NCBI GenBank assembly: GCA_025782575.1
Contig: JALGYY010000017.1
Coordinates: forward strand, 733,892 to 797,891
Direction of reading: 5' to 3'
Origin: a bacterium
GTDB lineage: Bacteria > Orphanbacterota > Orphanbacteria > Orphanbacterales > Orphanbacteraceae
Length of the DNA stretch: 64,000 nucleotides
A program made the position numbers and the translations under genes. The notes under the pieces were generated by a model. The model ran no database searches. It saw only the letters and a list, made by a program, of their open reading frames with translations, and had not been told where the DNA came from. Of this stretch, positions 1 through 64,000 are shown in pieces (position 1 is the stretch's first letter; each line of letters opens with the position of its first letter).

Positions 1-372
1 AACGCCGTCCTTGTATTCAGCCATGACTTTCTCGGATTCCACTCCTTCCGGGAGTCGGAAGGTCCGTTCAAAACTCCCCCGAAAGCGCTCCACTCGCTTG
101 AATTCGGCCCTTTCGAGGCTCTTGTCGCCGTTCCGCTCTCCGCTGATCTTGAGAACGTCTTCTTCAACGAAGATCTTGATCTTCTCTTTCTGAATACCCG
201 GGAGATCGATGGTGATAAGGAAATGATCCTTCTCCTCGATCACATCGCTGCTCGGCACCCAGCCGCGCTTCTCTCCTGTGGCGGGGAGCAGGCTCCCCTG
301 GAAGAACTCATTCAACATCTTATCGAATCCGAAATCATCCCTGTACATCGGGCTGCACTTTACGAGTCTCAT
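1..372 (-). CDS. Small heat shock protein Hsp20 (3' end outside window)
   Basis: ATP-independent holdase chaperone of the alpha-crystallin family. The 124 codons visible read MRLVKCSPMYRDDFGF, a short N-terminal arm ending in an FF pair, and then the alpha-crystallin domain (DVIEEKDHFLITIDLPGIQK and onward). That domain includes the LKISGER strand and the RSFERTFRLPEGVE-like strand, here FRGSFERTFRLPEGVE. The C-terminal part with the I-x-I tail lies beyond base 1. Two ATGs are possible. The one at 372 has AGGAG seven bases upstream, while the one at 378 sits almost on top of the AGGAG, so 372 is preferred. The family is recognised with confidence. Heat regulation is not shown by the sequence, although two inverted repeats lie upstream. 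Confidence 0.93.
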   Translation of the reverse strand, partial: MRLVKCSPMYRDDFGFDKMLNEFFQGSLLPATGEKRGWVPSSDVIEEKDHFLITIDLPGIQKEKIKIFVEEDVLKISGERNGDKSLERAEFKRVERFRGSFERTFRLPEGVESEKVMAEYKDGV

Positions 373-390
373 TTTCATTCTCCTCTTTGA

Positions 391-408
391 GGGGCTGGGT
401 CAGGCCCC
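391..408 (-). promoter_or_regulatory. Hairpin in the hsp20 leader
   Basis: On the minus strand GGGGC and GCCCC form a 5-bp stem (391-395 with 404-408) around an 8-base loop. It ends just before the AAAGAGGAG ribosome binding site of hsp20. A leader hairpin close to a ribosome binding site could tune translation of a heat shock gene, but the stem does not itself sequester the binding site. Function is speculative. Confidence 0.25.
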
Positions 409-509
409 GTGTTTACTCACGCCTCTGTTCTATTACAAGCGCCGTACCAATCGACCCGAAAAAGAGAAATAAGAACTTAACTCTCTATTCCGCAACACAT
501 TAGGAAACA

Positions 510-540
510 GAATTCAAAACCGAAGCGACAGTTTGAATTC
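510..540. promoter_or_regulatory. Inverted repeat between hsp20 and the beta-helix gene
   Basis: GAATTCAAAAC at 510-520 and GTTTGAATTC at 531-540 are complementary apart from one extra A, with a 10-base spacer. The repeat lies in the 350-base divergent region 373-722, about 140 bases upstream of hsp20. Its geometry resembles an operator for a dimeric regulator. It is not the CIRCE sequence of HrcA. The rest of the 373-722 region shows no other gene. Confidence 0.35.
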
Positions 541-722
541 GGATAGGTATGCCATAATGGCGCAACCGTGTTGCCCAATCTGCATTCAACTGTCAATATG
601 GCCTGTTTTCTGCCGGTTTTGGAATGCGCCTTGACCGGGAACCGGGGCTGGGAGATGATTGTATTAATCTGGTAGGCTGTTCAGAAGAAAACCGACCCTC
701 CACAAAGGAAATCAATTCAACC

Positions 723-1754
723 ATGAAATGCCGCTTGGATCTCGCGCTCACCGTTGCGTTGACAATCTCTTCCGCCACACTCTCCTCACTCTCCTCGGCA
801 GCCTCGATCGCCGTACCTGGTGACCACAAAACCATCCAGAGCGCTGTGGACTTCGCGTCCCCGGGTGACACCATTATCGTGGGACCCGGAAACTACCTGG
901 AGAATGTCGTGCTGATCGACAAGACGGATCTCACCCTCATCGGAGAAGAGGGCGCGGAGAACACGATCATTGACGGGGATCAGAAGAGTGCGGCCGTCTC
1001 GATCAATAGCTGCGGCGGAACGACAACCCTGATCGGCTTCACCTTCACTCGCGGGCTGAGCGATGCGAACGGGGGCGGGCTCGCGGCAGAGGCATCAAAC
1101 CTGGCGCTACGTTGGTGTTGGTTTACTGACAACGAAGCAAGCAACGAAGGTGGAGGGGTCGCCCTCATAAACTGCACCGAGTTCAGTGTGCTTAATTGCC
1201 AGTTCCGAGGAAATCGGAGTCAGGCTGCCGCCGGACTCACGATTGTCGGCGGACGAGGTGAGGTGAAGAGCAATCTGTTCTCAGGCAACGACGGGGGCCT
1301 TACTATCGCGTTTTCCTTCAGCCGTTGCCGATTCGAAGGGAATACGGTCGTACGAAACTTATGTACGGGATTCGGTCCCGTGGGATATCTGGTCGGGTTG
1401 GGAGGCGAAATCATCGGCAACACGATTTCCCATAACTCCGGCACGGCGGGAAGCGGTGCGATCACGGCCCAGACAGGCGAGATCAGAATCGAAAGGAATA
1501 TCATCAGCGACAATTCTGACGTATTCGCCTTTCTGATCGACTCCAAAGACAATATGATTTCGGTCGAAGGGAATCTGGTCTGGAAAAATGATGCCGGTGT
1601 GACTACGGGCAATGGGTATGTGCCGCCGCAGATTGAGGCGGACCCGCTGTTCTGTAATGCAAAAAAAGATAACTACCAGCTGAAGGCAGGCTCACCCTGC
1701 CTGGCTAACGATGAGCATGGACTCATCGGTGCTCAGCCGGCCGGCTGCCGGTAG
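723..1754 (+). CDS. Secreted right-handed beta-helix protein
   Basis: A 343-residue exported protein. Residues 1-27 form a signal peptide ending SSLSSAAS. The motif HKTIQSAVDFASPGDTIIV next is the usual entry to a parallel beta-helix of the NosD/pectate-lyase-like class (DUF1565 type): a strand, then repeating short strands with G-N-x-x-x-x-N turns, as in IIGNTISHNSG, IERNIISDNS and VEGNLVWKND. It ends with the typical ADPLF and SPCLA elements. Proteins of this type bind or cleave surface polysaccharide, but no catalytic residues can be named here. An upstream in-frame ATG exists at 624. The start at 723 is chosen because it begins a clean signal peptide. AAAGGA lies about 13 bases upstream, which is long. 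It is probably monocistronic, because a palindromic repeat follows the stop. Confidence 0.8.
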   Translation: MKCRLDLALTVALTISSATLSSLSSAASIAVPGDHKTIQSAVDFASPGDTIIVGPGNYLENVVLIDKTDLTLIGEEGAENTIIDGDQKSAAVSINSCGGTTTLIGFTFTRGLSDANGGGLAAEASNLALRWCWFTDNEASNEGGGVALINCTEFSVLNCQFRGNRSQAAAGLTIVGGRGEVKSNLFSGNDGGLTIAFSFSRCRFEGNTVVRNLCTGFGPVGYLVGLGGEIIGNTISHNSGTAGSGAITAQTGEIRIERNIISDNSDVFAFLIDSKDNMISVEGNLVWKNDAGVTTGNGYVPPQIEADPLFCNAKKDNYQLKAGSPCLANDEHGLIGAQPAGCR

Positions 1755-1955
1755 ATTCTCGCAAGCTCGCTCGATCGGCCCATAGTTCCGGGGACACAAT
1801 ACTTAACTCCGCCAAACGGGGCGTGGGAGTTAAGTATTGTGTCCCCGGAACTTCCACCAGAACTAAATGGGCCGGCCGAGCGAGCTGGCGAGGAACGACG
1901 AGAGGAGTTCCGCAGCTTCTCTCGTGAGGAGGGTCGCCTCGCAGGGTAGGCCGGG
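1755..1955. repeat. Family A nested palindromic repeat, copy 1
   Basis: Perfect 25-base arms at 1785-1809 and 1827-1851 contain the core GGGGACACAATACTTAA, separated by 17 bases. Further out, 1761-1783 pairs with 1867-1889, with two mismatches (GCAAGCTCGCTCG part). To the right lies the GC-rich module CGACGAGAGGAGTTCCGCAGC and following bases, which recurs in the other family A copies. The element fills the gap between two convergent genes and starts right after the left stop codon. The core resembles REP-type sequences mobilised by RAYT (IS200-like) transposases. That link is from memory, and no transposase is present here. Confidence 0.85.
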
Positions 1956-1970
1956 AATGGACATGCTGAT

Positions 1971-3482
1971 CTAGTCGATGTATCCAAGGGCGCGAAGGTT
2001 CCGTGCCGTCTCCGGGTCAAGATCGGCCCCTGCCGGAACGAGCGCCTCGGCATCTTCGCGCCATGGGGCGGCCCACTCGAACAGCCGTTCACGAAGATAG
2101 GCGAGTTCATCCGGATATTCCGCTGCGACGTTTGTCAGTTCTTCGCTGTCGCTCGAAATATGGTAAAGCTCGAACTCGGCTCCGGCCTGTTGTTCACGAT
2201 CCCTCTGATTGGGGACAAAAATCAGCTTCCAGTCCCCCTCTCGGGCGGCCAGCATGTAGTCCTTCTCATACCCCGCTTCCGAAAAGACCGGACGATTCTC
2301 AAGATCCCCTGACGCTCCCCCCCTATCGACAAGCGACGCCAGCGAAGGCGCCTCGCAATCAGCTGACGGCATTCCCAACCAGTCAAGAAGAGTCGGACCC
2401 ATCGAAAATGTGCCGACCGGAATTTCGATTCTGAGTCCCTCCGGGATTCTACCGGGGCACTTCACGATCCAGGGAACACGGAGGCAGTCATCGTAGGCAA
2501 ACCGGCCATGCTCGAACCAATAGTCATGCTTGCCGAGCGCTTCACCATGGTCGCCGATCAGGATCACGATCGGAGGCGTCGTGAACGGGGTCCCATCGAT
2601 CTCTTCCAGTAAGCGCCCCACGTCGTCATCCGCCGATCGGATGCAGGCGTCGTACTGCGCCACATACCAGTTCGTATCCCGATGATAGTCCCGGCCTCCC
2701 GGAGTGCGAGGGATCGCGGCTCCCTTGTGAATCGCTCCCAGGTCGGGCCGCGTCACCTGGGGACGGCACGGATGGTCAGGAGGGAGCCCGGGAACCGATC
2801 TCCTATCAAACTTCACCGGAAGCAGATGTCCGCCCGCCGGAAGTGAGTCAGGTAGAAATCGGCCGTCATGGACGATTGCCGGCTGGTATGGGTAGTGGGC
2901 GTGATTGAAGTGAATCCACGCGAACGCGGGACTGTCGTCCGCTGCGAGCCACGCCAATGCCCGACGCCAGGCCGCTTCATACCCGTCTTCCCGGGATTTC
3001 CGTTTTCCCGGTTCCGGCCTCCAGGTCTCTTCGAAACGATCGAACCCCTGCTGGATGTTGAGATGCCTGCTGAGTGCCGACGAGGATAGAAACGCACCGG
3101 TCCGATAACCTGATTCGGAAAGCCGCTCGGCAAGAGTGACAGCCTCGTCCTCCAGTCTCTGCATCGCGGTCGTACGAACAACACCAGTCGTGTGGCCATA
3201 CTCCCCGGTCATGATCGCGGAGAATGCCGGTGCGGTTTTGGGCCACTGCGTAAGGGCATACTCAAAGAGCGTACCTTGCCGCGCCATTTCATCGATGTGA
3301 GGAGAGGTGTTTCGAGAGTAACCGTAGCAACCGAGGTGATCCGCTCGGACAGAACAGAGGGAGACGAGAATGACAGATGGCCGATCCGCCTTTACGGACC
3401 GGCCGGCGCAACTGAGCGAGAGGAGAAGTGCGCTGAGGATCACCCCCCAGGCCGGTCTCCTACTCTGTAGAAGCCTGTCCAT
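1971..3482 (-). CDS. Sulfatase/alkaline phosphatase-fold lipoprotein with altered metal site
   Basis: A 503-residue protein of the sulfatase family. Residues 1-25 form a hydrophobic leader ending LLSLSC, a near-lipobox. The family N-terminal motif usually reads DTLRADHLGCYG. Here it is CSVRADHLGCYGY, so the first metal-binding Asp is Cys43. The nucleophile position carries Thr83 (PKTAPAFSAIMTG) rather than the Cys or Ser that matures to formylglycine, so this is not a classical sulfatase. The downstream metal motif GDHGEALGKHDYWFEHG is intact. The ATG at 3482 is preferred over a TTG at 3509 because CGGAGG precedes it. It overlaps the upstream cytochrome gene by 23 bases and is probably co-transcribed with it. 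The substrate is unknown; phosphate-ester or phospholipid headgroup transfer is as likely as sulfate hydrolysis. Confidence 0.8.
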   Translation of the reverse strand: MDRLLQSRRPAWGVILSALLLSLSCAGRSVKADRPSVILVSLCSVRADHLGCYGYSRNTSPHIDEMARQGTLFEYALTQWPKTAPAFSAIMTGEYGHTTGVVRTTAMQRLEDEAVTLAERLSESGYRTGAFLSSSALSRHLNIQQGFDRFEETWRPEPGKRKSREDGYEAAWRRALAWLAADDSPAFAWIHFNHAHYPYQPAIVHDGRFLPDSLPAGGHLLPVKFDRRSVPGLPPDHPCRPQVTRPDLGAIHKGAAIPRTPGGRDYHRDTNWYVAQYDACIRSADDDVGRLLEEIDGTPFTTPPIVILIGDHGEALGKHDYWFEHGRFAYDDCLRVPWIVKCPGRIPEGLRIEIPVGTFSMGPTLLDWLGMPSADCEAPSLASLVDRGGASGDLENRPVFSEAGYEKDYMLAAREGDWKLIFVPNQRDREQQAGAEFELYHISSDSEELTNVAAEYPDELAYLRERLFEWAAPWREDAEALVPAGADLDPETARNLRALGYID

Positions 3483-4914
3483 CCACGGTTTCCGCCTCCG
3501 AGTGGTCAACGAGCTTCACATCCGTATCGAATTCGAATGAATCATCATGCTCCGAATTGTGACAGGCAATGCAACGATCCTCTGCCGCTTCGAACAGGTA
3601 ACTGAATTCAGGACTCCGGAGTGCGCCCCCCATCTCTTCCCCGTTCACGAAGTTGACATGATCAATTCCTGAGCCATGACAGACTTCACACTGGATGTTC
3701 ACCATGTCGGGAGTCGTTTCGTAAGAGTGAAAACCGTTGAACCGGCCATACCCCGTCACGTGACACTTCACACATTCCGGATTGTACTCCTGTGTCGCAT
3801 CAACCAGCGTACTGATCGCGTCAGCATGGGGCGTGGTGAGCCACTGCTCGTACTCATCCTCATGGCACTCCGCACAAGCCTCGGCCCCGAGGAACCTGAC
3901 GACGTCGAGCTGGCTGGACTTGGGCACATAATCCTTACCTACTTTATTCAGCTCCTTGCGGTAGCGGCCCGTTAATTCTGCGATTTCAGGATCATCCTCG
4001 ATCGTCTCTTCCAGTGTCTTGCTACGGCCGTCCCGCACCGCGACTCGATAGTCCTGGTCGAGCGTGATGTCCAGAACGCCGACCTGCTTCCCTTGATCGC
4101 CGGGCATGACGAGCGGGATCTCCCCTACCAGGTAGGGGCGGGGCTTCACATTCGCACCATGGCCGACGATCATGACGTCAACCCCGTGAACGCTTCTCGC
4201 GAATTTCTTGGCGTTGACCCATCCTGTGTGGGCCAGGCAGATAATAAAGTCGGTCTTGGTCTTCAGCTCCTCGACGATTTCACGGGATGCGATGACAGGA
4301 TCCTTGATCACAAGACGAGGCTCACCCTCTTTCTTGTCCAACATGGTATTATCGGATTGAATCAATTGAAGAACGCCGAATATCCCGATACGCAGACCGC
4401 CCCACTCACGGCCGAGAAATCGCTTCCCCCCCACACGGTGAATCACATAGGGAGGCAAAATTCGCTCCCCTGTAACTGTGTTGTAAACGTTTGCCGAGAT
4501 TGCGGGAAGATCATACTTCTCGATCATCTCGAACAGGAATTCCTGCCCCTGATCCAGATCGGCCTCACCCAGGTTGAGCGCGTGATAACCCAGCGCCTGG
4601 AACGACTCGTAAAGATACTTGCCCTTGATCCCCTCGAGTTCGCCCTTTCCACCGAGGACATCGCCACAATCGAGAAGCAGAATGGAAGCGGAGTCTGCGG
4701 CCGCCATTTCTCTGATGTAGGTAGCCCGCCGGGCTACGCCGCCGTTCTGGCGGACTTTTCAGCCACAGGGTTCGATATTGCCGACGATGTCACTGGAATA
4801 CAGGAGCCGCAGGAAGCGGTCGCTCTTATCATCGACCTCGAAACACCCCGATCCGAAAAGGACGAGGAGAAACGCAGACAGGAGACCGACCGCGTGGCGT
4901 CTTTTCAATTTCAT
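3460..4914 (-). CDS. Metallophosphatase-tetraheme cytochrome lipoprotein, candidate selenoprotein (UGA = Sec52)
   Basis: A 484-residue protein if UGA at 4759-4761 is read as selenocysteine. It begins MKLKRRHAVGLL with lipobox Cys24 (LFGSGC), and the start at 4914 has GAGG six bases upstream. A 5'-nucleotidase-like metallophosphatase domain follows: SSDIVGNIEPCG-UGA-KVRQNGGVARRATYI, then CGDVLGG (82-89), SANV and VGHG. The C-terminal third is a c554-like cytochrome with four CxxCH hemes at about 347, 381, 409 and 448. From memory, relatives have Cys where UGA stands (EPCGC). Recognisable family sequence in the same frame lies on both sides of the UGA. A hairpin fitting a bacterial SECIS follows at 4721-4737. 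Metal ligands look degenerate (DxxG lacks His; LGEAD replaces GNHE), so it may be an electron-transfer or sensing protein. A simple nonsense mutation with restart at 4707 remains possible. Confidence 0.75.
4721..4737 (-). promoter_or_regulatory. Candidate bacterial SECIS hairpin
   Basis: On the minus strand GTAGCCC-GGC-GGGCTAC makes a perfect 7-bp stem with a three-base loop starting with G. The loop begins 28 bases after the in-frame UGA at 4759-4761. The published bacterial SECIS model asks for a stem shortly after UGA, a G among the first two loop bases, and roughly 16-37 bases from UGA to loop. This hairpin meets all three. It lies within coding sequence (GVARRATY). Confidence 0.65.
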
Positions 4915-4971
4915 GAGTAACCTCGGAATGAATGTAGGTGGATCACTTGTTGCAATTTCATAGGCTCTATT

Positions 4972-6921
4972 CTACTCACGGACCAGCCGGATCGACAAGA
5001 TCCGATCCCCTTCCATGATTCGATCGACCACATCCATGCCCGATCGCACGCGACCGAAAACAGTGTAGCGACCATCGAGATGAGGCTGGGGCGTGTGTGT
5101 TATGAAAAACTGACTCCCCCCTGTGTCCTTTCCCGAGAGGGCCATGCCGACCACACCCCGGTCGTAACGAACCGGATTATACTCACACCGGATCGAGTAG
5201 CCGGGATCCCCCCATCCATCTCCTCGGGGGCAACCGGCCTGAGCGACAAAATTCGGCACCACCCGATGAAACCGGATCCCTTCGTAGTATCCCGAATCGG
5301 CCAGCCTGACGAAATTCTGTACTGTAAGAGGAGCTTCATCGCCAAGCAGATCGATTCGGAACAGGACTCGATCCAATCGCACTTCCGCGATCAGCGTGCC
5401 CGCGTTCGGGTAATCGGAGGGGACTCGAAGGTCAGTTTCAATGGGACCGGCATCCAAAGGCCCATCCTGCTCCGAAAGCGCGGTTCTCGCCGCCGCTGAA
5501 ACGCGTGGATCGGGGTCGCCAAGCGCCACGCGAACGAAGTCGATCGCATTCTCCGGCGCGACCGCCCAGGCGGCTTTCACGATTTCCGCCCGCAATTCTC
5601 CCTCACCGTGACTGTCGTCACCGGTCGATTCGAATCGCTCGATCAGAAAGCTGAGGTCCTCGGTGGTCCCCTTCTCGCCGATAGCAGACGCGGCAATAAC
5701 GGCAGTCGCCCAGTCTCGGCTCCGAAGCCCGGCCCGGAGAAACGGGATGGGCGTAACGTCATTCTCTTCGAAGCCGGAGACAATCCCCTTTCTCAACCAG
5801 AGATCGCTGGAGCCGAGATAAAGAGGGAGATACTGCTCGAGCTGCTCGGCATTGCAGGCACCGACAATCGCCCCGTACGCCCCTTCACGGACCGGTCCAT
5901 GTTCATCTCGGAGCGCAAGCTCGATCACCTCGGTCGCCTCGACACCCATCACCGCCACAAGAGCGACAGCCGCCCGGCGACGGAGGCTCGGCTCTTCGCT
6001 CAGGAGGAATGCCGAAAGCGCCTCCACTTCCCCCTCGCCGATCGCGGCGATCGCTTCGAGCGCGGCGGCGCGGACATGGAGGGAGGAATCGAGAAGTGCA
6101 CGCTCCAGATGAGGCGAGGCGGCGACGCCACCCGCTTCACCGAGTGCTCTCACCGCATTCACCCGAACGTGCCAGCTCTCGTCATCGAGCAGAAACGCCC
6201 CGGCAAGGACGGCCGAACCGCTCTCCAGCTTGCCCGCCGCCCGCACCGCGAATTCGCGGACACGGTAATCTCCGTCCTGATAGAGCGCCGACAAATGGTC
6301 GGCTTGATCCCGTGCGCCGATCTGCTCCAGTCCGTAGGCAGCCGCCGCGCGTACTTCAGGATTGCTGTCATCGAGCAGAGGAATAATCACGAGAGCAGCG
6401 GTGGAATCAGCCATGCGGGAGAGAGCCAGCAGTGCCTCCCGTCTGATGAACGGATCGTCATCAGCGAGCCGCGCCCCGGCGAGAGCGGCCGATCGATCGC
6501 CCCCGATCTTGCCGGCCGCTTTCAGCCCCTCTGAAAGAACAGTCGATTCAGCTTCCCGATTGAGCGCATCAGAAATTGCAGCCGCGGCGGTTTCACTTCC
6601 GATCTGTCCGAGAGCGAAGAAGGCCCTGATTCGAATCTCCGCGTCGTCATGATCGAGAAGCGGGGTGATCGCCGAGACATGTTCTTCTTGCTGGAGCCGG
6701 CTGGCGGCTACCAGCGCGCGCAGTTGGACGGCTACGTCCGGATCACTAAAATACGGGATCAGCCAGGCACCGTCGGGAAGGCGACGATCCTCTTCGACCG
6801 CAATCGCAAAGAGCCTGTCAGCCTGGGTGGCCGTCGGCGGGCCATCGGCGAACAGCTCGGCTGAGAGAGAGAGGCAGAGCAGGAGAGCCGTCCCGAACAA
6901 GGGTGTCGTCTTCCTCCACAT
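4972..6921 (-). CDS. Exported HEAT-repeat protein with C-terminal cyclophilin-type peptidyl-prolyl isomerase
   Basis: A 649-residue protein. Starting at MWRKTTPLFGTALLLCLSLS it has a signal peptide. About 14 HEAT/PBS-lyase-like helical repeats follow (DDPFIRREALLALSRMAD, DSNPEVRAAAAYGLEQIG and similar). The last ~140 residues form a cyclophilin domain: NFVRLADSGYYEGIRFHRVV, FVAQAGCPRGDG, GMALSGKDTGGSQFFITHTP, LDGRYTVFGRV. The Arg, Phe and Gln-containing catalytic signatures are present. It is likely a periplasmic foldase with a protein-binding scaffold. The start is uncertain: an ATG at 6987 and a TTG at 6960 (CGGAGG seven bases upstream) are in frame, but only 6921 gives a normal signal peptide. 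It precedes the cytochrome gene by 57 bases on the same strand. Confidence 0.88.
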   Translation of the reverse strand: MWRKTTPLFGTALLLCLSLSAELFADGPPTATQADRLFAIAVEEDRRLPDGAWLIPYFSDPDVAVQLRALVAASRLQQEEHVSAITPLLDHDDAEIRIRAFFALGQIGSETAAAAISDALNREAESTVLSEGLKAAGKIGGDRSAALAGARLADDDPFIRREALLALSRMADSTAALVIIPLLDDSNPEVRAAAAYGLEQIGARDQADHLSALYQDGDYRVREFAVRAAGKLESGSAVLAGAFLLDDESWHVRVNAVRALGEAGGVAASPHLERALLDSSLHVRAAALEAIAAIGEGEVEALSAFLLSEEPSLRRRAAVALVAVMGVEATEVIELALRDEHGPVREGAYGAIVGACNAEQLEQYLPLYLGSSDLWLRKGIVSGFEENDVTPIPFLRAGLRSRDWATAVIAASAIGEKGTTEDLSFLIERFESTGDDSHGEGELRAEIVKAAWAVAPENAIDFVRVALGDPDPRVSAAARTALSEQDGPLDAGPIETDLRVPSDYPNAGTLIAEVRLDRVLFRIDLLGDEAPLTVQNFVRLADSGYYEGIRFHRVVPNFVAQAGCPRGDGWGDPGYSIRCEYNPVRYDRGVVGMALSGKDTGGSQFFITHTPQPHLDGRYTVFGRVRSGMDVVDRIMEGDRILSIRLVRE

Positions 6922-7009
6922 AAGAGGGCCAGCATAGCACTCCGTCAAATCAGGCGGCAACTGTAGACCTCCGGCTTCTTGATTCATGGCAACAGGTTAT
7001 GGCAGGGAA

Positions 7010-7792
7010 TCATTCTGACGGGGAATCCGGTACCGTGCCGGCAAAAATCCATGTCGGGCTGAGGGGGAGCGGGCGGGACGAAACGTCTTCCAGGCCGGCG
7101 GCCCCCAGTTCCTTCAAGAAGCTTTCGGGAGGGGGAAAAGCATCCATCGAGCTCGAGAGGTACTCGTATGCCTCCCCCTTCGAGAGGATCCGGCCGACGA
7201 TGGGTAGTACGAATCTGGTGTAAAGACGGACCAGACGGGGAATCAGTCCCTGTCTGGCTGTCGTCAGTTCAAGAATGACAATTCGACCTCCGGGCCGGAC
7301 TACTCTCTTCATTTCAGAAAGTGCGGCAGTCCGTTCCGGAATATTCCTGATTCCGAAGGCGATTCCCACGGCGTCGAACGTGTTGTCCCCGAAGGGGAGT
7401 GCTTCCGCCGCCCCGCTCAGGAACTCCATTCGGGGACTCCCCGGTCGCTCCCCCTTCCGCTTCCCGAGGGCCAGCATGGCGCTCGCAAAGTCGACACCCA
7501 CCACACGACCACCCTTCATGGAACGGGAGGCTTCCAGACCGAGATCGCCGGTGCCGCAGGCGACATCCAGCATGGAACCTGCTGACGGAAGTTCCATTTC
7601 CTGCACCGCCCGCCGGCGCCACCCTCCGTCGAGCCCGAATGACAGGAGACGATTCAGAAGATCGTATCTCCCGCTCACACGATCAAACATGGAACGGACC
7701 GCCTGCCGCTGTGTTTGAATCGCATCTCCACCACGAATAACGACGGCGGAATGATCCGATTCGGGCGTGGTCTCTTCTTTGGCGCTGCTCAA
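7010..7792 (-). CDS. menG: Demethylmenaquinone/ubiquinone C-methyltransferase
   Basis: A 260-residue SAM-dependent methyltransferase of the UbiE/MenG family, catalysing the final C-methylation of demethylmenaquinone. Diagnostic motifs are FDRVSGRYDLLNRLLSFGLD near the N-terminus, the SAM-binding glycine loop DVACGTGDLG, FDAVGIAFGIRNIPE, and RVVRPGGRIVILELT. Length fits the family. The start is TTG at 7792 with GAGGAG seven bases upstream. It lies 11 bases after rtcB on the same strand, so it is probably read from the archease-rtcB transcript. Menaquinone rather than ubiquinone is assumed from the wider gene content; the sequence alone does not decide the substrate. Confidence 0.93.
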   Translation of the reverse strand: MSSAKEETTPESDHSAVVIRGGDAIQTQRQAVRSMFDRVSGRYDLLNRLLSFGLDGGWRRRAVQEMELPSAGSMLDVACGTGDLGLEASRSMKGGRVVGVDFASAMLALGKRKGERPGSPRMEFLSGAAEALPFGDNTFDAVGIAFGIRNIPERTAALSEMKRVVRPGGRIVILELTTARQGLIPRLVRLYTRFVLPIVGRILSKGEAYEYLSSSMDAFPPPESFLKELGAAGLEDVSSRPLPLSPTWIFAGTVPDSPSE

Positions 7793-7803
7793 AACAAGAC
7801 TCC

Positions 7804-9225
7804 TCAGCCTTTGATCACGACGAGCGGCTTCAGTCGCGCCACTCGCCTGGAGATTCCGGCTCCATGGACAACACCAACAACGGAATCCACGTTCTTGTAC
7901 GCCTCCGGCGCCTCTTCCACCAACAGCTTTCGTGAGCGGGCCCGGCAGAGGACTCCCTCCCTCCGCATACCGGCCTCCAGCTCCTCGATGCTGATCTCTC
8001 TCTTCGCCGCCGACCGGCTCTTCGCCCGACCTGCGCCGTGACAGGTACTCCCGAAGGTCTCATCCATGGCGCGATCGGTCCCCACCAGGACATACGATCC
8101 TGTTCGCATGTCACCGGGAATGAGAACGGGCTGGCCCACGGATCGATACTCCTCGCAGACATCAGGATGACCGGCTGGAAAAGCACGGGTCGCCCCTTTC
8201 CTATGCACACAGACTGTCTGCATCCTCCCTTTCACCTTGTGCTCTTCCATTTTGGCGATGTTGTGAGAAACATCGTACACAAGGCGAAGGGAGGTACCCG
8301 GAAAAAGTGATGAGAATACGTTTCGCGCCAAGTGAAGCAGGTATTGACGATTAGCCCATGCGAAGTTGGCCGCGGCCGCCATGGCGGCAAGATAGCGCTC
8401 CCCCGCCGTCGATCGGATGGGGACGCAGGCGAGTTGCCTGTCGGGGATCTTGATCTGATCCACCCCTCGCCGCTTCTGCATGGAGCGGAGAGAGTCGGTG
8501 CAGACCTGATGGCCGAGCCCGCGGGAGCCGCAATGGATCATCACGGTTACCGCGTCTTTTTTCAGACCGAAACGCTCGGCGGCATCTTGATCATAGATCT
8601 CTTCCACGTAGCCCGCTTCCAGGAAGTGGTTGCCCGATCCGAGTGTTCCCAGCTGGGTTCGGCCCCGTTCGATCGCACGCTCGCTCAGTGCGTCCGGATC
8701 GGCTGCGCGAAGGCAACCCCGCTCCTCCGTTCGATCGAGATCCTCCGTAGTGCCGTAGCCTCGACCGACCACCCACCCCGCGCCTTTCACCAGGAGCTCG
8801 ACCATCTCCCGGTCATTCAACCTGAAGTCCCCCCCTCTTCCGACACCGCAGGGAATGCGATGGTACAGAGTATCGGCAAGATCCTCCGCCCTCTCCGCGA
8901 GATCGAACCGGGATAGATTCCCGACGGCCAGCCGCACCCCGCAATTGATATCGTATCCGACGCCTCCGGGCGAAATCACTCCATGATCCGGATCCATTGC
9001 CGCCACGCCGCCGATCGGGAAGCCATACCCCCAGTGTATGTCCGGCATGGCAAGCGAACGCCCGACGATCCCAGGCAGATGAGCGACGTTCGCCACCTGC
9101 TCGAGACTTCGATCAGATCGTATTTTGGCGAGCCCGGCTTTGTCCGCGAAGATAAGGCCCGGTACTTTCATGCCCCGCTCCTGCTCGAGCCGCCAGCGAA
9201 ACTGGTCAATCTGTTTGAGCTTCAT
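7804..9225 (-). CDS. rtcB: RNA-splicing ligase RtcB
   Basis: A 473-residue GTP-dependent 3'-phosphate/5'-OH RNA ligase. Metal ligands are visible as Cys95 (GGVGYDINCGVR), His200 (GSGNHFLE), His231 (IHCGSRGLGHQ) and His321 (DVSHNIAK). The guanylylated histidine is His396 in CHGAGRAKSRS. Length is typical of long RtcB forms. The ATG at 9225 is chosen because GGGAGGTGA precedes it; the open frame continues 26 codons upstream but overlaps the archease gene. Archease lies 28 bases upstream on the same strand, which supports a functional RNA repair pair. Confidence 0.97.
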   Translation of the reverse strand: MKLKQIDQFRWRLEQERGMKVPGLIFADKAGLAKIRSDRSLEQVANVAHLPGIVGRSLAMPDIHWGYGFPIGGVAAMDPDHGVISPGGVGYDINCGVRLAVGNLSRFDLAERAEDLADTLYHRIPCGVGRGGDFRLNDREMVELLVKGAGWVVGRGYGTTEDLDRTEERGCLRAADPDALSERAIERGRTQLGTLGSGNHFLEAGYVEEIYDQDAAERFGLKKDAVTVMIHCGSRGLGHQVCTDSLRSMQKRRGVDQIKIPDRQLACVPIRSTAGERYLAAMAAAANFAWANRQYLLHLARNVFSSLFPGTSLRLVYDVSHNIAKMEEHKVKGRMQTVCVHRKGATRAFPAGHPDVCEEYRSVGQPVLIPGDMRTGSYVLVGTDRAMDETFGSTCHGAGRAKSRSAAKREISIEELEAGMRREGVLCRARSRKLLVEEAPEAYKNVDSVVGVVHGAGISRRVARLKPLVVIKG

Positions 9226-9253
9226 GAAAGAGTCACCTCCCGGCCGGCACAGA

Positions 9254-9667
9254 TCATACGTCGAAGACGATCCGCGCGCGCCATTCGCCCCCCACCTCTT
9301 CAACTGCCAGGTCGTGATAGGTAGCGGCTTTGATATCCCTCACGGGTTCCGACCCCGCTCCTTTCGTTTCGCATATCAAGAAAGCATGCAGGTTGTTCCC
9401 GGCCAGCCGAAATCTCTCGATTGAACGGGGACGACTGTTGCCTGTCTCCGAGAGGAAAAGGAGTTCGTTCAGCCACGCGACCAGCAGGTCGACCTTGTCT
9501 TCACATTGCAGCCTGATTTCCGATGTAAACTGACTCTCGGACGATGGCGGCACTCCCCACAGCGCCTCCAGCAGAGCCGTTCCCGCGCATTCGAACAGTC
9601 GTTCGCATGAATCCGCAGCCACTTCCAGGAGCATATCAGCATCATGATCGATCCACTGGTACTGCAT
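9254..9667 (-). CDS. Archease, RtcB activator
   Basis: A 137-residue archease that speeds RtcB guanylylation and turnover. Family signatures are the N-terminal YQWIDHDADMLLEV (metal-binding DHDAD), the central KVDLLVAWLNELLFL, and the C-terminal KAATYHDLAVEE then WRARIVFDV. GGAGGTGGG precedes the ATG. It is the first gene of the archease-rtcB-menG unit. A TATAAT box on the minus strand (9698-9703) with no clear -35 is the best promoter candidate. Confidence 0.95.
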   Translation of the reverse strand: MQYQWIDHDADMLLEVAADSCERLFECAGTALLEALWGVPPSSESQFTSEIRLQCEDKVDLLVAWLNELLFLSETGNSRPRSIERFRLAGNNLHAFLICETKGAGSEPVRDIKAATYHDLAVEEVGGEWRARIVFDV

Positions 9668-9721
9668 GATCCCACCTCCAGAGAGCGCTGCCGCGCATTA
9701 TAGACTATCCGGCCCGATGGT

Positions 9722-9750
9722 TTGACGGTTACGCTTTGCAGTGCTAGATT
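9722..9750 (+). promoter_or_regulatory. Sigma-70 type promoter for the cysteine synthase gene
   Basis: TTGACG (9722-9727) and TAGATT (9745-9750) are separated by exactly 17 bases, 25 bases before the start at 9775. It lies in the 107-base divergent region shared with the archease gene. Confidence 0.65.
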
Positions 9751-9774
9751 CTGCCGCTGGAGGAGGGAAATCAG

Positions 9775-10770
9775 ATGACCCATCATGGTCTACAGGGCCC
9801 GGTCGACAGCATTCTGGAGACTATCGGCAACACCCCGCTCGTTCGTCTCGGGCGAATCGCACCGAAAAATGGGGCCGAGGTGCTTGCCAAGTTGGAGTCG
9901 TTCAATCCGGGTGGCAGCGTCAAGGACCGCGTCGCCGTGGCGCTCGTTAATCTCGCCGAAGAAAATGGTGACTTGAAACCGGGCGGCACGATCGTGGAGT
10001 CGACTTCCGGGAACACCGGAATGGGGCTCGCGCTCTGCGGGGTGGTGAGAGGGTACCGGGTCATACTTACGATGCCGGATAAAGTGAGCACTGAAAAACG
10101 ACTGATGCTTCAAGCGATGGGAGCGGAAGTGGTGATCACGCCGACAGAGGTATCCGCCGATGACCCCCGAAGCTATTACTCCGTGGCGAAAAAGATCGCC
10201 GATGAAACGCCGAATTCCCTTCTCGCCAACCAGTACTTCAACCCCGAAAATCCGGCGGCACACTACAGGAGCACCGGCCCTGAAATCTGGGAACAGACTG
10301 GCGGGGCGATCGACGCTTTCGTCGCCGGTGTCGGCACCGGCGGGACGATCAGCGGAGTGGCGCGCTACCTGAAAGAGCAGAACCCGAATGTGCGTATTAT
10401 CGGGGCCGATCCGGTCGGTTCCATTCTGAAGCACTACCATGAGACAGGCGAGATGGCCGAACCTCACCAGTACCTCACCGAGGGAATCGGTGAAGATATC
10501 ATCCCGGCAAATGTCCACTTCGAACTGATCGACGAGTTTCGGACGGTTACTGACAAGGACGCGTTTCGGATCACCCGCAGTCTCGGCCGCGAAGAAGGAC
10601 TTCTCGTCGGCGGCTCCTGTGGCGCTGCCGTTTGGGTGGCGTTCGAAGTGGCAAAGGAATTCGACCCGGGCAAGACCGTGGTTGTCCTTCTCCCCGATAC
10701 CGGAGAGCGCTACCTCTCAAAAGTGCACAATGAAGAATGGCTGAAGAGCCACGGCATGCTTGACAGCTAG
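9775..10770 (+). CDS. PLP-dependent cysteine synthase / cystathionine beta-synthase
   Basis: A 331-residue fold-type II PLP enzyme. The motif NPGGSVKDRVAV holds the Schiff-base lysine. ESTSGNTGMGLAL is the substrate loop and GVGTGGTISGVARYLKE binds the PLP phosphate. The stretch GADPVGSI, then TEGIGEDIIP, then VGGSCGAAVWVA, is closer to cystathionine beta-synthase and CysM-like enzymes than to CysK. The C-terminal regulatory CBS domains of eukaryotic CBS are absent. The reaction is either O-acetylserine sulfhydrylation or homocysteine plus serine condensation. GGAGGAGGGAAATCAG precedes the ATG. It stands alone, followed by a palindromic repeat. Confidence 0.92.
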   Translation: MTHHGLQGPVDSILETIGNTPLVRLGRIAPKNGAEVLAKLESFNPGGSVKDRVAVALVNLAEENGDLKPGGTIVESTSGNTGMGLALCGVVRGYRVILTMPDKVSTEKRLMLQAMGAEVVITPTEVSADDPRSYYSVAKKIADETPNSLLANQYFNPENPAAHYRSTGPEIWEQTGGAIDAFVAGVGTGGTISGVARYLKEQNPNVRIIGADPVGSILKHYHETGEMAEPHQYLTEGIGEDIIPANVHFELIDEFRTVTDKDAFRITRSLGREEGLLVGGSCGAAVWVAFEVAKEFDPGKTVVVLLPDTGERYLSKVHNEEWLKSHGMLDS

Positions 10771-10806
10771 CGAAGCTTGATTCTGAGTTGACGAGTGGGG
10801 TCGGGG

Positions 10807-10988
10807 TTAACCCGGATTCCTTACCAGGATTCGTCGCAAGGGATTGAATAGCGAGGCGAGACAACGGCTTGGACGAGGAGCCGCCGAAAGCGTAGCGTAA
10901 GCTAGGCTGAGGTGGCGACGTCGGAAAGGCGTTGTCGCAGCCCGCTATTCGAGGCCGCAGCAGAATGCTGGTAAGAAGTCCGGGTTAA
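10807..10988. repeat. Family B nested palindromic element, copy 1
   Basis: A 182-base element with imperfect terminal inverted repeats of about 31 bases. The left arm runs TTAACCCGGATTCCTTACCA onward (10807-10837), and the right arm 10957-10988 reads as its complement. A second inner inverted repeat (GAATAGCG.../...CGCTATTC) makes the whole element foldable. It sits between convergent genes. Its last four bases, TTAA, supply the TAA stop of the sigma-54 activator gene on the minus strand. Copy 2 is at 46230-46290. Confidence 0.8.
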
Positions 10989-13942
10989 ACGTCGATTCCG
11001 TAGCGGGTAATCTTGTTTCGAAGCCCCTTCCGGGTAAGACCGAGAACGCGCGCCGCCTTCGACTTATTATTGTGAGAAGCCTTCAGCGCATCCTCAATCA
11101 TTTTCTTCTCCACGCCGGCAATCACGCTTGCCATCGTCTTCGTGCCTAATTTCGGCGTCTGAATCCCCCCACGATCGAACCTGATCAGCTCATCGGAGAG
11201 AGCCTCCGGCCCGATCGTATCCGCCGGCGAGGCGAGTGCGACCGCACGTTCGATCTCATTCTCGAGGTCACGCACATTTCCCGGCCAATCGTAACGCGCC
11301 AGCAGATCGAGTACTTGTGGAGAGAGTGTCACCCCTTCTTTTCCGAGCCGGCTCGTGAAGTTCTTGAGGAAATGCTGTGAGAGAATCGGAATGTCCTCCC
11401 GGCGCTCTCGAAGGGGGGGGAGTTGAATGCAGATCACTTTGAGTCGATAAAAGAGATCCTGGAGAAAGCGTCCCTGCTCGACAGCTTCCCTGAGATCAAC
11501 ATTTGAAGCGCAGACAATTCGACAATCAACCCGTCTCACCTTCACCGACCCGACCGGCTTGAATTCCTGACGATCAACGACGCGGAGAAGCTTCTCTTGA
11601 AACTTGCGGCTCGTCTTGTCGATCTCGTCGATGAAAACCGTGCCCCCGTCCGCTACTTCAAAGAGCCCCTTCTTGGAGACTGTTGCACCTGTAAATGCGC
11701 TCTTCACATGACCGAACAGCTCGCTCTCCAGGATGGTCTCGGAGAGATCGGCACAATTGATAGTTACGAAAGGCCCTGGATTCCCTTTGGAGACCTCGTA
11801 GGCAATGAGCCCCTTGCCGGTCCCGGTCTCCCCCTGAATCAGTATGGTCGTGTGCATTCCGGACAGCTTCTGGAGCATGTCCAGAATATCGCGCATCTTC
11901 TTGTTCTTCGTGATGACGCCGGGGAAGTTCTCGGAAGCTTCCGGCTTCTCCGGCTCAGGGGGCGAGACTGTCTCAGATGCGATCCCGACCAGGAAGTTAA
12001 GATCCCTTCTGTTGAAATGTCCCCTCCCTCCCGCGTCAGTCCGATCGACATAGATTCCGAGATCACCTGCTTCGGTCGAAGGGGCCACAAGATAGGACCG
12101 TACGGCCCTTCCGTTGTCCGGACTGAATGATGCGATCGGCTGGGCCTTTCCGCTCTCTTCCCATGGGCCGAGCGATTCACCAAGCACGCGAAGCGCGTCG
12201 GCTTCCGAAAAGTGAGCCGCCTCGAGGATCCGGAGCGCCCCATCTGAACTCCTTCGAAACAGAACACCCCTGTCGGCCCCGATCGGCCCGAGAACACGAG
12301 CAAGAACATCGGCACGGCCCGTACCGGATTCACGGATAAGGAGGTAACGATTCGAGGGAGCCTGGGAGCATTCGACGAAACGCTCCTCGATGGAAACGCG
12401 GATTTCCTCGATCTCACGAGATTCAGAGGTAAAACGATCATTCTCCAGGAACCGGGATGCTTTCTTGAGGAGGACCAGACCGTCTTCCACCCGGTCCGTG
12501 CGGGTCTTCAGCTTGGCAAACTCGATGAGAGCCCGGCAGGAGAATGTGTGTGCGTTGAATCGGCGGAAGATCGCCTCCGCACGGGTCAGATTGGATCGGG
12601 CCGTCCCGAAGTCATCGAGCAGTTGAGCGGTTCGGGCACTCTCGAGCAGGGAGCGGCCCAATTCGAAAGGTATGCCGACCGCCTCGAAGATACGAACACT
12701 TCGTCCCGCATAGCGTGCGGCCCGTTTGGAATCGCCCGCCCTCCTGTGGGCCGCGCCAAGAGCGCGGAGTGCAAGGCCGACGATTCGCTTGTCCCGGATC
12801 GACACGGCCATCCGAAGGGAACGCTTGGCCCAGTCGATTGCCCCGTCGGCATCGCCCTCAATTGCAGCCACCTCACTCAAACGGCGACTCACCTCGGCAA
12901 TGTGATCGTTCTTGTCGGAAATATCGAGAGCAACGGAGAGTGATTTTTTAAAGAAGGTCTTAGCGGTCTGAAACTGTCCTCGATCAAAATACCAGGCACC
13001 GAGTTCCTCGAACGAGGCTGCGATTTCCCGCCGGGTGCCGCGAACGCTCGATAGCCGCAAGGCTTCTGTCGCGAATATCTTGGCGTCTTCCCACCGTCTG
13101 TGCTGACGGTCGAGGCGCGCGCTGGCGAGATTGCATCGAGTAACCCCGAGGGAATCACCTACAGCCCTCGACATTTGAAGGCTCTTTTCGATCTCGATCT
13201 CGGCTGATTTCCATTCCCCGCGATGATACCTGATGAGGCCGAGATTCAATGAGCGGAGAGCCACACCTGTGTAGTCTCCCAGTTTGTGACCGATCTTCAT
13301 CGCAACTGAAAGGGCCCCGGTCGCATTGTCCCACTGGCAGAGGCTCTTGTAGCAGACCCCGAGGTTGTTATTGGCCTTGGCAATGCCCTGTTCGTTTTCT
13401 ATTCGCCGGAACGTGGACAACGCATCCTGGAAATACCGGACCGCTTCCTGGTGATTCCCCTGCCGGCTGAAGATCGTCCCGCAGGCAAGTTGCACTCCCC
13501 CGATCTCTTCGTTCTCGGGAGAGTGCCGTAGCATGTAGAGAGAGCGGAGCAGATAGGCTAGAGCGTCCTGCAGGTTTCCGACCGCCTGATTGATCCTCCC
13601 TGCAAGTGCATAGATCTTGCCGAGCTCGAATGAATCCCCCTCGCCGCCGAGGATCCTTTCCCCTTTGTAGACGAGATGAAGAGCCGACTCGAAATCACCT
13701 TTTCCGAACTGGCCGAGCGCCAGCTTATGCCAGATTCTCGCTCGATCAGCTGACGGGAGGGAATGCCACTTCTCTGATTCGAGGATCTTGTCGAAGTAGA
13801 AAATCGCCTGGTCGTAGTTATCCGCCCGAAGATAGATGTCGCCGAGACTCTCACGGAGTTCGAACTTCTCTTGATCGTCTCCGCCGGATTCCGCAAGCCG
13901 GAGAGCCTGCTGAACTTTTGACAGACGGTCGTCGGGCTTCAT
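10985..13942 (-). CDS. Sigma-54-dependent transcriptional activator with TPR and GAF domains
   Basis: A 985-residue enhancer-binding protein. About 500 residues of tetratricopeptide repeats come first (for example QEAVRYFQDALSTFRRIENE). A GAF-like segment follows (about 543-660), then the AAA+ domain with Walker A GETGTGKG (704-711) and Walker B VFIDEID (769-775). A Fis-type helix-turn-helix ends the protein (ALKASHNNKSKAARVLGLTRKGLRNKI). The sigma-54 contact loop reads SAFTGA (748-753) instead of GAFTGA. There is no receiver domain, so input is likely protein-protein or ligand binding rather than phosphorylation. The ATG at 13942 has GGAG upstream and begins MKPDDRLSKVQQAL. The target is unknown; the small secreted protein upstream is a candidate. 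Confidence 0.93.
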   Translation of the reverse strand: MKPDDRLSKVQQALRLAESGGDDQEKFELRESLGDIYLRADNYDQAIFYFDKILESEKWHSLPSADRARIWHKLALGQFGKGDFESALHLVYKGERILGGEGDSFELGKIYALAGRINQAVGNLQDALAYLLRSLYMLRHSPENEEIGGVQLACGTIFSRQGNHQEAVRYFQDALSTFRRIENEQGIAKANNNLGVCYKSLCQWDNATGALSVAMKIGHKLGDYTGVALRSLNLGLIRYHRGEWKSAEIEIEKSLQMSRAVGDSLGVTRCNLASARLDRQHRRWEDAKIFATEALRLSSVRGTRREIAASFEELGAWYFDRGQFQTAKTFFKKSLSVALDISDKNDHIAEVSRRLSEVAAIEGDADGAIDWAKRSLRMAVSIRDKRIVGLALRALGAAHRRAGDSKRAARYAGRSVRIFEAVGIPFELGRSLLESARTAQLLDDFGTARSNLTRAEAIFRRFNAHTFSCRALIEFAKLKTRTDRVEDGLVLLKKASRFLENDRFTSESREIEEIRVSIEERFVECSQAPSNRYLLIRESGTGRADVLARVLGPIGADRGVLFRRSSDGALRILEAAHFSEADALRVLGESLGPWEESGKAQPIASFSPDNGRAVRSYLVAPSTEAGDLGIYVDRTDAGGRGHFNRRDLNFLVGIASETVSPPEPEKPEASENFPGVITKNKKMRDILDMLQKLSGMHTTILIQGETGTGKGLIAYEVSKGNPGPFVTINCADLSETILESELFGHVKSAFTGATVSKKGLFEVADGGTVFIDEIDKTSRKFQEKLLRVVDRQEFKPVGSVKVRRVDCRIVCASNVDLREAVEQGRFLQDLFYRLKVICIQLPPLRERREDIPILSQHFLKNFTSRLGKEGVTLSPQVLDLLARYDWPGNVRDLENEIERAVALASPADTIGPEALSDELIRFDRGGIQTPKLGTKTMASVIAGVEKKMIEDALKASHNNKSKAARVLGLTRKGLRNKITRYGIDV

Positions 13943-14004
13943 GCGCACACTCCAGAAGCATTTGAATGGACGACACAAGCGCGTAATTCGAGATGCCTGG
14001 AGTT

Positions 14005-14268
14005 TTAGATGCCGAATGCGCCTGCGAGGCGGAGCATGCTTTTTACCCAGCGCATACCCTTGCTTCCCAGACCTGCCCCGACACCCTCGAAACCACTCTG
14101 ACTATCCTGATTGCTTAGAACCTGTTCGAAGCCATCAGGATCAACATCTTCTTCCCCCATTGAGGCATCTAATCCACCCGGTATTTCCTCTTCGCAATAG
14201 GCGAATGAAAACGTGAACAGAATGAATAAAGACACCAAAAAGAGGATTTTGCCTTTCCGCCGAGTCAT
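14005..14268 (-). CDS. Small exported protein, unknown function
   Basis: An 87-residue protein with a strong signal peptide (KILFLVSLFILFTFSFAYC, cleavage before EEEIPGG). The acidic mature part is about 65 residues and ends in an amphipathic stretch GMRWVKSMLRLAGAFGI. AAGGAG lies 7-8 bases before the ATG. A TTGACA/AATAAT promoter is about 65 bases upstream, so this is a real gene despite its size. No family is recognised. It lies immediately upstream of the sigma-54 activator on the same strand. Confidence 0.7.
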   Translation of the reverse strand: MTRRKGKILFLVSLFILFTFSFAYCEEEIPGGLDASMGEEDVDPDGFEQVLSNQDSQSGFEGVGAGLGSKGMRWVKSMLRLAGAFGI

Positions 14269-14333
14269 GGGACACTCTCCTTTCCCCGAACGGACTCAGT
14301 TTACGGATACGAAGTATCCACTGATACCGTTCT

Positions 14334-14363
14334 ATTATTGCCATCATGGCTGCAAGATGTCAA
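14334..14363 (-). promoter_or_regulatory. Promoter of the small exported protein gene
   Basis: On the minus strand TTGACA (14363-14358) is followed after 18 bases by AATAAT (14339-14334). This is a near-consensus sigma-70 type promoter 65 bases before the ATG at 14268. Confidence 0.6.
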
Positions 14364-14393
14364 TGGGAACCGGGTACTTAGTGCAGTTCGGAT

Positions 14394-14422
14394 CCAGGAT
14401 CCGCCGAGAAGGCGGACCCTGG
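14394..14422. other. 12-bp hairpin, possible transcript-end structure
   Basis: CCAGGATCCGCC (14394-14405) and GGCGGACCCTGG (14411-14422) pair over 12 positions with one mismatch around a GAGAA loop. It lies between the small exported protein promoter and the terminator at 14428-14461. No T-tract follows on either strand, so its role is unclear. Confidence 0.4.
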
Positions 14423-14427
14423 TCCAC

Positions 14428-14461
14428 AAAAGATCGGATACCCCCTGGTCGTGATCCGATC
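14428..14461 (-). terminator. Intrinsic terminator after the 14504-14710 gene
   Basis: On the minus strand GATCGGAT and ATCCGATC (14461-14454 and 14439-14432) form an 8-bp stem with a 14-base loop, followed directly by CTTTT-type bases (TTTT at 14431-14428 region). It is placed 43 bases after the stop of the small membrane protein gene. Confidence 0.55.
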
Positions 14462-14503
14462 CCGTTCTAACTCATGAAAAGCGGGGCGATGCCCTCCTTC
14501 CGG

Positions 14504-14710
14504 CTAGAAATGCACCCTATGCCGGTGGGGGAACTCTGCGGGATCATCGCCCACATCCTTCAGTTCGGGCTCAGGGAGACTGTGATCGGAACGTGTCGGG
14601 AGAATACGTGCGATCCGCTCCCAGCCCGAGTTAACAGCGCAAAACCGTGCAACTACCAGGGCCAGCACGAGATACACACCGAGTACCGAAACAACAATTA
14701 CAGTCTTCAT
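14504..14710 (-). CDS. Small single-pass membrane protein, family member 1
   Basis: A 67-residue protein: MKTVIVVSVLGVYLVLALVV forms one transmembrane helix, followed by ARFCAVNSGWERIARIL and a polar, His-rich tail. The segment VYLVLALVVARFCAVNSGWE aligns without gaps to the product of 18414-18644, with 11 of 21 residues identical over the Y-x-V-L-A...V-x-R-x-C-A-x-N-x-x-W-E signature. Start at the ATG 14710; AAGGAGG lies about 13 bases upstream, which is somewhat far. No known domain is recognised. A terminator follows, so it is a separate unit. Confidence 0.6.
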   Translation of the reverse strand: MKTVIVVSVLGVYLVLALVVARFCAVNSGWERIARILPTRSDHSLPEPELKDVGDDPAEFPHRHRVHF

Positions 14711-15014
14711 ACATACGCCAGAGCCTCCTTTCGATCCGATAGGTTCAAGACTACCCGCGGAGTACCAATGCATATTCGATACCAGATCGCTTGATCCGGA
14801 GTTCTCTTGGGTCGGACAGTTTCCTAACTGGTTGTGATTGAATCAGTTCGGATGGAATTATCCCAATGGTGTACAAGTCCGATCCAAGCGCTAAACCCCT
14901 CGATTCCAGCCTGCCTACCCTTTTTCAATGAAAACCTGGTAATAGACTACCCAGATCTGACTACAAAGTAACCAGGCAATGGTCTGAAAACTCCGGGGCT
15001 GCCAGGGGACGGTG
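14711..15014. other. Intergenic region, no gene seen
   Basis: About 300 bases between two minus-strand genes. It must hold the promoter of the small membrane protein gene, but no convincing -35/-10 pair stands out (TTGGAT with GATAAT at 19-base spacing is the best). No RNA gene or repeat was recognised. Confidence 0.4.
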
Positions 15015-17144
15015 TCAGCGCTCGGTCCGAAGGCTAAGGAGGGCTCTCCTGATTTCAGCAGCACGGGGATGGTCCGGGGCATTCTCGAGAAACAGACGGA
15101 AGTGCCTGGCCGCCTGCGGCTCGTCCCCAAGGGACAGCCAGGCGCTTGCCAGATTACCGTGGATCTCGGCGTCGCCGGGGTTCTTCCGCAGCAATTCCTC
15201 GAACAGACGAATTCCGTCTCGAACCTGACCGTTCTGGCAGTAAAGAACTCCCAGATTCATCATGGTCGATCGGTTCGCCGGCGCGAGTGCCACGCTTCGC
15301 TCGAGAAGAGGAATGCCCGAGGCGGGTCCTTCCCGATCCCCGAGCATGGTACCCATTTGCGCCAGGGTCTTCGGGTCGTCAGGTTGAAGCGCGACGAGCG
15401 CACGGTAAAGCTCCACCGACGGTCCGGTCAAACCTGCCCATTGATAGAGATACGCCACATGACGGATGAACGAGAGAAAGGTCTCATCACCGGACCCCGC
15501 TCGGTCGAGTCGCAGGTTGGGGAACGCCTCCGGACTATTCCGGCGCCTGTAGATCGTAATCGTCGGTCCCCGGCCGTTTTCCGGCTCGATGATCTGCATG
15601 ACCCGGTAGTTCTTCTCGATCGCCTCATAGAAAATTGTTTGCATGGGGTAGAGCTTCGGATCGGCCTCATATCTCTCTCTGATGAAACTGGAGCTCAGAA
15701 AATAGTCAAACCACGCATAAACTTCTGGTCTGTAGTATCTATCGGCCCGTCTCAGTTCGATTGAGAATGAAGGGATGGTCGCGATCTTGTACGCCGGCTT
15801 CCCGGCGAGTCCGTCCAGAAGGGTCTCCCGGATCGCACGAAACTCCGGCTTCTCGATGTGACGCTGCAGATCCCTCTGGGATCGGAGCTGCGGTCCATGC
15901 GGTTCGAGGAGAATCATCGCCCCATCATCGACGTTCGCCTCGATCCATCGCCTTGCCGCTGTGCGACTGTCCTCCCCGCCCAGCCTGACGGTCTCGCTCG
16001 CGGATCGCCAGGCCGGCTGAGCTAGGACCAGGATCGACAGAACGACGAATATCGACCGGGATCGATTACCGGCACGCTCCGACGCCTGATCCAATGCCCA
16101 TGCGGCCAGCAGGGCGAGAGAAGGGAGGGCCGGCAGGGGGTAGTGAGGCGACTGAACCTTGCTGAGCGCGAGAAGGGTGAATACCGCCACCGGAACCGGC
16201 AGGAGAAGTCGATAGAACGTCCCCCCCCGTTTGAATGCCAACACAAATCCGGCCAGTGCAGCCAGAATAAAGAAAACCCCGAATCCTGAAGTGAATACCG
16301 AAACCGCGCCGGCAAAGCCGCCGCCCGATCCGCCGAAATGACCTACCCTCATGTGAAGCGACTCGAATTCGAATCCCCGGCGGAATGAATCCCAATCGAG
16401 CAGCGCGTACGGGCTGCCGAGTAGAAAGAAGATGCCGGCGAGAAGGCCCGAAGCAATCACCGTCTGAATCGGGAATCGTCCACCATGAATCCACGCAGCG
16501 ACAGGTATGAGGATCAGAAACAGGGCGGCCGGGTACTTTGTGGAAGCGGCGAGACCGAGCGACAGACCGGCGAAGAGCAACTCCTTTTTCGCGCCTGATC
16601 GGAGGAATCGAAAGAGGAGAAGAAGGGCGATCGTGGCGAAGAAGGTCATCGGAACGTCAACTTCGACGAAGCGGGACTTCGCCACATGCACGGGGTGGAG
16701 GGCGACGAGTAGTCCCGCCAGTATCGCCACTCTCCTCCCGCCCAGCCTTCCGCCGATCAGAAAGACAAGTGCGGCAGTGAGCGCGCCGAGTAGAGCGCTC
16801 AGCAATCGCCCCCGATAAAGAAACATCCCCGGATCGATGTACCAGGCCGCACGAAATGAATCTCCATCAGGCAGGCTTCCCGTGATTGACCCGATAAGCT
16901 TCGTCATGACCTGCAGGCCGTATTGCATGTAGAAATAGAAAGTAGGGTAGTTGAAGAAGTGAGGGTTGAAGTCGGGCGCCCCTTCTTCCCAGTTCCAGAA
17001 CTCCCATGCTTTCTGTAGAGACGTCGCCTCCTCGAAGCGATCGGGGAGCCCCCAATCGAGATGAACGAGACGAATACCGAGAGCCACCAGGAAGATGAGG
17101 AGCAGACCACCCCACCTCCCTCTGTCAGGAAACCGGATCAACAT
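15015..17144 (-). CDS. GT39/ArnT-like membrane glycosyltransferase with C-terminal TPR
   Basis: A 709-residue integral membrane protein. The N-terminus LLLIFLVALGIRLVHLDWGLPDRF followed by the acidic EEATSLQKAWEF fits the first loop of dolichyl-phosphate-mannose-protein mannosyltransferase (PMT/ArnT, GT-C) enzymes, which use lipid-linked sugar donors. About ten hydrophobic helices follow up to residue ~400. A soluble part comes next, ending in three TPRs (about 585-705: WAGLTGPSVELYRALVALQP, GVLYCQNGQVRDGIRLFEEL, ASAWLSLGDEPQAARHFRLF). The ATG at 17144 with GGGGGA seven bases before it is preferred; it overlaps the DegT gene by 7 bases. It is the last gene of the ParA-CBM48 operon. Confidence 0.82.
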   Translation of the reverse strand: MLIRFPDRGRWGGLLLIFLVALGIRLVHLDWGLPDRFEEATSLQKAWEFWNWEEGAPDFNPHFFNYPTFYFYMQYGLQVMTKLIGSITGSLPDGDSFRAAWYIDPGMFLYRGRLLSALLGALTAALVFLIGGRLGGRRVAILAGLLVALHPVHVAKSRFVEVDVPMTFFATIALLLLFRFLRSGAKKELLFAGLSLGLAASTKYPAALFLILIPVAAWIHGGRFPIQTVIASGLLAGIFFLLGSPYALLDWDSFRRGFEFESLHMRVGHFGGSGGGFAGAVSVFTSGFGVFFILAALAGFVLAFKRGGTFYRLLLPVPVAVFTLLALSKVQSPHYPLPALPSLALLAAWALDQASERAGNRSRSIFVVLSILVLAQPAWRSASETVRLGGEDSRTAARRWIEANVDDGAMILLEPHGPQLRSQRDLQRHIEKPEFRAIRETLLDGLAGKPAYKIATIPSFSIELRRADRYYRPEVYAWFDYFLSSSFIRERYEADPKLYPMQTIFYEAIEKNYRVMQIIEPENGRGPTITIYRRRNSPEAFPNLRLDRAGSGDETFLSFIRHVAYLYQWAGLTGPSVELYRALVALQPDDPKTLAQMGTMLGDREGPASGIPLLERSVALAPANRSTMMNLGVLYCQNGQVRDGIRLFEELLRKNPGDAEIHGNLASAWLSLGDEPQAARHFRLFLENAPDHPRAAEIRRALLSLRTER

Positions 17145-18319
17145 CGGCCGGTCCCCCGGCAGAGTTCTTTCAGACGACCCGAACAAGAGTGCGCCTCGCT
17201 AATAAGCTGCGCGATGGAACGGGCATCCTGAAGAGTCACCCCCGGTGCCATGGGAAGCTGAAGCAGCTCACCGGAGAGACACTCGGTAGCCGGGAATTGT
17301 CCTTTGATTCCGTCGACGCCGATCACACTCGGGGCGATGCACGCCGGTTCAGTGTACTGCCGCCTCACCTCCACCCCTTCAGCCTCGATCAGATAAGCCA
17401 GTTCGTCTCTTGTCAGGCCGAATTCGTCCGGGTGAATCCGGATGGCGTACTCGTGATAATTCCAGACTTCATCTTCCGGGCGTTCCGGGATTTCGACGCC
17501 CCCGGCTTCCTGGAGGATCGCGCCGTACTCCAGAGCCAGCCGAACACGCCGGTCCCGTTCCTCGCTTAACAGAGTGAGCGAATAACACCCGAGACACGCG
17601 GCCAGCTCGGTCGGCCGGGCGCTCATCCCATGGCTTCCGAATCGACCGTCCTCCCCTTTTCCGTAGTTACGAAAGTTGCGGAGTTCCCGCGCGAGGTCCT
17701 GATCGTCTGTCGTCACGACTCCCCCTTCTCCGGCAGTCACGAGCTTGGACGGGGTCAGACTGAAGACTTCGGCCACACCAAAACTTCCGCATGGCCTTTG
17801 CCGGACGGAAGAGCCCGGCCCATGGGCTGCATCGAAGATTACCGGCACATCGTGCCGCTTCGACCAGGCCTCCCATTCGATCGGCGCGCCGGGTCGGCCG
17901 AACAGGTGAAAACCGAGTACCAGCGCCGGGTCACCCATCGACTCAGTCTCATCCGGCTCCAGGATCCACGATTCAGGTGAGACATCCTGAAACCGGATCG
18001 ATCCGCCGCCGTCAACTATCGAGAGTGCGGCCGGTGGGAACAGGAACGCCGGAGCGAGCACCTTCTTTCCCGAAGCGAGCAGGCGAACGAGCGCGGTAAG
18101 AGCCGCTCCCCCGGAGGAGAATAGGACAGCCTCGCCTGTCTCAACGGCCGAGGCAAACTCACGCTCCAAGCGGGCCGACCAGGCGCCTTTGTTCAGCAGC
18201 CCCGTCTCCAGAATCGTCTGTATCTCGGGGATCATGGAATCGGCCGGAGGAAGTACGGGGGCGGAGTAGAGTATAGATTCGGGGAAGCGGGGCGGAGCCC
18301 CTTCTACGGCAAAGCGCAA
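17138..18319 (-). CDS. DegT/DnrJ/EryC1/StrS-family PLP aminotransferase
   Basis: A 393-residue protein of the nucleotide-sugar aminotransferase family. Evidence: LFSSGGAALTALVRLL, VPVIFDAAHGPGSS (Asp contacting PLP), FSLTPSKLVTAGEGGVVTT with the Schiff-base lysine, NFRNYGKGEDGRFGSHGMSARPTELAACLGCYSL, and WNYHEYAIRI near the C-terminus. The start is uncertain. The frame is open to 18463, overlapping the next gene. TTG at 18319 (GAGGAG upstream at 11 bases) begins MRFAVEGAPPRFPES and gives normal family length. It is likely to make an amino sugar or to act on a lipid-linked one for the adjoining glycosyltransferase. Confidence 0.85.
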   Translation of the reverse strand: MRFAVEGAPPRFPESILYSAPVLPPADSMIPEIQTILETGLLNKGAWSARLEREFASAVETGEAVLFSSGGAALTALVRLLASGKKVLAPAFLFPPAALSIVDGGGSIRFQDVSPESWILEPDETESMGDPALVLGFHLFGRPGAPIEWEAWSKRHDVPVIFDAAHGPGSSVRQRPCGSFGVAEVFSLTPSKLVTAGEGGVVTTDDQDLARELRNFRNYGKGEDGRFGSHGMSARPTELAACLGCYSLTLLSEERDRRVRLALEYGAILQEAGGVEIPERPEDEVWNYHEYAIRIHPDEFGLTRDELAYLIEAEGVEVRRQYTEPACIAPSVIGVDGIKGQFPATECLSGELLQLPMAPGVTLQDARSIAQLISEAHSCSGRLKELCRGTGRC

Positions 18320-18413
18320 CGGTCCGGCATCTCCTCGGGACGGTACACCTGAGCCACCGGAGCAGTCCGGGCCAGGGGCGAATCCGAAAGATGTCAGTGT
18401 ACCACAACGGTCA

Positions 18414-18644
18414 TCACACAGGACTGACCGGTATCTCCTCTTCCACAGCCCTTTCAGGGACATGCAGAGTTTCCGTCAATCGATTCGCCGCACTGGTGAA
18501 TGATGGCGGCAATCCCGGTGGAGTCGACAGTTGAATCTGGTCTACCGTTTTTTCCCAGCGCGTGTTGATCGCACAGATCCTGCCGACAAATATGGCGAGG
18601 ACCACATACCCCAGGCTGAGAAAAATGAGCCACAAATAGATCAC
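18414..18644 (-). CDS. Small single-pass membrane protein, family member 2
   Basis: A 76-residue protein beginning at GTG 18644: MIYLWLIFLSLGYVVLAIFV forms one membrane helix, followed by GRICAINTRWEKTVDQIQL and a Pro- and Glu-rich tail. The GTG overlaps the stop of the preceding gene (GTGA), with GAGGGGG upstream, so translation is coupled. It is a paralogue of the 14504-14710 product through the V-x-R-x-C-A-[VI]-N-x-x-W-E signature. The lone cysteine at the end of the helix is conserved. Function unknown; the operon context suggests an envelope assembly partner. Confidence 0.65.
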   Translation of the reverse strand: MIYLWLIFLSLGYVVLAIFVGRICAINTRWEKTVDQIQLSTPPGLPPSFTSAANRLTETLHVPERAVEEEIPVSPV

Positions 18645-19243
18645 CACAGGGCCCCCTCGGTTTGAGAATTCGCAAATTCCGCTTCCCATTGATCAAAAAA
18701 CCGTCGTTCCTGGTCATCCAGTATGGAATCGGTGGATGAGACGTCGTTCTCCATCCTCGGAGCGGAGTCGAAACGCTCCTTCATTCGCTGCTCTTTCCTT
18801 TCTATAAGGAGGAGCCGCCTGCCGTCGTCCGATCGAATCGGACGGCAGCGAAGTATCAACAGCGAATCGACCGCAAGTCCGGAAAGTGCGTCCTCCAACC
18901 TGGTGGGGAGAGTGTCACCCACCAGGATGAGGCGGATGCCGAATCCCGGCTGGAGGTTCTCTTCACGATGCAGTTTCCGCAGCCACTCCTTCCTCCGCCT
19001 GACGAACGCCACCGACTGTAGAATGGTCTCACACGACTGCGCCCCTCCCTCGCCCATGCGTTCCACGATGACAAGTACTCCCCCCCGGCCCACGCCGAGA
19101 AGAGTGATACTCCCTCCGTTCGGAATCGGGAAATCGGCCACCAGGATCCGGAAGCCCGGTTCGATCGTGTCCGAATGTTCCCTGAGCCAGAGCAGCGGAT
19201 CATTCATACTCTCGGGCCGGTCGACCACATAGGCCTCATCCAC
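18641..19243 (-). CDS. Conserved hypothetical soluble protein in the ParA operon
   Basis: A 200-residue protein without signal peptide or membrane segment, read from GTG 19243 (MDEAYVVDRPESMNDPLLWL), which overlaps the upstream stop by 8 bases with GGGGGTGG before it. The first half is a mixed alpha/beta pattern (GFRILVADFPIPNGGSITLLGV, GGVLVIVERMGEGGAQS). The middle (GIRLILVGDTLPTRLEDALSGL) and a charged C-terminal helix region follow. The alternation of hydrophobic strands with acidic residues recalls small nuclease-like or Rossmann folds, but no catalytic motif can be named. Its fixed place between two operon partners argues that it is functional. Confidence 0.6.
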   Translation of the reverse strand: MDEAYVVDRPESMNDPLLWLREHSDTIEPGFRILVADFPIPNGGSITLLGVGRGGVLVIVERMGEGGAQSCETILQSVAFVRRRKEWLRKLHREENLQPGFGIRLILVGDTLPTRLEDALSGLAVDSLLILRCRPIRSDDGRRLLLIERKEQRMKERFDSAPRMENDVSSTDSILDDQERRFFDQWEAEFANSQTEGALW

Positions 19244-19961
19244 GAGCCACCCCCGCCAGCCTGGCGAGCCGGTCACCCGACTCCGCTGCCCCGCCGTGCC
19301 GCCGCAATCCGACTCTTCGTGTCAGTTCAATGAGCCGGGTCACCGCCTCATCCGTCTCTTCCCAGATTGTCAGACGACGATGCAGAAATCGAACGCACGC
19401 TTCGGCGAGCCGCTCCGCCCCTTTCCGACTCCACCTGGCATCCCCCCGGTCAACCGGGAGAAGAACCGGCAACCGGCCCCCACGTACCTCTGACTTTCGC
19501 TTGATCCATGTGTAGGCATGACGGATCTCCCGGACGTCACCGATCAGAAGGAGCGAGAGATCGCTGATCGGTTCTTCAGGGTGGAACCCATCCCCATCCG
19601 ATAGCGCGACAAAGATAATAGACGGCGACTTCTCTTCGATCCGGGCAGAGAGGCTCTTCCTGTCGGGCGGAATCGGCAGGGGGGAAAGGGAAGAGTGGAT
19701 CGACGGAGTCCCATCCGGGCATGAATCGAAGAACAGGCTGGTCGCCCGGGTCCGGTCGAGTCCCGCTCGCAGCTGCGCCACCAGATTCCACCCCCCGTCG
19801 CCTGCGTGATTCAACAGCGAGATGAGTGCGGGCGCAGGAGTCTCAGTCAGGCTGAGAGCGGCCTGGCGGTCGGAACTTGACGGCCCCGCGGAAAAGTAGA
19901 TACGGGAGAGAGCGGCCATCCGCTTCCGACTTCTTTGATCCGCCGGAGAAGAAGCTCTCAT
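19236..19961 (-). CDS. Hypothetical protein following ParA, possibly a P-loop-less ATPase-like partner
   Basis: A 241-residue protein starting at ATG 19961, which overlaps the ParA stop as ATGA. Residues 40-200 alternate hydrophobic strands and helices (SIIFVALSDGDGFHPEE, LSLLLIGDVREIRHAYTWIK, RLPVLLPVDRG) in a way reminiscent of MinD/FlhG-type proteins. There is no KGGxGKT loop. The C-terminus is basic (RLIELTRRVGLRRHGG). I do not recognise the family. The overlap with the parA gene makes a direct functional partnership likely. Confidence 0.55.
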   Translation of the reverse strand: MRASSPADQRSRKRMAALSRIYFSAGPSSSDRQAALSLTETPAPALISLLNHAGDGGWNLVAQLRAGLDRTRATSLFFDSCPDGTPSIHSSLSPLPIPPDRKSLSARIEEKSPSIIFVALSDGDGFHPEEPISDLSLLLIGDVREIRHAYTWIKRKSEVRGGRLPVLLPVDRGDARWSRKGAERLAEACVRFLHRRLTIWEETDEAVTRLIELTRRVGLRRHGGAAESGDRLARLAGVARG

Positions 19962-21049
19962 TCGTTCGACTTGGCTTCGAGAACCTCGACGATCGAATTC
20001 CTGTACCCTGCCTGGCTCTCCTCATATGGAACCGTCGGATCCTCGATCCATGTGCCGTCTACGATGTAACGGTAGCGCCACTTCCCGGGGGAAAGTTCCT
20101 TGGTGAGCCGCCATAACCCCGCCTCGACATCCGCTTCCATACGATCTTGAACCGCGTTCCAGTCGTTGAACTCACCTGCCAGGCGTACATCCTCCGCCGC
20201 CGGGGCGTAGAGCTGGAAGTGAACGAGCCCCCCCTCGACTACCGGTCCGCCGGATTGGATCCGCTCATCCCGGACAGGATCAGCGGCCGGGAGAACCTCA
20301 GTCTCCAGCAACTCTGTCGCTAGAGCGAGATAGTCGTTATGAACTCGGCAGTTCCGGCGGATCTTACCGATCGGAAGACCCCGGCCGGCCGCTTCTTTCG
20401 CGATGACCGAATAGTGGACCACGGTTTCGAACAGCCTGTCGCCGAACCGCCCGCGAAGTTCATCATAGATCCACCGGCCATACTTGGTCCGGGGGTTGAA
20501 AAGAGTGGCTAATGCCCTTACCGGAATGGACTTGGAAGCGTTGGACTCCACCATATCGATCGTTTCCAGGAATCGGTCAAGCCCATGAAGCGAAAATGAT
20601 GAGCTATCGACCGGCACGAGGGCCTCGTCGGCGGCGACAAGGGCGTTTACTGTCAGAAAACCGAGAGACGGGGCGCAGTCGAGTATGACGAGATCGTAAC
20701 GATCCCGGACCGGCTCGAGTGATCGACTCAGCCTCGACTCCCGTCCCGGTTCGCCGGCGAGTTCCTGTTCGATCGAAGCAAGCATGATATTGGAAGGCGC
20801 GATGTCAAAGTCGTCCCGCACAGGCAGGATAATGCGATCAAGCGGTGTCGCCGGCTGGATCAGCGCATCGTACATGGTGCGTTCCAGGAGTCCCGTGTCA
20901 AGTCCGAGAGCGAGCCCCGCATGACCCTGCGGATCGAGATCGACCAGAAGAACCCGCTTTCCCAGTTCGTTCAGCGACGCGGCCAGATTGACTGCCGTAG
21001 TAGTCTTTCCGCATCCCCCCTTTTGATTGGCAATGGCTATTGTACTCAT
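19958..21049 (-). CDS. ParA-family ATPase fused to a CBM48/AMPK-beta type glycogen-binding domain
   Basis: A 363-residue protein. Residues 1-255 are a ParA/Soj ATPase: deviant Walker A KGGCGKTTT at 10-18, switch region LVDLDPQGHAGLALG, Walker B LVILDCAPSLG. Residues ~273-355 form an isoamylase N-terminal/AMPK glycogen-binding fold: VHFQLYAPAAEDVRLAGEFN, then DWNAV, MEADVEAGLWRLTKELSPGK, WRYRYIVDGTWIEDP. ParA proteins form patterns on DNA or membranes to position cargo; CBM48 domains bind alpha-glucans or act as protein-protein modules. There is no parB nearby, so chromosome segregation is unlikely. It heads an operon with two unknowns, a small membrane protein, an aminotransferase and a membrane glycosyltransferase. 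GGAGG precedes the ATG. Confidence 0.88.
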   Translation of the reverse strand: MSTIAIANQKGGCGKTTTAVNLAASLNELGKRVLLVDLDPQGHAGLALGLDTGLLERTMYDALIQPATPLDRIILPVRDDFDIAPSNIMLASIEQELAGEPGRESRLSRSLEPVRDRYDLVILDCAPSLGFLTVNALVAADEALVPVDSSSFSLHGLDRFLETIDMVESNASKSIPVRALATLFNPRTKYGRWIYDELRGRFGDRLFETVVHYSVIAKEAAGRGLPIGKIRRNCRVHNDYLALATELLETEVLPAADPVRDERIQSGGPVVEGGLVHFQLYAPAAEDVRLAGEFNDWNAVQDRMEADVEAGLWRLTKELSPGKWRYRYIVDGTWIEDPTVPYEESQAGYRNSIVEVLEAKSNE

Positions 21050-21090
21050 CGATCACATCCTCCCCGGAAGCATCCTCAGGCTCAGGACCG

Positions 21091-21123
21091 AAAAGAAAAA
21101 CCCCACCGCATTTCGCGTCGGGG
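21091..21123 (-). terminator. Intrinsic terminator after the TonB-like gene
   Basis: On the minus strand CCCC-GACGC-GAAAT-GCGGT-GGGG forms an imperfect 9-position stem (21123-21101) followed by TTTTTCTTTT (21100-21091). It separates the TonB-like gene from the ParA operon. The 254-base gap 21050-21303 also has an 8-bp hairpin AGAGATC/GATCTCT near 21137-21159 with no T-tract. Confidence 0.7.
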
Positions 21124-21303
21124 CATTTCGATCGGACAGAGATCCCATTTTCGATCTCTGGATCTATGTAAAGAGATGGGGCACAAAAAAACGGAGAGAC
21201 CTCTCATGTGTGTCAACTCCTCCGCTGCGTAAACCGTTAAATTGTCAATACCTATAAACGAAGTTGGGGAGATCCCTAATGCGTGTCAAGGAAAAAATAT
21301 CGA

Positions 21304-21951
21304 TCAGTGCAACGTAAAATGGACAGGAACGATGACGCTGCTTTGCACGAAGACTCCTTTTGTCTCGGCCGGAGAGAACTCACTTCTAAGCAAAGCCTCC
21401 CGTACTGACTCGTTGAAAACAACGGCTGTGCTCTCGATGATCTCCACGCGAATGACCCGGCCCCTCTCGTCAATATAGACGCGGGCGTGAACGGTTCCCT
21501 CAATACCGGCCTGGCGGGCGAGCGAGGGATAGTCAGGCTGAATGATCCGGAGCAGTTCCGGCCCCTTCTCCCAGATCAGCCACTCTTCGTTAGAAGGACC
21601 GGCCAGGACGGGTGCCTGGCGAGTGGGAAACGCCCGGGGTTTAACGTCGACATCGACGATCACCTCGTCCACCGTCGGGTCCTCTGTTATGGGAATCAGA
21701 TCGCTCTCAAAAACCCGAGGGATTTCGGGAGGCGTGACCTCACCGACCTTGTCCTGGAACTCCTCCACGGGAAATACCGGATTAAAGAAATAGAATGTCT
21801 CCGCCGGAAGCGGCTCATAAGCACGAGGAATCTTCTCGGGGAGAATGCAGAATGCCAGAATGTGAAGGGTAATTGCGGTGATGACCGCCACATCGAAACG
21901 GCCATGGCTTCGATCAGTCAGAAACGTCAGGCGGGAAAGCGTACCGATCAT
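21304..21951 (-). CDS. TonB-family protein (energy transducer C-terminal domain)
   Basis: A 215-residue protein. A single N-terminal membrane helix (FDVAVITAITLHILAFCILP) is followed by a Pro/Val/Glu-rich periplasmic spacer. The TonB C-terminal domain comes next: LLRIIQPDYPSLARQAGIEG, VHARVYIDERGRVIRVEIIE, REALLRSEFSPAETKGV, VIVPVHFTL. TonB transmits proton-motive force to outer-membrane receptors; exbB/exbD are not in this window. The shorter spacer and single-gene setting fit AgmX/TonB-like proteins of delta-proteobacteria and FCB bacteria. AAGGGG lies before the ATG. A terminator follows. Confidence 0.88.
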   Translation of the reverse strand: MIGTLSRLTFLTDRSHGRFDVAVITAITLHILAFCILPEKIPRAYEPLPAETFYFFNPVFPVEEFQDKVGEVTPPEIPRVFESDLIPITEDPTVDEVIVDVDVKPRAFPTRQAPVLAGPSNEEWLIWEKGPELLRIIQPDYPSLARQAGIEGTVHARVYIDERGRVIRVEIIESTAVVFNESVREALLRSEFSPAETKGVFVQSSVIVPVHFTLH

Positions 21952-22074
21952 GACAACCCCTTCCTATACCGAGGGCCTGCGGGTGAGGCGGGGGGCCGGG
22001 CGGGTCAACAGCCGGTTCAACACCGGACTGCTTCACGTGTCATGCACTCACTTTCCACAGAAACTGGGGAATCG

Positions 22075-23292
22075 TCAAGAAGCGGACGGTTTTCGAAGCA
22101 AGAGAAGAAAAGCGGCGAGTTCGGTGGCGAGTATCGCCAGCGCCGCCCCCTCGGCTCCCTGCCGGCGGATAAGCCAGACCGAGAGCGCTCCATGAAGTGG
22201 CAGGACAGCTAGATTCACACCGGTCACCCACTTATGATTTCCGAGGGCGGACTGGCGAAGCACCTGGACGGAGCGAAGCAGAAACGGGACGAGCCCCCAG
22301 AGCGCGATCAGGAGGACCGGTGCTGCCGGAGCGAACCCGGTCCCGAAAAGAGCCTGGATAATCTCGTCGGACCAGAATGTCCCGGCCAGGCCGAGAAGGC
22401 CCGCATAGACGAAAATCGCCATGCTGAGACCGGAAAATACCCGGTTCAGATCGGCGGGCCGCGCCGCCAGTCCTGCGAGAGCGGGAAGCAGGGCGCCGAG
22501 AACAGCGCTCGGAATCAATCGACCGACTTCGACGCACCGGGAGGCCGCGGAAAAGAAACCGGCCTCACCTCGATCGGCAAACCAGTCCAGGTACACCATG
22601 GAAAGCCGTATCTGCAGCCCCAATATCAGCGCGCCGAGCAGGAACGGCCTTCCCCGGCGGAGCAAATGCTTTAGATTCGGACTGTCGCCCCGTTCCCCTT
22701 CCGAGTAACGAAATCGATAGAGGAGCCAGGCGAGGACCAGCCGAATCGCCGCTATCCCCACGTTGACCGCTATGACCTGCTGCACCCCTCCCCCCATCGA
22801 GAGGACGAAAAGCGTAGCGGCCAGTTGAAATGCGGGGGTTCCGATAGGGAACGCCCAGAGTGGTCCCGGCAATCGGCGGCCCCTGAACACGCCCGCCAGG
22901 GAACTGTAGAGCGGCACGAGCAGCACGAGAGGGATCGCAAGACGGAGCGCCGCACTAACGCGATCGCTCGGAGTCACCCATGATGCTCCTGCAGCAAGAA
23001 GGAGAGCGACCGAGAGGCCGATCAGAAGCTGGGCTCGGAACGCGGCACGAAGATACCGGCCCGCTTCCCTCCGGTCTCGGGCTGTCTCCTGGGTGATGAG
23101 CGAGGCGAGCCCCGCTTCAACGATGATCCCGAGCGGAACGATCCATGCCAGCGTGATCGAGTAGATGCCGAGACCTTCAGGTCCGAGCACCCGCCCGACA
23201 AACAGAGTAAGCAGAACCGTGAGAAGTACGGGAAGCGCACTCGAGCCTAGAAGCCGGAGTGCTCCGCCAAGCATGGGGGATCGCGTTGCCAT
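22075..23292 (-). CDS. Oligosaccharide flippase (Wzx/MviN-like)
   Basis: A 405-residue polytopic membrane protein with about 12 predicted helices. The N-terminal GALRLLGSSALPVLLTVLLT and FVGRVLGPEGLGIYSITLAW match the polysaccharide biosynthesis (RfbX/Wzx) family, as does the central SAASRCVEVGRLIPSAVLGA. These proteins flip undecaprenyl-linked sugars across the inner membrane. GCAGGAGG precedes the ATG. It may serve the same envelope glycan as the ParA operon, although 123 bases separate it from the TonB-like gene downstream. Confidence 0.85.
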   Translation of the reverse strand: MATRSPMLGGALRLLGSSALPVLLTVLLTLFVGRVLGPEGLGIYSITLAWIVPLGIIVEAGLASLITQETARDRREAGRYLRAAFRAQLLIGLSVALLLAAGASWVTPSDRVSAALRLAIPLVLLVPLYSSLAGVFRGRRLPGPLWAFPIGTPAFQLAATLFVLSMGGGVQQVIAVNVGIAAIRLVLAWLLYRFRYSEGERGDSPNLKHLLRRGRPFLLGALILGLQIRLSMVYLDWFADRGEAGFFSAASRCVEVGRLIPSAVLGALLPALAGLAARPADLNRVFSGLSMAIFVYAGLLGLAGTFWSDEIIQALFGTGFAPAAPVLLIALWGLVPFLLRSVQVLRQSALGNHKWVTGVNLAVLPLHGALSVWLIRRQGAEGAALAILATELAAFLLLLRKPSAS

Positions 23293-23608
23293 CGGGCCTC
23301 CTGCGCCGGATTTCCTATCAGCATTCTGCCGCAGTCTCGAACCTTGTCAAGAAACCGGGCTCACATGACCGACCGATTCCGGTGGACAGTAGCAGGCGGG
23401 GAGGCGGTGGGCAATCGGGCGGAATAGTCGACCGGCGAGGGGCTACATTCGGAGTCCCGCAGCGGCTCCCCGGGAGGAGGGTCGACTGGAGTTTGGGGGT
23501 GGATTGCGGGGGCGAGGGCGACACGCCGATGAAACTTGTGGTCGATCAGGTGTCGGCCGTATCTTGACTCGGCAATCGGCTCCTCCTATCTTCGTGGAGG
23601 AGGTGACC
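23293..23608. repeat. Divergent intergenic region with a solo family A outer module
   Basis: The 316 bases between the flippase and deacetylase genes contain, at about 23448-23484, the GC-rich module GGAGTCCCGCAGCGGCTCCC and following GAGGGTCG. This module otherwise flanks family A palindromes (compare 1903-1935 and 24510-24545). Here the GGGGACACAATACTTAA core is missing. AGTCGACC (23426) and GGTCGACT (23480) form a short inverted pair around it. It looks like a decayed or partial copy. No gene is seen in the region. Confidence 0.55.
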
Positions 23609-24328
23609 ATGATTGAATCTCTGGACATTCTGGCAATCGCCGCTCATCCCGACGATGCCGAGCTTCTCATGGGTGGGACTCTTGCCCGGGCAGCTTCGAA
23701 CGGGAAGCGGACAGGCGTGCTCGATTTGACGACAGGGGCCGCAGGGACCAAGGGGGATGAGGCGACCCGACTCGAGGAAGCCGCTCGAGCCGCCTCCGTG
23801 CTCGGGCTCGCGGTGCGTGAGAATGTGGGGCTGCCGGATGCCCATCTCGAAGCGACCGTTCTGAACCGGTTACAGGTAGCCCACTGGATTCGCACGTTTA
23901 CGCCCGAAATACTCTTGATCCAACATGCCGGCGGCCGGAATCCGGATCATTACGCGGCATCGACACTCTGCAGGGAAGCAGCCTATTCCGCCGGCCTCGC
24001 CAGTTTGAGCGGAGATGCACCGCCCCATCGCCCGCGTCTGATTCTGGAGGCTGTCTCATTCCTGGCCGTTAATCCGGAAGTGGTCATCGACATTTCGGAA
24101 GTAATGGAAACGAAAATCGATTCGCTTCGCGCCTATGCCTCGCAGTTTGATCAGGCAATCGAAGCCGGGGATATCCTATCCAATGGAATCAGCGATCTGA
24201 TTGAGCAGGTTCGGTTTCGGAATCAGGCCTATGGCGCCCTCGTCCAGGCGCCGTACGGAGAGCCGTACGTACTGGGTCATCCCATTCGATTCGATTCACC
24301 TTTGGACATCCTCGGGCGCTCACTCTGA
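23609..24328 (+). CDS. PIG-L/LmbE-family deacetylase, BshB1-like
   Basis: A 239-residue zinc-dependent N-acetylglucosamine deacetylase. LDILAIAAHPDDAELLMGGT carries the metal/catalytic AHPDD motif (His13, Asp15, Asp16). LTTGAAGTKGDEATRLEEA and RENVGLPDA are typical of the BshB1 subgroup, which deacetylates GlcNAc-malate in bacillithiol synthesis, and of some mycothiol-type relatives. The second zinc His is in RNPDHYAAS. GGAGGTGACC precedes the ATG. bshA and bshC are not in the window, so the bacillithiol assignment is by subgroup resemblance only. Two DinB-fold proteins near 58 kb would fit a bacillithiol user. Confidence 0.85.
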   Translation: MIESLDILAIAAHPDDAELLMGGTLARAASNGKRTGVLDLTTGAAGTKGDEATRLEEAARAASVLGLAVRENVGLPDAHLEATVLNRLQVAHWIRTFTPEILLIQHAGGRNPDHYAASTLCREAAYSAGLASLSGDAPPHRPRLILEAVSFLAVNPEVVIDISEVMETKIDSLRAYASQFDQAIEAGDILSNGISDLIEQVRFRNQAYGALVQAPYGEPYVLGHPIRFDSPLDILGRSL

Positions 24329-24334
24329 GCAGCA

Positions 24335-24562
24335 CCCCACGCCCTGAACCCGGCGACCCTCCTCATCAGGGAGGCTTAAGCGGGACGAGGCCGGCCCACT
24401 GAGTTCTGGGGACACAATACTTAATTCCCCCGACCCGTTTTGGCGGAATTAAGTATTGTGTCCCCAGAACTCAGTGGGCCGGCCGAGCAAGCAGGCGAGG
24501 GACGACGGAAGGAGTCCCGCAGCGCCTCCCGGGACGAGGGTCGCCGGGCTCAAGGCGTGGGG
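24335..24562. repeat. Family A nested palindromic repeat, copy 2
   Basis: Perfect 40-base arms at 24389-24428 and 24445-24484 include the core GGGGACACAATACTTAA. An outer inverted pair is also present: CCCCACGCCCTGAACCCGG at the left end and its near-complement ending CGTGGGG at 24562. The GC-rich module GGAGTCCCGCAGCGCCTCCC lies on the right. It fills a convergent gene junction, starting 7 bases after the left stop and ending 16 bases before the right stop. Confidence 0.9.
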
Positions 24563-24578
24563 ATCCGGCTGGTGAGAT

Positions 24579-27500
24579 CTAAAAGTCAGCGGCCAGCGTG
24601 ATGAATCGGAACGGGCCGCCGATGTTTCGCTGGAAGTCGGTCAATTGTCCGTAGTCCCACCGCAGAATGAAGAATCCCAGATTGACACGCGCTCCGAACC
24701 CATAGGCGAACCCATAGCCATTCTCCAACGTGCCGGTCAGTTGATCCGGGACACGGTTCTTGATCGGCCCCAGATCGCTGCCGTCGCCGTCCCAGGCGGC
24801 CGCGCCATCGACAAAGAGGATTCCGCCTATTCCACGCAGGTCAAGCGGAAGGGGCCAGCCGAATCGAATCTGCTCGATCAGCGGATAACGGAACTCGAGG
24901 TTCATGACGCCGAGTCGGGTCCCGCGCAGATCGCCCCAATCGAGACCTCGGAACGTGAACGGCCCGCCGACTCGGAAGAACTGATTGTCCCGTCCCCTGC
25001 TCCCGCCAACTATGAGCCGCGAGGCAAAATGGTAACGATGTCTGATATTCCAGTATTTGCGCATGTCCGCTATGGCAGTGACATAGCTCACATCGCCGAA
25101 CGCATACTCGAGAGAGTATCGGGCCCGGCTGCCGTTGATCGGCCCGGTAGGTCCGTACAGCACATTGTCTTTCACGAGAGCGATGAACGGCAGACCGAAA
25201 AACTCCGAGTTACCGCCACCGACTTCCTCGATCGTTCTGGTATCGAAGGACTGCCGAAACACGGAACTCGATATCGCCTGTCCCCGCACGCCGAATTCAA
25301 ATCGTCGGAATTTAGAAAATGGATAGGCGGCTGCAAGCTCCACCCCTCGATAGACCTGGCTTTCGAACTCAGGATCATCCGCCGCCGAGAAAATGAGAAA
25401 ATCGTTTCGGAACTGAAAGAGCGACACCGAGTAATTCATCCGCTTCTTCAGGTTCGCGTAAGATAGAAACAGATCGGCATCGGCCAGTGACCCATAGATT
25501 CCCGCAGCAAAACTGATGTTGTGATTTCCCATGATGTCGCTGAACGAAATCGCGCTCTGACCGGCGAAGCCGACATTGGATGCGAACCCGGCACCGCCGA
25601 AGACGAAGTCCTGTGAAAACTTTACTTTGTACGACTCGAACTCGAACTCCGAAGTGTCGGGAAGGGCGTATGCGGCATCCGGATCGATGTCCTCTGCCAG
25701 TGCCTCCGGCGGCGGAGTTTCATCGTCGGGAAAGATCGACCGCAAATCAACAAGGCGCGGCCCGTCCGGGATCTCTTCCACCTCATCCGCTTCCATGGCA
25801 CGCGGTCTGGGGGGGCCTTCGAAATTAAGATCATGGTCGATTGCCGCCACCATCGGTAGAATCGAATCCGGGATCTCCTCGGCAATCGGTTCTTCCAGGG
25901 GTTCCATCGGAACATTCTTGAGACGGAGAGGATCGTTCAGGAGGAAGAGATCCCAGCCGCCACGGGAAAACGCGGAGAAGACCAGGACCATGCCGTCTCT
26001 CGACCAGCTGAACGGCGACGCCTGGGGAACGATTCCCGTAATCCCTGTCAGGATGTTCGTGATCTGAAATATCTTTCCTGATTCCAGCTCGAGAGCGTAG
26101 AGATTCGATACGCCGTTGCGATCGGATACAAAGATGATGTCCTTACCGTCGGGAGACCAGGCGGGAGCGATGTTCTTCTCCGGCATGTCGGGGAGAACAC
26201 GGATTTCTAAGTCTTCGAGAGTGAGTAGGGCCAATTTGAAATTCCCGAAGCGGAGGATTTCGAAATCAGTATCCGGGCCCCGATCAGTTGTGAACGCGAT
26301 TGTACGGCCGTCGGGCGACCAGGCAGGATCGCGACAGGTAAATCGGTCATCGGTCAGGCGCGTGAGTTCGGTCCCGTCGGTACGGCAGGTGAAGAGATTC
26401 GATTTTCCCCCCTCGAGCGCCACAAAAACGAGACGTTCGCCGTCCGGAGACCATGAAGGGGAAACAATGCCGTCAAAACCGAAACGAATTTTTTCTCTGA
26501 CCTTCCTCTTCTCGACCTCATAAATATAGATCGCGTCTTCAGCGCCCACTTTGGCCGGAAACGCAATGAATCGCTCATCGGGAGACCAGCTGATCGATGT
26601 GCTGAAGAAACGAAGCGATTCGAAATCCCCTGTCCTCTCCCCTTCGACGAGCTTGGCCAGAATCTTGCCATCCGAAGTCTGCGCGAGATAGACGTCGGAA
26701 TACATGCTTCGATCGGAAATAAAGCAAACCTTGTCGCCACTGGGCGAGACAGCAGGCACCAGATTGAGGGAGGAGAGATCCTTACCGTTCTCGGTGAGAC
26801 GGCGTGCGAATTTTTCCGGCTTGGCATAGTCCACGATTTGCGGAAGATATGTGCGGCGCACATTCTCGAGCCACTCCTCGGAAAACTTCTCGAGTGAAAC
26901 TCCGAGCACCGACTGGAATGCCTGATCGACTCCTCCTACGCGGGGTGCTGCCCGCAGGATTTCGCCGATCTTTTCATCACCGTACTGCTCGCCGAGAAAC
27001 TCGAAAATGGATTGCCCGAATCGATAGACACGAATGTCGCCGACCCGGCTCAGAATAGGAATCGGAATCAGGTAGCCCTGGAGCGCCGCATCGCGAAGCC
27101 ACATGGTTGTGTGCTTGTCCACCTCTCCCACGGAAAGATATTCCGCCATCCCTTCCATGAACCAGAGGGGGGGAGAAAAGCCCAGCGTGTTGGCGAGAAC
27201 TGATCCCGATGACCCGAACAGCACCTCCACCTGGAAAGCGTGAACGAGTTCATGAGTCAGGACATGTTCGAGTTCAGCGTAGGATCCTGTAAACGGCAGG
27301 AACACGCGACGCTTGAGGAACTCCGTCACCCCGCCCGTACCTTCTCCGATGAGCCCTCTGCTGATGTTGGTCTGCTGGAAATCGGTGTGGGATGCGTACA
27401 GGATGAGCGGAATCGGACGTTGCATCTTGTACCCGATTACCTTAGAGAGACGGCGGTAGGAACGCTCCGCCATTCGTGCGGCATCGAGGGCGGTCTGCTT

Positions 27501-27665
27501 TTCGGAAGTATAGTAGTAAACTTCGAAATGCTCGGTCTTGATGACCTGCCAGTCGAATTCCTTGTAATGCACTTTATTCTTGCCGAAGTACTGAGCCTCT
27601 GCAGGAACAAAGAGGAGCAGGAGAAAAATGGGAGCGAAGAGGCGGATCAGAAATTTCTCGAGCAT
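24579..27665 (-). CDS. Outer-membrane fusion: metallopeptidase, TolB-like propeller, BamA-type barrel
   Basis: A 1028-residue protein. A signal peptide (FAPIFLLLLFVPAEA) is followed by a peptidase-MA-like zinc protease domain with HELVH at 138-142 and WFMEGMAEYLS as the distal glutamate. Six or so PD40/TolB propeller blades come next (AWSPDGRTIAFTTDRG, AWSPDGKDIIFVSDRNGVSN and similar), then an acidic linker. The C-terminal part (~700-1028) is a bacterial surface antigen (Omp85/BamA) barrel, recognisable from YGPTGPINGSRARYSLEYAF, FFRVGGPFTFRGLDWGDLRG and the closing GFFILRWDYGQL. The ATG at 27665 has GGAAGG upstream. Such fusions are known in Gemmatimonadetes and FCB lineages, and probably process or insert surface proteins. 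Confidence 0.88.
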   Translation of the reverse strand: MLEKFLIRLFAPIFLLLLFVPAEAQYFGKNKVHYKEFDWQVIKTEHFEVYYYTSEKQTALDAARMAERSYRRLSKVIGYKMQRPIPLILYASHTDFQQTNISRGLIGEGTGGVTEFLKRRVFLPFTGSYAELEHVLTHELVHAFQVEVLFGSSGSVLANTLGFSPPLWFMEGMAEYLSVGEVDKHTTMWLRDAALQGYLIPIPILSRVGDIRVYRFGQSIFEFLGEQYGDEKIGEILRAAPRVGGVDQAFQSVLGVSLEKFSEEWLENVRRTYLPQIVDYAKPEKFARRLTENGKDLSSLNLVPAVSPSGDKVCFISDRSMYSDVYLAQTSDGKILAKLVEGERTGDFESLRFFSTSISWSPDERFIAFPAKVGAEDAIYIYEVEKRKVREKIRFGFDGIVSPSWSPDGERLVFVALEGGKSNLFTCRTDGTELTRLTDDRFTCRDPAWSPDGRTIAFTTDRGPDTDFEILRFGNFKLALLTLEDLEIRVLPDMPEKNIAPAWSPDGKDIIFVSDRNGVSNLYALELESGKIFQITNILTGITGIVPQASPFSWSRDGMVLVFSAFSRGGWDLFLLNDPLRLKNVPMEPLEEPIAEEIPDSILPMVAAIDHDLNFEGPPRPRAMEADEVEEIPDGPRLVDLRSIFPDDETPPPEALAEDIDPDAAYALPDTSEFEFESYKVKFSQDFVFGGAGFASNVGFAGQSAISFSDIMGNHNISFAAGIYGSLADADLFLSYANLKKRMNYSVSLFQFRNDFLIFSAADDPEFESQVYRGVELAAAYPFSKFRRFEFGVRGQAISSSVFRQSFDTRTIEEVGGGNSEFFGLPFIALVKDNVLYGPTGPINGSRARYSLEYAFGDVSYVTAIADMRKYWNIRHRYHFASRLIVGGSRGRDNQFFRVGGPFTFRGLDWGDLRGTRLGVMNLEFRYPLIEQIRFGWPLPLDLRGIGGILFVDGAAAWDGDGSDLGPIKNRVPDQLTGTLENGYGFAYGFGARVNLGFFILRWDYGQLTDFQRNIGGPFRFITLAADF

Positions 27666-27823
27666 GAGCCGTCCTTCCGAGGGGCATCGGGATTCAGGAG
27701 GGGGCGGGTACGCGCCTGCCTTCTCCTGAGTATACCCACATGTTGCGCAGGCGGCAATCGAGCGCACGATCACTTTGATCGACTGAGGGCCGCCCGATGT
27801 CCGGGGCTACTATCTATGTCGGC

Positions 27824-29032
27824 TCATTCGATGTAACTCTTACGTTTCCTCCATGATTCCTGCCCACTGAATCCGATCACGATCCGGTGATAATTCTCCC
27901 TGAGTCCGATCTCATCGACGTCACCCATATGGCCGTACTCATATGTAATGTCGAGCCTCCCTTTGTCCCGGCCGAGAACAAGTGACGTGCCGCCCATGAC
28001 CGACCAGGTGTCGATCTCGTTTCCCGCGGCATCCAGATAGGACAGGGGGGCCGTGCGAAATCCGAGCCGATAGGGCAAACGGGAATGCCAGTCGGCCGTT
28101 TTCCGCCCCGATCGTTCGATCCCGAAACCAAGTTCCGTAACGTCCTGATATCCACCGAGAGGAGTCAGGGGGTTGTCGACATCTTCCCAGAACGACCTCA
28201 CAATTTCACCGGAAGCGGTCCATCCCGAGGAATTACCCACTGTAGCGCCCGCCGCCAATCGAGCGGGGTAGTCGAGTTTGAAGAGCTCTTTGGAAATCGT
28301 TCCGTTTTCGCCTACAATCTCCCTGTCCCCTTCAATCACAGCACCACTCGACCATGTTACGCCGAGATGGCCGTAGCGCGAGAGGGGGACAATCGTACCG
28401 AAGGCGACTCCGGTTCCCTTGCCACCCGATCTGTCCCGTTCATCCGTATCTCTGATGATGTCGTCGTCAAAAGAGAGAACGAACTCTTCTTCTGTATTAG
28501 CGAAATAACTATCCAACCGGAAGCCGAGCCTCCAATCGTCGAGGAGGCGGATCGAGACGACGCCGGGCACTCGAAACACGCTCCCGCTTCGATCGAAAAG
28601 GCGGGTGTGGGGTGGGGCGTCGAGCGAGTCGATCGTACCAGTAACCGTACGCGCCGTGCTGAGATCCTGCTCCTGGTTGTAACCGAATCCGACTGCGAAC
28701 CGGTCGTTGAATGGAACGAGAAACGCAAAGTAGGGAAAGGTACTCGCGTTGTACCAGACATTCTCTTCCGGGTCTTCGGCGCGCCGCTGTTCGGCGGCGT
28801 ACAGGATCGACATCGAAACCTTCTTGAAGCCACCCGGTAGTGCCGGGTTGGCAAACGATACGCGGATCGAATCCGTAAGGGCGTAAGAGATACCTCCCAT
28901 AGCCCAACCTCTACCGTGAGATTGCAGGCTGGACACACCCAGGCCGTTTGCAGCGAACTGGGAGTCGGCATGGGACTGCGCGGGAAGGGTAAGCACCAGC
29001 AGCAAAATGACCAGGCCGATCGTACGGATCAC
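27824..29032 (-). CDS. Outer-membrane beta-barrel protein, PorV/FadL-like
   Basis: A 402-residue protein with a signal peptide (LVILLLVLTLPAQSHA). The mature start NGLGVSSLQSHGRGWAMGGI, then YALTDSIRVSFANPALPGG, is typical of PorV/FadL-type barrels (GxxxSAGRAMGGA, N-P-A-L). Alternating strands continue to the end (FAVGFGYNQEQDL, YRLGFRTAPLSYLDAAGN). It starts at a GTG that overlaps the stop of the upstream lipoprotein gene (GTGA), so the two are co-translated. A role as a secretion or assembly accessory or a hydrophobic-compound channel is inferred from fold only. Confidence 0.75.
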   Translation of the reverse strand: MIRTIGLVILLLVLTLPAQSHADSQFAANGLGVSSLQSHGRGWAMGGISYALTDSIRVSFANPALPGGFKKVSMSILYAAEQRRAEDPEENVWYNASTFPYFAFLVPFNDRFAVGFGYNQEQDLSTARTVTGTIDSLDAPPHTRLFDRSGSVFRVPGVVSIRLLDDWRLGFRLDSYFANTEEEFVLSFDDDIIRDTDERDRSGGKGTGVAFGTIVPLSRYGHLGVTWSSGAVIEGDREIVGENGTISKELFKLDYPARLAAGATVGNSSGWTASGEIVRSFWEDVDNPLTPLGGYQDVTELGFGIERSGRKTADWHSRLPYRLGFRTAPLSYLDAAGNEIDTWSVMGGTSLVLGRDKGRLDITYEYGHMGDVDEIGLRENYHRIVIGFSGQESWRKRKSYIE

Positions 29033-30225
29033 GGTTGATTCTCCACCGGGCGGAGGGGCGTGTAGAGCAGGTCAACCAGCGGCCCCGTGCCGGTATCGAA
29101 CTCGATGGATTGAATGACGACGTGTCTGTTTTTTACCTGGCTGTCGTCGGTACGCAGCAGAATCTGTGGATCCCAGTCGCGGTTCCTGTACCAGGTGCGC
29201 ATGATGTTGGTCATAGGGATCACGATCGTATCCCCCGCCTCTCCGGCATCATACGTGGCCAGGGCGGCGATCGCGTTCAGTATGATGATCGCATCCGTAT
29301 TTCCACCGCCGTCATCGTTCACCTCGTGCACTTCAATTGTAATCGAGGAGCTGTCGTCCATTCGAACTGCCTCGGTTGTGAGGCGGAGTTCGGCTCGGTT
29401 CACCGTATAGTCATGAAGAGAATCAGGAATCGTGATTTCCAGAACGAGTTGATTACTCATACTCTCACGGGAACCGAGAAGCAGCGTGTCGGACGGATCG
29501 TTCTCTACCACATAAGGTGGTGTAATCGCCTTGCCCTGTTTGAACGCAAAGAACCGGTCCGCTACCGGCTCCGCAATAGTCGTATCGAAGATGCCGGCCG
29601 TATCGGCCGTGATCGAAGTCAGCAGGAATTGTCCTGCCGTGCTGTCCGGGTCCTCCCTCGAAGGGATTCGAATAAACACGCCGCCATAGTCGGCCAGAGA
29701 AAAGAGGAGCCCGTCGTTCGTGGCGGAGGAGTCGATCCACGACCGCACCCAGTCAATCGGTAAGAACGTTGCGATCGAATCGGATCCCGGGTCGATCAGG
29801 ATCGTGATCGATGTATCCAGCGTCGTAGCCAGTGACACGCTGTCGATCGACGATCGCTCCGTCCAATCTTCGCTCGGAGCGATTCGCTGAATGATTAGCT
29901 CGGCCGCACCCTCTACATGGGCAAGACGGGCACTCAGGCGGACGCTCACCAGGGAATCATCTTTCGCAGGAAACTCATCGAATCGGACACCGCACTCAAA
30001 ACGGAACTTCCGTCGTTCCCCCAGAAGAAGCTCCTCCTGCAGGCCGCTCGAAACGGCAGCCTCGAAGTAGGTATCCCTTTCTATCTGAGGGAGTCGCTCC
30101 TGCCTCGGCTCGGCCCATTCCCGATCAGTGACGAAAAATGAGCCTACCGTTATGCTCTCTTCATCCGTACTGCATGAGAATACAATCAGGGCAGCGAGAA
30201 CGATTTTTGGTACGCGACGAATCAT
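29029..30225 (-). CDS. Hypothetical outer-membrane lipoprotein
   Basis: A 398-residue protein with a lipoprotein signal (VLAALIVFSC, Cys18). The mature part is rich in beta strands and Asp/Ser/Thr with no low-complexity repeats. The pattern YFEAAVSSGLQEELLLGERR with EDWTERSSIDSV and LPIDWVRSWID recalls DNRLRE-type surface domains, repeated twice (second copy near LLGSRESMSNQLVLEI to PMTNIMRTWYRNRDW). Coupled by GTGA overlap to the PorV-like barrel gene, suggesting a barrel-lipoprotein pair. Function unknown. Confidence 0.65.
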   Translation of the reverse strand: MIRRVPKIVLAALIVFSCSTDEESITVGSFFVTDREWAEPRQERLPQIERDTYFEAAVSSGLQEELLLGERRKFRFECGVRFDEFPAKDDSLVSVRLSARLAHVEGAAELIIQRIAPSEDWTERSSIDSVSLATTLDTSITILIDPGSDSIATFLPIDWVRSWIDSSATNDGLLFSLADYGGVFIRIPSREDPDSTAGQFLLTSITADTAGIFDTTIAEPVADRFFAFKQGKAITPPYVVENDPSDTLLLGSRESMSNQLVLEITIPDSLHDYTVNRAELRLTTEAVRMDDSSSITIEVHEVNDDGGGNTDAIIILNAIAALATYDAGEAGDTIVIPMTNIMRTWYRNRDWDPQILLRTDDSQVKNRHVVIQSIEFDTGTGPLVDLLYTPLRPVENQP

Positions 30226-30529
30226 GAGTTGGTTTGGTCCTCAACAGGGAGCGAGGATCATAGGGGAACTGGTTGGGAGGGTCAAGATTGCACTCCACAG
30301 AGTCGATCCGATCGTGTAAGAAGGGAATCGGGTGTCACATATGGAGAGAGCAGCGATGAAGAGGCTCGGCCGAGGAAAGGTTGATTCGCCCGGTGAATGG
30401 GATTGAAGGAACCGGCAACCCTATGTTAGGGTGCAAGATACGAGTTTGCCCGATTCGATCCGATCAGGAAAGGGAAGGGATTTGAGGCGATTCTCGGGCA
30501 GCCGTCCGTGCACGGAGCGCCCCGGCATA
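30226..30529. other. Divergent intergenic region
   Basis: About 300 bases between the lipoprotein gene (minus) and the sulfatase-fold gene (plus). No RNA gene, repeat or clear promoter pair was recognised. Its right part is also open in the sulfatase frame back to a GTG at 30431, so some of it may be coding. Confidence 0.4.
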
Positions 30530-31933
30530 TTGAGGCCCTTCGTGTTCCCCGGATGGGGTACAGGTGCGCTTCTCAGCCTGCTCCTTCTTCTCGGAGGTTG
30601 CGGCTCGGGAGGCAGAGGCGCGCCGTGGAACATACTGTTGATCACGATCGATACGCTTCGAGCCGACAGGCTTGGATGTTATGGCGGAACTGCGTCGATC
30701 ACGCCGAACATCGATCGGCTCGCCGCGGAGGGAACGCTCTTCGCCGAGTCGTATTGTGCGATGCCGATTACCCTCCCGTCACACACTTCGATTCTGACCG
30801 GGCTTTATCCTCGAAACCACAGAGTCCTCAGTCACGCCTACACGCTCACCAGCGAATTCACCACCCTTGCCGAGATTGCCAAGGCGAACGGCTACCACAC
30901 CGCCGCCTTTGTCTCGAGTCATGTAGTTGACAACAAATACGGACTCGGCCAGGGCTTTGACCTCTACTGGAAGCGGTATGACTATGGGCCGGAGCAGGTG
31001 AACCGAATCCGCAGGGAGAGCGGTTTCGATATTCTGACGGAAGCGGTCGAAACCTGGGCGAAGATGAGGGCGGAGGAGCCGTATTTCACTTGGATTCACT
31101 GGTTCCACCCACATAAGCCTTACGAACCTCCGCCGCCGTACAAGGCGCGGTACGACATCCGGGCAGACACCGCGCTCGAGGCGAGCGTAGAAACATTCCG
31201 CAAAGCATGGAAACGGGAAATCGAGCTGACCGATCGCGAGCTGGAAGAGATGAGAAGCCTCTATGCCGGAGAAGTCGCCTATAATGATCGACAGGTGGGG
31301 CTCACTCTCAGGAAGCTCCGCAGACTGGGACTGCTCGAAAGGACGATCATTATTCTAACCGCCGATCATGGCGAGATGCTCTACGAAAAGGATCGATACT
31401 TCGGCCATGACATCATGCTGTACGATCCATCGATTCGCGTGCCTCTGATCATGGTTGCGCCGGGGCTCATCCCCGAGGGAAAGATCGCACTGGAAACGGT
31501 TCGAAGCGTTGATCTGCTGCCGACGATCATTGAGTTGGCCGGGCTCGATCGTGGAGACGATATTTTGGACGGCCGCTCGGTGGCGTCCCTGTTCGACGGG
31601 GGAACGATCGAGGACCTGCCCGTATTTGCTGAGATGTTCGGACCGAAACCTGATTGGAAGTCGCCTCCCCGCCACGCCGTGCGTTTCGAAAACTGGAAGC
31701 TCATCCGCACCGACGGCGTGGAAGAAATGGAACTCTACGATCTGAATGAGGATCCGTTGGAGAAGGTCAACCTCGCCGATGTGGCGACCGACCGGCGGGA
31801 TGACCTGGCCGATCGCCTGGACAGACTGATGTCGGGCGAAATAGACGTTGAAATCCCCGTTCTCACCGAAGAGGAAAGGATCCGTCTCGAAGCTCTCGGA
31901 TACCTGGACAGGAAAAAAGGGAGCAAGCGATGA
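30530..31933 (+). CDS. Sulfatase/alkaline phosphatase-fold lipoprotein, Thr-nucleophile type
   Basis: A 467-residue protein, with a lipoprotein leader ending LLLLLGGC. The domain opens with NILLITIDTLRADRLGCYGG; the metal Asp is intact here. The nucleophile site is AMPITLPSHTSILTGLYP, i.e. Thr where formylglycine sulfatases have Cys/Ser, as in LtaS and phosphoethanolamine transferases. TADHGEMLYEKDRYFGHD supplies the other metal ligands. The N-terminus is uncertain: GTG 30431, TTG 30530 and GTG 30542 are in frame. 30530 is given because it yields a short n-region (MRPFVF) before the hydrophobic core. The ATGA overlap with the following GT2 gene shows translational coupling and a shared pathway. 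Confidence 0.85.
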   Translation: MRPFVFPGWGTGALLSLLLLLGGCGSGGRGAPWNILLITIDTLRADRLGCYGGTASITPNIDRLAAEGTLFAESYCAMPITLPSHTSILTGLYPRNHRVLSHAYTLTSEFTTLAEIAKANGYHTAAFVSSHVVDNKYGLGQGFDLYWKRYDYGPEQVNRIRRESGFDILTEAVETWAKMRAEEPYFTWIHWFHPHKPYEPPPPYKARYDIRADTALEASVETFRKAWKREIELTDRELEEMRSLYAGEVAYNDRQVGLTLRKLRRLGLLERTIIILTADHGEMLYEKDRYFGHDIMLYDPSIRVPLIMVAPGLIPEGKIALETVRSVDLLPTIIELAGLDRGDDILDGRSVASLFDGGTIEDLPVFAEMFGPKPDWKSPPRHAVRFENWKLIRTDGVEEMELYDLNEDPLEKVNLADVATDRRDDLADRLDRLMSGEIDVEIPVLTEEERIRLEALGYLDRKKGSKR

Positions 31934-32637
31934 CAGGTGGTCTGGAAAAGCCCCGCATCTCCTTTTTCTTCCCGGCATGCAATGAAGAAGAGACGGTAGA
32001 AGAACTCGCATTGCGGGCGGATCGGGTACTCCGGAAAGTGACTTCCGAGTACGAGATCATCATTGTCGACGACGGATCGACCGATCGCACGGGCGAAATC
32101 GCCGACCGCCTCGCCTTGGAAAACCGTAGAATCAGGGTGATCCGCCATCCGCAGAACCGGGGCTACGGGAGCGCCCTTCGTAGCGGTTTTACCGGCGCGA
32201 AACTCGATCTCATCTTCTATACCGACGGCGATCTCCAGTTCGACGTCGCCGAACTGCCGAGACTGATTCCACTGATCGGCGAGGCGGACATCGTATCCGC
32301 TTATAAAATCCGACGAATGGACAGTTGGGAAAGAAAAATCGTCTCCTGGGTCTACAACACCTCGCTCCGGCTCTTCTTCGGACTTCCCTTCCAGGATGTG
32401 AACTGCGGCTTCAAACTCTATCGTCGGGAGGTTTTCGATACCATTGAGCTGAAATCAACGCGAGGCCTGATCGACGCGGAAGTGCTTCTAAAAGCCCGGA
32501 AAGCCGGTTACAAGATCGTGCAGATCGGAGTGACACACTTCAAGCGGCGAGAAGGGGGAAGCCGGTATCGGGTCCGTGAAATTGTCATGACCATTGTGCA
32601 GATGTTCGAACTCTGGAGGGACATCCACCGCAAATGA
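31930..32637 (+). CDS. Family 2 glycosyltransferase, polyprenyl-phosphate sugar synthase-like
   Basis: A 235-residue GT2 enzyme of the DPM1/GtrB/CsbB class that charges undecaprenyl phosphate with a sugar from a nucleotide donor. Motifs are SFFFPACNEEETVEEL, IIIVDDGSTDRTGEIA, NRGYGSALRSGF, YTDGDLQFDVAELPRL (metal DxD equivalent DGD) and FQDVNCGFKLYRREV. The two C-terminal membrane helices seen in GtrB and CsbB are missing, so it resembles soluble DPM1. It overlaps both neighbours by four bases. Confidence 0.9.
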   Translation: MTGGLEKPRISFFFPACNEEETVEELALRADRVLRKVTSEYEIIIVDDGSTDRTGEIADRLALENRRIRVIRHPQNRGYGSALRSGFTGAKLDLIFYTDGDLQFDVAELPRLIPLIGEADIVSAYKIRRMDSWERKIVSWVYNTSLRLFFGLPFQDVNCGFKLYRREVFDTIELKSTRGLIDAEVLLKARKAGYKIVQIGVTHFKRREGGSRYRVREIVMTIVQMFELWRDIHRK

Positions 32638-35204
32638 TGCCCATGCCGCAAGGGATTGGAAGGGCCAGCCGCGGCCGAACCGTGCTTGCGGCGATCTTTC
32701 TCGCTCTCGTGGTGATCCTTTTTTTCCGCGACGTCCTCGCCGGTCCCAACGTCTTCGTCACATCCAACATGTCGCGCTGGCTCCCCTGGAGAGCGGACTC
32801 CGCCATGCGCGATCTGGAACGCCCCTCATTCAGGGATGACTCTGCGGTTACCTACTATCCCCGGCGGGCGCACACGGACAGAGAATTCGCCGAGGGGCGC
32901 ATACCTCACTGGAATTCCTACAATCTCTGCGGCACACCTCATCTCGCCGACTTCCAGTCTTCCGTGTTTCATCCACTGAACCTCCTGCTTCAACGATTCG
33001 ACATCGCATGGGCAACCGGTTTCTTTCTCGCTTTTCACCTCTTTCTTGGAAGCCTGTTTCTGTTTCTTTTTCTTCGGTCTCTCGGCCTCAGCCCGGCGGC
33101 CGGCCTGATCGGATCCCTCGCATTTCTCTTTAACGCCTATTTCATGACCTATCTAGGCCACCCGGTTCATATCTCGACCGCATGCTGGACGCCGGCGCTC
33201 CTGCTTGTAGTCGGCCGAACCATGGAGGGGAAGAGCGGATTACTTCTGCCGCTGGTCGTCGCGATGCTCGTGTTCGGCGGGTTCCCCCAGACAATTCTCT
33301 ATACACTTCTGATCGCCGGAGCGTACGCATTGTTTCTCTGGATCGGTCTCCCCGTTTCCGAAAAGAGCGCCGGTGTCAAACGGTTGGTCCGGCTTCTGGT
33401 ATTTGTCGGCATCGGTCTCGGCCTCATGCTTTTTCAGCTTCTACCGACAGCCGAACTCGGTTCCCTCTCCGAGCGGCGGGCGATTCCGCTGTCCGTTATT
33501 CTCGAGAACCATCAGCCCGGTCCATGGTCGATCATCAGGTTCGTTCTCCCCGACTTCTTCGGGAATCCGGTTTCAGAAACCTACTGGCTCCAGGCATTTC
33601 GTGGACCGCTCCCCCACCCATCCGATCTGGGATTCGTAGGTTATGCCGGCGTGATTCCCCTCTTGCTCGCAGGGGCGGCCATCATCTTCTCCCGTCGCAG
33701 GCAGATTTTCTTCTTCGGCGGACTCTCCCTTCTTTCCATGCTCCTCGCCTTCTCGCCTAACCTGTACACCATTTATTACAAGGTGCTCCCGTTTGTGCGG
33801 TTCTCGTCCGAACTCCACCGCCTCCAGTTCCCCTTTCTCCTGGGCGTCGCCGTTCTTTCCGGATTCGGCCTGGACGCCCTTCTCCATCGAGCCGACCAGG
33901 GACGATGGAGAAGGCCAAGGCGTTTTCTCATTGCCGGATTGATCGCGGCCCCCCTTGCAGGAGCAGCCCTCCAATGGGGAGGGGGCCCTGTTCTCGAGTT
34001 CGCCCGCGAAGAGATCAGACTGAAGACAGAGGAATGCGGTGAGGGAGCGATGGCGCTCTCTCCGAAAGCGGCCAGGTTCTTCGACGACGGGTCCGAGACA
34101 TGGCTCCGTTTTCAGCGGAAAGGGATGATACGGTTTCTGATCTATCTGACAGTCGGATGCGGGGCACTGCTTGCCATCGCTCGCGGCGGACAGATTCGCA
34201 CAGCCGCGCTCATCGTTCTCATATTGATGACCACCGCGGATGGATGGCTCTTCGGAAGGCTTTACTATACCTCCCAACCACGCGAGACCATTTACCGGGA
34301 CCATCCTCTGCTCGAATTTCTTTCTTCCCGGGAGGAGCGGGGACGGATCGGGCGGTTGGCGCGCCACTACTTCCTCCCCTCCAACAGCGGGCTTCCTTAC
34401 GGTATCGACGACATCGCCGGGGTGAATGCTCTCATGCCTGCGGATTACGGCCGTATCTTCCGGTCGATCGACCCGGCGCTCTTTCCCGACGGCCGCCGCA
34501 TCCCCCCTTTTCGGTCTCCTGCTATACTTCGGCTTCCCATCTGGGATCTACTGAATATGCGTTACGTTCTCGTCGGGCCGACTTACGATCCGGACGATGT
34601 CGTGAGGGCGGCCAACATGGGGGCTTCGGACGCTGGTCGCTACACGATTCGCCGAAGATTCGAGTCACCTTTCCCGGACAACGCTTTCGCCCTGATTGAG
34701 AACAGGGCTGCCCTTCCGCGCGCTTTCCTCAGTCACTCCTATCGTGTGATGAACGATCGCGGTCAATTGCTTCGATTCATGACATCACCCCGGTTCGATC
34801 CTCGACGGGAACTGCTCCTGGAAGAGACCCCTCTGTTTCGTTCATCCGATCCCCCCGGCCTCCGCGCAGAGGATCAATGCACGATCATCCGCTACGATGG
34901 GGAGGAGATCGCCATCCGAACCGAGTCATCTGAAGACGGGCTTCTCTTCCTGAGTGAAAATTTCTATCCGGGATGGGAGGCGACGGTCGACGGCAAGCGG
35001 GTGGAAGTCATGCGTGCGAACTACACGTTTCGGGCAGTCCCGGTGCCGGCCGGTCAGCACGATGTGCTCTTCCGCTACCGGGCGGAGCCCTTCCGAAAAG
35101 GGCTTCTTCTTTCTGCACTCGCCCTGCTGCTCTATATAATCCTCGGGATGGGCGGCTGGTTGGTTCGCCGCCGTACGCACATGCGAAGCATTGAAACGGA
35201 TTGA
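32634..35204 (+). CDS. YfhO-family membrane glycosyltransferase-like protein
   Basis: An 856-residue polytopic membrane protein of the YfhO family. The first periplasmic loop holds DSAVTYYPRRAHTDREFAEG and RIPHWNSYNLCGTPHLAD, the acidic/aromatic signature of GT-C-like enzymes. About 12 helices follow, and then a C-terminal soluble beta domain (ENFYPGWEATVDGKRVEVMR, AVPVPAGQHDVLFRYRAEPF) and a last helix. In Bacillus and Listeria, YfhO-type proteins work with a GT2 to glycosylate lipoteichoic acid outside the membrane. Here the GT2 gene overlaps by ATGA. The sugar and acceptor in this diderm are unknown. Confidence 0.87.
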   Translation: MMPMPQGIGRASRGRTVLAAIFLALVVILFFRDVLAGPNVFVTSNMSRWLPWRADSAMRDLERPSFRDDSAVTYYPRRAHTDREFAEGRIPHWNSYNLCGTPHLADFQSSVFHPLNLLLQRFDIAWATGFFLAFHLFLGSLFLFLFLRSLGLSPAAGLIGSLAFLFNAYFMTYLGHPVHISTACWTPALLLVVGRTMEGKSGLLLPLVVAMLVFGGFPQTILYTLLIAGAYALFLWIGLPVSEKSAGVKRLVRLLVFVGIGLGLMLFQLLPTAELGSLSERRAIPLSVILENHQPGPWSIIRFVLPDFFGNPVSETYWLQAFRGPLPHPSDLGFVGYAGVIPLLLAGAAIIFSRRRQIFFFGGLSLLSMLLAFSPNLYTIYYKVLPFVRFSSELHRLQFPFLLGVAVLSGFGLDALLHRADQGRWRRPRRFLIAGLIAAPLAGAALQWGGGPVLEFAREEIRLKTEECGEGAMALSPKAARFFDDGSETWLRFQRKGMIRFLIYLTVGCGALLAIARGGQIRTAALIVLILMTTADGWLFGRLYYTSQPRETIYRDHPLLEFLSSREERGRIGRLARHYFLPSNSGLPYGIDDIAGVNALMPADYGRIFRSIDPALFPDGRRIPPFRSPAILRLPIWDLLNMRYVLVGPTYDPDDVVRAANMGASDAGRYTIRRRFESPFPDNAFALIENRAALPRAFLSHSYRVMNDRGQLLRFMTSPRFDPRRELLLEETPLFRSSDPPGLRAEDQCTIIRYDGEEIAIRTESSEDGLLFLSENFYPGWEATVDGKRVEVMRANYTFRAVPVPAGQHDVLFRYRAEPFRKGLLLSALALLLYIILGMGGWLVRRRTHMRSIETD

Positions 35205-35229
35205 CAGAATTTGGGCATTGCCCTAGCTT
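35201..35229 (+). promoter_or_regulatory. Promoter of the tRNA gene
   Basis: TTGACA (35201-35206) and TAGCTT (35224-35229) are spaced by 17 bases and end 35 bases before the mature tRNA. The -35 box overlaps the stop codon of the YfhO gene. Confidence 0.65.
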
Positions 35230-35264
35230 TAAGCGTCTGATTCGGGCAGAAACCGACAGACGAT

Positions 35265-35341
35265 GCCGGCTTAGCTCAGTTGGTTAGAGCAGCGGAATCA
35301 TAATCCGCGTGTCCGGGGTTCGAGTCCCTGAGCCGGCACCA
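35265..35341 (+). tRNA. tRNA with CAU anticodon (elongator Met or Ile2)
   Basis: A complete 77-base cloverleaf with encoded CCA. Acceptor stem GCCGGCT/AGCCGGC, D arm GCTC...GAGC, anticodon stem GCGGA/TCCGC with 7-base loop ATCATAA (anticodon CAT), and T arm CGGGG-TTCGAGT-CCCTG. CAU is shared by elongator tRNA-Met, initiator tRNA and tRNA-Ile2. The paired 1-72 end rules against initiator tRNA. Its neighbour is tilS, whose product converts C34 of tRNA-Ile2 to lysidine, so Ile2 is a real possibility. Confidence 0.95.
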
Positions 35342-35376
35342 TTCTCCCCCCCATCAACCCTTTCGGGTGGCAGTCC

Positions 35377-36771
35377 TTGGATATTCTTGATCAGATGATA
35401 CTGACGATCAGGGAGAGACTCCTCGTTCGTCCGGGCGAATCGATCGTACTGTCGCTCTCCGGTGGACCTGATTCCACATGCATGGCACATCTACTCGCGC
35501 GCATCCGCGGAGAGTGGAATCTGAAACTCCATTTCGCCCACTTCAATCACGAGCTGCGGGGGAGCGAATCAGAGGGAGATGAACGCTTCGTCCGAAGCCT
35601 GGGAAAGAGCCTCGGCGTCAGCACCACCTGCCGCGCACTCCCGATTCCCTCGAAAAGAAAACGGGGCGATTCGCTTCAGGCCCATGCCCGGACGCTACGC
35701 TACGAAGCGCTCGAAGAGATCCGGGCCGGGGGGGGATACGACCTCATCGCCACAGGACACACTCGAAACGACCGGGCGGAAACGCTCATCTATAACCTGC
35801 TTCGTGGAAGCGGGGTTCGCGGTCTGGGTGGAATTCCGATCCGTACGGGCCGGATCATTCGACCGATCCTTGAAATCGATCGTGCGGAAATCGAAAACTT
35901 TCTCTCCACCGAGAATCTCGAAAGCCGGGACGACTCGTCGAATCAGACTACCGGCTACGACCGGAACCGGATCCGGCACAATGTGATTCCGGAACTCGAA
36001 AGGATCATGGGGCGTGCGATTGTCAGCCCTCTTGTACGCACCGCCGAGATGGCGACCGATATTTCCGCTTTTCTGGAAACGGTAGCGCGGGGCTGGCTGG
36101 AGGAATCAGCCCGATTCGACGAAAAGCGGAGAGAATGGCGGATTCCTCCTGACAGCCTCCGTCAGCTTCCACGGGCGGTTGCTCGGGAAGTATTGCTGCT
36201 CGCCGGCCGGGATATCGCCGGCCATCGGAAAGGATTCTCATTCGAGGGAATCGAAAGGATCCTGCAGCATGAGCCTGGAGAAGAAGCGACGCGAGTCACT
36301 GTTTCCGGCGGGCTCGAAGTACGCTTCGATGGGACGGCGCTCCGTCTCGGGCCGGCCACCGGGGAGCCCGAGCCGTATGATGTCCCCATCAGCCTGATGG
36401 ATCGCGTGACCCTCCCGTGGGGTGGCACTATCGAGACCTGCAAGGTCCCGCGGGGGGAGAAGCATGAAAACCCCGCGGAGGCGGGTCCCTGGCGTGTGTT
36501 TCTGGACGCCGGCTCGATCGTGGGGAGCCTGCGTGTACGGAGTAGAGAGCCTGGCGATCGACTCCGACCGCTGGGAGCGCCTGGGTCAAAAAAACTGCAG
36601 GACCTCCTGGTTGATCGGGAGATCCCCCGTTGGGATCGTGATTCGATTCCGATAATTGCCGATGAAGCGGGTATCATATGGGTGGCCGGAGTGGAAATCG
36701 CTGATAGAATGAGATTAACTTCAAGAACGAGTGAGATCTTGGAGGTTGCCTATAATGAGGGGGATTGTTAG
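35377..36771 (+). CDS. tilS: tRNA(Ile)-lysidine synthase
   Basis: A 464-residue enzyme that attaches lysine to C34 of tRNA-Ile2(CAU) using ATP. The PP-loop SLSGGPDST is at 27-34, followed by LHFAHFNHELRG, GHTRNDRAETLIYNLLRGSG and YDRNRIRHNVIPEL, all typical. The C-terminal substrate-binding domains are complete (RSREPGDRLRPLGAPGSKKL, QDLLVDREIPRWDRD). The start is taken as TTG 35377; ATG 35395 is an alternative. It is placed 36 bases after the tRNA gene and 105 bases before ftsH, the common tilS-ftsH-folP order. Confidence 0.95.
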   Translation: MDILDQMILTIRERLLVRPGESIVLSLSGGPDSTCMAHLLARIRGEWNLKLHFAHFNHELRGSESEGDERFVRSLGKSLGVSTTCRALPIPSKRKRGDSLQAHARTLRYEALEEIRAGGGYDLIATGHTRNDRAETLIYNLLRGSGVRGLGGIPIRTGRIIRPILEIDRAEIENFLSTENLESRDDSSNQTTGYDRNRIRHNVIPELERIMGRAIVSPLVRTAEMATDISAFLETVARGWLEESARFDEKRREWRIPPDSLRQLPRAVAREVLLLAGRDIAGHRKGFSFEGIERILQHEPGEEATRVTVSGGLEVRFDGTALRLGPATGEPEPYDVPISLMDRVTLPWGGTIETCKVPRGEKHENPAEAGPWRVFLDAGSIVGSLRVRSREPGDRLRPLGAPGSKKLQDLLVDREIPRWDRDSIPIIADEAGIIWVAGVEIADRMRLTSRTSEILEVAYNEGDC

Positions 36772-36876
36772 GATGACTCGATTCGGAAGCTTCCCATTCC
36801 AGGAAGCCGATTCCTGTGAGCCGAGGCCCCCAGGTTCCTTGCAACCCACTCCACAGTTGAGTACGGAACTAAGACG

Positions 36877-39039
36877 ATGAAACGAATTCTGGGACTTCAC
36901 TGGCTCGAACGGTTGATTCACACGAGAGAGAATCCGATTCCCCCCGAGGGAGACGATCGGCGCGATCCGCCCGAACCGGAGGAACCGAAGAAACGCTGGA
37001 CCCCTCCCCCGCCACCGGGCAACAGGAAAGATCCCAAGAACGAGACGCCGCGCATGAACCGCACTATGCGGTCGCTGGCGCTCTGGGTCGTGCTGCTTCT
37101 CCTCGTGCTGACGGTCTACCGGATGTACAGCGGGACTAAGCCGGAAGAGGCGGAGATTCCTTACAGCCGCTTTATCGGGGAAGTGGAACAGGGAAATATC
37201 AGGCGCACGGTGATGATCGACCGGGAAGTTCACGGCATTTTCGAAACACCGATTCTGATCAACATCAGCGAAGGCCTTCCTCAGCGTGAAGTGGGCGCAT
37301 TCATAGTCTGGCTCCCGACAGTTGATCCGGATCTTCCGAAACTCATTCGCGAACATAACCCGAACGCCTCGATCAGCTCGAAGAGTGAGGGGATGAACTG
37401 GGTTTCCATCCTCATATCCTGGTTCCCCATTCTCATTCTTCTCGGGTTCTGGATTTTCATCGTTCGTCAGATGCAGACCGGTGGAAACAAAGCGTTTTCA
37501 TTCGGGAAGAGCAAAGCGCGGCTCCTCACCGCGGATCGCCCAAAAGTAACCTTTGATGACATAGCCGGAGCGGTCGAGGCGAAAGAAGAACTTCAGGAGA
37601 TCGTCGAGTTTCTCCGAAAACCGGACAAATATCAGCGGCTGGGGGGCAAGATCCCGAAGGGTGCGCTTCTGCTCGGCCGGCCGGGCACAGGCAAGACCTT
37701 GCTCGCGAAGGCGGTTGCAGGCGAAGCGGATGTACCGTTCTTCTCGATGAGCGGCTCGGATTTCGTGGAAATGTTCGTCGGTGTCGGCGCATCCCGTGTG
37801 CGTGATCTCTTCGAACAGGGGAAGCGGAATGCGCCCTGCATCATTTTTATCGACGAAATCGATGCGGTAGGACGTCATCGCGGCGCCGGTCTCGGCGGCG
37901 GGCATGACGAACGGGAGCAGACTCTGAACCAGCTCCTGGTCGAAATGGACGGATTCGAGTCGCAGGAAGGCGTGATTCTCATCGCGGCCACCAACCGTCC
38001 CGATGTCCTCGATCCCGCGCTCCTCCGGCCCGGACGGTTCGACCGGCAGATCGTCGTGGACATGCCTGACGTTCTGGGCCGGGAGGGAATCCTGAAAGTT
38101 CATACGAGAAACATACCCCTCTCTGATGACGTCTCGCTCAAGGTACTCGCCAGAGGAACCCCCGGACTCTCCGGCGCCGATCTCGCCAACATGGTGAATG
38201 AGGCTGCCCTCATGGCGGCCCGCCTGGATCGCAACAAAGTGACCATGGAAGATTTCGAGACGTCCAAAGACAAGGTGATGATGGGGATGGAGCGAAAGTC
38301 GCGTGTAATCTCGGTAAAGGAGAGAAAGGTAACGGCCTATCATGAGGCGGGTCACGCGATCGTGGCCGCGCTCCTTCCGAACGTCGATCCGCTGCACAAA
38401 GTTACGATTATTCCGCGAGGGCAGTCTCTCGGCGTCACGTATCTTCTCCCGTCCGACGAAAAGTACACAGCGTCGAAGGAGTATTGCGAGGACACCATCA
38501 CAATGAAAATGGGAGGCCGGGCCGCCGAAAAGATCATATTCAACGAGCTGACCAGCGGTGCGAGCCACGACATCAAGTCGGCCACCGAAATGGCCAGAAA
38601 GATGGTCTGCGAGTGGGGTATGAGTGACAAGCTGGGGCCTCTCTCTTTCGGTGAGCGGGATGAGCAGATCTTCCTGGGGCGTGAAATCTCCCAGCATCGG
38701 GATTACTCCGAGCATACCGCCGAGTTGATCGATCAGGAAGTACGCGCCATCGTAGACGCACAGTATGAGAGAGCCCATGGTCTGCTTACCGAAGCCAAGG
38801 ACCTTCTCATTCTTGTGTCGGATACACTGATCGAGAGGGAGATTCTGGATGGGGCGCAGCTCGCTCAGCTCATGCGCGGCGAAGAACTGGATGACCCATC
38901 GGTACCGAAACGATACGCCCCCCTCGAAAAGGAAAGGGCCGAAGAGGAGCTACCGGCTGATCCTGCACCGGAGCCCGATCGGAATACCGGCAAGCCGGAT
39001 AAGGACGCGCCTCCCTCCTCTTCCCCTGCGCCGGCTTGA
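36877..39039 (+). CDS. ftsH: Membrane-anchored ATP-dependent zinc metalloprotease FtsH
   Basis: A 720-residue inner-membrane AAA+ protease that degrades misassembled membrane proteins and regulators. Two membrane helices (about 66-82 and 176-197) bracket the periplasmic domain. Walker A is GRPGTGKT (267-274; usually GPPGTGKT), Walker B IIFIDEID, the second region of homology [20 protein letters not shown], and zinc motif HEAGH at 489-493. An unusual ~60-residue Pro- and charge-rich cytoplasmic extension ([20 protein letters not shown]) precedes the first helix; an internal ATG at residue 60 could be an alternative start. The acidic Pro-rich C-terminal tail is also long. It overlaps folP by TTGA. 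Confidence 0.96.
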
Positions 39040-39890
39040 CGAGCCCGGGCGCCCGACTCCGCTCCCACTGGAACTTACCCGATTCCCCGCCATCAACTGC
39101 CCTCATGGGCATTGTAAATGTCACACCTGATTCATTTTTTGACGGGGGGAAGTACGACTCCACGGAGACGGCTGTCGAACAGGGGCTACGTCTGGCATCG
39201 GAGGGGGCGCACATCCTCGACGTGGGGGGGGAATCCACCCGGCCCGGGTCCGGAGAAGTGAGCTACGAGGAAGAGATCGCCCGGGTCGTGCCCGTGCTTA
39301 AAGAACTTCACCGGCGAGCCGGAGTGCCACTTTCGATCGACACGAGAAAAAGCGCCGTTGCAGCGGCCGGAGTCAGTGCGGGAGCGCGTGTGATCAACGA
39401 TGTAACGGCATTGACTCATGACCCCGATCTCGCCCGAGTAGCGGCATCAAATGACACCGGACTCGTATTGAGTCACATTCGGGGTACCCCGAAAACCATG
39501 CAGAGTCAGCCGCATTACGACAATGTTTTGCAGGATGTAAGGGATGATCTCGCCCGCTCTCTCGACCTCGCGCTCCGTGCCGGAGTCTCGGAGGCGGGGA
39601 TCGCCATCGATCCGGGCATCGGTTTCGGCAAGACCCTCAAGCACAATCTCATATTGATTCGTCATCTTTTCGAATTGCGTTCCCTCGGCTTTCCGATATT
39701 GTTGGGGCCGTCCCGAAAGTCCTTCCTCGGGAGCCTGCTCGATCTTCCCGTGGAGAAGCGCCTGGAAGGAACAATTGCCGTTTGTACGTGGGCGGTCCAC
39801 GAAGGGGCCGATCTCCTGCGTATTCACGACGTCAAAGAAGTAGGTCGTGCGGTGCGGGTCGCCGAAGCGATTGCGGCGGAAGGAGTCTAG
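39036..39890 (+). CDS. folP: Dihydropteroate synthase
   Basis: A 284-residue TIM-barrel enzyme joining p-aminobenzoate to dihydropterin pyrophosphate in folate synthesis. Signatures are MGIVNVTPDSFFDGGKYDST, ILDVGGESTRPGSGEVSYEE, LSIDTRKSAVAAA, GARVINDVTAL, IDPGIGFGKTLKHNL, GPSRKSFLGSL and IHDVKEVGRAVRV. Translation starts at a TTG that overlaps the ftsH stop; there is no closer ATG before the essential motif at residue 24. pabB at 50.7 kb would supply its p-aminobenzoate precursor. It ends two bases before cdaA. Confidence 0.96.
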   Translation: MTSPGARLRSHWNLPDSPPSTALMGIVNVTPDSFFDGGKYDSTETAVEQGLRLASEGAHILDVGGESTRPGSGEVSYEEEIARVVPVLKELHRRAGVPLSIDTRKSAVAAAGVSAGARVINDVTALTHDPDLARVAASNDTGLVLSHIRGTPKTMQSQPHYDNVLQDVRDDLARSLDLALRAGVSEAGIAIDPGIGFGKTLKHNLILIRHLFELRSLGFPILLGPSRKSFLGSLLDLPVEKRLEGTIAVCTWAVHEGADLLRIHDVKEVGRAVRVAEAIAAEGV

Positions 39891-39892
39891 AG

Positions 39893-40705
39893 ATGGATCA
39901 CATTCAGTTCCGTATTTACGATGTGATCGATTTCGCGATCGTCTGGCTCCTGCTGTTCCGGCTGCTCCGCGTGGTCAAGGGAACCCGCGCTTCGCAGATG
40001 TTTCTCGGTCTCGCCATCATCTATCTCTTTTCGACTTTGGCCGATACATTCCAGCTCACAGGGCTGAACCGCATCTTTTCCAGCCTGAAAACTGTCTGGC
40101 TCGTCGCCTTCGTGATTCTCTTTCAGCCCGAGCTCCGCCGCGCCCTCTCTCAAGCGGGTCAGTTTCGAATCTTCAGGTATTTTCTTCGTATACAGGCCGC
40201 GGAGGTTCTGGAAGAGATCGTAAAAGCCGCCAAGGTGATGTCACGGAAGAGGATCGGAGGACTGATCGTGGTCGAAAGAGCGGCGGCGCTCCGTAATATT
40301 ATCGAGACGGGACACCGTGTGGATGCCAGGGTTACCGCCGAGATCATCGTCACGATATTCACCAACTATTCGCCCCTTCATGATGGCGCGATTGTCGTTC
40401 GTGATGAAACGCTCGTCGCGGCCGGCTGCATTCTGCCACTTTCCCAGGACCGCTCTCACGGCGTTCAATACGGAACGCGCCACAGGGCTGCCATCGGCAT
40501 GACCGAGGAAACCGATGCTGTCGTTGTCGTAATCTCCGAGGAAAGCGGGCGTATGTCGATCGCTTATCGGGGCAAGCTCGGTACATGCTCGGACGACAAT
40601 GACCTTCGTGAGTCTCTCTTCAGCATCATGCGGACTTCTCCCCGGGACGAAGGAGCCTCGAAGGATCCCACTCCCGTCGATAGCCAGCAGACGACCAGAG
40701 CCTGA
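39893..40705 (+). CDS. cdaA: Diadenylate cyclase CdaA (c-di-AMP synthase)
   Basis: A 270-residue membrane-bound enzyme that condenses two ATP into cyclic di-AMP. Three hydrophobic segments in the first 80 residues (DFAIVWLLLFRLL, MFLGLAIIYLFS, TVWLVAFVILFQ) are followed by the DAC domain with the substrate motifs DGA (164-166, in YSPLHDGAIVVRDE) and RHR (196-198, GTRHRAAIG). AAGGAG lies seven bases before the ATG. The folP-cdaA order is common. It shows that this organism uses c-di-AMP signalling; no ybbR gene follows. Confidence 0.95.
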   Translation: MDHIQFRIYDVIDFAIVWLLLFRLLRVVKGTRASQMFLGLAIIYLFSTLADTFQLTGLNRIFSSLKTVWLVAFVILFQPELRRALSQAGQFRIFRYFLRIQAAEVLEEIVKAAKVMSRKRIGGLIVVERAAALRNIIETGHRVDARVTAEIIVTIFTNYSPLHDGAIVVRDETLVAAGCILPLSQDRSHGVQYGTRHRAAIGMTEETDAVVVVISEESGRMSIAYRGKLGTCSDDNDLRESLFSIMRTSPRDEGASKDPTPVDSQQTTRA

Positions 40706-40718
40706 GGCTCACTCCGCT

Positions 40719-40982
40719 CCCCCCCTTCGAGCCATCCGGTCTTCCTCCAGAGAGAAGCTGCGGGACTCCTTTCGTCGTCCCTCGCCGGCTCGCACGGCCG
40801 GCCCATTGAATTCTGGAATTCTGGGGAATTCTGGGGACACAATACTTAATTCCTTCGCTCCGTTATTTCTGAATTAAGTATTGTGTCCCCAGAATTCCCC
40901 AGAATTCCAGAATTCAACGGGTCCCACCGGCCTCGGCTCGCTAGTTCTCTCTGGAGGAAGACCGGATGGCTCGAAGGGGGGG
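40719..40982. repeat. Family A nested palindromic repeat, copy 3
   Basis: Perfect outer arms of 38 bases (40719-40756 and 40945-40982) enclose perfect inner arms of 47 bases (40806-40852 and 40871-40917) with the core GGGGACACAATACTTAA. Between them lies the GC-rich module seen in copies 1 and 2. The right end touches the TGA stop of the nitrilase gene (40983-40985). The outer arms share no obvious sequence with those of copy 2, yet each is self-complementary. Confidence 0.92.
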
Positions 40983-41783
40983 TCAGACAAGATCCCCGAA
41001 AAGATCGATCCGCCTGTCACGCGTCCAGTTGTTCCGCCCCGTGACATCCTTGTCTTCGGCAAGACGGGGATCGATTTCAACGAGACCGACGTGGTCTCCA
41101 TCTGGGGGGGCACTTACCAGTATCTGTCCCCCGGGATCCACGACCTGGCTCATGCCGATGAACGAGAGTGACCGATCTCCACGCTCATCCCTCCCGGTAC
41201 GGTTCGCCGTGATCGCGAACAGACGGTTTTCCAGACACCGCACTTTCATCGCTTCCGGGCAATGGGGTAGAACGAGATTGGAGGGGTGACAGATTATTGT
41301 CGCTCCCCGGAGAGCCAGAAGCCGGGCAACTTCCGGGTAGTACCAGTCGAAGCAGATCATCATGCCGATCAGCGTGCCCGCCGCAGGAACCGGTTCGAAA
41401 GGCGAATCGCCAGGGACGAACCAGTCCTTCTCGTCCAGGAACAGGTGGGCCTTGCGATAGATATGCGAGGATCCGTCCGGCCTGACGAGAGCGCACGAGT
41501 TATACACCTGGTCGCCGCTTCGTTCCGCGAAACCGCCAACGATCACGGCATTGAGATCAAATGCCATCTGAGTGAAACAATCTGCGGTCGGTCCTCCGGG
41601 GAACGCTTCCGCGAGATCGAACACCTCATCACGACTTTGAAAGAGATACCCGGTCGAGGCCAGTTCCGGGAGAACGAGGAGATCCGCTTCTCCCGCCTGG
41701 TTCGCGGCGAGATCCTGCATGGCTCGCAGATTCGAGGAAACCTCACCGAATCGGGGCTCGAATTGCAGGTAGGCGGCTTTCAT
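40983..41783 (-). CDS. Carbon-nitrogen hydrolase (nitrilase superfamily)
   Basis: A 266-residue amidase-type enzyme with the Glu-Lys-Cys triad visible: Glu40 (VLPELAS), Lys111 (IYRKAHLF) and Cys144 (MICFDWYYPE). It also has the family arrangement LENRLFAITANRTG. This is the subgroup of N-carbamoylputrescine amidase and omega-amidase-like enzymes, but the substrate cannot be read from sequence. The ATG at 41783 is chosen (GGAGGAG upstream) over an in-frame upstream start at 41807. It is monocistronic, ending against a family A repeat. Confidence 0.9.
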   Translation of the reverse strand: MKAAYLQFEPRFGEVSSNLRAMQDLAANQAGEADLLVLPELASTGYLFQSRDEVFDLAEAFPGGPTADCFTQMAFDLNAVIVGGFAERSGDQVYNSCALVRPDGSSHIYRKAHLFLDEKDWFVPGDSPFEPVPAAGTLIGMMICFDWYYPEVARLLALRGATIICHPSNLVLPHCPEAMKVRCLENRLFAITANRTGRDERGDRSLSFIGMSQVVDPGGQILVSAPPDGDHVGLVEIDPRLAEDKDVTGRNNWTRDRRIDLFGDLV

Positions 41784-41992
41784 TAGACTGAGTCTCCTCC
41801 CCCCCAAACTACATCTTTTCCATTGCAGATCGCAACATCTGGATGCACAGCGATCACGGCAGAATTAGAAACATTGATCCTATTCGGTTGATAAGCGGTA
41901 TAAATCAGTGAGGATAGGATTGGGATCATAACGTCGGTTCGGGCACGGGACTTGCGTCTCTTGAATCTCGACACCCTCTCGAGGAGTTGGTG

Positions 41993-42748
41993 ATGGGACT
42001 CGATTCATACACAAATTCGCTTCTGCGCATCGGCCAAAGTGATCCGGCCTTCTCCTTTCTGTTTGATAAACTGCTGAAATCAAGGATCGCGACGGACAAT
42101 GAATCGAACAAGGAATTCTTCGACGAAGATGTGAATATATATCTGTCACTTCTTCTGAACTCCATGGTGAGCGATGAATTTCACAAGGTTTCGGCCCGCT
42201 ATGTCGCCGGCTATGAAACCGACCTGCCGGAAATCCTGGACAGCGTCGACACATCATACATGAAATATCAGATTTATCGGATCAATGCTGATTTTCTTCT
42301 CCTCCAGACAGGTCTGTTTCTGGTGCCGGGCGAAGTCAACCAGAACGAACGATCCTTTAAGGAAAGTGTGGAAAGAGGGAAGACCTATTATCGTTTCGCC
42401 TGCTCATTTACAGATAAGATCCCCGAACGCTACAGACCGATCTCACAGATTCTGGGCAAGCTTTCCTACGGTTTTGAGACCTATCGCGAAATTCTCTCAT
42501 TCATGCGCGGCGAATACTTGAACATCATATCTCCGCTCTCAGATGGCGATATGGGCGTGATATACAGGGATATGGACGATCAGGAGAGGACCGCCGCGAT
42601 CGAGGTCGCGCAGAATGATCTTCTGGACGCCTATCTGAATTTCCAATCGGACGAATCCGAGGTAAATCGCGAGGAGTTCCGCATGGCTTTCAGGAAGCTG
42701 AAGGAACTTGACCCGGAATCCCGCCCGGATTTCGATATTGAAAACTGA
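41993..42748 (+). CDS. Conserved hypothetical protein
   Basis: A 251-residue soluble protein, mostly alpha-helical and acidic, with no signal peptide or membrane segment. Notable stretches are NIYLSLLLNSMVSDEFHKVS, DTSYMKYQIYRINADFLLLQ, RPISQILGKLSYGFETYREI and DLLDAYLNFQSDESEVNREE. GAGGAG stands six bases before the ATG. A TATAAA box near 41900 may be its -10. No domain family is recognised. It has no close co-directional partner, and a probable structured RNA gene lies downstream on the other strand. Confidence 0.65.
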   Translation: MGLDSYTNSLLRIGQSDPAFSFLFDKLLKSRIATDNESNKEFFDEDVNIYLSLLLNSMVSDEFHKVSARYVAGYETDLPEILDSVDTSYMKYQIYRINADFLLLQTGLFLVPGEVNQNERSFKESVERGKTYYRFACSFTDKIPERYRPISQILGKLSYGFETYREILSFMRGEYLNIISPLSDGDMGVIYRDMDDQERTAAIEVAQNDLLDAYLNFQSDESEVNREEFRMAFRKLKELDPESRPDFDIEN

Positions 42749-42816
42749 TTCTTGTCTGAGTTAAGTAGTGAAGAAGATCGACGTCCCGAAATTGCATTGA
42801 CGAGAGCAGCGCAAAG

Positions 42817-43021
42817 AAAAATCCCCGCTTAATCGCGCGCCCGCCTACTTAAGACCCGGATAATCCAGGTGGGTACCCTCTCTCCCGGCTCGAACTGCCC
42901 ACGAATGAGCGACGTCTACCCGGTCGAAGTGCGCTTTCGCGCGAGTTCCCGTACTTAAGCTGTTGGCTCTAAATAGATACGGACGCCTCAGCATTAAGCG
43001 AGGATATTTTCAATTCCAACT
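42817..43021 (-). ncRNA. Probable structured small RNA, class unknown (6S-like size)
   Basis: This ~205-base minus-strand unit starts at a consensus promoter. A 13-bp closing helix joins 43005-42993 to 42833-42821 with one U-G wobble. Its 3' arm runs directly into TTTTTCTTT, so the closing helix doubles as a terminator. Inside are GCGC-GAAA-GCGC (42931-42942), a 6-bp hairpin with a UUA loop (42855-42869), and two self-complementary CTTAAG boxes. There is no open reading frame of note. RNase P, SRP and tmRNA signatures were not seen. 6S RNA is the best guess by size and layout, but the GNRA hairpin is not a 6S hallmark. Confidence 0.6.
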
Positions 43022-43027
43022 GTCGTA

Positions 43028-43057
43028 ATTATATCACTCACGGAAAAAGGCTGTCAA
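43028..43057 (-). promoter_or_regulatory. Consensus sigma-70 type promoter for the small RNA
   Basis: On the minus strand TTGACA (43057-43052) and TATAAT (43033-43028) are both perfect, with an 18-base spacer. This is the strongest promoter by sequence in the window. Transcription would start near 43021, about 16 bases before the closing helix of the RNA. Confidence 0.8.
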
Positions 43058-43158
43058 ATGAAAACGGATTTCGAGTCACGATTTCAGCTCCTTCGTCTCT
43101 TCTGAATTAACGGCTCTGGTAAGTCAACGAATCTTGTGACTCCTGCTATAATGCACCG

Positions 43159-43818
43159 ATGAAATCAGCAGCATTCACACTTCTCATCGCTCTTCTAGTT
43201 ATCCCGCAGCACGCGCATGGCGAAGTGGGAAGCATGTTCCTGAACGGCCTCTCTCTGTTCGCCAGTAATGACATTGATCGCACGGCAGATGACCTGCAGA
43301 CCGGTAATCTCAATCCCGCATACGATGGTGATTATCTGCTCACCTTCGGTAATCCGAATGGGAACCACACACTCTTCGGATTCGGCTATTTCTGGACCCG
43401 TCGCACTGAGTCGAACGAACTCCCCTTCGGTCTCTCCTCGGGGGAGGCTCGCCTTCAACTGTTCGGCTTTCCGATCTCCGCGGGTTTTGGGAAACGCTTT
43501 TCCCTGTCGCCGGGAAGAACTGCCGTCATCGGCCTGCTCGGCCAGTACTACTTTCTGCAGGCTTCGGCCAAGAGCCCCGATCCCGGCGATCCCGCCTGGT
43601 TTCTACTGGGGGAGGACAATACCGGGGACCGCAATGCCCAGGGGCCGGGCCTCACTCTCTTTGCCGCCTACGAGATTCCGTTCTTTTTCGGCAGGATCGG
43701 CCTGGGGGCGAAGGGGAGGATCACCTCGCTCCGTGTTGATGAGATTTCGGGATTGGCGGCACCGGATCTGAATCTGAACGGTGCCACGGTTTTCCTGTCC
43801 GTAGCGCTGAACGACTAG
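43159..43818 (+). CDS. Exported hypothetical protein, probably a small outer-membrane barrel
   Basis: A 219-residue protein with a signal peptide (FTLLIALLVIPQHAHG). The mature part is built of amphipathic strands with Gly and aromatic residues (HTLFGFGYFWTRRT, RLQLFGFPISAGFGKRFSL, RTAVIGLLGQYYFLQ, GPGLTLFAAYEIPFFFGRIG), consistent with an 8-stranded barrel. No family is recognised. No ribosome binding site precedes the ATG, and a TATAAT box lies only seven bases upstream (43146-43151), which would give a leaderless message. It converges on guaB with a 16-base gap. Confidence 0.6.
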   Translation: MKSAAFTLLIALLVIPQHAHGEVGSMFLNGLSLFASNDIDRTADDLQTGNLNPAYDGDYLLTFGNPNGNHTLFGFGYFWTRRTESNELPFGLSSGEARLQLFGFPISAGFGKRFSLSPGRTAVIGLLGQYYFLQASAKSPDPGDPAWFLLGEDNTGDRNAQGPGLTLFAAYEIPFFFGRIGLGAKGRITSLRVDEISGLAAPDLNLNGATVFLSVALND

Positions 43819-43821
43819 CCT

Positions 43822-43834
43822 TGAGAAGTCCGGA
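43822..43834 (-). repeat. Possible remnant of a family B element end
   Basis: On the minus strand, directly after the TAG stop of guaB, the sequence TCCGGACTTCTCA follows. Family B copy 1 has TAA then CCCGGACTTCTTA at the same place relative to its gene. The match of eleven bases in a 16-base gap is suggestive only. Confidence 0.35.
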
Positions 43835-46098
<2,264 letters not shown>

Positions 46099-46229
46099 TT
46101 CAACCGCCGCTCAGGGGTTCGGGTATCGAAAGCGCCCGGGAAGTGCCCCGCTGCTTTCGAGCCGCGTGCCTTGCGTGCCCGCACTATAACGTGAAACACG
46201 GTAGCCGGGCGAGCGAAAAGGGGGGCTAC

Positions 46230-46290
46230 CCCGGAGTTCTCACCAGAATTCGTCGCGAGCCCGCAGCAGAATGCCGGTGAGCTATCCGGG
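46230..46290. repeat. Family B palindromic element, copy 2 (short)
   Basis: A 61-base hairpin with the same terminal sequences as copy 1: CCCGGAGTTCTCACCAGAAT on the left and the near-complement ending GTGAGCTATCCGGG on the right. The two arms meet almost directly, so the inner part of copy 1 is absent. Its right end touches the TAG stop of the MrfA-like gene. It lies between two co-directional genes; the gap 46099-46229 holds nothing else recognised. Confidence 0.8.
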
Positions 46291-48624
46291 CTAAAACGGC
46301 ACTTCCCGATCGGCCTGGGCGAGGATCTCGAGCATGACGGTCGCCGCCTCTTTGCTCGGCATGGGAAAGCCGAGCTGGTGATCGGGATCGTGGTGGAGCT
46401 GAGGCATGCGGGGCATCCCCACACAAGAAGGGCAGCCCTTCGAGCAAGGGCAATCACGCACGAGTTCCAGAGCTGCCTGAAAGATCTCATCAATGATATA
46501 GAAACACTTTTCTGATAGGCCGAGGCCATTGGGAAAACGATCGTAGACAAAGAGCGTCGGTACGCCGGTATTCGAACTCTCGACGATGCCACCCAGATTA
46601 CTCGGATCGCACATCGCATAGAGCGGCATGACGACGAGCAGCAGATTGCGCACTCCTGCAAAGCCCTCCGATACCTTGAGGTTCCGCTCCGACAGGAGGC
46701 CGACGGTTTCGCCGTTTACATGAATCCCGAGCGCCACCGTTTCCAGTTTCTGCCCCGGCAGATCGAGCTTGCCCCACCCGATCGAATCCATGTTGTAAAA
46801 CTGGATCTTCTTGAACGCGACGGTCATCCATGAAACGGTTGCGTCCACGAGCATCTTCATTCCCCCCGGGATCGGAGCGCTTTGCCTCGTGTCTCCGATG
46901 CGGATCGTGGACTCGACAATCGCCTGCGTGTAGTAGTCCACTTCCTTTCGCTCGACGTATGCCACCCGATTCTCCCAATCCAGTTCGCGAACGAAATAGG
47001 TCTCCCCCCCGTGAAGATAAATCGCTTCGGGGTAGACGAGTTCGGGAGCGCTGACAGCATCAACCGTACCGAGCGTCCGTTGATCACGACCTACGGGATC
47101 GAGGTTTTCGGTAATCGTAAAAGTGGCATCGGAAATATTTCGTAGTGAAACATCGGCGGCGGGATAATCCTGGCGAGCCCAGTACCATCTCTCTTTGAGC
47201 CGGGTCAACGTATCCTGATCTTCGAGAGCTTCTAGAATCGGTATCATGTGGGGCCCGAAGCTTTCTTCATCTCGCTCCTCCATCGGCAGCTCATGAGCCG
47301 CACATCGCAAGTGCCGCTCGAGAATGTAAGGATTCTCGACGTCGATGATCGCGTTTTCAGGAGAGCGCCCGAAAAAATAGTCCGGGTGGCGGAGGAGATA
47401 CTGATCAATGGGATCGTTGTAGGCGATGAGAATGGAGATTGACTCTTCGCTTGTTCGACCGGCCCTGCCGGCTTGCTGCCAGGTACTCGCAATCGTGCCG
47501 GGGAAACCGACAAGAATCGACGCACCGAGGGACCCTACGTCGATCCCCAGTTCGAGCGCATTCGTGCTCGTCACACCGAGCAGTTCCCCCTCGAAAAGGC
47601 GGCGCTCGATTTCCCGCCGATCCTTGGGGAGGTAACCGCCCCGATAGACGGCAATTTTGTCAGCCAAGTGCTTCCGTTTCTCGATGAGGTCTTCCCGGGC
47701 GTAGCGGTAGATCAGTTCCGCCGTAATACGGGCACGTGAGAAAACGATCGACGGCACCCCCTCTTTTACGAGACGGACCATCAGATTTTTCGCTTCCACA
47801 TTGGAACTTCTTCTCTCCGAGCTGTGCTTGTCGAGAAGAGGCGGATTCCAAAGGATAAATCGCTTCGGTCCGCGGGGCGATCCATCTCTATCTATCACCG
47901 TTACAGGCTCGCCGGTAAGCCGCCCGGCAAGTTCAGCCGGATTGGCGATGGTCGCCGAACAGCAGAGGAATTGCGGATCGCTTCCGTAGTGGTTAGCGAT
48001 TCGCTTCAGTCTGCGAAGCACATTGCCCACGTTGGAGCCGAAGATCCCCCTGTACGCATGGATCTCGTCAAGCACGATAAAGCGAAGTCTGGAGAAGAAC
48101 CTGCTCCATCCCGAGTGATTGGGAAGAATGCCGGCGTGCAGCATGTCCGGATTGGAGAGAACCAGATTACCGGCGGTTCGGAGTTTCCGGCGGGCGTATT
48201 GCGACGTGTCGCCATCGTACGTTCCTGCGACGATGCTATCGCCGAGACGGGGATCAGCATCGAGGAGCCGCTTGACTCCACGAAGCTGATCCTGGGCGAG
48301 CGCTTTCGTCGGGAACAGATAGAATGCCGTCCTGTCGCTTTCGACGATCGATTCGAGAACGGGAACGTTGTAGCAGAGAGTCTTGCCGCTGGCTGTGCCT
48401 GTCACCACAACGAAGTTCTTTTTCTGACGGGCGACTTCGATTGCCTCGGCTTGATGGGAGTAGAGACGTTCGACTCCGATCGATTGCAGTGCGCTCTGCA
48501 TGAACTCCGTCATCGGATAGCCGGCATCGATGAAATCGGCCTCCCGCGCGGGAATCTCCTCCACATGCACCACACGGCCGCCCGACTTTTCGAGCCAATC
48601 CCCATCCGATGTTCTAGCCCGCAT
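46291..48624 (-). CDS. Superfamily 2 helicase with DUF1998/Zn domain, YprA/MrfA-like
   Basis: A 777-residue DEAD/DEAH-type 3'-5' DNA helicase. Motif I VVTGTASGKTLCYNVP, motif II VLDEIHAYRG, motif III LCCSATIANPAEL, motif VI GFPGTIASTWQQAGRAGRTS. The C-terminal MrfA zinc-binding domain has four closely spaced cysteines in CPCSKGCPSCVG. B. subtilis MrfA unwinds DNA at mitomycin adducts. It is 25 bases downstream of the DUF72 gene and precedes mrfB, so the pair is conserved. Confidence 0.92.
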   Translation of the reverse strand: MRARTSDGDWLEKSGGRVVHVEEIPAREADFIDAGYPMTEFMQSALQSIGVERLYSHQAEAIEVARQKKNFVVVTGTASGKTLCYNVPVLESIVESDRTAFYLFPTKALAQDQLRGVKRLLDADPRLGDSIVAGTYDGDTSQYARRKLRTAGNLVLSNPDMLHAGILPNHSGWSRFFSRLRFIVLDEIHAYRGIFGSNVGNVLRRLKRIANHYGSDPQFLCCSATIANPAELAGRLTGEPVTVIDRDGSPRGPKRFILWNPPLLDKHSSERRSSNVEAKNLMVRLVKEGVPSIVFSRARITAELIYRYAREDLIEKRKHLADKIAVYRGGYLPKDRREIERRLFEGELLGVTSTNALELGIDVGSLGASILVGFPGTIASTWQQAGRAGRTSEESISILIAYNDPIDQYLLRHPDYFFGRSPENAIIDVENPYILERHLRCAAHELPMEERDEESFGPHMIPILEALEDQDTLTRLKERWYWARQDYPAADVSLRNISDATFTITENLDPVGRDQRTLGTVDAVSAPELVYPEAIYLHGGETYFVRELDWENRVAYVERKEVDYYTQAIVESTIRIGDTRQSAPIPGGMKMLVDATVSWMTVAFKKIQFYNMDSIGWGKLDLPGQKLETVALGIHVNGETVGLLSERNLKVSEGFAGVRNLLLVVMPLYAMCDPSNLGGIVESSNTGVPTLFVYDRFPNGLGLSEKCFYIIDEIFQAALELVRDCPCSKGCPSCVGMPRMPQLHHDPDHQLGFPMPSKEAATVMLEILAQADREVPF

Positions 48625-48649
48625 GTCTCACCAGCTTCCGTCGCGAGGG

Positions 48650-49471
48650 TTAGAGGTCAAGAGTGGTCTGCTCCTCTCCCGTTCTCGGCAGGTCGAGCAT
48701 GGCCTGCATCAGCTTGGCCCCTCGAATCGCCTGTCCCGCATAGCAATTATTGAAGTAGACGAATGTTCTGTCAGCCTGCTTCTGAAGATCACGGATTTTC
48801 CCCACCCACTCCTTGAGTTCTTCCTCCGTGTAGAGATGGTCATACCGATCTGACTTCCCTTCTGACTTCTCCCCGCTGTCCCACCACGATTCCCGGTTTC
48901 TCCCATGGAGCCTGACATAGCCGCATCCGTTCGTCTGAAACGCTACAGACGGGACAAGTCCTTTCAGATTCGGTTCATCCACCGAGCAATAGCCGATGTT
49001 GCTGTTCCGTAGAAACCGGAACGTACTTTCCGATATCCACCCGGCATGGCGGAACTCCACAAAAAGAGGAATCTCTTCCGGAACGGCGTCTCGCACACGG
49101 CCCAGATAGTCCCGGTTTTCCGGTCCCGAACGAAAGCCCCAGGGAAACTGAGCGAGCAGCGCCGCGATCTTGCCCGATCGGCGAATCGGTTCGGCCGATT
49201 CGAGCAAATGACCGATCGACCACTCCGTATGCTCTCGCTTGTGAGTCACATCACCGTGAACCTTGAGTACGATCGGATAACCGTCAGGCGTCCGCTCGTC
49301 AAATCCCTCGAATGTACGAACGGAAGGAACGCGGTAATAAGTAGAATTGATTTCGAGGGTCGGAAAATGCCTTACATACCAGGAGAGCCACTCCGACTTC
49401 TTCAGATGGCTCGGATAAAAGACGCCCTTCCAGTCTTCGAAATGAAATCCGGATGTGCCGACGAGGATCAC
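48650..49471 (-). CDS. DUF72 (YecE-like) family protein
   Basis: A 273-residue TIM-barrel-like protein of unknown function. Signatures are ILVGTSGFHFEDWKGVFYP, EINSTYYRVPSVRTFEGF, LLAQFPWGFRSGPENRDYL, FVEFRHAGWISESTFRFL, YVRLHGRNRESWW and TFVYFNNCYAGQAIRGA. DUF72 members often sit near DNA repair and nucleotide genes. It overlaps the dinB gene by ATGA and is followed by the helicase gene. Confidence 0.93.
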   Translation of the reverse strand: MILVGTSGFHFEDWKGVFYPSHLKKSEWLSWYVRHFPTLEINSTYYRVPSVRTFEGFDERTPDGYPIVLKVHGDVTHKREHTEWSIGHLLESAEPIRRSGKIAALLAQFPWGFRSGPENRDYLGRVRDAVPEEIPLFVEFRHAGWISESTFRFLRNSNIGYCSVDEPNLKGLVPSVAFQTNGCGYVRLHGRNRESWWDSGEKSEGKSDRYDHLYTEEELKEWVGKIRDLQKQADRTFVYFNNCYAGQAIRGAKLMQAMLDLPRTGEEQTTLDL

Positions 49472-50655
49472 AGCAATCTCGCCTTCTTCAGTTTTGATCT
49501 TCCGAAACGGCGACGCACCTCGTCGAAGATCTCGATCGACGCCCGCCGTTTGTCGCGCTCCGGTTCCAGATCGAGTTCCAGCTCTCCCGCAAGACTATCG
49601 CTATCCACCAGCTTCTCCATGCCTACTCCTACGAGGCGCAAAGCTTTCCCCCCGGCATGCAGGGCTACGAGTTCCTTGGCGAGTTCATAAATCGTCATCT
49701 CGTCATTAGTGTAAGCGGAGAGAACACGATGGCGGGTGATCGTCCGAAAATCGGAGAAACGGATTTTCACCGTGAGACATCGTCCCCGCTTCCCTCCGGC
49801 ACGCAGCCGGGAAGCGAGCTTCTCTGATAGCCAGAGAAGAACGGAACCGAGCGTCTCTTCATCATTCGTGTCGTGAGCGAGAGTGGTTTCGTTGCTCATC
49901 GATCGAGGGTCAGGTGATTCATAGAACGGTGTGATTGCCGTTGACTCTTCTCCCCTTGCCCGGCTTCGGATCTTCTTGCCGTTTTTACCGAACAGGGAGA
50001 TGAGACGATTGGCATCCATGGATGCCAGCTCACCAAGGGTCCGTACACCGATTTTTCTCAGCATCTCTTCCGTTTTCGCACCGACACCACCCATCTTTGA
50101 TACGGGCAGCGGTCCCAGAAAGGCATCTACCTGGTCGGGGAAAATGACCTGCACACCGTCCGGCTTCGCATATCCCGATGCGATCTTGGCGACAACTCGA
50201 GAGGGAGCGATCCCGATGGAAGAGGGGAGGTGAAGCTCACCACGAATCGTATCTTTGATCCGAAAAGCGAGTCTCGCCGCTTCCGGAAACCCACCGGCGA
50301 GATCAGTGGCATCGAGATAGGCCTCGTCAACCGAAGCGGGTTCGATGGCCGACGTAAAACGGGAGAGGATTCTCAGAATGCTTGCAGAGAGCTGAGTATA
50401 ATAGCGGTGCCGCGGCGGGAGAACGATCGCATCGGGTGCGAGGCTTCGTGCACGTGCCATCGGCATGCCCTGCACGACGCCGCGTGCCTTTACATCGTAA
50501 GACGCCGCTACCACCACTCCCCGTCCCCCCTCCGGGCCGCCCACCATGAGAGGTCGACCTTCGAGCGCGGGATTCAGCGCCCTCTCTACCGAGCAGAAAT
50601 AGTTGTCCATGTCGATATGAAGAATAACCCGGGACCTGTTCCGGTCTTCTGTCAA
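49468..50655 (-). CDS. dinB: DNA polymerase IV (Y-family)
   Basis: A 395-residue translesion polymerase. Palm motifs are VILHIDMDNYFCSVERALNP (catalytic Asp) and SVDEAYLDATDL (second acidic pair). Also present are GGVVVAASYDVKARGV, SIGIAPSRVVAKIASGYAKP, and the thumb/little finger with TLAHDTNDEETL. TTG 50655 is taken as the start because it overlaps the pabB stop (TTGA) with AGGA seven bases upstream; another TTG lies at 50673. Short C-terminus without an obvious clamp-binding peptide, though LKKARLL could serve. Confidence 0.93.
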   Translation of the reverse strand: MTEDRNRSRVILHIDMDNYFCSVERALNPALEGRPLMVGGPEGGRGVVVAASYDVKARGVVQGMPMARARSLAPDAIVLPPRHRYYTQLSASILRILSRFTSAIEPASVDEAYLDATDLAGGFPEAARLAFRIKDTIRGELHLPSSIGIAPSRVVAKIASGYAKPDGVQVIFPDQVDAFLGPLPVSKMGGVGAKTEEMLRKIGVRTLGELASMDANRLISLFGKNGKKIRSRARGEESTAITPFYESPDPRSMSNETTLAHDTNDEETLGSVLLWLSEKLASRLRAGGKRGRCLTVKIRFSDFRTITRHRVLSAYTNDEMTIYELAKELVALHAGGKALRLVGVGMEKLVDSDSLAGELELDLEPERDKRRASIEIFDEVRRRFGRSKLKKARLL

Positions 50656-52118
50656 ACGTGAGTCCTGTCGCAACTCCCCACCCCTCGCCGTCGAAGACTC
50701 TCATGGAGAAGCGAGCCTTTGAGTGCCAGCTCGCGCCACTCCATCTGCGGATCGGAATCGGCTACGATCCCTCCACCGACCCGGAAACCGACCTCGCCGT
50801 TCTTTACAACGGCAGACCGAATAAGAAGATTCCATACCGCCTGCCTGTCGAATGAACCGAATCCCATGGTGCCGTAAAAAGCGCCTCTGCCATCGAGCTC
50901 CAACTTATCGATAATCTCCACCGCCCGTATTTTGGGAGCACCGGTAATGGACCCGCCCGGAAGCATATCCTGCAGCAGGCGCCAGGAGGTCATCCCCTCT
51001 CTCAACCGTCCGTGAACCGTGGATACCAGATGGTGTACCGAAGGACAGGATTCGACCACGGTAAACGGATCGACGGAAACCGAACCGAATTCAGCTCCTT
51101 TTCCAATATCGTTCCGGACAAGGTCGACGATCATCACATGTTCCGCCCTGTCTTTTGCCGAGCGAAGAAGTGCCGACGCATTGGCCCGATCAAGAACAGT
51201 GTCATTACTCCTTGCCGCAGTCCCTTTGATCGGTTTCGACATCACATGATCCCCTCGTTGCCGGAGAAGAAGCTCGGGAGAAGAAGAGATCAATGAGAAA
51301 TCCCGAAACTGAAGAATTCCGGAGTAGGACGCCAGATTTCGATCGGCCAGGTTTTCGTAAAGTGTCCATGGATCACACTCCGTGTCGGCACGGAACAACC
51401 TGGTCAGGTTTGCCTGATAGATCTGTCCGTCACGGATGTACTCGAGAGCGCGACCGACCGCCTCTTCATAATCGGGTGGCATGGGGGGAAGCCACTCCGC
51501 TTTCCGAACGTGATCCTGATCATCGCCGGATGGTCGTGATTTGATCGGAACGATACGCTCTTCCATGGACCGCAACCGAGCGTACGCTCGATCCTCTCGC
51601 GCCGACCCGACCTCGGGAAGTCCGGTGGAGATGATCCAAGTGCGATCCTTCATGCGATCTCGAACGAGAATGACGTCGAAAAAACCGATCGCCATGTCCG
51701 GGAGTCCGAAGGGATCTGATCGGATGTGCTTCACCGGGATCGTCCATGGCGATGCGCCATACCCGATGTAGCCGGCATATTCAGGAAGCGGGGGGAGCCC
51801 GGGATCGGATGGCGCTCGCCCGGAACTCACGATTCGATCTTCTAGAAAATCGAACGGATTACCATTCTGAACCGACGAGACGCCATTCTCTTCCAGGTTG
51901 ACAGTCGCACCGGACGAGCGAAAGAGGAGCCAGGGGTCCCGTGCTTCGTAACTGTAACGAGATTCTTCACGATCAGGTCCCCTGCTCTCGAAGGAGAGTG
52001 TGAGCGGGGATTTGTCGCCGCTTAAAACAGTGCGGCAGAGACCGTATGCGCCCGCCCTCTCTTCAATGAGCATCCCCGTTGTTCGCCACCCGTTCGGAGA
52101 CCGGAGCAATTCAGGCAT
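50652..52118 (-). CDS. pabB: Aminodeoxychorismate synthase component I
   Basis: A 488-residue chorismate-utilising enzyme feeding folate synthesis. SKPIKGTAARSNDT has the lysine of PabB enzymes (TrpE usually has Ala). AEHVMIVDLVRNDIGKGAEF, CPSVHHLVSTVHGRL, LPGGSITGAPKIRAVEIID and FRVGGGIVADSDPQMEW complete the family pattern. The glutamine amidotransferase subunit PabA and the lyase PabC are not next to it. It overlaps the hydrolase gene by 8 bases and the dinB gene by 4. Confidence 0.92.
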   Translation of the reverse strand: MPELLRSPNGWRTTGMLIEERAGAYGLCRTVLSGDKSPLTLSFESRGPDREESRYSYEARDPWLLFRSSGATVNLEENGVSSVQNGNPFDFLEDRIVSSGRAPSDPGLPPLPEYAGYIGYGASPWTIPVKHIRSDPFGLPDMAIGFFDVILVRDRMKDRTWIISTGLPEVGSAREDRAYARLRSMEERIVPIKSRPSGDDQDHVRKAEWLPPMPPDYEEAVGRALEYIRDGQIYQANLTRLFRADTECDPWTLYENLADRNLASYSGILQFRDFSLISSSPELLLRQRGDHVMSKPIKGTAARSNDTVLDRANASALLRSAKDRAEHVMIVDLVRNDIGKGAEFGSVSVDPFTVVESCPSVHHLVSTVHGRLREGMTSWRLLQDMLPGGSITGAPKIRAVEIIDKLELDGRGAFYGTMGFGSFDRQAVWNLLIRSAVVKNGEVGFRVGGGIVADSDPQMEWRELALKGSLLHESLRRRGVGSCDRTHV

Positions 52119-53277
52119 GGCGTCCTTTCAGGAACCGGATGCCGAGCAGCCACTCTTCGATTTTCGGGATGAGGTCATACGCATATTCCGCGCAGATATG
52201 GTTCCCATCTTCGAAGTAGATCAGTTTCTTTTTACAGTGTGCCTCTTCAAAGATGTTTTTAGCGTCAGCTCCAGGAATAAGGACATCCTCGCCCCCGCCG
52301 ATCACGAGAAGGGGCGACCGTATCTTTCCGACCAGTCCGCGAATCGAAAAGGATCGCGCCCAGACCCGATACGCTTCGTCCGATTCATCGCGCAGGAAGT
52401 GCTTCACCTGCTCTTGAATGACAGGGATGACGAAATCGGCGTAACTCGACGGATCGTATGGCCCGGAGAGGGAGATGACCGCGCCGAGACTGTTCTCATA
52501 GGCGGCGATTCGGAGCGCCAGATTTCCTCCGTAGGAGATGCCGAAGAGTCCGATCCGATCCGGATCAATCCGTCTCTCTTTCTTCGCGAACTCGATGAGT
52601 GCCTGCCCGACCCTTTCATATTCGATCACCATGGAAAGTTTGTCCCAGGTCTCCCCCATTCCCGGTCCGTCGTATGTCAGAGTGGCCACACCCCGTTCAA
52701 TGAGCGCATTCGCGAAAAAATGCATCTCCTCTTTGGAACTGTCCGCACCCGGAATCAGAATCAGTAGAGGGGCGGCCGTCTCCCGATCGGGGATGCGGAG
52801 ATATCCCGGAAGCATGTGGTCAGCGAACGGGATCTCCACCTCCTCCGCCGGAGGACGCATGTGTACCGCAGCACGCCGGTAACAACGTGAGCATGACTTG
52901 TAGAGATCACGTTTTCTCTCTACCTCATCGTAGAGTGGAAACTGCGCCATGTTGTATGCGGCGGACGCGTAAAGATAGTTATCCCGTGCCGTAATCGTCC
53001 GACCCTCTTTATCGGCGAGAGAGCCATAGATTTCCCGTTTTTCCCCGAGTGCACGCCACGATTCGATCCAGTCTTCCCAGGAGTGAATCCTGTCGAATGT
53101 GGACCGTACATCGAGGAAGTTCGCTCCCATGATGAGTGGCCGTATGTAGTAGAGAGAGGGAAGAACCCGGCGGGCACCGAAGAATCGAAAAAGGGTGTCC
53201 AGCGTACTTTTTGTCGCAATCCTAGACCGGAGCATCCAGGAAAAAGGAACTTCAGTCGGCTTCGTCGTTTCGCTCAT
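52111..53277 (-). CDS. Alpha/beta hydrolase
   Basis: A 388-residue hydrolase with a ~150-residue helical N-terminal part and a C-terminal catalytic domain. The nucleophile elbow is GLFGISYGGNLALRIAAYE (Ser in G-x-S-x-G-G). The acid is likely in GGGEDVLIPGADAKN and the His in FEDGNHICAEYA. It resembles the FrsA/DUF1100 and 2,6-dihydroxypseudooxynicotine hydrolase type. The substrate is unknown. ATG 53277 is used; an upstream in-frame start at 53286 is possible. First gene of the long minus-strand repair/folate operon, with a promoter 60-85 bases upstream. Confidence 0.87.
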   Translation of the reverse strand: MSETTKPTEVPFSWMLRSRIATKSTLDTLFRFFGARRVLPSLYYIRPLIMGANFLDVRSTFDRIHSWEDWIESWRALGEKREIYGSLADKEGRTITARDNYLYASAAYNMAQFPLYDEVERKRDLYKSCSRCYRRAAVHMRPPAEEVEIPFADHMLPGYLRIPDRETAAPLLILIPGADSSKEEMHFFANALIERGVATLTYDGPGMGETWDKLSMVIEYERVGQALIEFAKKERRIDPDRIGLFGISYGGNLALRIAAYENSLGAVISLSGPYDPSSYADFVIPVIQEQVKHFLRDESDEAYRVWARSFSIRGLVGKIRSPLLVIGGGEDVLIPGADAKNIFEEAHCKKKLIYFEDGNHICAEYAYDLIPKIEEWLLGIRFLKGRHA

Positions 53278-53333
53278 CACACCCACCCGCGAAGAAACAG
53301 CGATCTCTGAATTGTGGCTGGATTCTCAAGATC

Positions 53334-53363
53334 AATATACTATACAGATGTGCAGCGATTCAA
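53334..53363 (-). promoter_or_regulatory. Promoter for the hydrolase-pabB-dinB-DUF72-mrfA operon
   Basis: On the minus strand TTGAAT (53363-53358) and TATATT (53339-53334) are 18 bases apart, about 57 bases before the ATG at 53277. The surrounding 53278-53452 region is AT-rich for this window. A LexA-type operator was not recognised. Confidence 0.5.
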
Positions 53364-53452
53364 CAAAAAAGAGTGGGGAGGAAACCGGCGCACATCCTGA
53401 GTTAAACAAATATACATCAACATGTTACAACCAACCGAGCGAGAAATGGGTA

Positions 53453-54472
53453 TTATTTTTTGTCCTTGCCGAAATGTTCGTAGCCATCTTCCGTGAGAAG
53501 CTCGATTCCCCCCTCCGGATGAACGAGCATGATCTCCTCTTCCGCAGGAACGATCGTCCCGATTCGAGTCACAGCTACAGGTATCTCCATGGAAACTGCT
53601 TCGACGATCTCTTCATCCAATCCGGGGGGAGCCGTGAAGAGGAGTTCGAATTCCTCTCCGCCGTGGAATATGAGCGCCTCGATCGGTACATCAAGGTCGG
53701 CTGCGACCTCGAGAGCGGCAGGGAGCACAGGCACCGTGCCTGACTCCACATGAATCCCGACACCCGATTCCCTTCCGATGTGATGCACCTCTGTCGCCAG
53801 ACCGTCGCTGATATCGATCATCGACGTGATCGGGAATTTCTCGGCCAGTATTCTGGTGACATCGACTCTCGCTTCGGGCGCCAGATATCTTTCCATCGCC
53901 TCACGATACTTCTTATCGAGAGAGAGCTTAGGATCCTTGTCCAGGAGAACCAGAGCCGCCCCGGGACCGCCGAGCATTCCTGTAACGAACAGATCATCCC
54001 CCACCTTGGCACCCGACCGGGTCAGGATGTGCGGGCCGACCGCCTCGCCAACCGCGGTAAGAGTAAACATCATGTCACTCATGGTCCGGATCGTGTCGCC
54101 ACCGACAACGTCACACTTGTAGCGATCAGCCGCCGAACGGATCCCGTGGTAGAATGACAGGATCAGTTCCACTTCGGTCTCTTCGGGAGCGGCGACTGAG
54201 ACCGTGACCCACTTCGGTATACATCCCATGGCCGCGCAGTCGCTCACCGTAGCAGCCATCACTTTGGCTCCGAGCTGGTCCGGGCTGATGTGGTCGGTCC
54301 GGAAATGCACCCACTCCGCAAATGAGTCGGTGGTCATCACAAGGGGGCGATCGCCCGCGCGAAGAATCGCGGCGTCATCACCGATTCCGACGATCGTATG
54401 ATCCCCCGGATTCCCCAGGATCTTTTCGATTTCCCGTATGAGAGATCGTTCCCCCAGTTTTTCCAGAGTCAT
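53453..54472 (-). CDS. thiL: Thiamine-monophosphate kinase
   Basis: A 339-residue PurM/SelD-fold kinase that converts thiamine phosphate to the diphosphate. Signatures are IVGIGDDAAIL, LVMTTDSFAEWVHFRTDHIS, PDQLGAKVMAATVSDCAAMG, VVGGDTIRT, MIDISDGLATEVHHIGRESG and FHGGEEFELLFT. ATG 54472 is preferred (GGAG upstream, ATGA overlap with the preceding stop) over ATG 54484. SelD is excluded because it lacks the N-terminal Cys/Sec loop. Confidence 0.95.
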   Translation of the reverse strand: MTLEKLGERSLIREIEKILGNPGDHTIVGIGDDAAILRAGDRPLVMTTDSFAEWVHFRTDHISPDQLGAKVMAATVSDCAAMGCIPKWVTVSVAAPEETEVELILSFYHGIRSAADRYKCDVVGGDTIRTMSDMMFTLTAVGEAVGPHILTRSGAKVGDDLFVTGMLGGPGAALVLLDKDPKLSLDKKYREAMERYLAPEARVDVTRILAEKFPITSMIDISDGLATEVHHIGRESGVGIHVESGTVPVLPAALEVAADLDVPIEALIFHGGEEFELLFTAPPGLDEEIVEAVSMEIPVAVTRIGTIVPAEEEIMLVHPEGGIELLTEDGYEHFGKDKK

Positions 54473-56007
54473 TCCATTCTCCATGATTCGGGCAGTTTTT
54501 CGATCAGATCGGTCGCAATCAAACCCGCTTCGCCATGTGACAAGGCCGCTAGATCGCCGGCCCGCCCGTGCAGCCAGACCCCGAGACGGGCAGCATCCGC
54601 CATGTCGAGACCCTGGCCGAGAAGCGCCAGAATCACACCGGTCAGCACGTCGCCCGTCCCTGCGGTGGCCATTCCCGCATTTCCCGTCGTGTTCAGTGTG
54701 ACCCGTCCATCAGGATCAGCCACGAGTGTCGGATTCCCCTTGAGCAACAGGACAGCGCCGAGCTTCACCGCCCACTCCTGTACAAACCCGATACGGTCAT
54801 TCAGGATATCACCACGAGCGATTCCGGTCAGGGTTTCCAGTTCGCCCAGATGGGGAGTCAGGACAAGCGTACCGCGAAAGCCCTGAATCAGCTTCTCCTG
54901 TCCGGCCAGGGCATGGAGGCCGTCGGCGTCTACCAGGAGAGGCCCCTCCCATTTCTCCAGAATCGATCGGACGAACCCGGCGGGGCTCTTTCCGCGGGAG
55001 AGACCGGGACCGATCGCAAGCGCGTCGAGCGGACGGTCCGCCTCCAGTATGGGTTGCGCGGAAGCTGTCGTCAGGGCGCCGTCAGAATCGTCCAGGGCGC
55101 GGCACATGATTTCAAGAACCCGCCCTGCGAAGAGGGAATGCGAAGACCGTGGTACCCCGAGTGTGACGAGGCCCGCTCCCGATCGGAGTGCCGCAAGACC
55201 GGCGAGAAGGGGAGCTCCCACGTACTCGGACGTACCGCCCGCCACGAGAACCCGCCCCACGCTCCCCTTGTGGGCATCGGCGGGACGGGCGGGGATGAGT
55301 CGCGCCCCGTCCGTCCTTTCGAATGTGGCGACTTGGGGAGCGATTTTTTCTATCGCAAGATCGGGAATCCCGATCGGCACGACGATCAGCTCTCCGACGA
55401 ACTGCCTGGCGGGATACAGCAGAAGTCCCTGCTTGGCCCTGCCGAGCGTCACGGTCTTCTGAGCTGCGAGCGCCTCTCCCCTGACGAGACCACTCATCCC
55501 GTCAACTCCGGAGGGAGCGTCTACTGCAATGATCCTCCCCCCGGACGACCCGGCGATCGAAATAGCGTCTGCAATCCTTCCTCTGGGTGTGCCGGAGAAA
55601 CCGGTCCCAAGAAGGGCATCGACGATCAGTCCGGCCGAGGCGATCTCCTCACGCACCGTATTGTCGCCGTCAGATGATGGCAGCTCACGGGCGGCCACAT
55701 CGGTCCCCTCCAGCCGAATCCAGTTCTCTCTTGCATCCCCCTTGAGAGCGGAGGCCTCGCCGAAAAGATAAACGGTGACCTTGGCCCCTTCCGCGGCGAG
55801 AAGGCGAGCGACGACGAAACCGTCCCCCCCGTTATTCCCTTTTCCGGCAAGCACCGCCACTCGCATGCCTGCGAGGGACTCGTCCTTGGCGATCTCATCT
55901 GCGATCGCCTTCCCGGCGTTCTCCATCAGTTCCAGACTTGGGATGCCCATTTTTTGGATGGCAATAACGTCAGTGCGGCGCATTTCATCGGGGGAGAGCA
56001 GTTGCAT
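54469..56007 (-). CDS. nnrD: Bifunctional NAD(P)H-hydrate epimerase/dehydratase
   Basis: A 512-residue repair enzyme for damaged NAD(P)H. The N-terminal YjeF epimerase domain has MGIPSLELMENAGKAIADEI, VLAGKGNNGGDGFVVARLL and VDAPSGVDGMSG. The C-terminal ADP-dependent dehydratase domain has SAGAGLVTLG-like GAGLVTLGVPRS, VDADGLHALAG, LTPHLGELETLTG and GNAGMATAGTGDVLTGVILA. ATG 56007 has AAGG upstream; the frame continues to 56040. Coupled to thiL by ATGA overlap. Confidence 0.95.
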   Translation of the reverse strand: MQLLSPDEMRRTDVIAIQKMGIPSLELMENAGKAIADEIAKDESLAGMRVAVLAGKGNNGGDGFVVARLLAAEGAKVTVYLFGEASALKGDARENWIRLEGTDVAARELPSSDGDNTVREEIASAGLIVDALLGTGFSGTPRGRIADAISIAGSSGGRIIAVDAPSGVDGMSGLVRGEALAAQKTVTLGRAKQGLLLYPARQFVGELIVVPIGIPDLAIEKIAPQVATFERTDGARLIPARPADAHKGSVGRVLVAGGTSEYVGAPLLAGLAALRSGAGLVTLGVPRSSHSLFAGRVLEIMCRALDDSDGALTTASAQPILEADRPLDALAIGPGLSRGKSPAGFVRSILEKWEGPLLVDADGLHALAGQEKLIQGFRGTLVLTPHLGELETLTGIARGDILNDRIGFVQEWAVKLGAVLLLKGNPTLVADPDGRVTLNTTGNAGMATAGTGDVLTGVILALLGQGLDMADAARLGVWLHGRAGDLAALSHGEAGLIATDLIEKLPESWRME

Positions 56008-56093
56008 GGTGGGACCTTGCACGAGAGAAGCAGAAAACATGGAGGGGAAGGAGCGACCTGGTTCAGGCTCCTTCCCCCGAAATCAGGACACGG

Positions 56094-56315
56094 CTATTTT
56101 GTCGACTGGCTGAGGGGCCTGCCGTGGCTCACCTCCCCATTATCGATGCGGATATTATATCCGCAATCCGGGTTGCAGCAAACCCATGCCTTGAATTGGA
56201 TCGACGCACCCTCCCGCCCGTAGTCGGAGAGCGGAAGCAGAACGCCTGTTGAGCAAACCCTGCAGTCTGGGAAAGCGTATTCCATTGAAGGGTGTCCTCC
56301 CGTCACATCGCTCAT
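56094..56315 (-). CDS. Small zinc-ribbon-like protein
   Basis: A 73-residue protein from ATG 56315 (GGAG seven bases before). Two cysteine pairs, FPDCRVCSTG and WVCCNPDCGYNIRIDNGE, form a probable zinc ribbon. No signal peptide. Unknown function; it lies 86 bases upstream of nnrD. The remaining gap to the next gene (56316-56477) shows no clear feature. Confidence 0.6.
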   Translation of the reverse strand: MSDVTGGHPSMEYAFPDCRVCSTGVLLPLSDYGREGASIQFKAWVCCNPDCGYNIRIDNGEVSHGRPLSQSTK

Positions 56316-56477
56316 TGATGAGCTCCCCTTTCCTTCCCCATTCAGGCTGAACACCGTTCCCGGCAGTCACCGAGAAGCCGTCGAGGAGAGCATTCCGCGT
56401 ACAGAACCCGCCTCAATGATCATCCTGAAGGGTCGAAAATTTTCCGGAAGGAACCGTACAACGGGGGAGAAGGGCAG

Positions 56478-57620
56478 TCAACCCGTTTTTTCTTCAGCGT
56501 TTTCGCCTGCCTCGCCCGCCTCGCCCGCTTCTTCAGCATATAAGTGGACCGGACCATGAAGGGGGACGAGGAGCCGGACTTCATTCTCCCCGGTTACCAT
56601 GTGTCCGCCAAGGTCGTTCCAGATCCGATTGGCCTTAATGATCTGCTCATCAGAAGACAGCTCTTCGGCCGATACCTCCGTCGGGGCCGCCCCTACGCCG
56701 ATCCAGGCATATTCACCACGCTGCGCCGTCCGAATATGAATCGCCTGGCTCGCGCCGATTTTATCGACAAAATAGAGCATGATGAGCTGGAGCGACCGAT
56801 TGAGCTCTTCCGGCCGGGTCAGTAGAAGAGGGACCTCACCGTAATGCCTTTCGAACCATGTAACACGTGCCTGTTCATGGGGGAGCTCTTCCAGCACCAT
56901 TTCGATCCGGCTGTGGAGATCGACAGGGGTCCAGGACTCGCCGCTCTTTTCATCCACGGCACCATGCCTGAGCCATCGTCGCAAATCGCCGACAAGACCG
57001 GTCGTTTCCGACTGGACTGTCCTCGAATCATCCAGAACGAACGGGAGGGCAATCGTCTTCTCGAACCGTCGGATCTCCTTGATGGTCTTTTCATTCTGGG
57101 CTGGCGACCGTGCGGGATCCTGGAGGCTCCTGTAAAGCTGCAGGAGGGCAACGAGATCTTCCCGATAACCTCCCAGAACTTCCACATTTTCAGTTATCCG
57201 GCCGAGGACATCTCCCTCGAGGGCGTGGACGGGCGGCGAGTCGTTGTAAATCTCGACGTCTTTCGATACCTGTTCCCCTGTCGATGGAACGGCCGACTGG
57301 TCGGACCCGGTCTCTTCGGGGGGCATCTCGATCCTCACCTCGCCTCGGCGCGGCCTTCCCCCACTTGACGAAACCTCGCTCAGATATCGCTCCACCTCCC
57401 TGCGGAACTCCGTGCTTACATGCTCTTCCCTGGTCTTCAGTACACCTTTACCGGCACCGAAATAGAGAACCCCGGCAGCCAGGACGACTCCTCCCAGGGC
57501 GACGAGACCGCCAAGGACGAGCGGAATCTGGCTGCTGAAGCCCAGAACGAGAATGGTCGCGCATCCGGCGACTACGGCAATCCCGCGGTAAATCATTCCC
57601 TGACCAGAGGTTCCGGCCAT
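56478..57620 (-). CDS. Membrane protein with degenerate histidine-kinase-like C-terminal domain
   Basis: A 380-residue protein. Two adjacent membrane helices (about 9-53: YRGIAVVAGCATILVLGFSS, LVLGGLVALGGVVLAAGVLY) lead to a charged linker. The part from ~210 to ~360 follows the layout of a histidine kinase catalytic domain: WTPVDLHSRIEMVLEEL, RPEELNRSLQLIMLYFVDKI in place of the N-box, then IWNDLGGHMVTGENEVRLLV near the end. The N-box asparagines and G-boxes are not recognisable and there is no phospho-accepting H-box. The C-terminus has a GEA repeat (EEAGEAGEAGENAEE). It is probably a non-catalytic sensor or scaffold. No response regulator adjoins. Confidence 0.6.
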   Translation of the reverse strand: MAGTSGQGMIYRGIAVVAGCATILVLGFSSQIPLVLGGLVALGGVVLAAGVLYFGAGKGVLKTREEHVSTEFRREVERYLSEVSSSGGRPRRGEVRIEMPPEETGSDQSAVPSTGEQVSKDVEIYNDSPPVHALEGDVLGRITENVEVLGGYREDLVALLQLYRSLQDPARSPAQNEKTIKEIRRFEKTIALPFVLDDSRTVQSETTGLVGDLRRWLRHGAVDEKSGESWTPVDLHSRIEMVLEELPHEQARVTWFERHYGEVPLLLTRPEELNRSLQLIMLYFVDKIGASQAIHIRTAQRGEYAWIGVGAAPTEVSAEELSSDEQIIKANRIWNDLGGHMVTGENEVRLLVPLHGPVHLYAEEAGEAGEAGENAEEKTG

Positions 57621-57724
57621 GTGTCCTCCCCGGTACGGTCGAGAAACATGCCTGACCGCAGCTCCTGAATGGAGTGCGGCCTAACACACTAAAGTTCGGC
57701 CAGAGAGAGAGTTACTTGAACGGA

Positions 57725-58249
57725 TTAGGTCAATTTGTGGTGAGAAAACCTGGGCTGGCCCCGCCGCTCGTATGACATAGCGTCGTACCCGAGCTGCCGC
57801 CTCAGGATACCGGCCTGTCCGATATGGTAAGCCTCATGATGAATCAGGAATGCCATTCCCCCCAGGACCGAGTCGTGTTCGATTGGAAAGGGCTGGGTTT
57901 TGGGGCTCAGCAGCCTGGCGCTGTCCATCTCTTCGAAGCAATGGCCCAGGTGATCTCCTGCGGCCGTCCACCATTTCCTCAAGTCATCGAGCCCGGGATA
58001 TCGGGAAATGTCCTCGATCTTGATGTTTTCGCCTAGTGCCTCCGTCACCGGGTTCTCGAGAGGATTACCGCAGGAGTCGGCGGCGAGGAAGTGCCTCGTA
58101 TCGATCAGGTGGAGAGCAATGTACGACAGGCTGTTCACTCCCCGTTCGCGATGCCGGGCATCTTCTTCGCTCACCCCGTCCAGGCAGTTCAACAGAAGGT
58201 CCGTGTTCAGTCGGATCATGGCATGCAGCGGTTCGAGTCCGGGCTCCAT
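57725..58249 (-). CDS. DinB-superfamily (four-helix bundle) protein, 1
   Basis: A 174-residue four-helix protein with the DinB/YfiT metal triad: His47 (YIALHLIDTRHFL) and His138/His142 (FLIHHEAYHIGQ), followed by AGILRRQLG. The superfamily includes bacillithiol- and mycothiol-dependent S-transferases; it is not the DNA polymerase DinB. The next gene upstream encodes a second member. Confidence 0.85.
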   Translation of the reverse strand: MEPGLEPLHAMIRLNTDLLLNCLDGVSEEDARHRERGVNSLSYIALHLIDTRHFLAADSCGNPLENPVTEALGENIKIEDISRYPGLDDLRKWWTAAGDHLGHCFEEMDSARLLSPKTQPFPIEHDSVLGGMAFLIHHEAYHIGQAGILRRQLGYDAMSYERRGQPRFSHHKLT

Positions 58250-58265
58250 TTACAAGCTCCTTTGC

Positions 58266-58790
58266 TTACGAGTCCGCCGCCCTGTCGGGAATCGAAACGG
58301 CGTCGGGCAATGCGCCTCCTCCGGTGAGAAGCCGGCGATGGTAATCGATCTGTCCGAGATGAAACGTGAGATGCCCCGAAAGATGAATGAGAAACTGGAT
58401 CGTGGTGATCGAATGGCCGAAGAACTCTTGCGGGTACGGATCATCCAGCCGGGATGGATTGATCCCATTGAGCGCCTGGTCGACCACGGAGCGGGTCATG
58501 TCAATCTCGGCGATGAGTTCCTCGCGGGGGATCGACCTCTTTTCGAACTCACTCGGACGATCGCGTACATAGTCATCGGACGAAAGAACCGCACCGAAAA
58601 AATGGCGCAGATTGCCGCAGAGATGGAGCGCCAGATTGCCGGCTGAATTGGTCACTCCTCCGCTTACTCTCCAGAGATCCTCCTCCGACTCGTACGCGCC
58701 GAGCTCGTCCCGCAAAGTCGCAAGGTCCCGAAGGATCACGCGGCGAAGCGACTCGATCGTTTCTTGGGTGGGTGATGTCTCCCTAGTCAT
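58266..58790 (-). CDS. DinB-superfamily (four-helix bundle) protein, 2
   Basis: A 174-residue protein of the same superfamily (DUF1572-like). Metal histidines are in NLALHLCGNLRHFFG and in FLIHLSGHLTFHLGQIDYHR. It shares length and topology with its downstream neighbour but is clearly diverged. Its start overlaps the stop of the VOC fragment by 8 bases, so the two were co-translated when the VOC gene was intact. Confidence 0.85.
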   Translation of the reverse strand: MTRETSPTQETIESLRRVILRDLATLRDELGAYESEEDLWRVSGGVTNSAGNLALHLCGNLRHFFGAVLSSDDYVRDRPSEFEKRSIPREELIAEIDMTRSVVDQALNGINPSRLDDPYPQEFFGHSITTIQFLIHLSGHLTFHLGQIDYHRRLLTGGGALPDAVSIPDRAADS

Positions 58791-59016
58791 CTTTGCCTGA
58801 CTCCGGCTGCATCAAGCCGAACAGATTCCCCTCGAGATCGGTGCAGTAGGCATGCCGTCCCACGCCGGGAATCTCGTTCGGGCCATTGGCGAGTTTGCCT
58901 CCCTCTTCTTTCACTTTCGCGATCACCTCGTCCAGTGACTCCACTCCGATCGTGTTGATGACCCCCTGGGGAAAGTGGCGGTGCATGAATCCACCGTTAA
59001 TGCCCGGCGTCGCCAC
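58783..59016 (-). pseudogene. VOC/glyoxalase-family gene lacking its N-terminal half
   Basis: 77 residues matching the second half of a lactoylglutathione-lyase-like protein: TPGINGGFMHRHFPQGVINT, IGVESLDEVIAKVKEEGGKL, IPGVGRHAYCTDLEGNLFGL, then MQPE. Family members have about 55 more residues (the first beta-alpha-beta-beta-beta module with a metal His). Upstream in the same frame a TAA occurs after eight codons, and the 3' end of the neighbouring gene begins 22 bases away, so the missing part has been deleted. Only a GTG could start it. It may be a remnant or a single-module relic. Confidence 0.7.
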
Positions 59017-59037
59017 GAAGTCGGCGCCGGAGCGGAC

Positions 59038-60324
59038 TTAAGTCTTCTGCTCTTTTTTCTTGGCTGCCGGGAAGAGGATGTTGTTCAGGATGAGTCGATA
59101 GCCCGGCGAGTTCTTGTGTAACGCGAGATCGGTCGGCGGATCGCCGACGGCATGCTGATAATCTTCGGGGTCATGGCCGCCGAGAAAACTGAACGTCCCT
59201 TTCCCGACCTTCCCATGCAGGTATTTCACTTCATCACCGCCGGGCGATTCGCCCATTACGGTGATATGTCTCTTGATAATCGAGCGCCGGAAAGCGGTCG
59301 TCTGTCCCAGGAAACCCTTCACCACTGACACATGATTCTGTGTGAGCATGGCCGGAACGGGATCGTATTTGGCGCTGAACTCGAAGAGACTGAAGTAGTC
59401 CTTTTCCGCGCCTACCGCCTGAGAATAATTCGATACATCGATGTTGGAATATTCATAGATCAGTGGATTCATGACGAGGCGAAAGTTCTCGAACGCCACT
59501 GTTTCAGAAAAATCGAGCCGGCTCTGGCAGTTCTGCTCGGGCGGATCACCGTCATACATGACATCGCAGATATCGGTCCTGGCGGAGGCCAGCGCGATAT
59601 CATACGTATCGGTCGCCGAGCACATGGCGAAAAGAAATCCGCCCCGGGAGATGTATGTCTTCAGCTTTCGTACCACCGCCTTCTTGTGCTCAGACACTTT
59701 TGCATAGCCCGCTTCCCGCGCCAGCTTCTCATAGAGCACCTGTTGTCTCCGGTACCACTCGGCATCTTTGAAGCTCTGATAAAAACGGCCGTACTGGCCG
59801 GTGAAATCTTCATGGTGAAGATGAAGCCAGTCATACTTCTCGAGTTCCCCGCCGAGCACCTCTTCATCCCAGAGCGTCTCATAAGGGATCTCAGCGTAGG
59901 TGAGTGCCAGCGTGACCGCATCATCCCAGGGCTGTCTACCCGGAGGGGTATAGATCGCGACTTTGGGCGCCTTTTCCAGAAGTACATCCGACATATTGGC
60001 CGACGCGATTTCCTCCAGGATTCTGTCACGTTTTCCAGACGTAATCGTCTCGATCGTCACGCCTTTCAGGATCGCCTGTTTCCGAAGGAAGTCCCCCCCT
60101 TCGGTGAGAAACGAGCCGCCACGATAGTTCAGAAGCCAGTGAATGTTCACTCCCTGCTCGATGTACCAGTACGCGACGCCGTATGCTTTCAGGTGATCGG
60201 TCTGGGCCAGGTCCATGGGAACCAGGTAGATGTCGGCAACAGCCGGGCCGGCAATCAGAAGAGCGAGCGCGGAGAGCCAGGAAGCGACTCTGATTCTGGC
60301 CCGTCCGAACAAATCAAAGTTCAT
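59038..60324 (-). CDS. Conserved exported protein, commonly labelled 'asparagine synthetase B'-like
   Basis: A 428-residue protein with a signal peptide (WLSALALLIAGPAVA). MDLAQTDHLKAYGVAYWYIE, NIHWLLNYRGGSFLTEG, LHLHHEDFTGQYGRFYQSF, GGFLFAMCSATDTYDIALA and SFLGGHDPEDYQHAVGDPP recall, from memory, a family widespread in Bacteroidetes and relatives. That family is misannotated as AsnB and usually paired with a TPR protein. No AsnB glutaminase Cys2 or synthetase motif is present. The glutamine-amidotransferase-like order of segments hints at a Rossmann-type fold. It overlaps the TPR gene by 11 bases. GGAG lies seven bases before the ATG. Confidence 0.75.
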   Translation of the reverse strand: MNFDLFGRARIRVASWLSALALLIAGPAVADIYLVPMDLAQTDHLKAYGVAYWYIEQGVNIHWLLNYRGGSFLTEGGDFLRKQAILKGVTIETITSGKRDRILEEIASANMSDVLLEKAPKVAIYTPPGRQPWDDAVTLALTYAEIPYETLWDEEVLGGELEKYDWLHLHHEDFTGQYGRFYQSFKDAEWYRRQQVLYEKLAREAGYAKVSEHKKAVVRKLKTYISRGGFLFAMCSATDTYDIALASARTDICDVMYDGDPPEQNCQSRLDFSETVAFENFRLVMNPLIYEYSNIDVSNYSQAVGAEKDYFSLFEFSAKYDPVPAMLTQNHVSVVKGFLGQTTAFRRSIIKRHITVMGESPGGDEVKYLHGKVGKGTFSFLGGHDPEDYQHAVGDPPTDLALHKNSPGYRLILNNILFPAAKKKEQKT

Positions 60325-62158
60325 TCTGTTTCTCCGCTTCCCTCTTTTTCCGGCGCACTTCGTCAGAGAGAATGCTATTCGGGTAATCGATCAGAAAAGT
60401 TTCATATTGCTCGATACCTGTAGTGAGGTCATGAAGTCGTTCACAGTAAAGATCCCCGATCCTCATCCGGGAAGCTGCGGCCAGTCTCTCTTCCGGGAAC
60501 TCCTGAAGGACGCGCTCGAGACCGCTGATCGCCTGGCCGAACCGGCCCTCCGCCTCATCGATCCGCGTAATCTCCCAGATGAACTCATCCCGCAGTTTGG
60601 AAATGACGAGAATTTCGAGGAGCTCGTTCAACTTGGCCCGGGCCGCTGGAAATTCATGGCGCTTGATGAGAAGAAGGGCTGCACCGAATTCCTGCAAGGG
60701 ACCGTCCCCCGCATCCCGGTGCTCCGAAATAAAAATGGACTGCTCCAGCGCGTCGTTGATGTAGCGTCCCTGCGCGTAGCTATCGATGATCAGCCTGTAG
60801 TCTTCGAGAGCGGCATCAAAGTCACCGGCGAAATAGTGAGCCTGCCCCTTTCCATAGATCGCACGCTCCCGCATGCCGTCATCAGGAGCCTCCTGCTCGA
60901 TCTTTTCATACTCCGCGGCCGCATCGGCGAGCCTCCCGGCAACCATGTAAGCGCGGGCGAGCTGGAAGCGGGCATCCTTGCCCCATTGGCCGGCGTCCTT
61001 CTCGGTCAGGAGCTGCCGGAAGTGCAGGATCGCTTCTTCCGGTTCGCCCATGTCGTCGAGAAGGGTCGTTGCCAATTCGTACCGGGCCCGTCTTCTGTCA
61101 CCGGGGTTTTGCGTATTTCCGATAAGCTCTTTATAAGTCTTGGCTGCCGCACCGCCGTCCCCACGTTTCCGATGCACCTGGCCGAGCAAGAACTGGGTTT
61201 CAATTCTGATCGACGGACGATCGCACCGATCGAGTATCACCTGCAGACCGGCGGCCGCCGCTTCATTGCACCCTTTCCCAAACGCCGAACGGGCGAACGG
61301 CAGCAGATGGTTGCCGCAACCGTTCGACTCCGTATCGAGCTCCTTGTATTCTTCGAGGGCAAGATCGCATTCCCGATCGTCCAGATAGAATCCTGCCAGA
61401 ACTTCCCGAAGTCCCCGGAGAGTAGGAATGGAATCGAGAACGGTCTGAATCTGTTCGTAAGGGTACTCGTCGATCACGTCTTCGTTTTTCAGATTCTGCA
61501 CGCGCCGGAGCAGCTCCCCTTCCCGCATGGTTCCCTGGATGACGGCGTTTACACTCTCCTCGGCCACACGGTCCCCCTCACCGACGAGGTCGTAGAAATC
61601 GGCCAGCTCCTTGGCGAATAAAACAGGATTCAGGAGAACCTCCCGGCCTTCGTTCAAGAACTCGATCGCCTGGGTGATCATTCTCTGCTTGCCCATGCGG
61701 TCCGCGATCGAACGATAGGCATCGACCTGGTCCTCCTCGACGGTGAGCAGAGTCCGCCAAGTGACGATCGCCCGATCCGGGTTCCCTCCGGCGGCATGAA
61801 CGTCGCCGAGCAACAGGATGTAGTCCTTGTCGGTCGTATCCCCTGCGAGTCTTTCACGAACCTGACCGGCCAGTCCGTCGATATCGAACATCTCGATCCT
61901 CGCCTGCACATAGCCGATGAAGGCGAGTCGATGGAGCGGCTTCTGTTCGAGAAGTTCCTCGAAAACGCGGCGAGCCTGCTGAGCGTTCCCTCGCCTGAGG
62001 TTCCGGCTCGCTTCCTGGAGGCGTCGCTCAAAACGCTGTTCGGGGCTGAGCCGGTCCTGGGCATGCAGATCAGAGGGGGCGCTGAAACTGATCAGAATGA
62101 GAAAGATGGTGGAAACGATGCCGAAGAGCGCGCTCCGACATGGATTTGATGCTTTCAA
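60314..62158 (-). CDS. Exported TPR protein (partner of the AsnB-like protein)
   Basis: A 614-residue protein starting at TTG 62158 with GGAGGAG before it; the leader is MKASNPCRSALFGIVSTIFL followed by a cleavable end SDLHAQ. About 12 tetratricopeptide or TPR-like repeats follow (NAQQARRVFEELLEQKPLHR, GGNPDRAIVTWRTLL, EGRFGQAISGLERVLQEFPE, LTTGIEQYETFLIDYPNS). It lies in the same operon as, and overlaps, the AsnB-like gene, an arrangement conserved in FCB bacteria as far as I recall. Likely periplasmic scaffold. Confidence 0.82.
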   Translation of the reverse strand: MKASNPCRSALFGIVSTIFLILISFSAPSDLHAQDRLSPEQRFERRLQEASRNLRRGNAQQARRVFEELLEQKPLHRLAFIGYVQARIEMFDIDGLAGQVRERLAGDTTDKDYILLLGDVHAAGGNPDRAIVTWRTLLTVEEDQVDAYRSIADRMGKQRMITQAIEFLNEGREVLLNPVLFAKELADFYDLVGEGDRVAEESVNAVIQGTMREGELLRRVQNLKNEDVIDEYPYEQIQTVLDSIPTLRGLREVLAGFYLDDRECDLALEEYKELDTESNGCGNHLLPFARSAFGKGCNEAAAAGLQVILDRCDRPSIRIETQFLLGQVHRKRGDGGAAAKTYKELIGNTQNPGDRRRARYELATTLLDDMGEPEEAILHFRQLLTEKDAGQWGKDARFQLARAYMVAGRLADAAAEYEKIEQEAPDDGMRERAIYGKGQAHYFAGDFDAALEDYRLIIDSYAQGRYINDALEQSIFISEHRDAGDGPLQEFGAALLLIKRHEFPAARAKLNELLEILVISKLRDEFIWEITRIDEAEGRFGQAISGLERVLQEFPEERLAAASRMRIGDLYCERLHDLTTGIEQYETFLIDYPNSILSDEVRRKKREAEKQNEL

Positions 62159-62377
62159 CCGATTCTCCTCCTGAATCCACTCCGGCAGGAACCCGGGCCC
62201 GCCACGATCGTATTCGTTCCAATGTAGCACAAAGAGGGACACGTGAGCTTCTCAACCCATTACAGGGGATCAGGTTCCGCGAGGGCATTCCTTAAATAGG
62301 GAGGGGCGGACGGGGACCGAAACTGTTAGATTGAAAGTAGCGGGGCGCCCGGCCCGTCCGATGATGGAAGGAGAGAA

Positions 62378-63259
62378 ATGAAGACGATCCCTGATCTTGT
62401 GGAACACGCTTTGGAATTGATCCGGTTGACGTCGACCAAGCTACCGGACGACATCGTGTCGGCATTAAAGAGCGGCCGCAAGAAAGAAACGACCGGATCC
62501 GCCGCTGAGGCGACTCTGGTAACGATTGAAACCAATATCGAGATGGCGTCCGAAATGTCGACGCCGATCTGCCAGGATACAGGCACTCCCCTTTTTTATG
62601 TGAAGCACCCCTGGGATTACCCGACCAGGATGATGCGGGAGGCGTTCACCAGCGCCGTACAGATCGCCACGGAGAAAAACTACCTGCGACCGAACGCCGT
62701 GGACAGCGTGACCGGCAAGAACTCGGGAGACAACACGGGCGACCACTTTCCTGCGATCTATTTCGACCAATGGGATCGGGACGATGAAATTGAGGTGAGG
62801 CTCATGTTGAAAGGGGGCGGGAGCGAGAATCAGGGTGCCCAGTACAGCCTCCCTTACGGGCCGCTCGACGCCGGTCGTGATATGGACGGCGTACGGAAAG
62901 TGATCCTCGATCAGGTCGTCAACGCCCAGGGGCAGGGGTGTGGCCCGGCTGTGCTCGGCGTCTGCATCGGTGGCGATCGAGCGAGTGGTTATGCGCTCGC
63001 AAAGAAGCAGAGCATTCGACCGCTCGAAGACGTCAATCCCGATCCTGTTCTGGCGGATCTCGAAAAAGAGATAACCGAAAAGGGGAATCATCTCGGCATC
63101 GGCCCCATGGGATTCGGCGGGGAGACAACACTGCTCGGCACCAAAATCACCAAAGCACACCGTGTTCCCGCGAGCTTCTTCGTTTCCATCATCTACATGT
63201 GCTGGGCAGCCAGGCAGAAGACCATGACATTCAAGAATGGTGAGGTGAGCTATGACTGA
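62378..63259 (+). CDS. Class I fumarate hydratase, alpha subunit
   Basis: A 293-residue iron-sulfur hydro-lyase subunit of the two-gene (archaeal/thermophilic) class I fumarase or tartrate dehydratase type. The three [4Fe-4S] cysteines are Cys65 (TPICQDTGTPLF), Cys188 (GQGCGPAVLG) and Cys275 (YMCWAARQ). GIGPMGFGGETTLLGTKI is the family glycine motif. GGAGAG lies before the ATG. The following gene overlaps by 8 bases and encodes the beta subunit. Fumarase is likelier than tartrate dehydratase in an organism with menaquinone respiration. Confidence 0.93.
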   Translation: MKTIPDLVEHALELIRLTSTKLPDDIVSALKSGRKKETTGSAAEATLVTIETNIEMASEMSTPICQDTGTPLFYVKHPWDYPTRMMREAFTSAVQIATEKNYLRPNAVDSVTGKNSGDNTGDHFPAIYFDQWDRDDEIEVRLMLKGGGSENQGAQYSLPYGPLDAGRDMDGVRKVILDQVVNAQGQGCGPAVLGVCIGGDRASGYALAKKQSIRPLEDVNPDPVLADLEKEITEKGNHLGIGPMGFGGETTLLGTKITKAHRVPASFFVSIIYMCWAARQKTMTFKNGEVSYD

Positions 63260-63866
63260 GCTTCGCACACCCATTTCGGAAGAGGCGATTCGGGCGCTTA
63301 AAGTGGGCGACATCGTTTCAATTAACGGAACCGCCGTTACCGCCCGTGATGCGGCTCACAAATACATGGTCGAGAGCTGGATCGAGTCGGAGCCATCCGG
63401 CGAGGACAAAGAGCTTCGGACAACGCTGAAACCGATTCTCTCCGGGGGAATCATCTATCACTGCGGCCCCGTGGTGAACCAGGACGAATCAGGAAAATGG
63501 CACTTCATCGCCGCCGGCCCGACCACTTCGAGCCGGGAAGAACCGTACGAGCACAAAGTGATCAAGGCGTTCGGTGTACGGGCGGTAATAGGTAAGGGGG
63601 GTATGGGCGACAAGACCCTGGCCGCCTGCGGCGAATTCGGAGCTGTCTATCTTCACGCCGTCGGTGGAGCGGCGACCTTGATCGCCCAGAACGTCGAAGA
63701 AGTAGAAGCGGTCTACAAGACCGAGTTCGGCCTCCCCGAAGCGTTCTGGCAGATCCGGGTCAAGGACTTCCAGTGCGTCGTCACCATGGACAGCCATGGC
63801 GGCTCACTCCACAAAGATGTCTTGAGTCAGAGCCGGGGCAAGTACAACGAGATGTTCGGGGGTTAG
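63252..63866 (+). CDS. Class I fumarate hydratase, beta subunit
   Basis: A 204-residue subunit with the swivelling beta domain: LKVGDIVSINGTAVTARDAAH, GGIIYHCGPVVNQDESGKW, AAGPTTSSREEPYEHKVIKA, GVRAVIGKGGMGDKTLAACG and VTMDSHGGSLH. It completes the active site supplied by the alpha subunit's cluster. Its stop overlaps the stop of the convergent MazF-like gene by four bases. Confidence 0.94.
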   Translation: MTELRTPISEEAIRALKVGDIVSINGTAVTARDAAHKYMVESWIESEPSGEDKELRTTLKPILSGGIIYHCGPVVNQDESGKWHFIAAGPTTSSREEPYEHKVIKAFGVRAVIGKGGMGDKTLAACGEFGAVYLHAVGGAATLIAQNVEEVEAVYKTEFGLPEAFWQIRVKDFQCVVTMDSHGGSLHKDVLSQSRGKYNEMFGG

Positions 63867-64000
63867 AGCGAGGCGGGCTTCGGGAGTCTGTCTATGTTGC
63901 AGATGAGTTGTTCCGGTTCGGCAAGCCCGAGCCGGCGCCCGACTCGATCTACCGACAGTGTACGGATTTGACTGATCTTTACCCAGAAGCGCTTCGGCAG
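63863..64000 (-). CDS. MazF/PemK-type endoribonuclease toxin (5' end outside window)
   Basis: The final 45 residues of a minus-strand gene: LPKRFWVKISQIRTLSVDRV, then GRRLGLAEPEQLICNIDRLP and a short tail. The pattern WVKxSQIRTLSxxRxGRxLG is characteristic of the C-terminus of MazF mRNA interferases. The RNase core and any MazE antitoxin lie beyond base 64000. The stop TAA (63863-63865) overlaps the fumarase beta stop on the other strand. Confidence 0.8.
   Translation of the reverse strand: MPKRFWVKISQIRTLSVDRVGRRLGLAEPEQLICNIDRLPKPASL

Follow-up and report, generated by a model that had tools for sequence, protein, structure and literature searches.

Evidence for a divergent 6S RNA gene (ssrS) in an uncultured bacterium

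In a 64,000-nucleotide stretch of the genome of an uncultured bacterium (hereafter the window), we found a minus-strand segment that is almost certainly a single, divergent 6S RNA gene (ssrS). An earlier sequence-only reading had left it either as a lineage-specific 6S RNA or as a new class; the first of these is upheld by a full-length match to the Rfam 6S model (RF00013), syntenic orthologs that score above the cut-off of that model, reciprocal matches, covariation and motifs, while the second gained no support, and the RNA is an ordinary new member of the 6S family. The comparison set comprises the window genome and six other genomes of the phylum, all belonging to one family and representing five genera, including that of the window itself. 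All seven carry an orthologous RNA at the equivalent locus behind a TTGACA promoter. The gene and its features are as follows:

42814..43021, minus strand: 6S RNA gene (ssrS) over the full length of its predicted transcript, with start and end placed by prediction
43052..43057, minus strand: -35 element TTGACA, perfect in all seven genomes, with a spacing of 17-18 bp
43028..43033, minus strand: -10 element TATAAT; the relatives have TAnnnT
42991..43011, minus strand: 5′ arm of the closing stem, from the fold (helix 1 of the consensus)
42961..42969, minus strand: GAGCCAACA motif bordering the central bubble on its 5′ side, GA(G/A)CCAACAG in all seven genomes
42947..42950, minus strand: GGGA opening the apical stem, in agreement with the RF00013 consensus and invariant in all seven genomes
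42931..42942, minus strand: GCGC-GAAA-GCGC, an optional GNRA-capped side hairpin of the apical arm, folding on its own at -7.4 kcal/mol
42854..42873, minus strand: CCCACCTGGATTATCCGGGT, the central-bubble segment on the 3′ side, in which a 3′-CB hairpin of 7 bp is predicted; from the RF00013 alignment (CCCACCUGGA) and the fold
42817..42836, minus strand: 3′ arm of the closing stem, continuing into the T-run, from the fold and the consensus
42813..42821, minus strand: T-run TTTTTCTTT of a presumed intrinsic terminator, from the sequence; the relatives are T-rich at the equivalent place

The perfect TTGACA-18-TATAAT promoter that the sequence-only reading had picked out (43057-43028, minus strand) is the sole perfect TTGACA-N18-TATAAT pair in the window, with none in 100 shuffles, and the 4.88-Mb genome holds 11 such pairs versus none for a reversed-pattern control. 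This strong housekeeping promoter probably drives transcription of the 6S RNA gene, with the RNA predicted to start about 7 nt past the -10 element and to end inside the T-run; the limits are drawn from the promoter and from the T-rich run after the closing stem. The distance from promoter to T-run permits about 208 nt, and the RNA itself, of about 205 nt, has no plausible protein between its flanking ORFs, as had been read for a non-coding minus-strand unit of about 205 bases. The entry of the 3′ arm into a T-run, also part of that reading, is likewise seen at 42821-42813, and all seven copies have a closing stem followed by a T-rich run.

The RNA folds with a minimum free energy of -85.4 kcal/mol versus -66.2 +/- 4.7 for dinucleotide shuffles (z = -4.07; none of 200 as low). 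The fold is a rod comprising a closing stem, a central bubble and an apical stem, an architecture backed by covariation: the RNAalifold consensus of seven sequences has 55 pairs, with two-sided compensatory changes in 25 of them and 92% of cells paired. None of 500 shuffles reaches any covariation measure of this consensus, and sliding the 3′ partners as a control brings the two-sided count down from 25 to 2-6, figures to be read with the small sample of seven related sequences in mind, as the shuffles ignore relatedness while the slid controls keep it. The 13-bp pairing of the RNA ends that had been proposed, with its conservation in relatives as the check, is real: the closing helix joins the 5′ and 3′ ends over at least 13 bp and is kept by compensatory changes in the six relatives, with two-sided changes in 9 of the 15 pairs of the closing stem (helix 1) in the seven-sequence consensus.

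A scan with Rfam at gathering thresholds returns tRNA alone in the window and no 6S match, so that routine annotation would miss the RNA described here; such a scan misses 6S in four of the seven genomes examined. A permissive scan of a 500-bp region aligns RF00013 to 42997-42821 (minus strand) over the full model (positions 1-187) at 20.1 bits, which is below the cut-off of 46.4 bits, and at E <= 10 the window RNA is the one match of RF00013 in the whole genome. The six other phylum genomes also give a single match each (68.7, 60.9, 60.1, 44.2, 37.9 and 36.1 bits), and the cut-off is passed in three. Membership in the family comes through these orthologs above the cut-off together with a leave-one-out covariance model (R2), made from the six relatives with the window sequence withheld, which ties the window copy to them: it finds the window RNA at 42815-43007 with 118.8 bits (E = 7e-27) as its only significant match in the genome, where the next best has 17.1 bits. 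The mir-191, sR55 and RgsA matches of the permissive scan, lying far under their cut-offs and outside the RNA, are chance, and a nucleotide search outside the family likewise returned chance matches only.

In the opposite direction, a covariance model from all seven sequences (R1) was set against the 20 top-scoring RF00013 loci of genomes that do not belong to the phylum. It recovers 18 of these known 6S RNAs in the same position and strand with E <= 0.01, but neither the other two nor E. coli ssrS, to which it has no match at E <= 10. Such misses come as no surprise from so narrow a model, yet they count as a negative. That the segment encodes a structured housekeeping RNA of a new class with no relation to 6S, as might be argued from tRNA being the sole family to reach its Rfam cut-off in the window, we consider to have a negligible probability, being contradicted by the orthologs above the 6S cut-off, by the reciprocal matches outside the phylum and by the presence of 6S motifs. 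The seven lineage sequences would improve the RF00013 seed alignment, and the 6S RNA gene is here supplied for a poorly studied uncultured lineage, leaving knowledge of 6S RNA itself unchanged.

The motifs concerned sit at the central bubble. The sequence-only reading had held that the known signatures of 6S RNA are missing; this was mistaken, as GAGCCAACA occurs in the region where the product RNA would start and GGGA...CCCACCTGG occurs at the bubble. The window carries AGAGCCAACA at 42970-42961, and GAGCCAACA is also common to 6S RNAs outside the phylum. GGGA and CCCACCTGG (42873-42865) flank the central bubble, whose 3′ side reads ACCC(A/C)CCTGGA in all seven genomes. All three motifs (GAGCCAACA, GGGA and CCCACCTGG) align with Rfam 6S loci from beyond the phylum, and in the alignment to the seven-sequence model TTGAGCCAACA and CCCACCTG recur in most outside-phylum 6S RNAs. 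When E. coli 6S RNA is aligned, its GAGCCGAU ends at U44, where its product RNA (pRNA) starts. From this alignment the template start of the window RNA is predicted at C42962, and the pRNA, read along the plus strand as 5′-GUUGGCUCUAAAUAG..., would begin GUUGGCUC. The predicted pRNA has GG at positions 4/5, as do those of E. coli, A. aeolicus and R. sphaeroides (PMC8414754).

6S RNA mimics an open promoter and sequesters the housekeeping holoenzyme; its release follows when the enzyme takes the 5′ bubble strand as template for a product RNA (PMC8414754; PMC8876501). By analogy, we posit that the strong promoter would yield an RNA of about 205 nt that would fold into the rod of closing stem, central bubble and apical stem, and that this rod may imitate an open promoter and bind polymerase carrying the primary sigma factor, with the resulting sequestration lowering housekeeping transcription as cells slow down. 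Upon the return of nutrients, the polymerase would copy the 5′ side of the bubble into the short pRNA predicted above, the synthesis of which would refold the 6S RNA and free the enzyme. The binding partner of an RNA is unreadable from its sequence, and Ms1 of Actinobacteria, a structurally related rod with a central bubble, was itself at first mistaken for 6S RNA (PMC9130861); the window RNA might thus be a 6S-like molecule of different function, e.g., one of the Ms1 type that binds core polymerase without sigma. We regard this as very improbable: Ms1 is described from Actinobacteria, is longer (about 300 nt) and has extra hairpins at its ends (PMC9130861), whereas about 208 nt are available here and the fold shows no such hairpins at either end, and the end-to-end match to the 6S model and the 6S product-RNA start motif also speak against it.

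The reading of the window RNA as 6S RNA accords with the family in its length, rod, full-length model match, GAGCC together with GGGA...CCCACCTGG, and single strongly promoted gene; it departs from the family in that the window copy lies under the cut-off and bears an extra apical side hairpin. With E. coli ssrS it shares GAGCC at the 5′ edge of the bubble, directly before the product-RNA start, but the zapA/fau neighbors found there are lacking at the window locus, and the lineage model leaves the E. coli gene unmatched, as noted. Its predicted 7-bp hairpin recalls the 3′-central-bubble hairpin of free B. subtilis 6S-1 RNA (PMC8876501), a likeness by description; the B. subtilis pRNA has GG at positions 5/6 (PMC8414754), in contrast to the predicted 4/5 here.

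The internal GCGC-GAAA-GCGC hairpin of the sequence-only reading is indeed found (42942-42931). Among the seven genomes compared, it is displayed by three (G000, G002 and G005), which represent two of the five genera, and is absent from G001, G003, G004 and G006. It could define a 6S variant in which the apical arm of some genera becomes a three-way junction, with a possible effect on the contact with sigma region 4 or on the hold on the polymerase, though we consider this unlikely.

The RNA lies between two plus-strand ORFs (41987-42748 and 43159-43818), and in five of the six relatives it is flanked by homologs of both ORFs, that of 253 aa (47-61% identity) and that of 219 aa; in the sixth (G005) the 253-aa neighbor is present and the second neighbor is unmatched on a short contig. 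Homologs of IMP dehydrogenase, a nitrilase-like hydrolase and FtsH occur further out in the relatives where the contig extends. Its position between two conserved plus-strand genes in nearly all relatives would be compatible with an antisense or cis-regulatory RNA of a neighboring gene, an explanation to which we attach next to no probability, given that the RNA ends about 66 bases beyond the stop codon of the ORF converging with it (42748) with no overlap and has its own promoter and the full 6S architecture.

The 253-aa protein (41987-42748, plus strand) has no Pfam family above cut-off (DUF3613 reaches 23.9 versus 25 over a 23-residue stretch), and is conserved beside the 6S gene family-wide. 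More distant homologs occur in MAGs with titles naming Eisenbacteria or Krumholzibacteri-; these homolog loci (L048-L063, mostly so titled) have no detectable adjoining 6S. A viral-contig search with the upstream neighbor of the RNA found nothing. The literature searched, which lacked most subscription journals, yielded no description of an Eisenbacteria 6S RNA. The 219-aa protein (43159-43818, plus strand), for which there is no Pfam match, has an apparent signal peptide and occupies the same place in most relatives.

The seven-sequence model additionally gives weak matches on the opposite strand of four loci (L031, L032, L034 and L047; 22-33 bits versus 153-187 bits on the sense strand), because the rod is nearly palindromic; these were discounted. 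Such a near-palindromic 6S rod can mislead strand calls, as at L031, L032 and L034.
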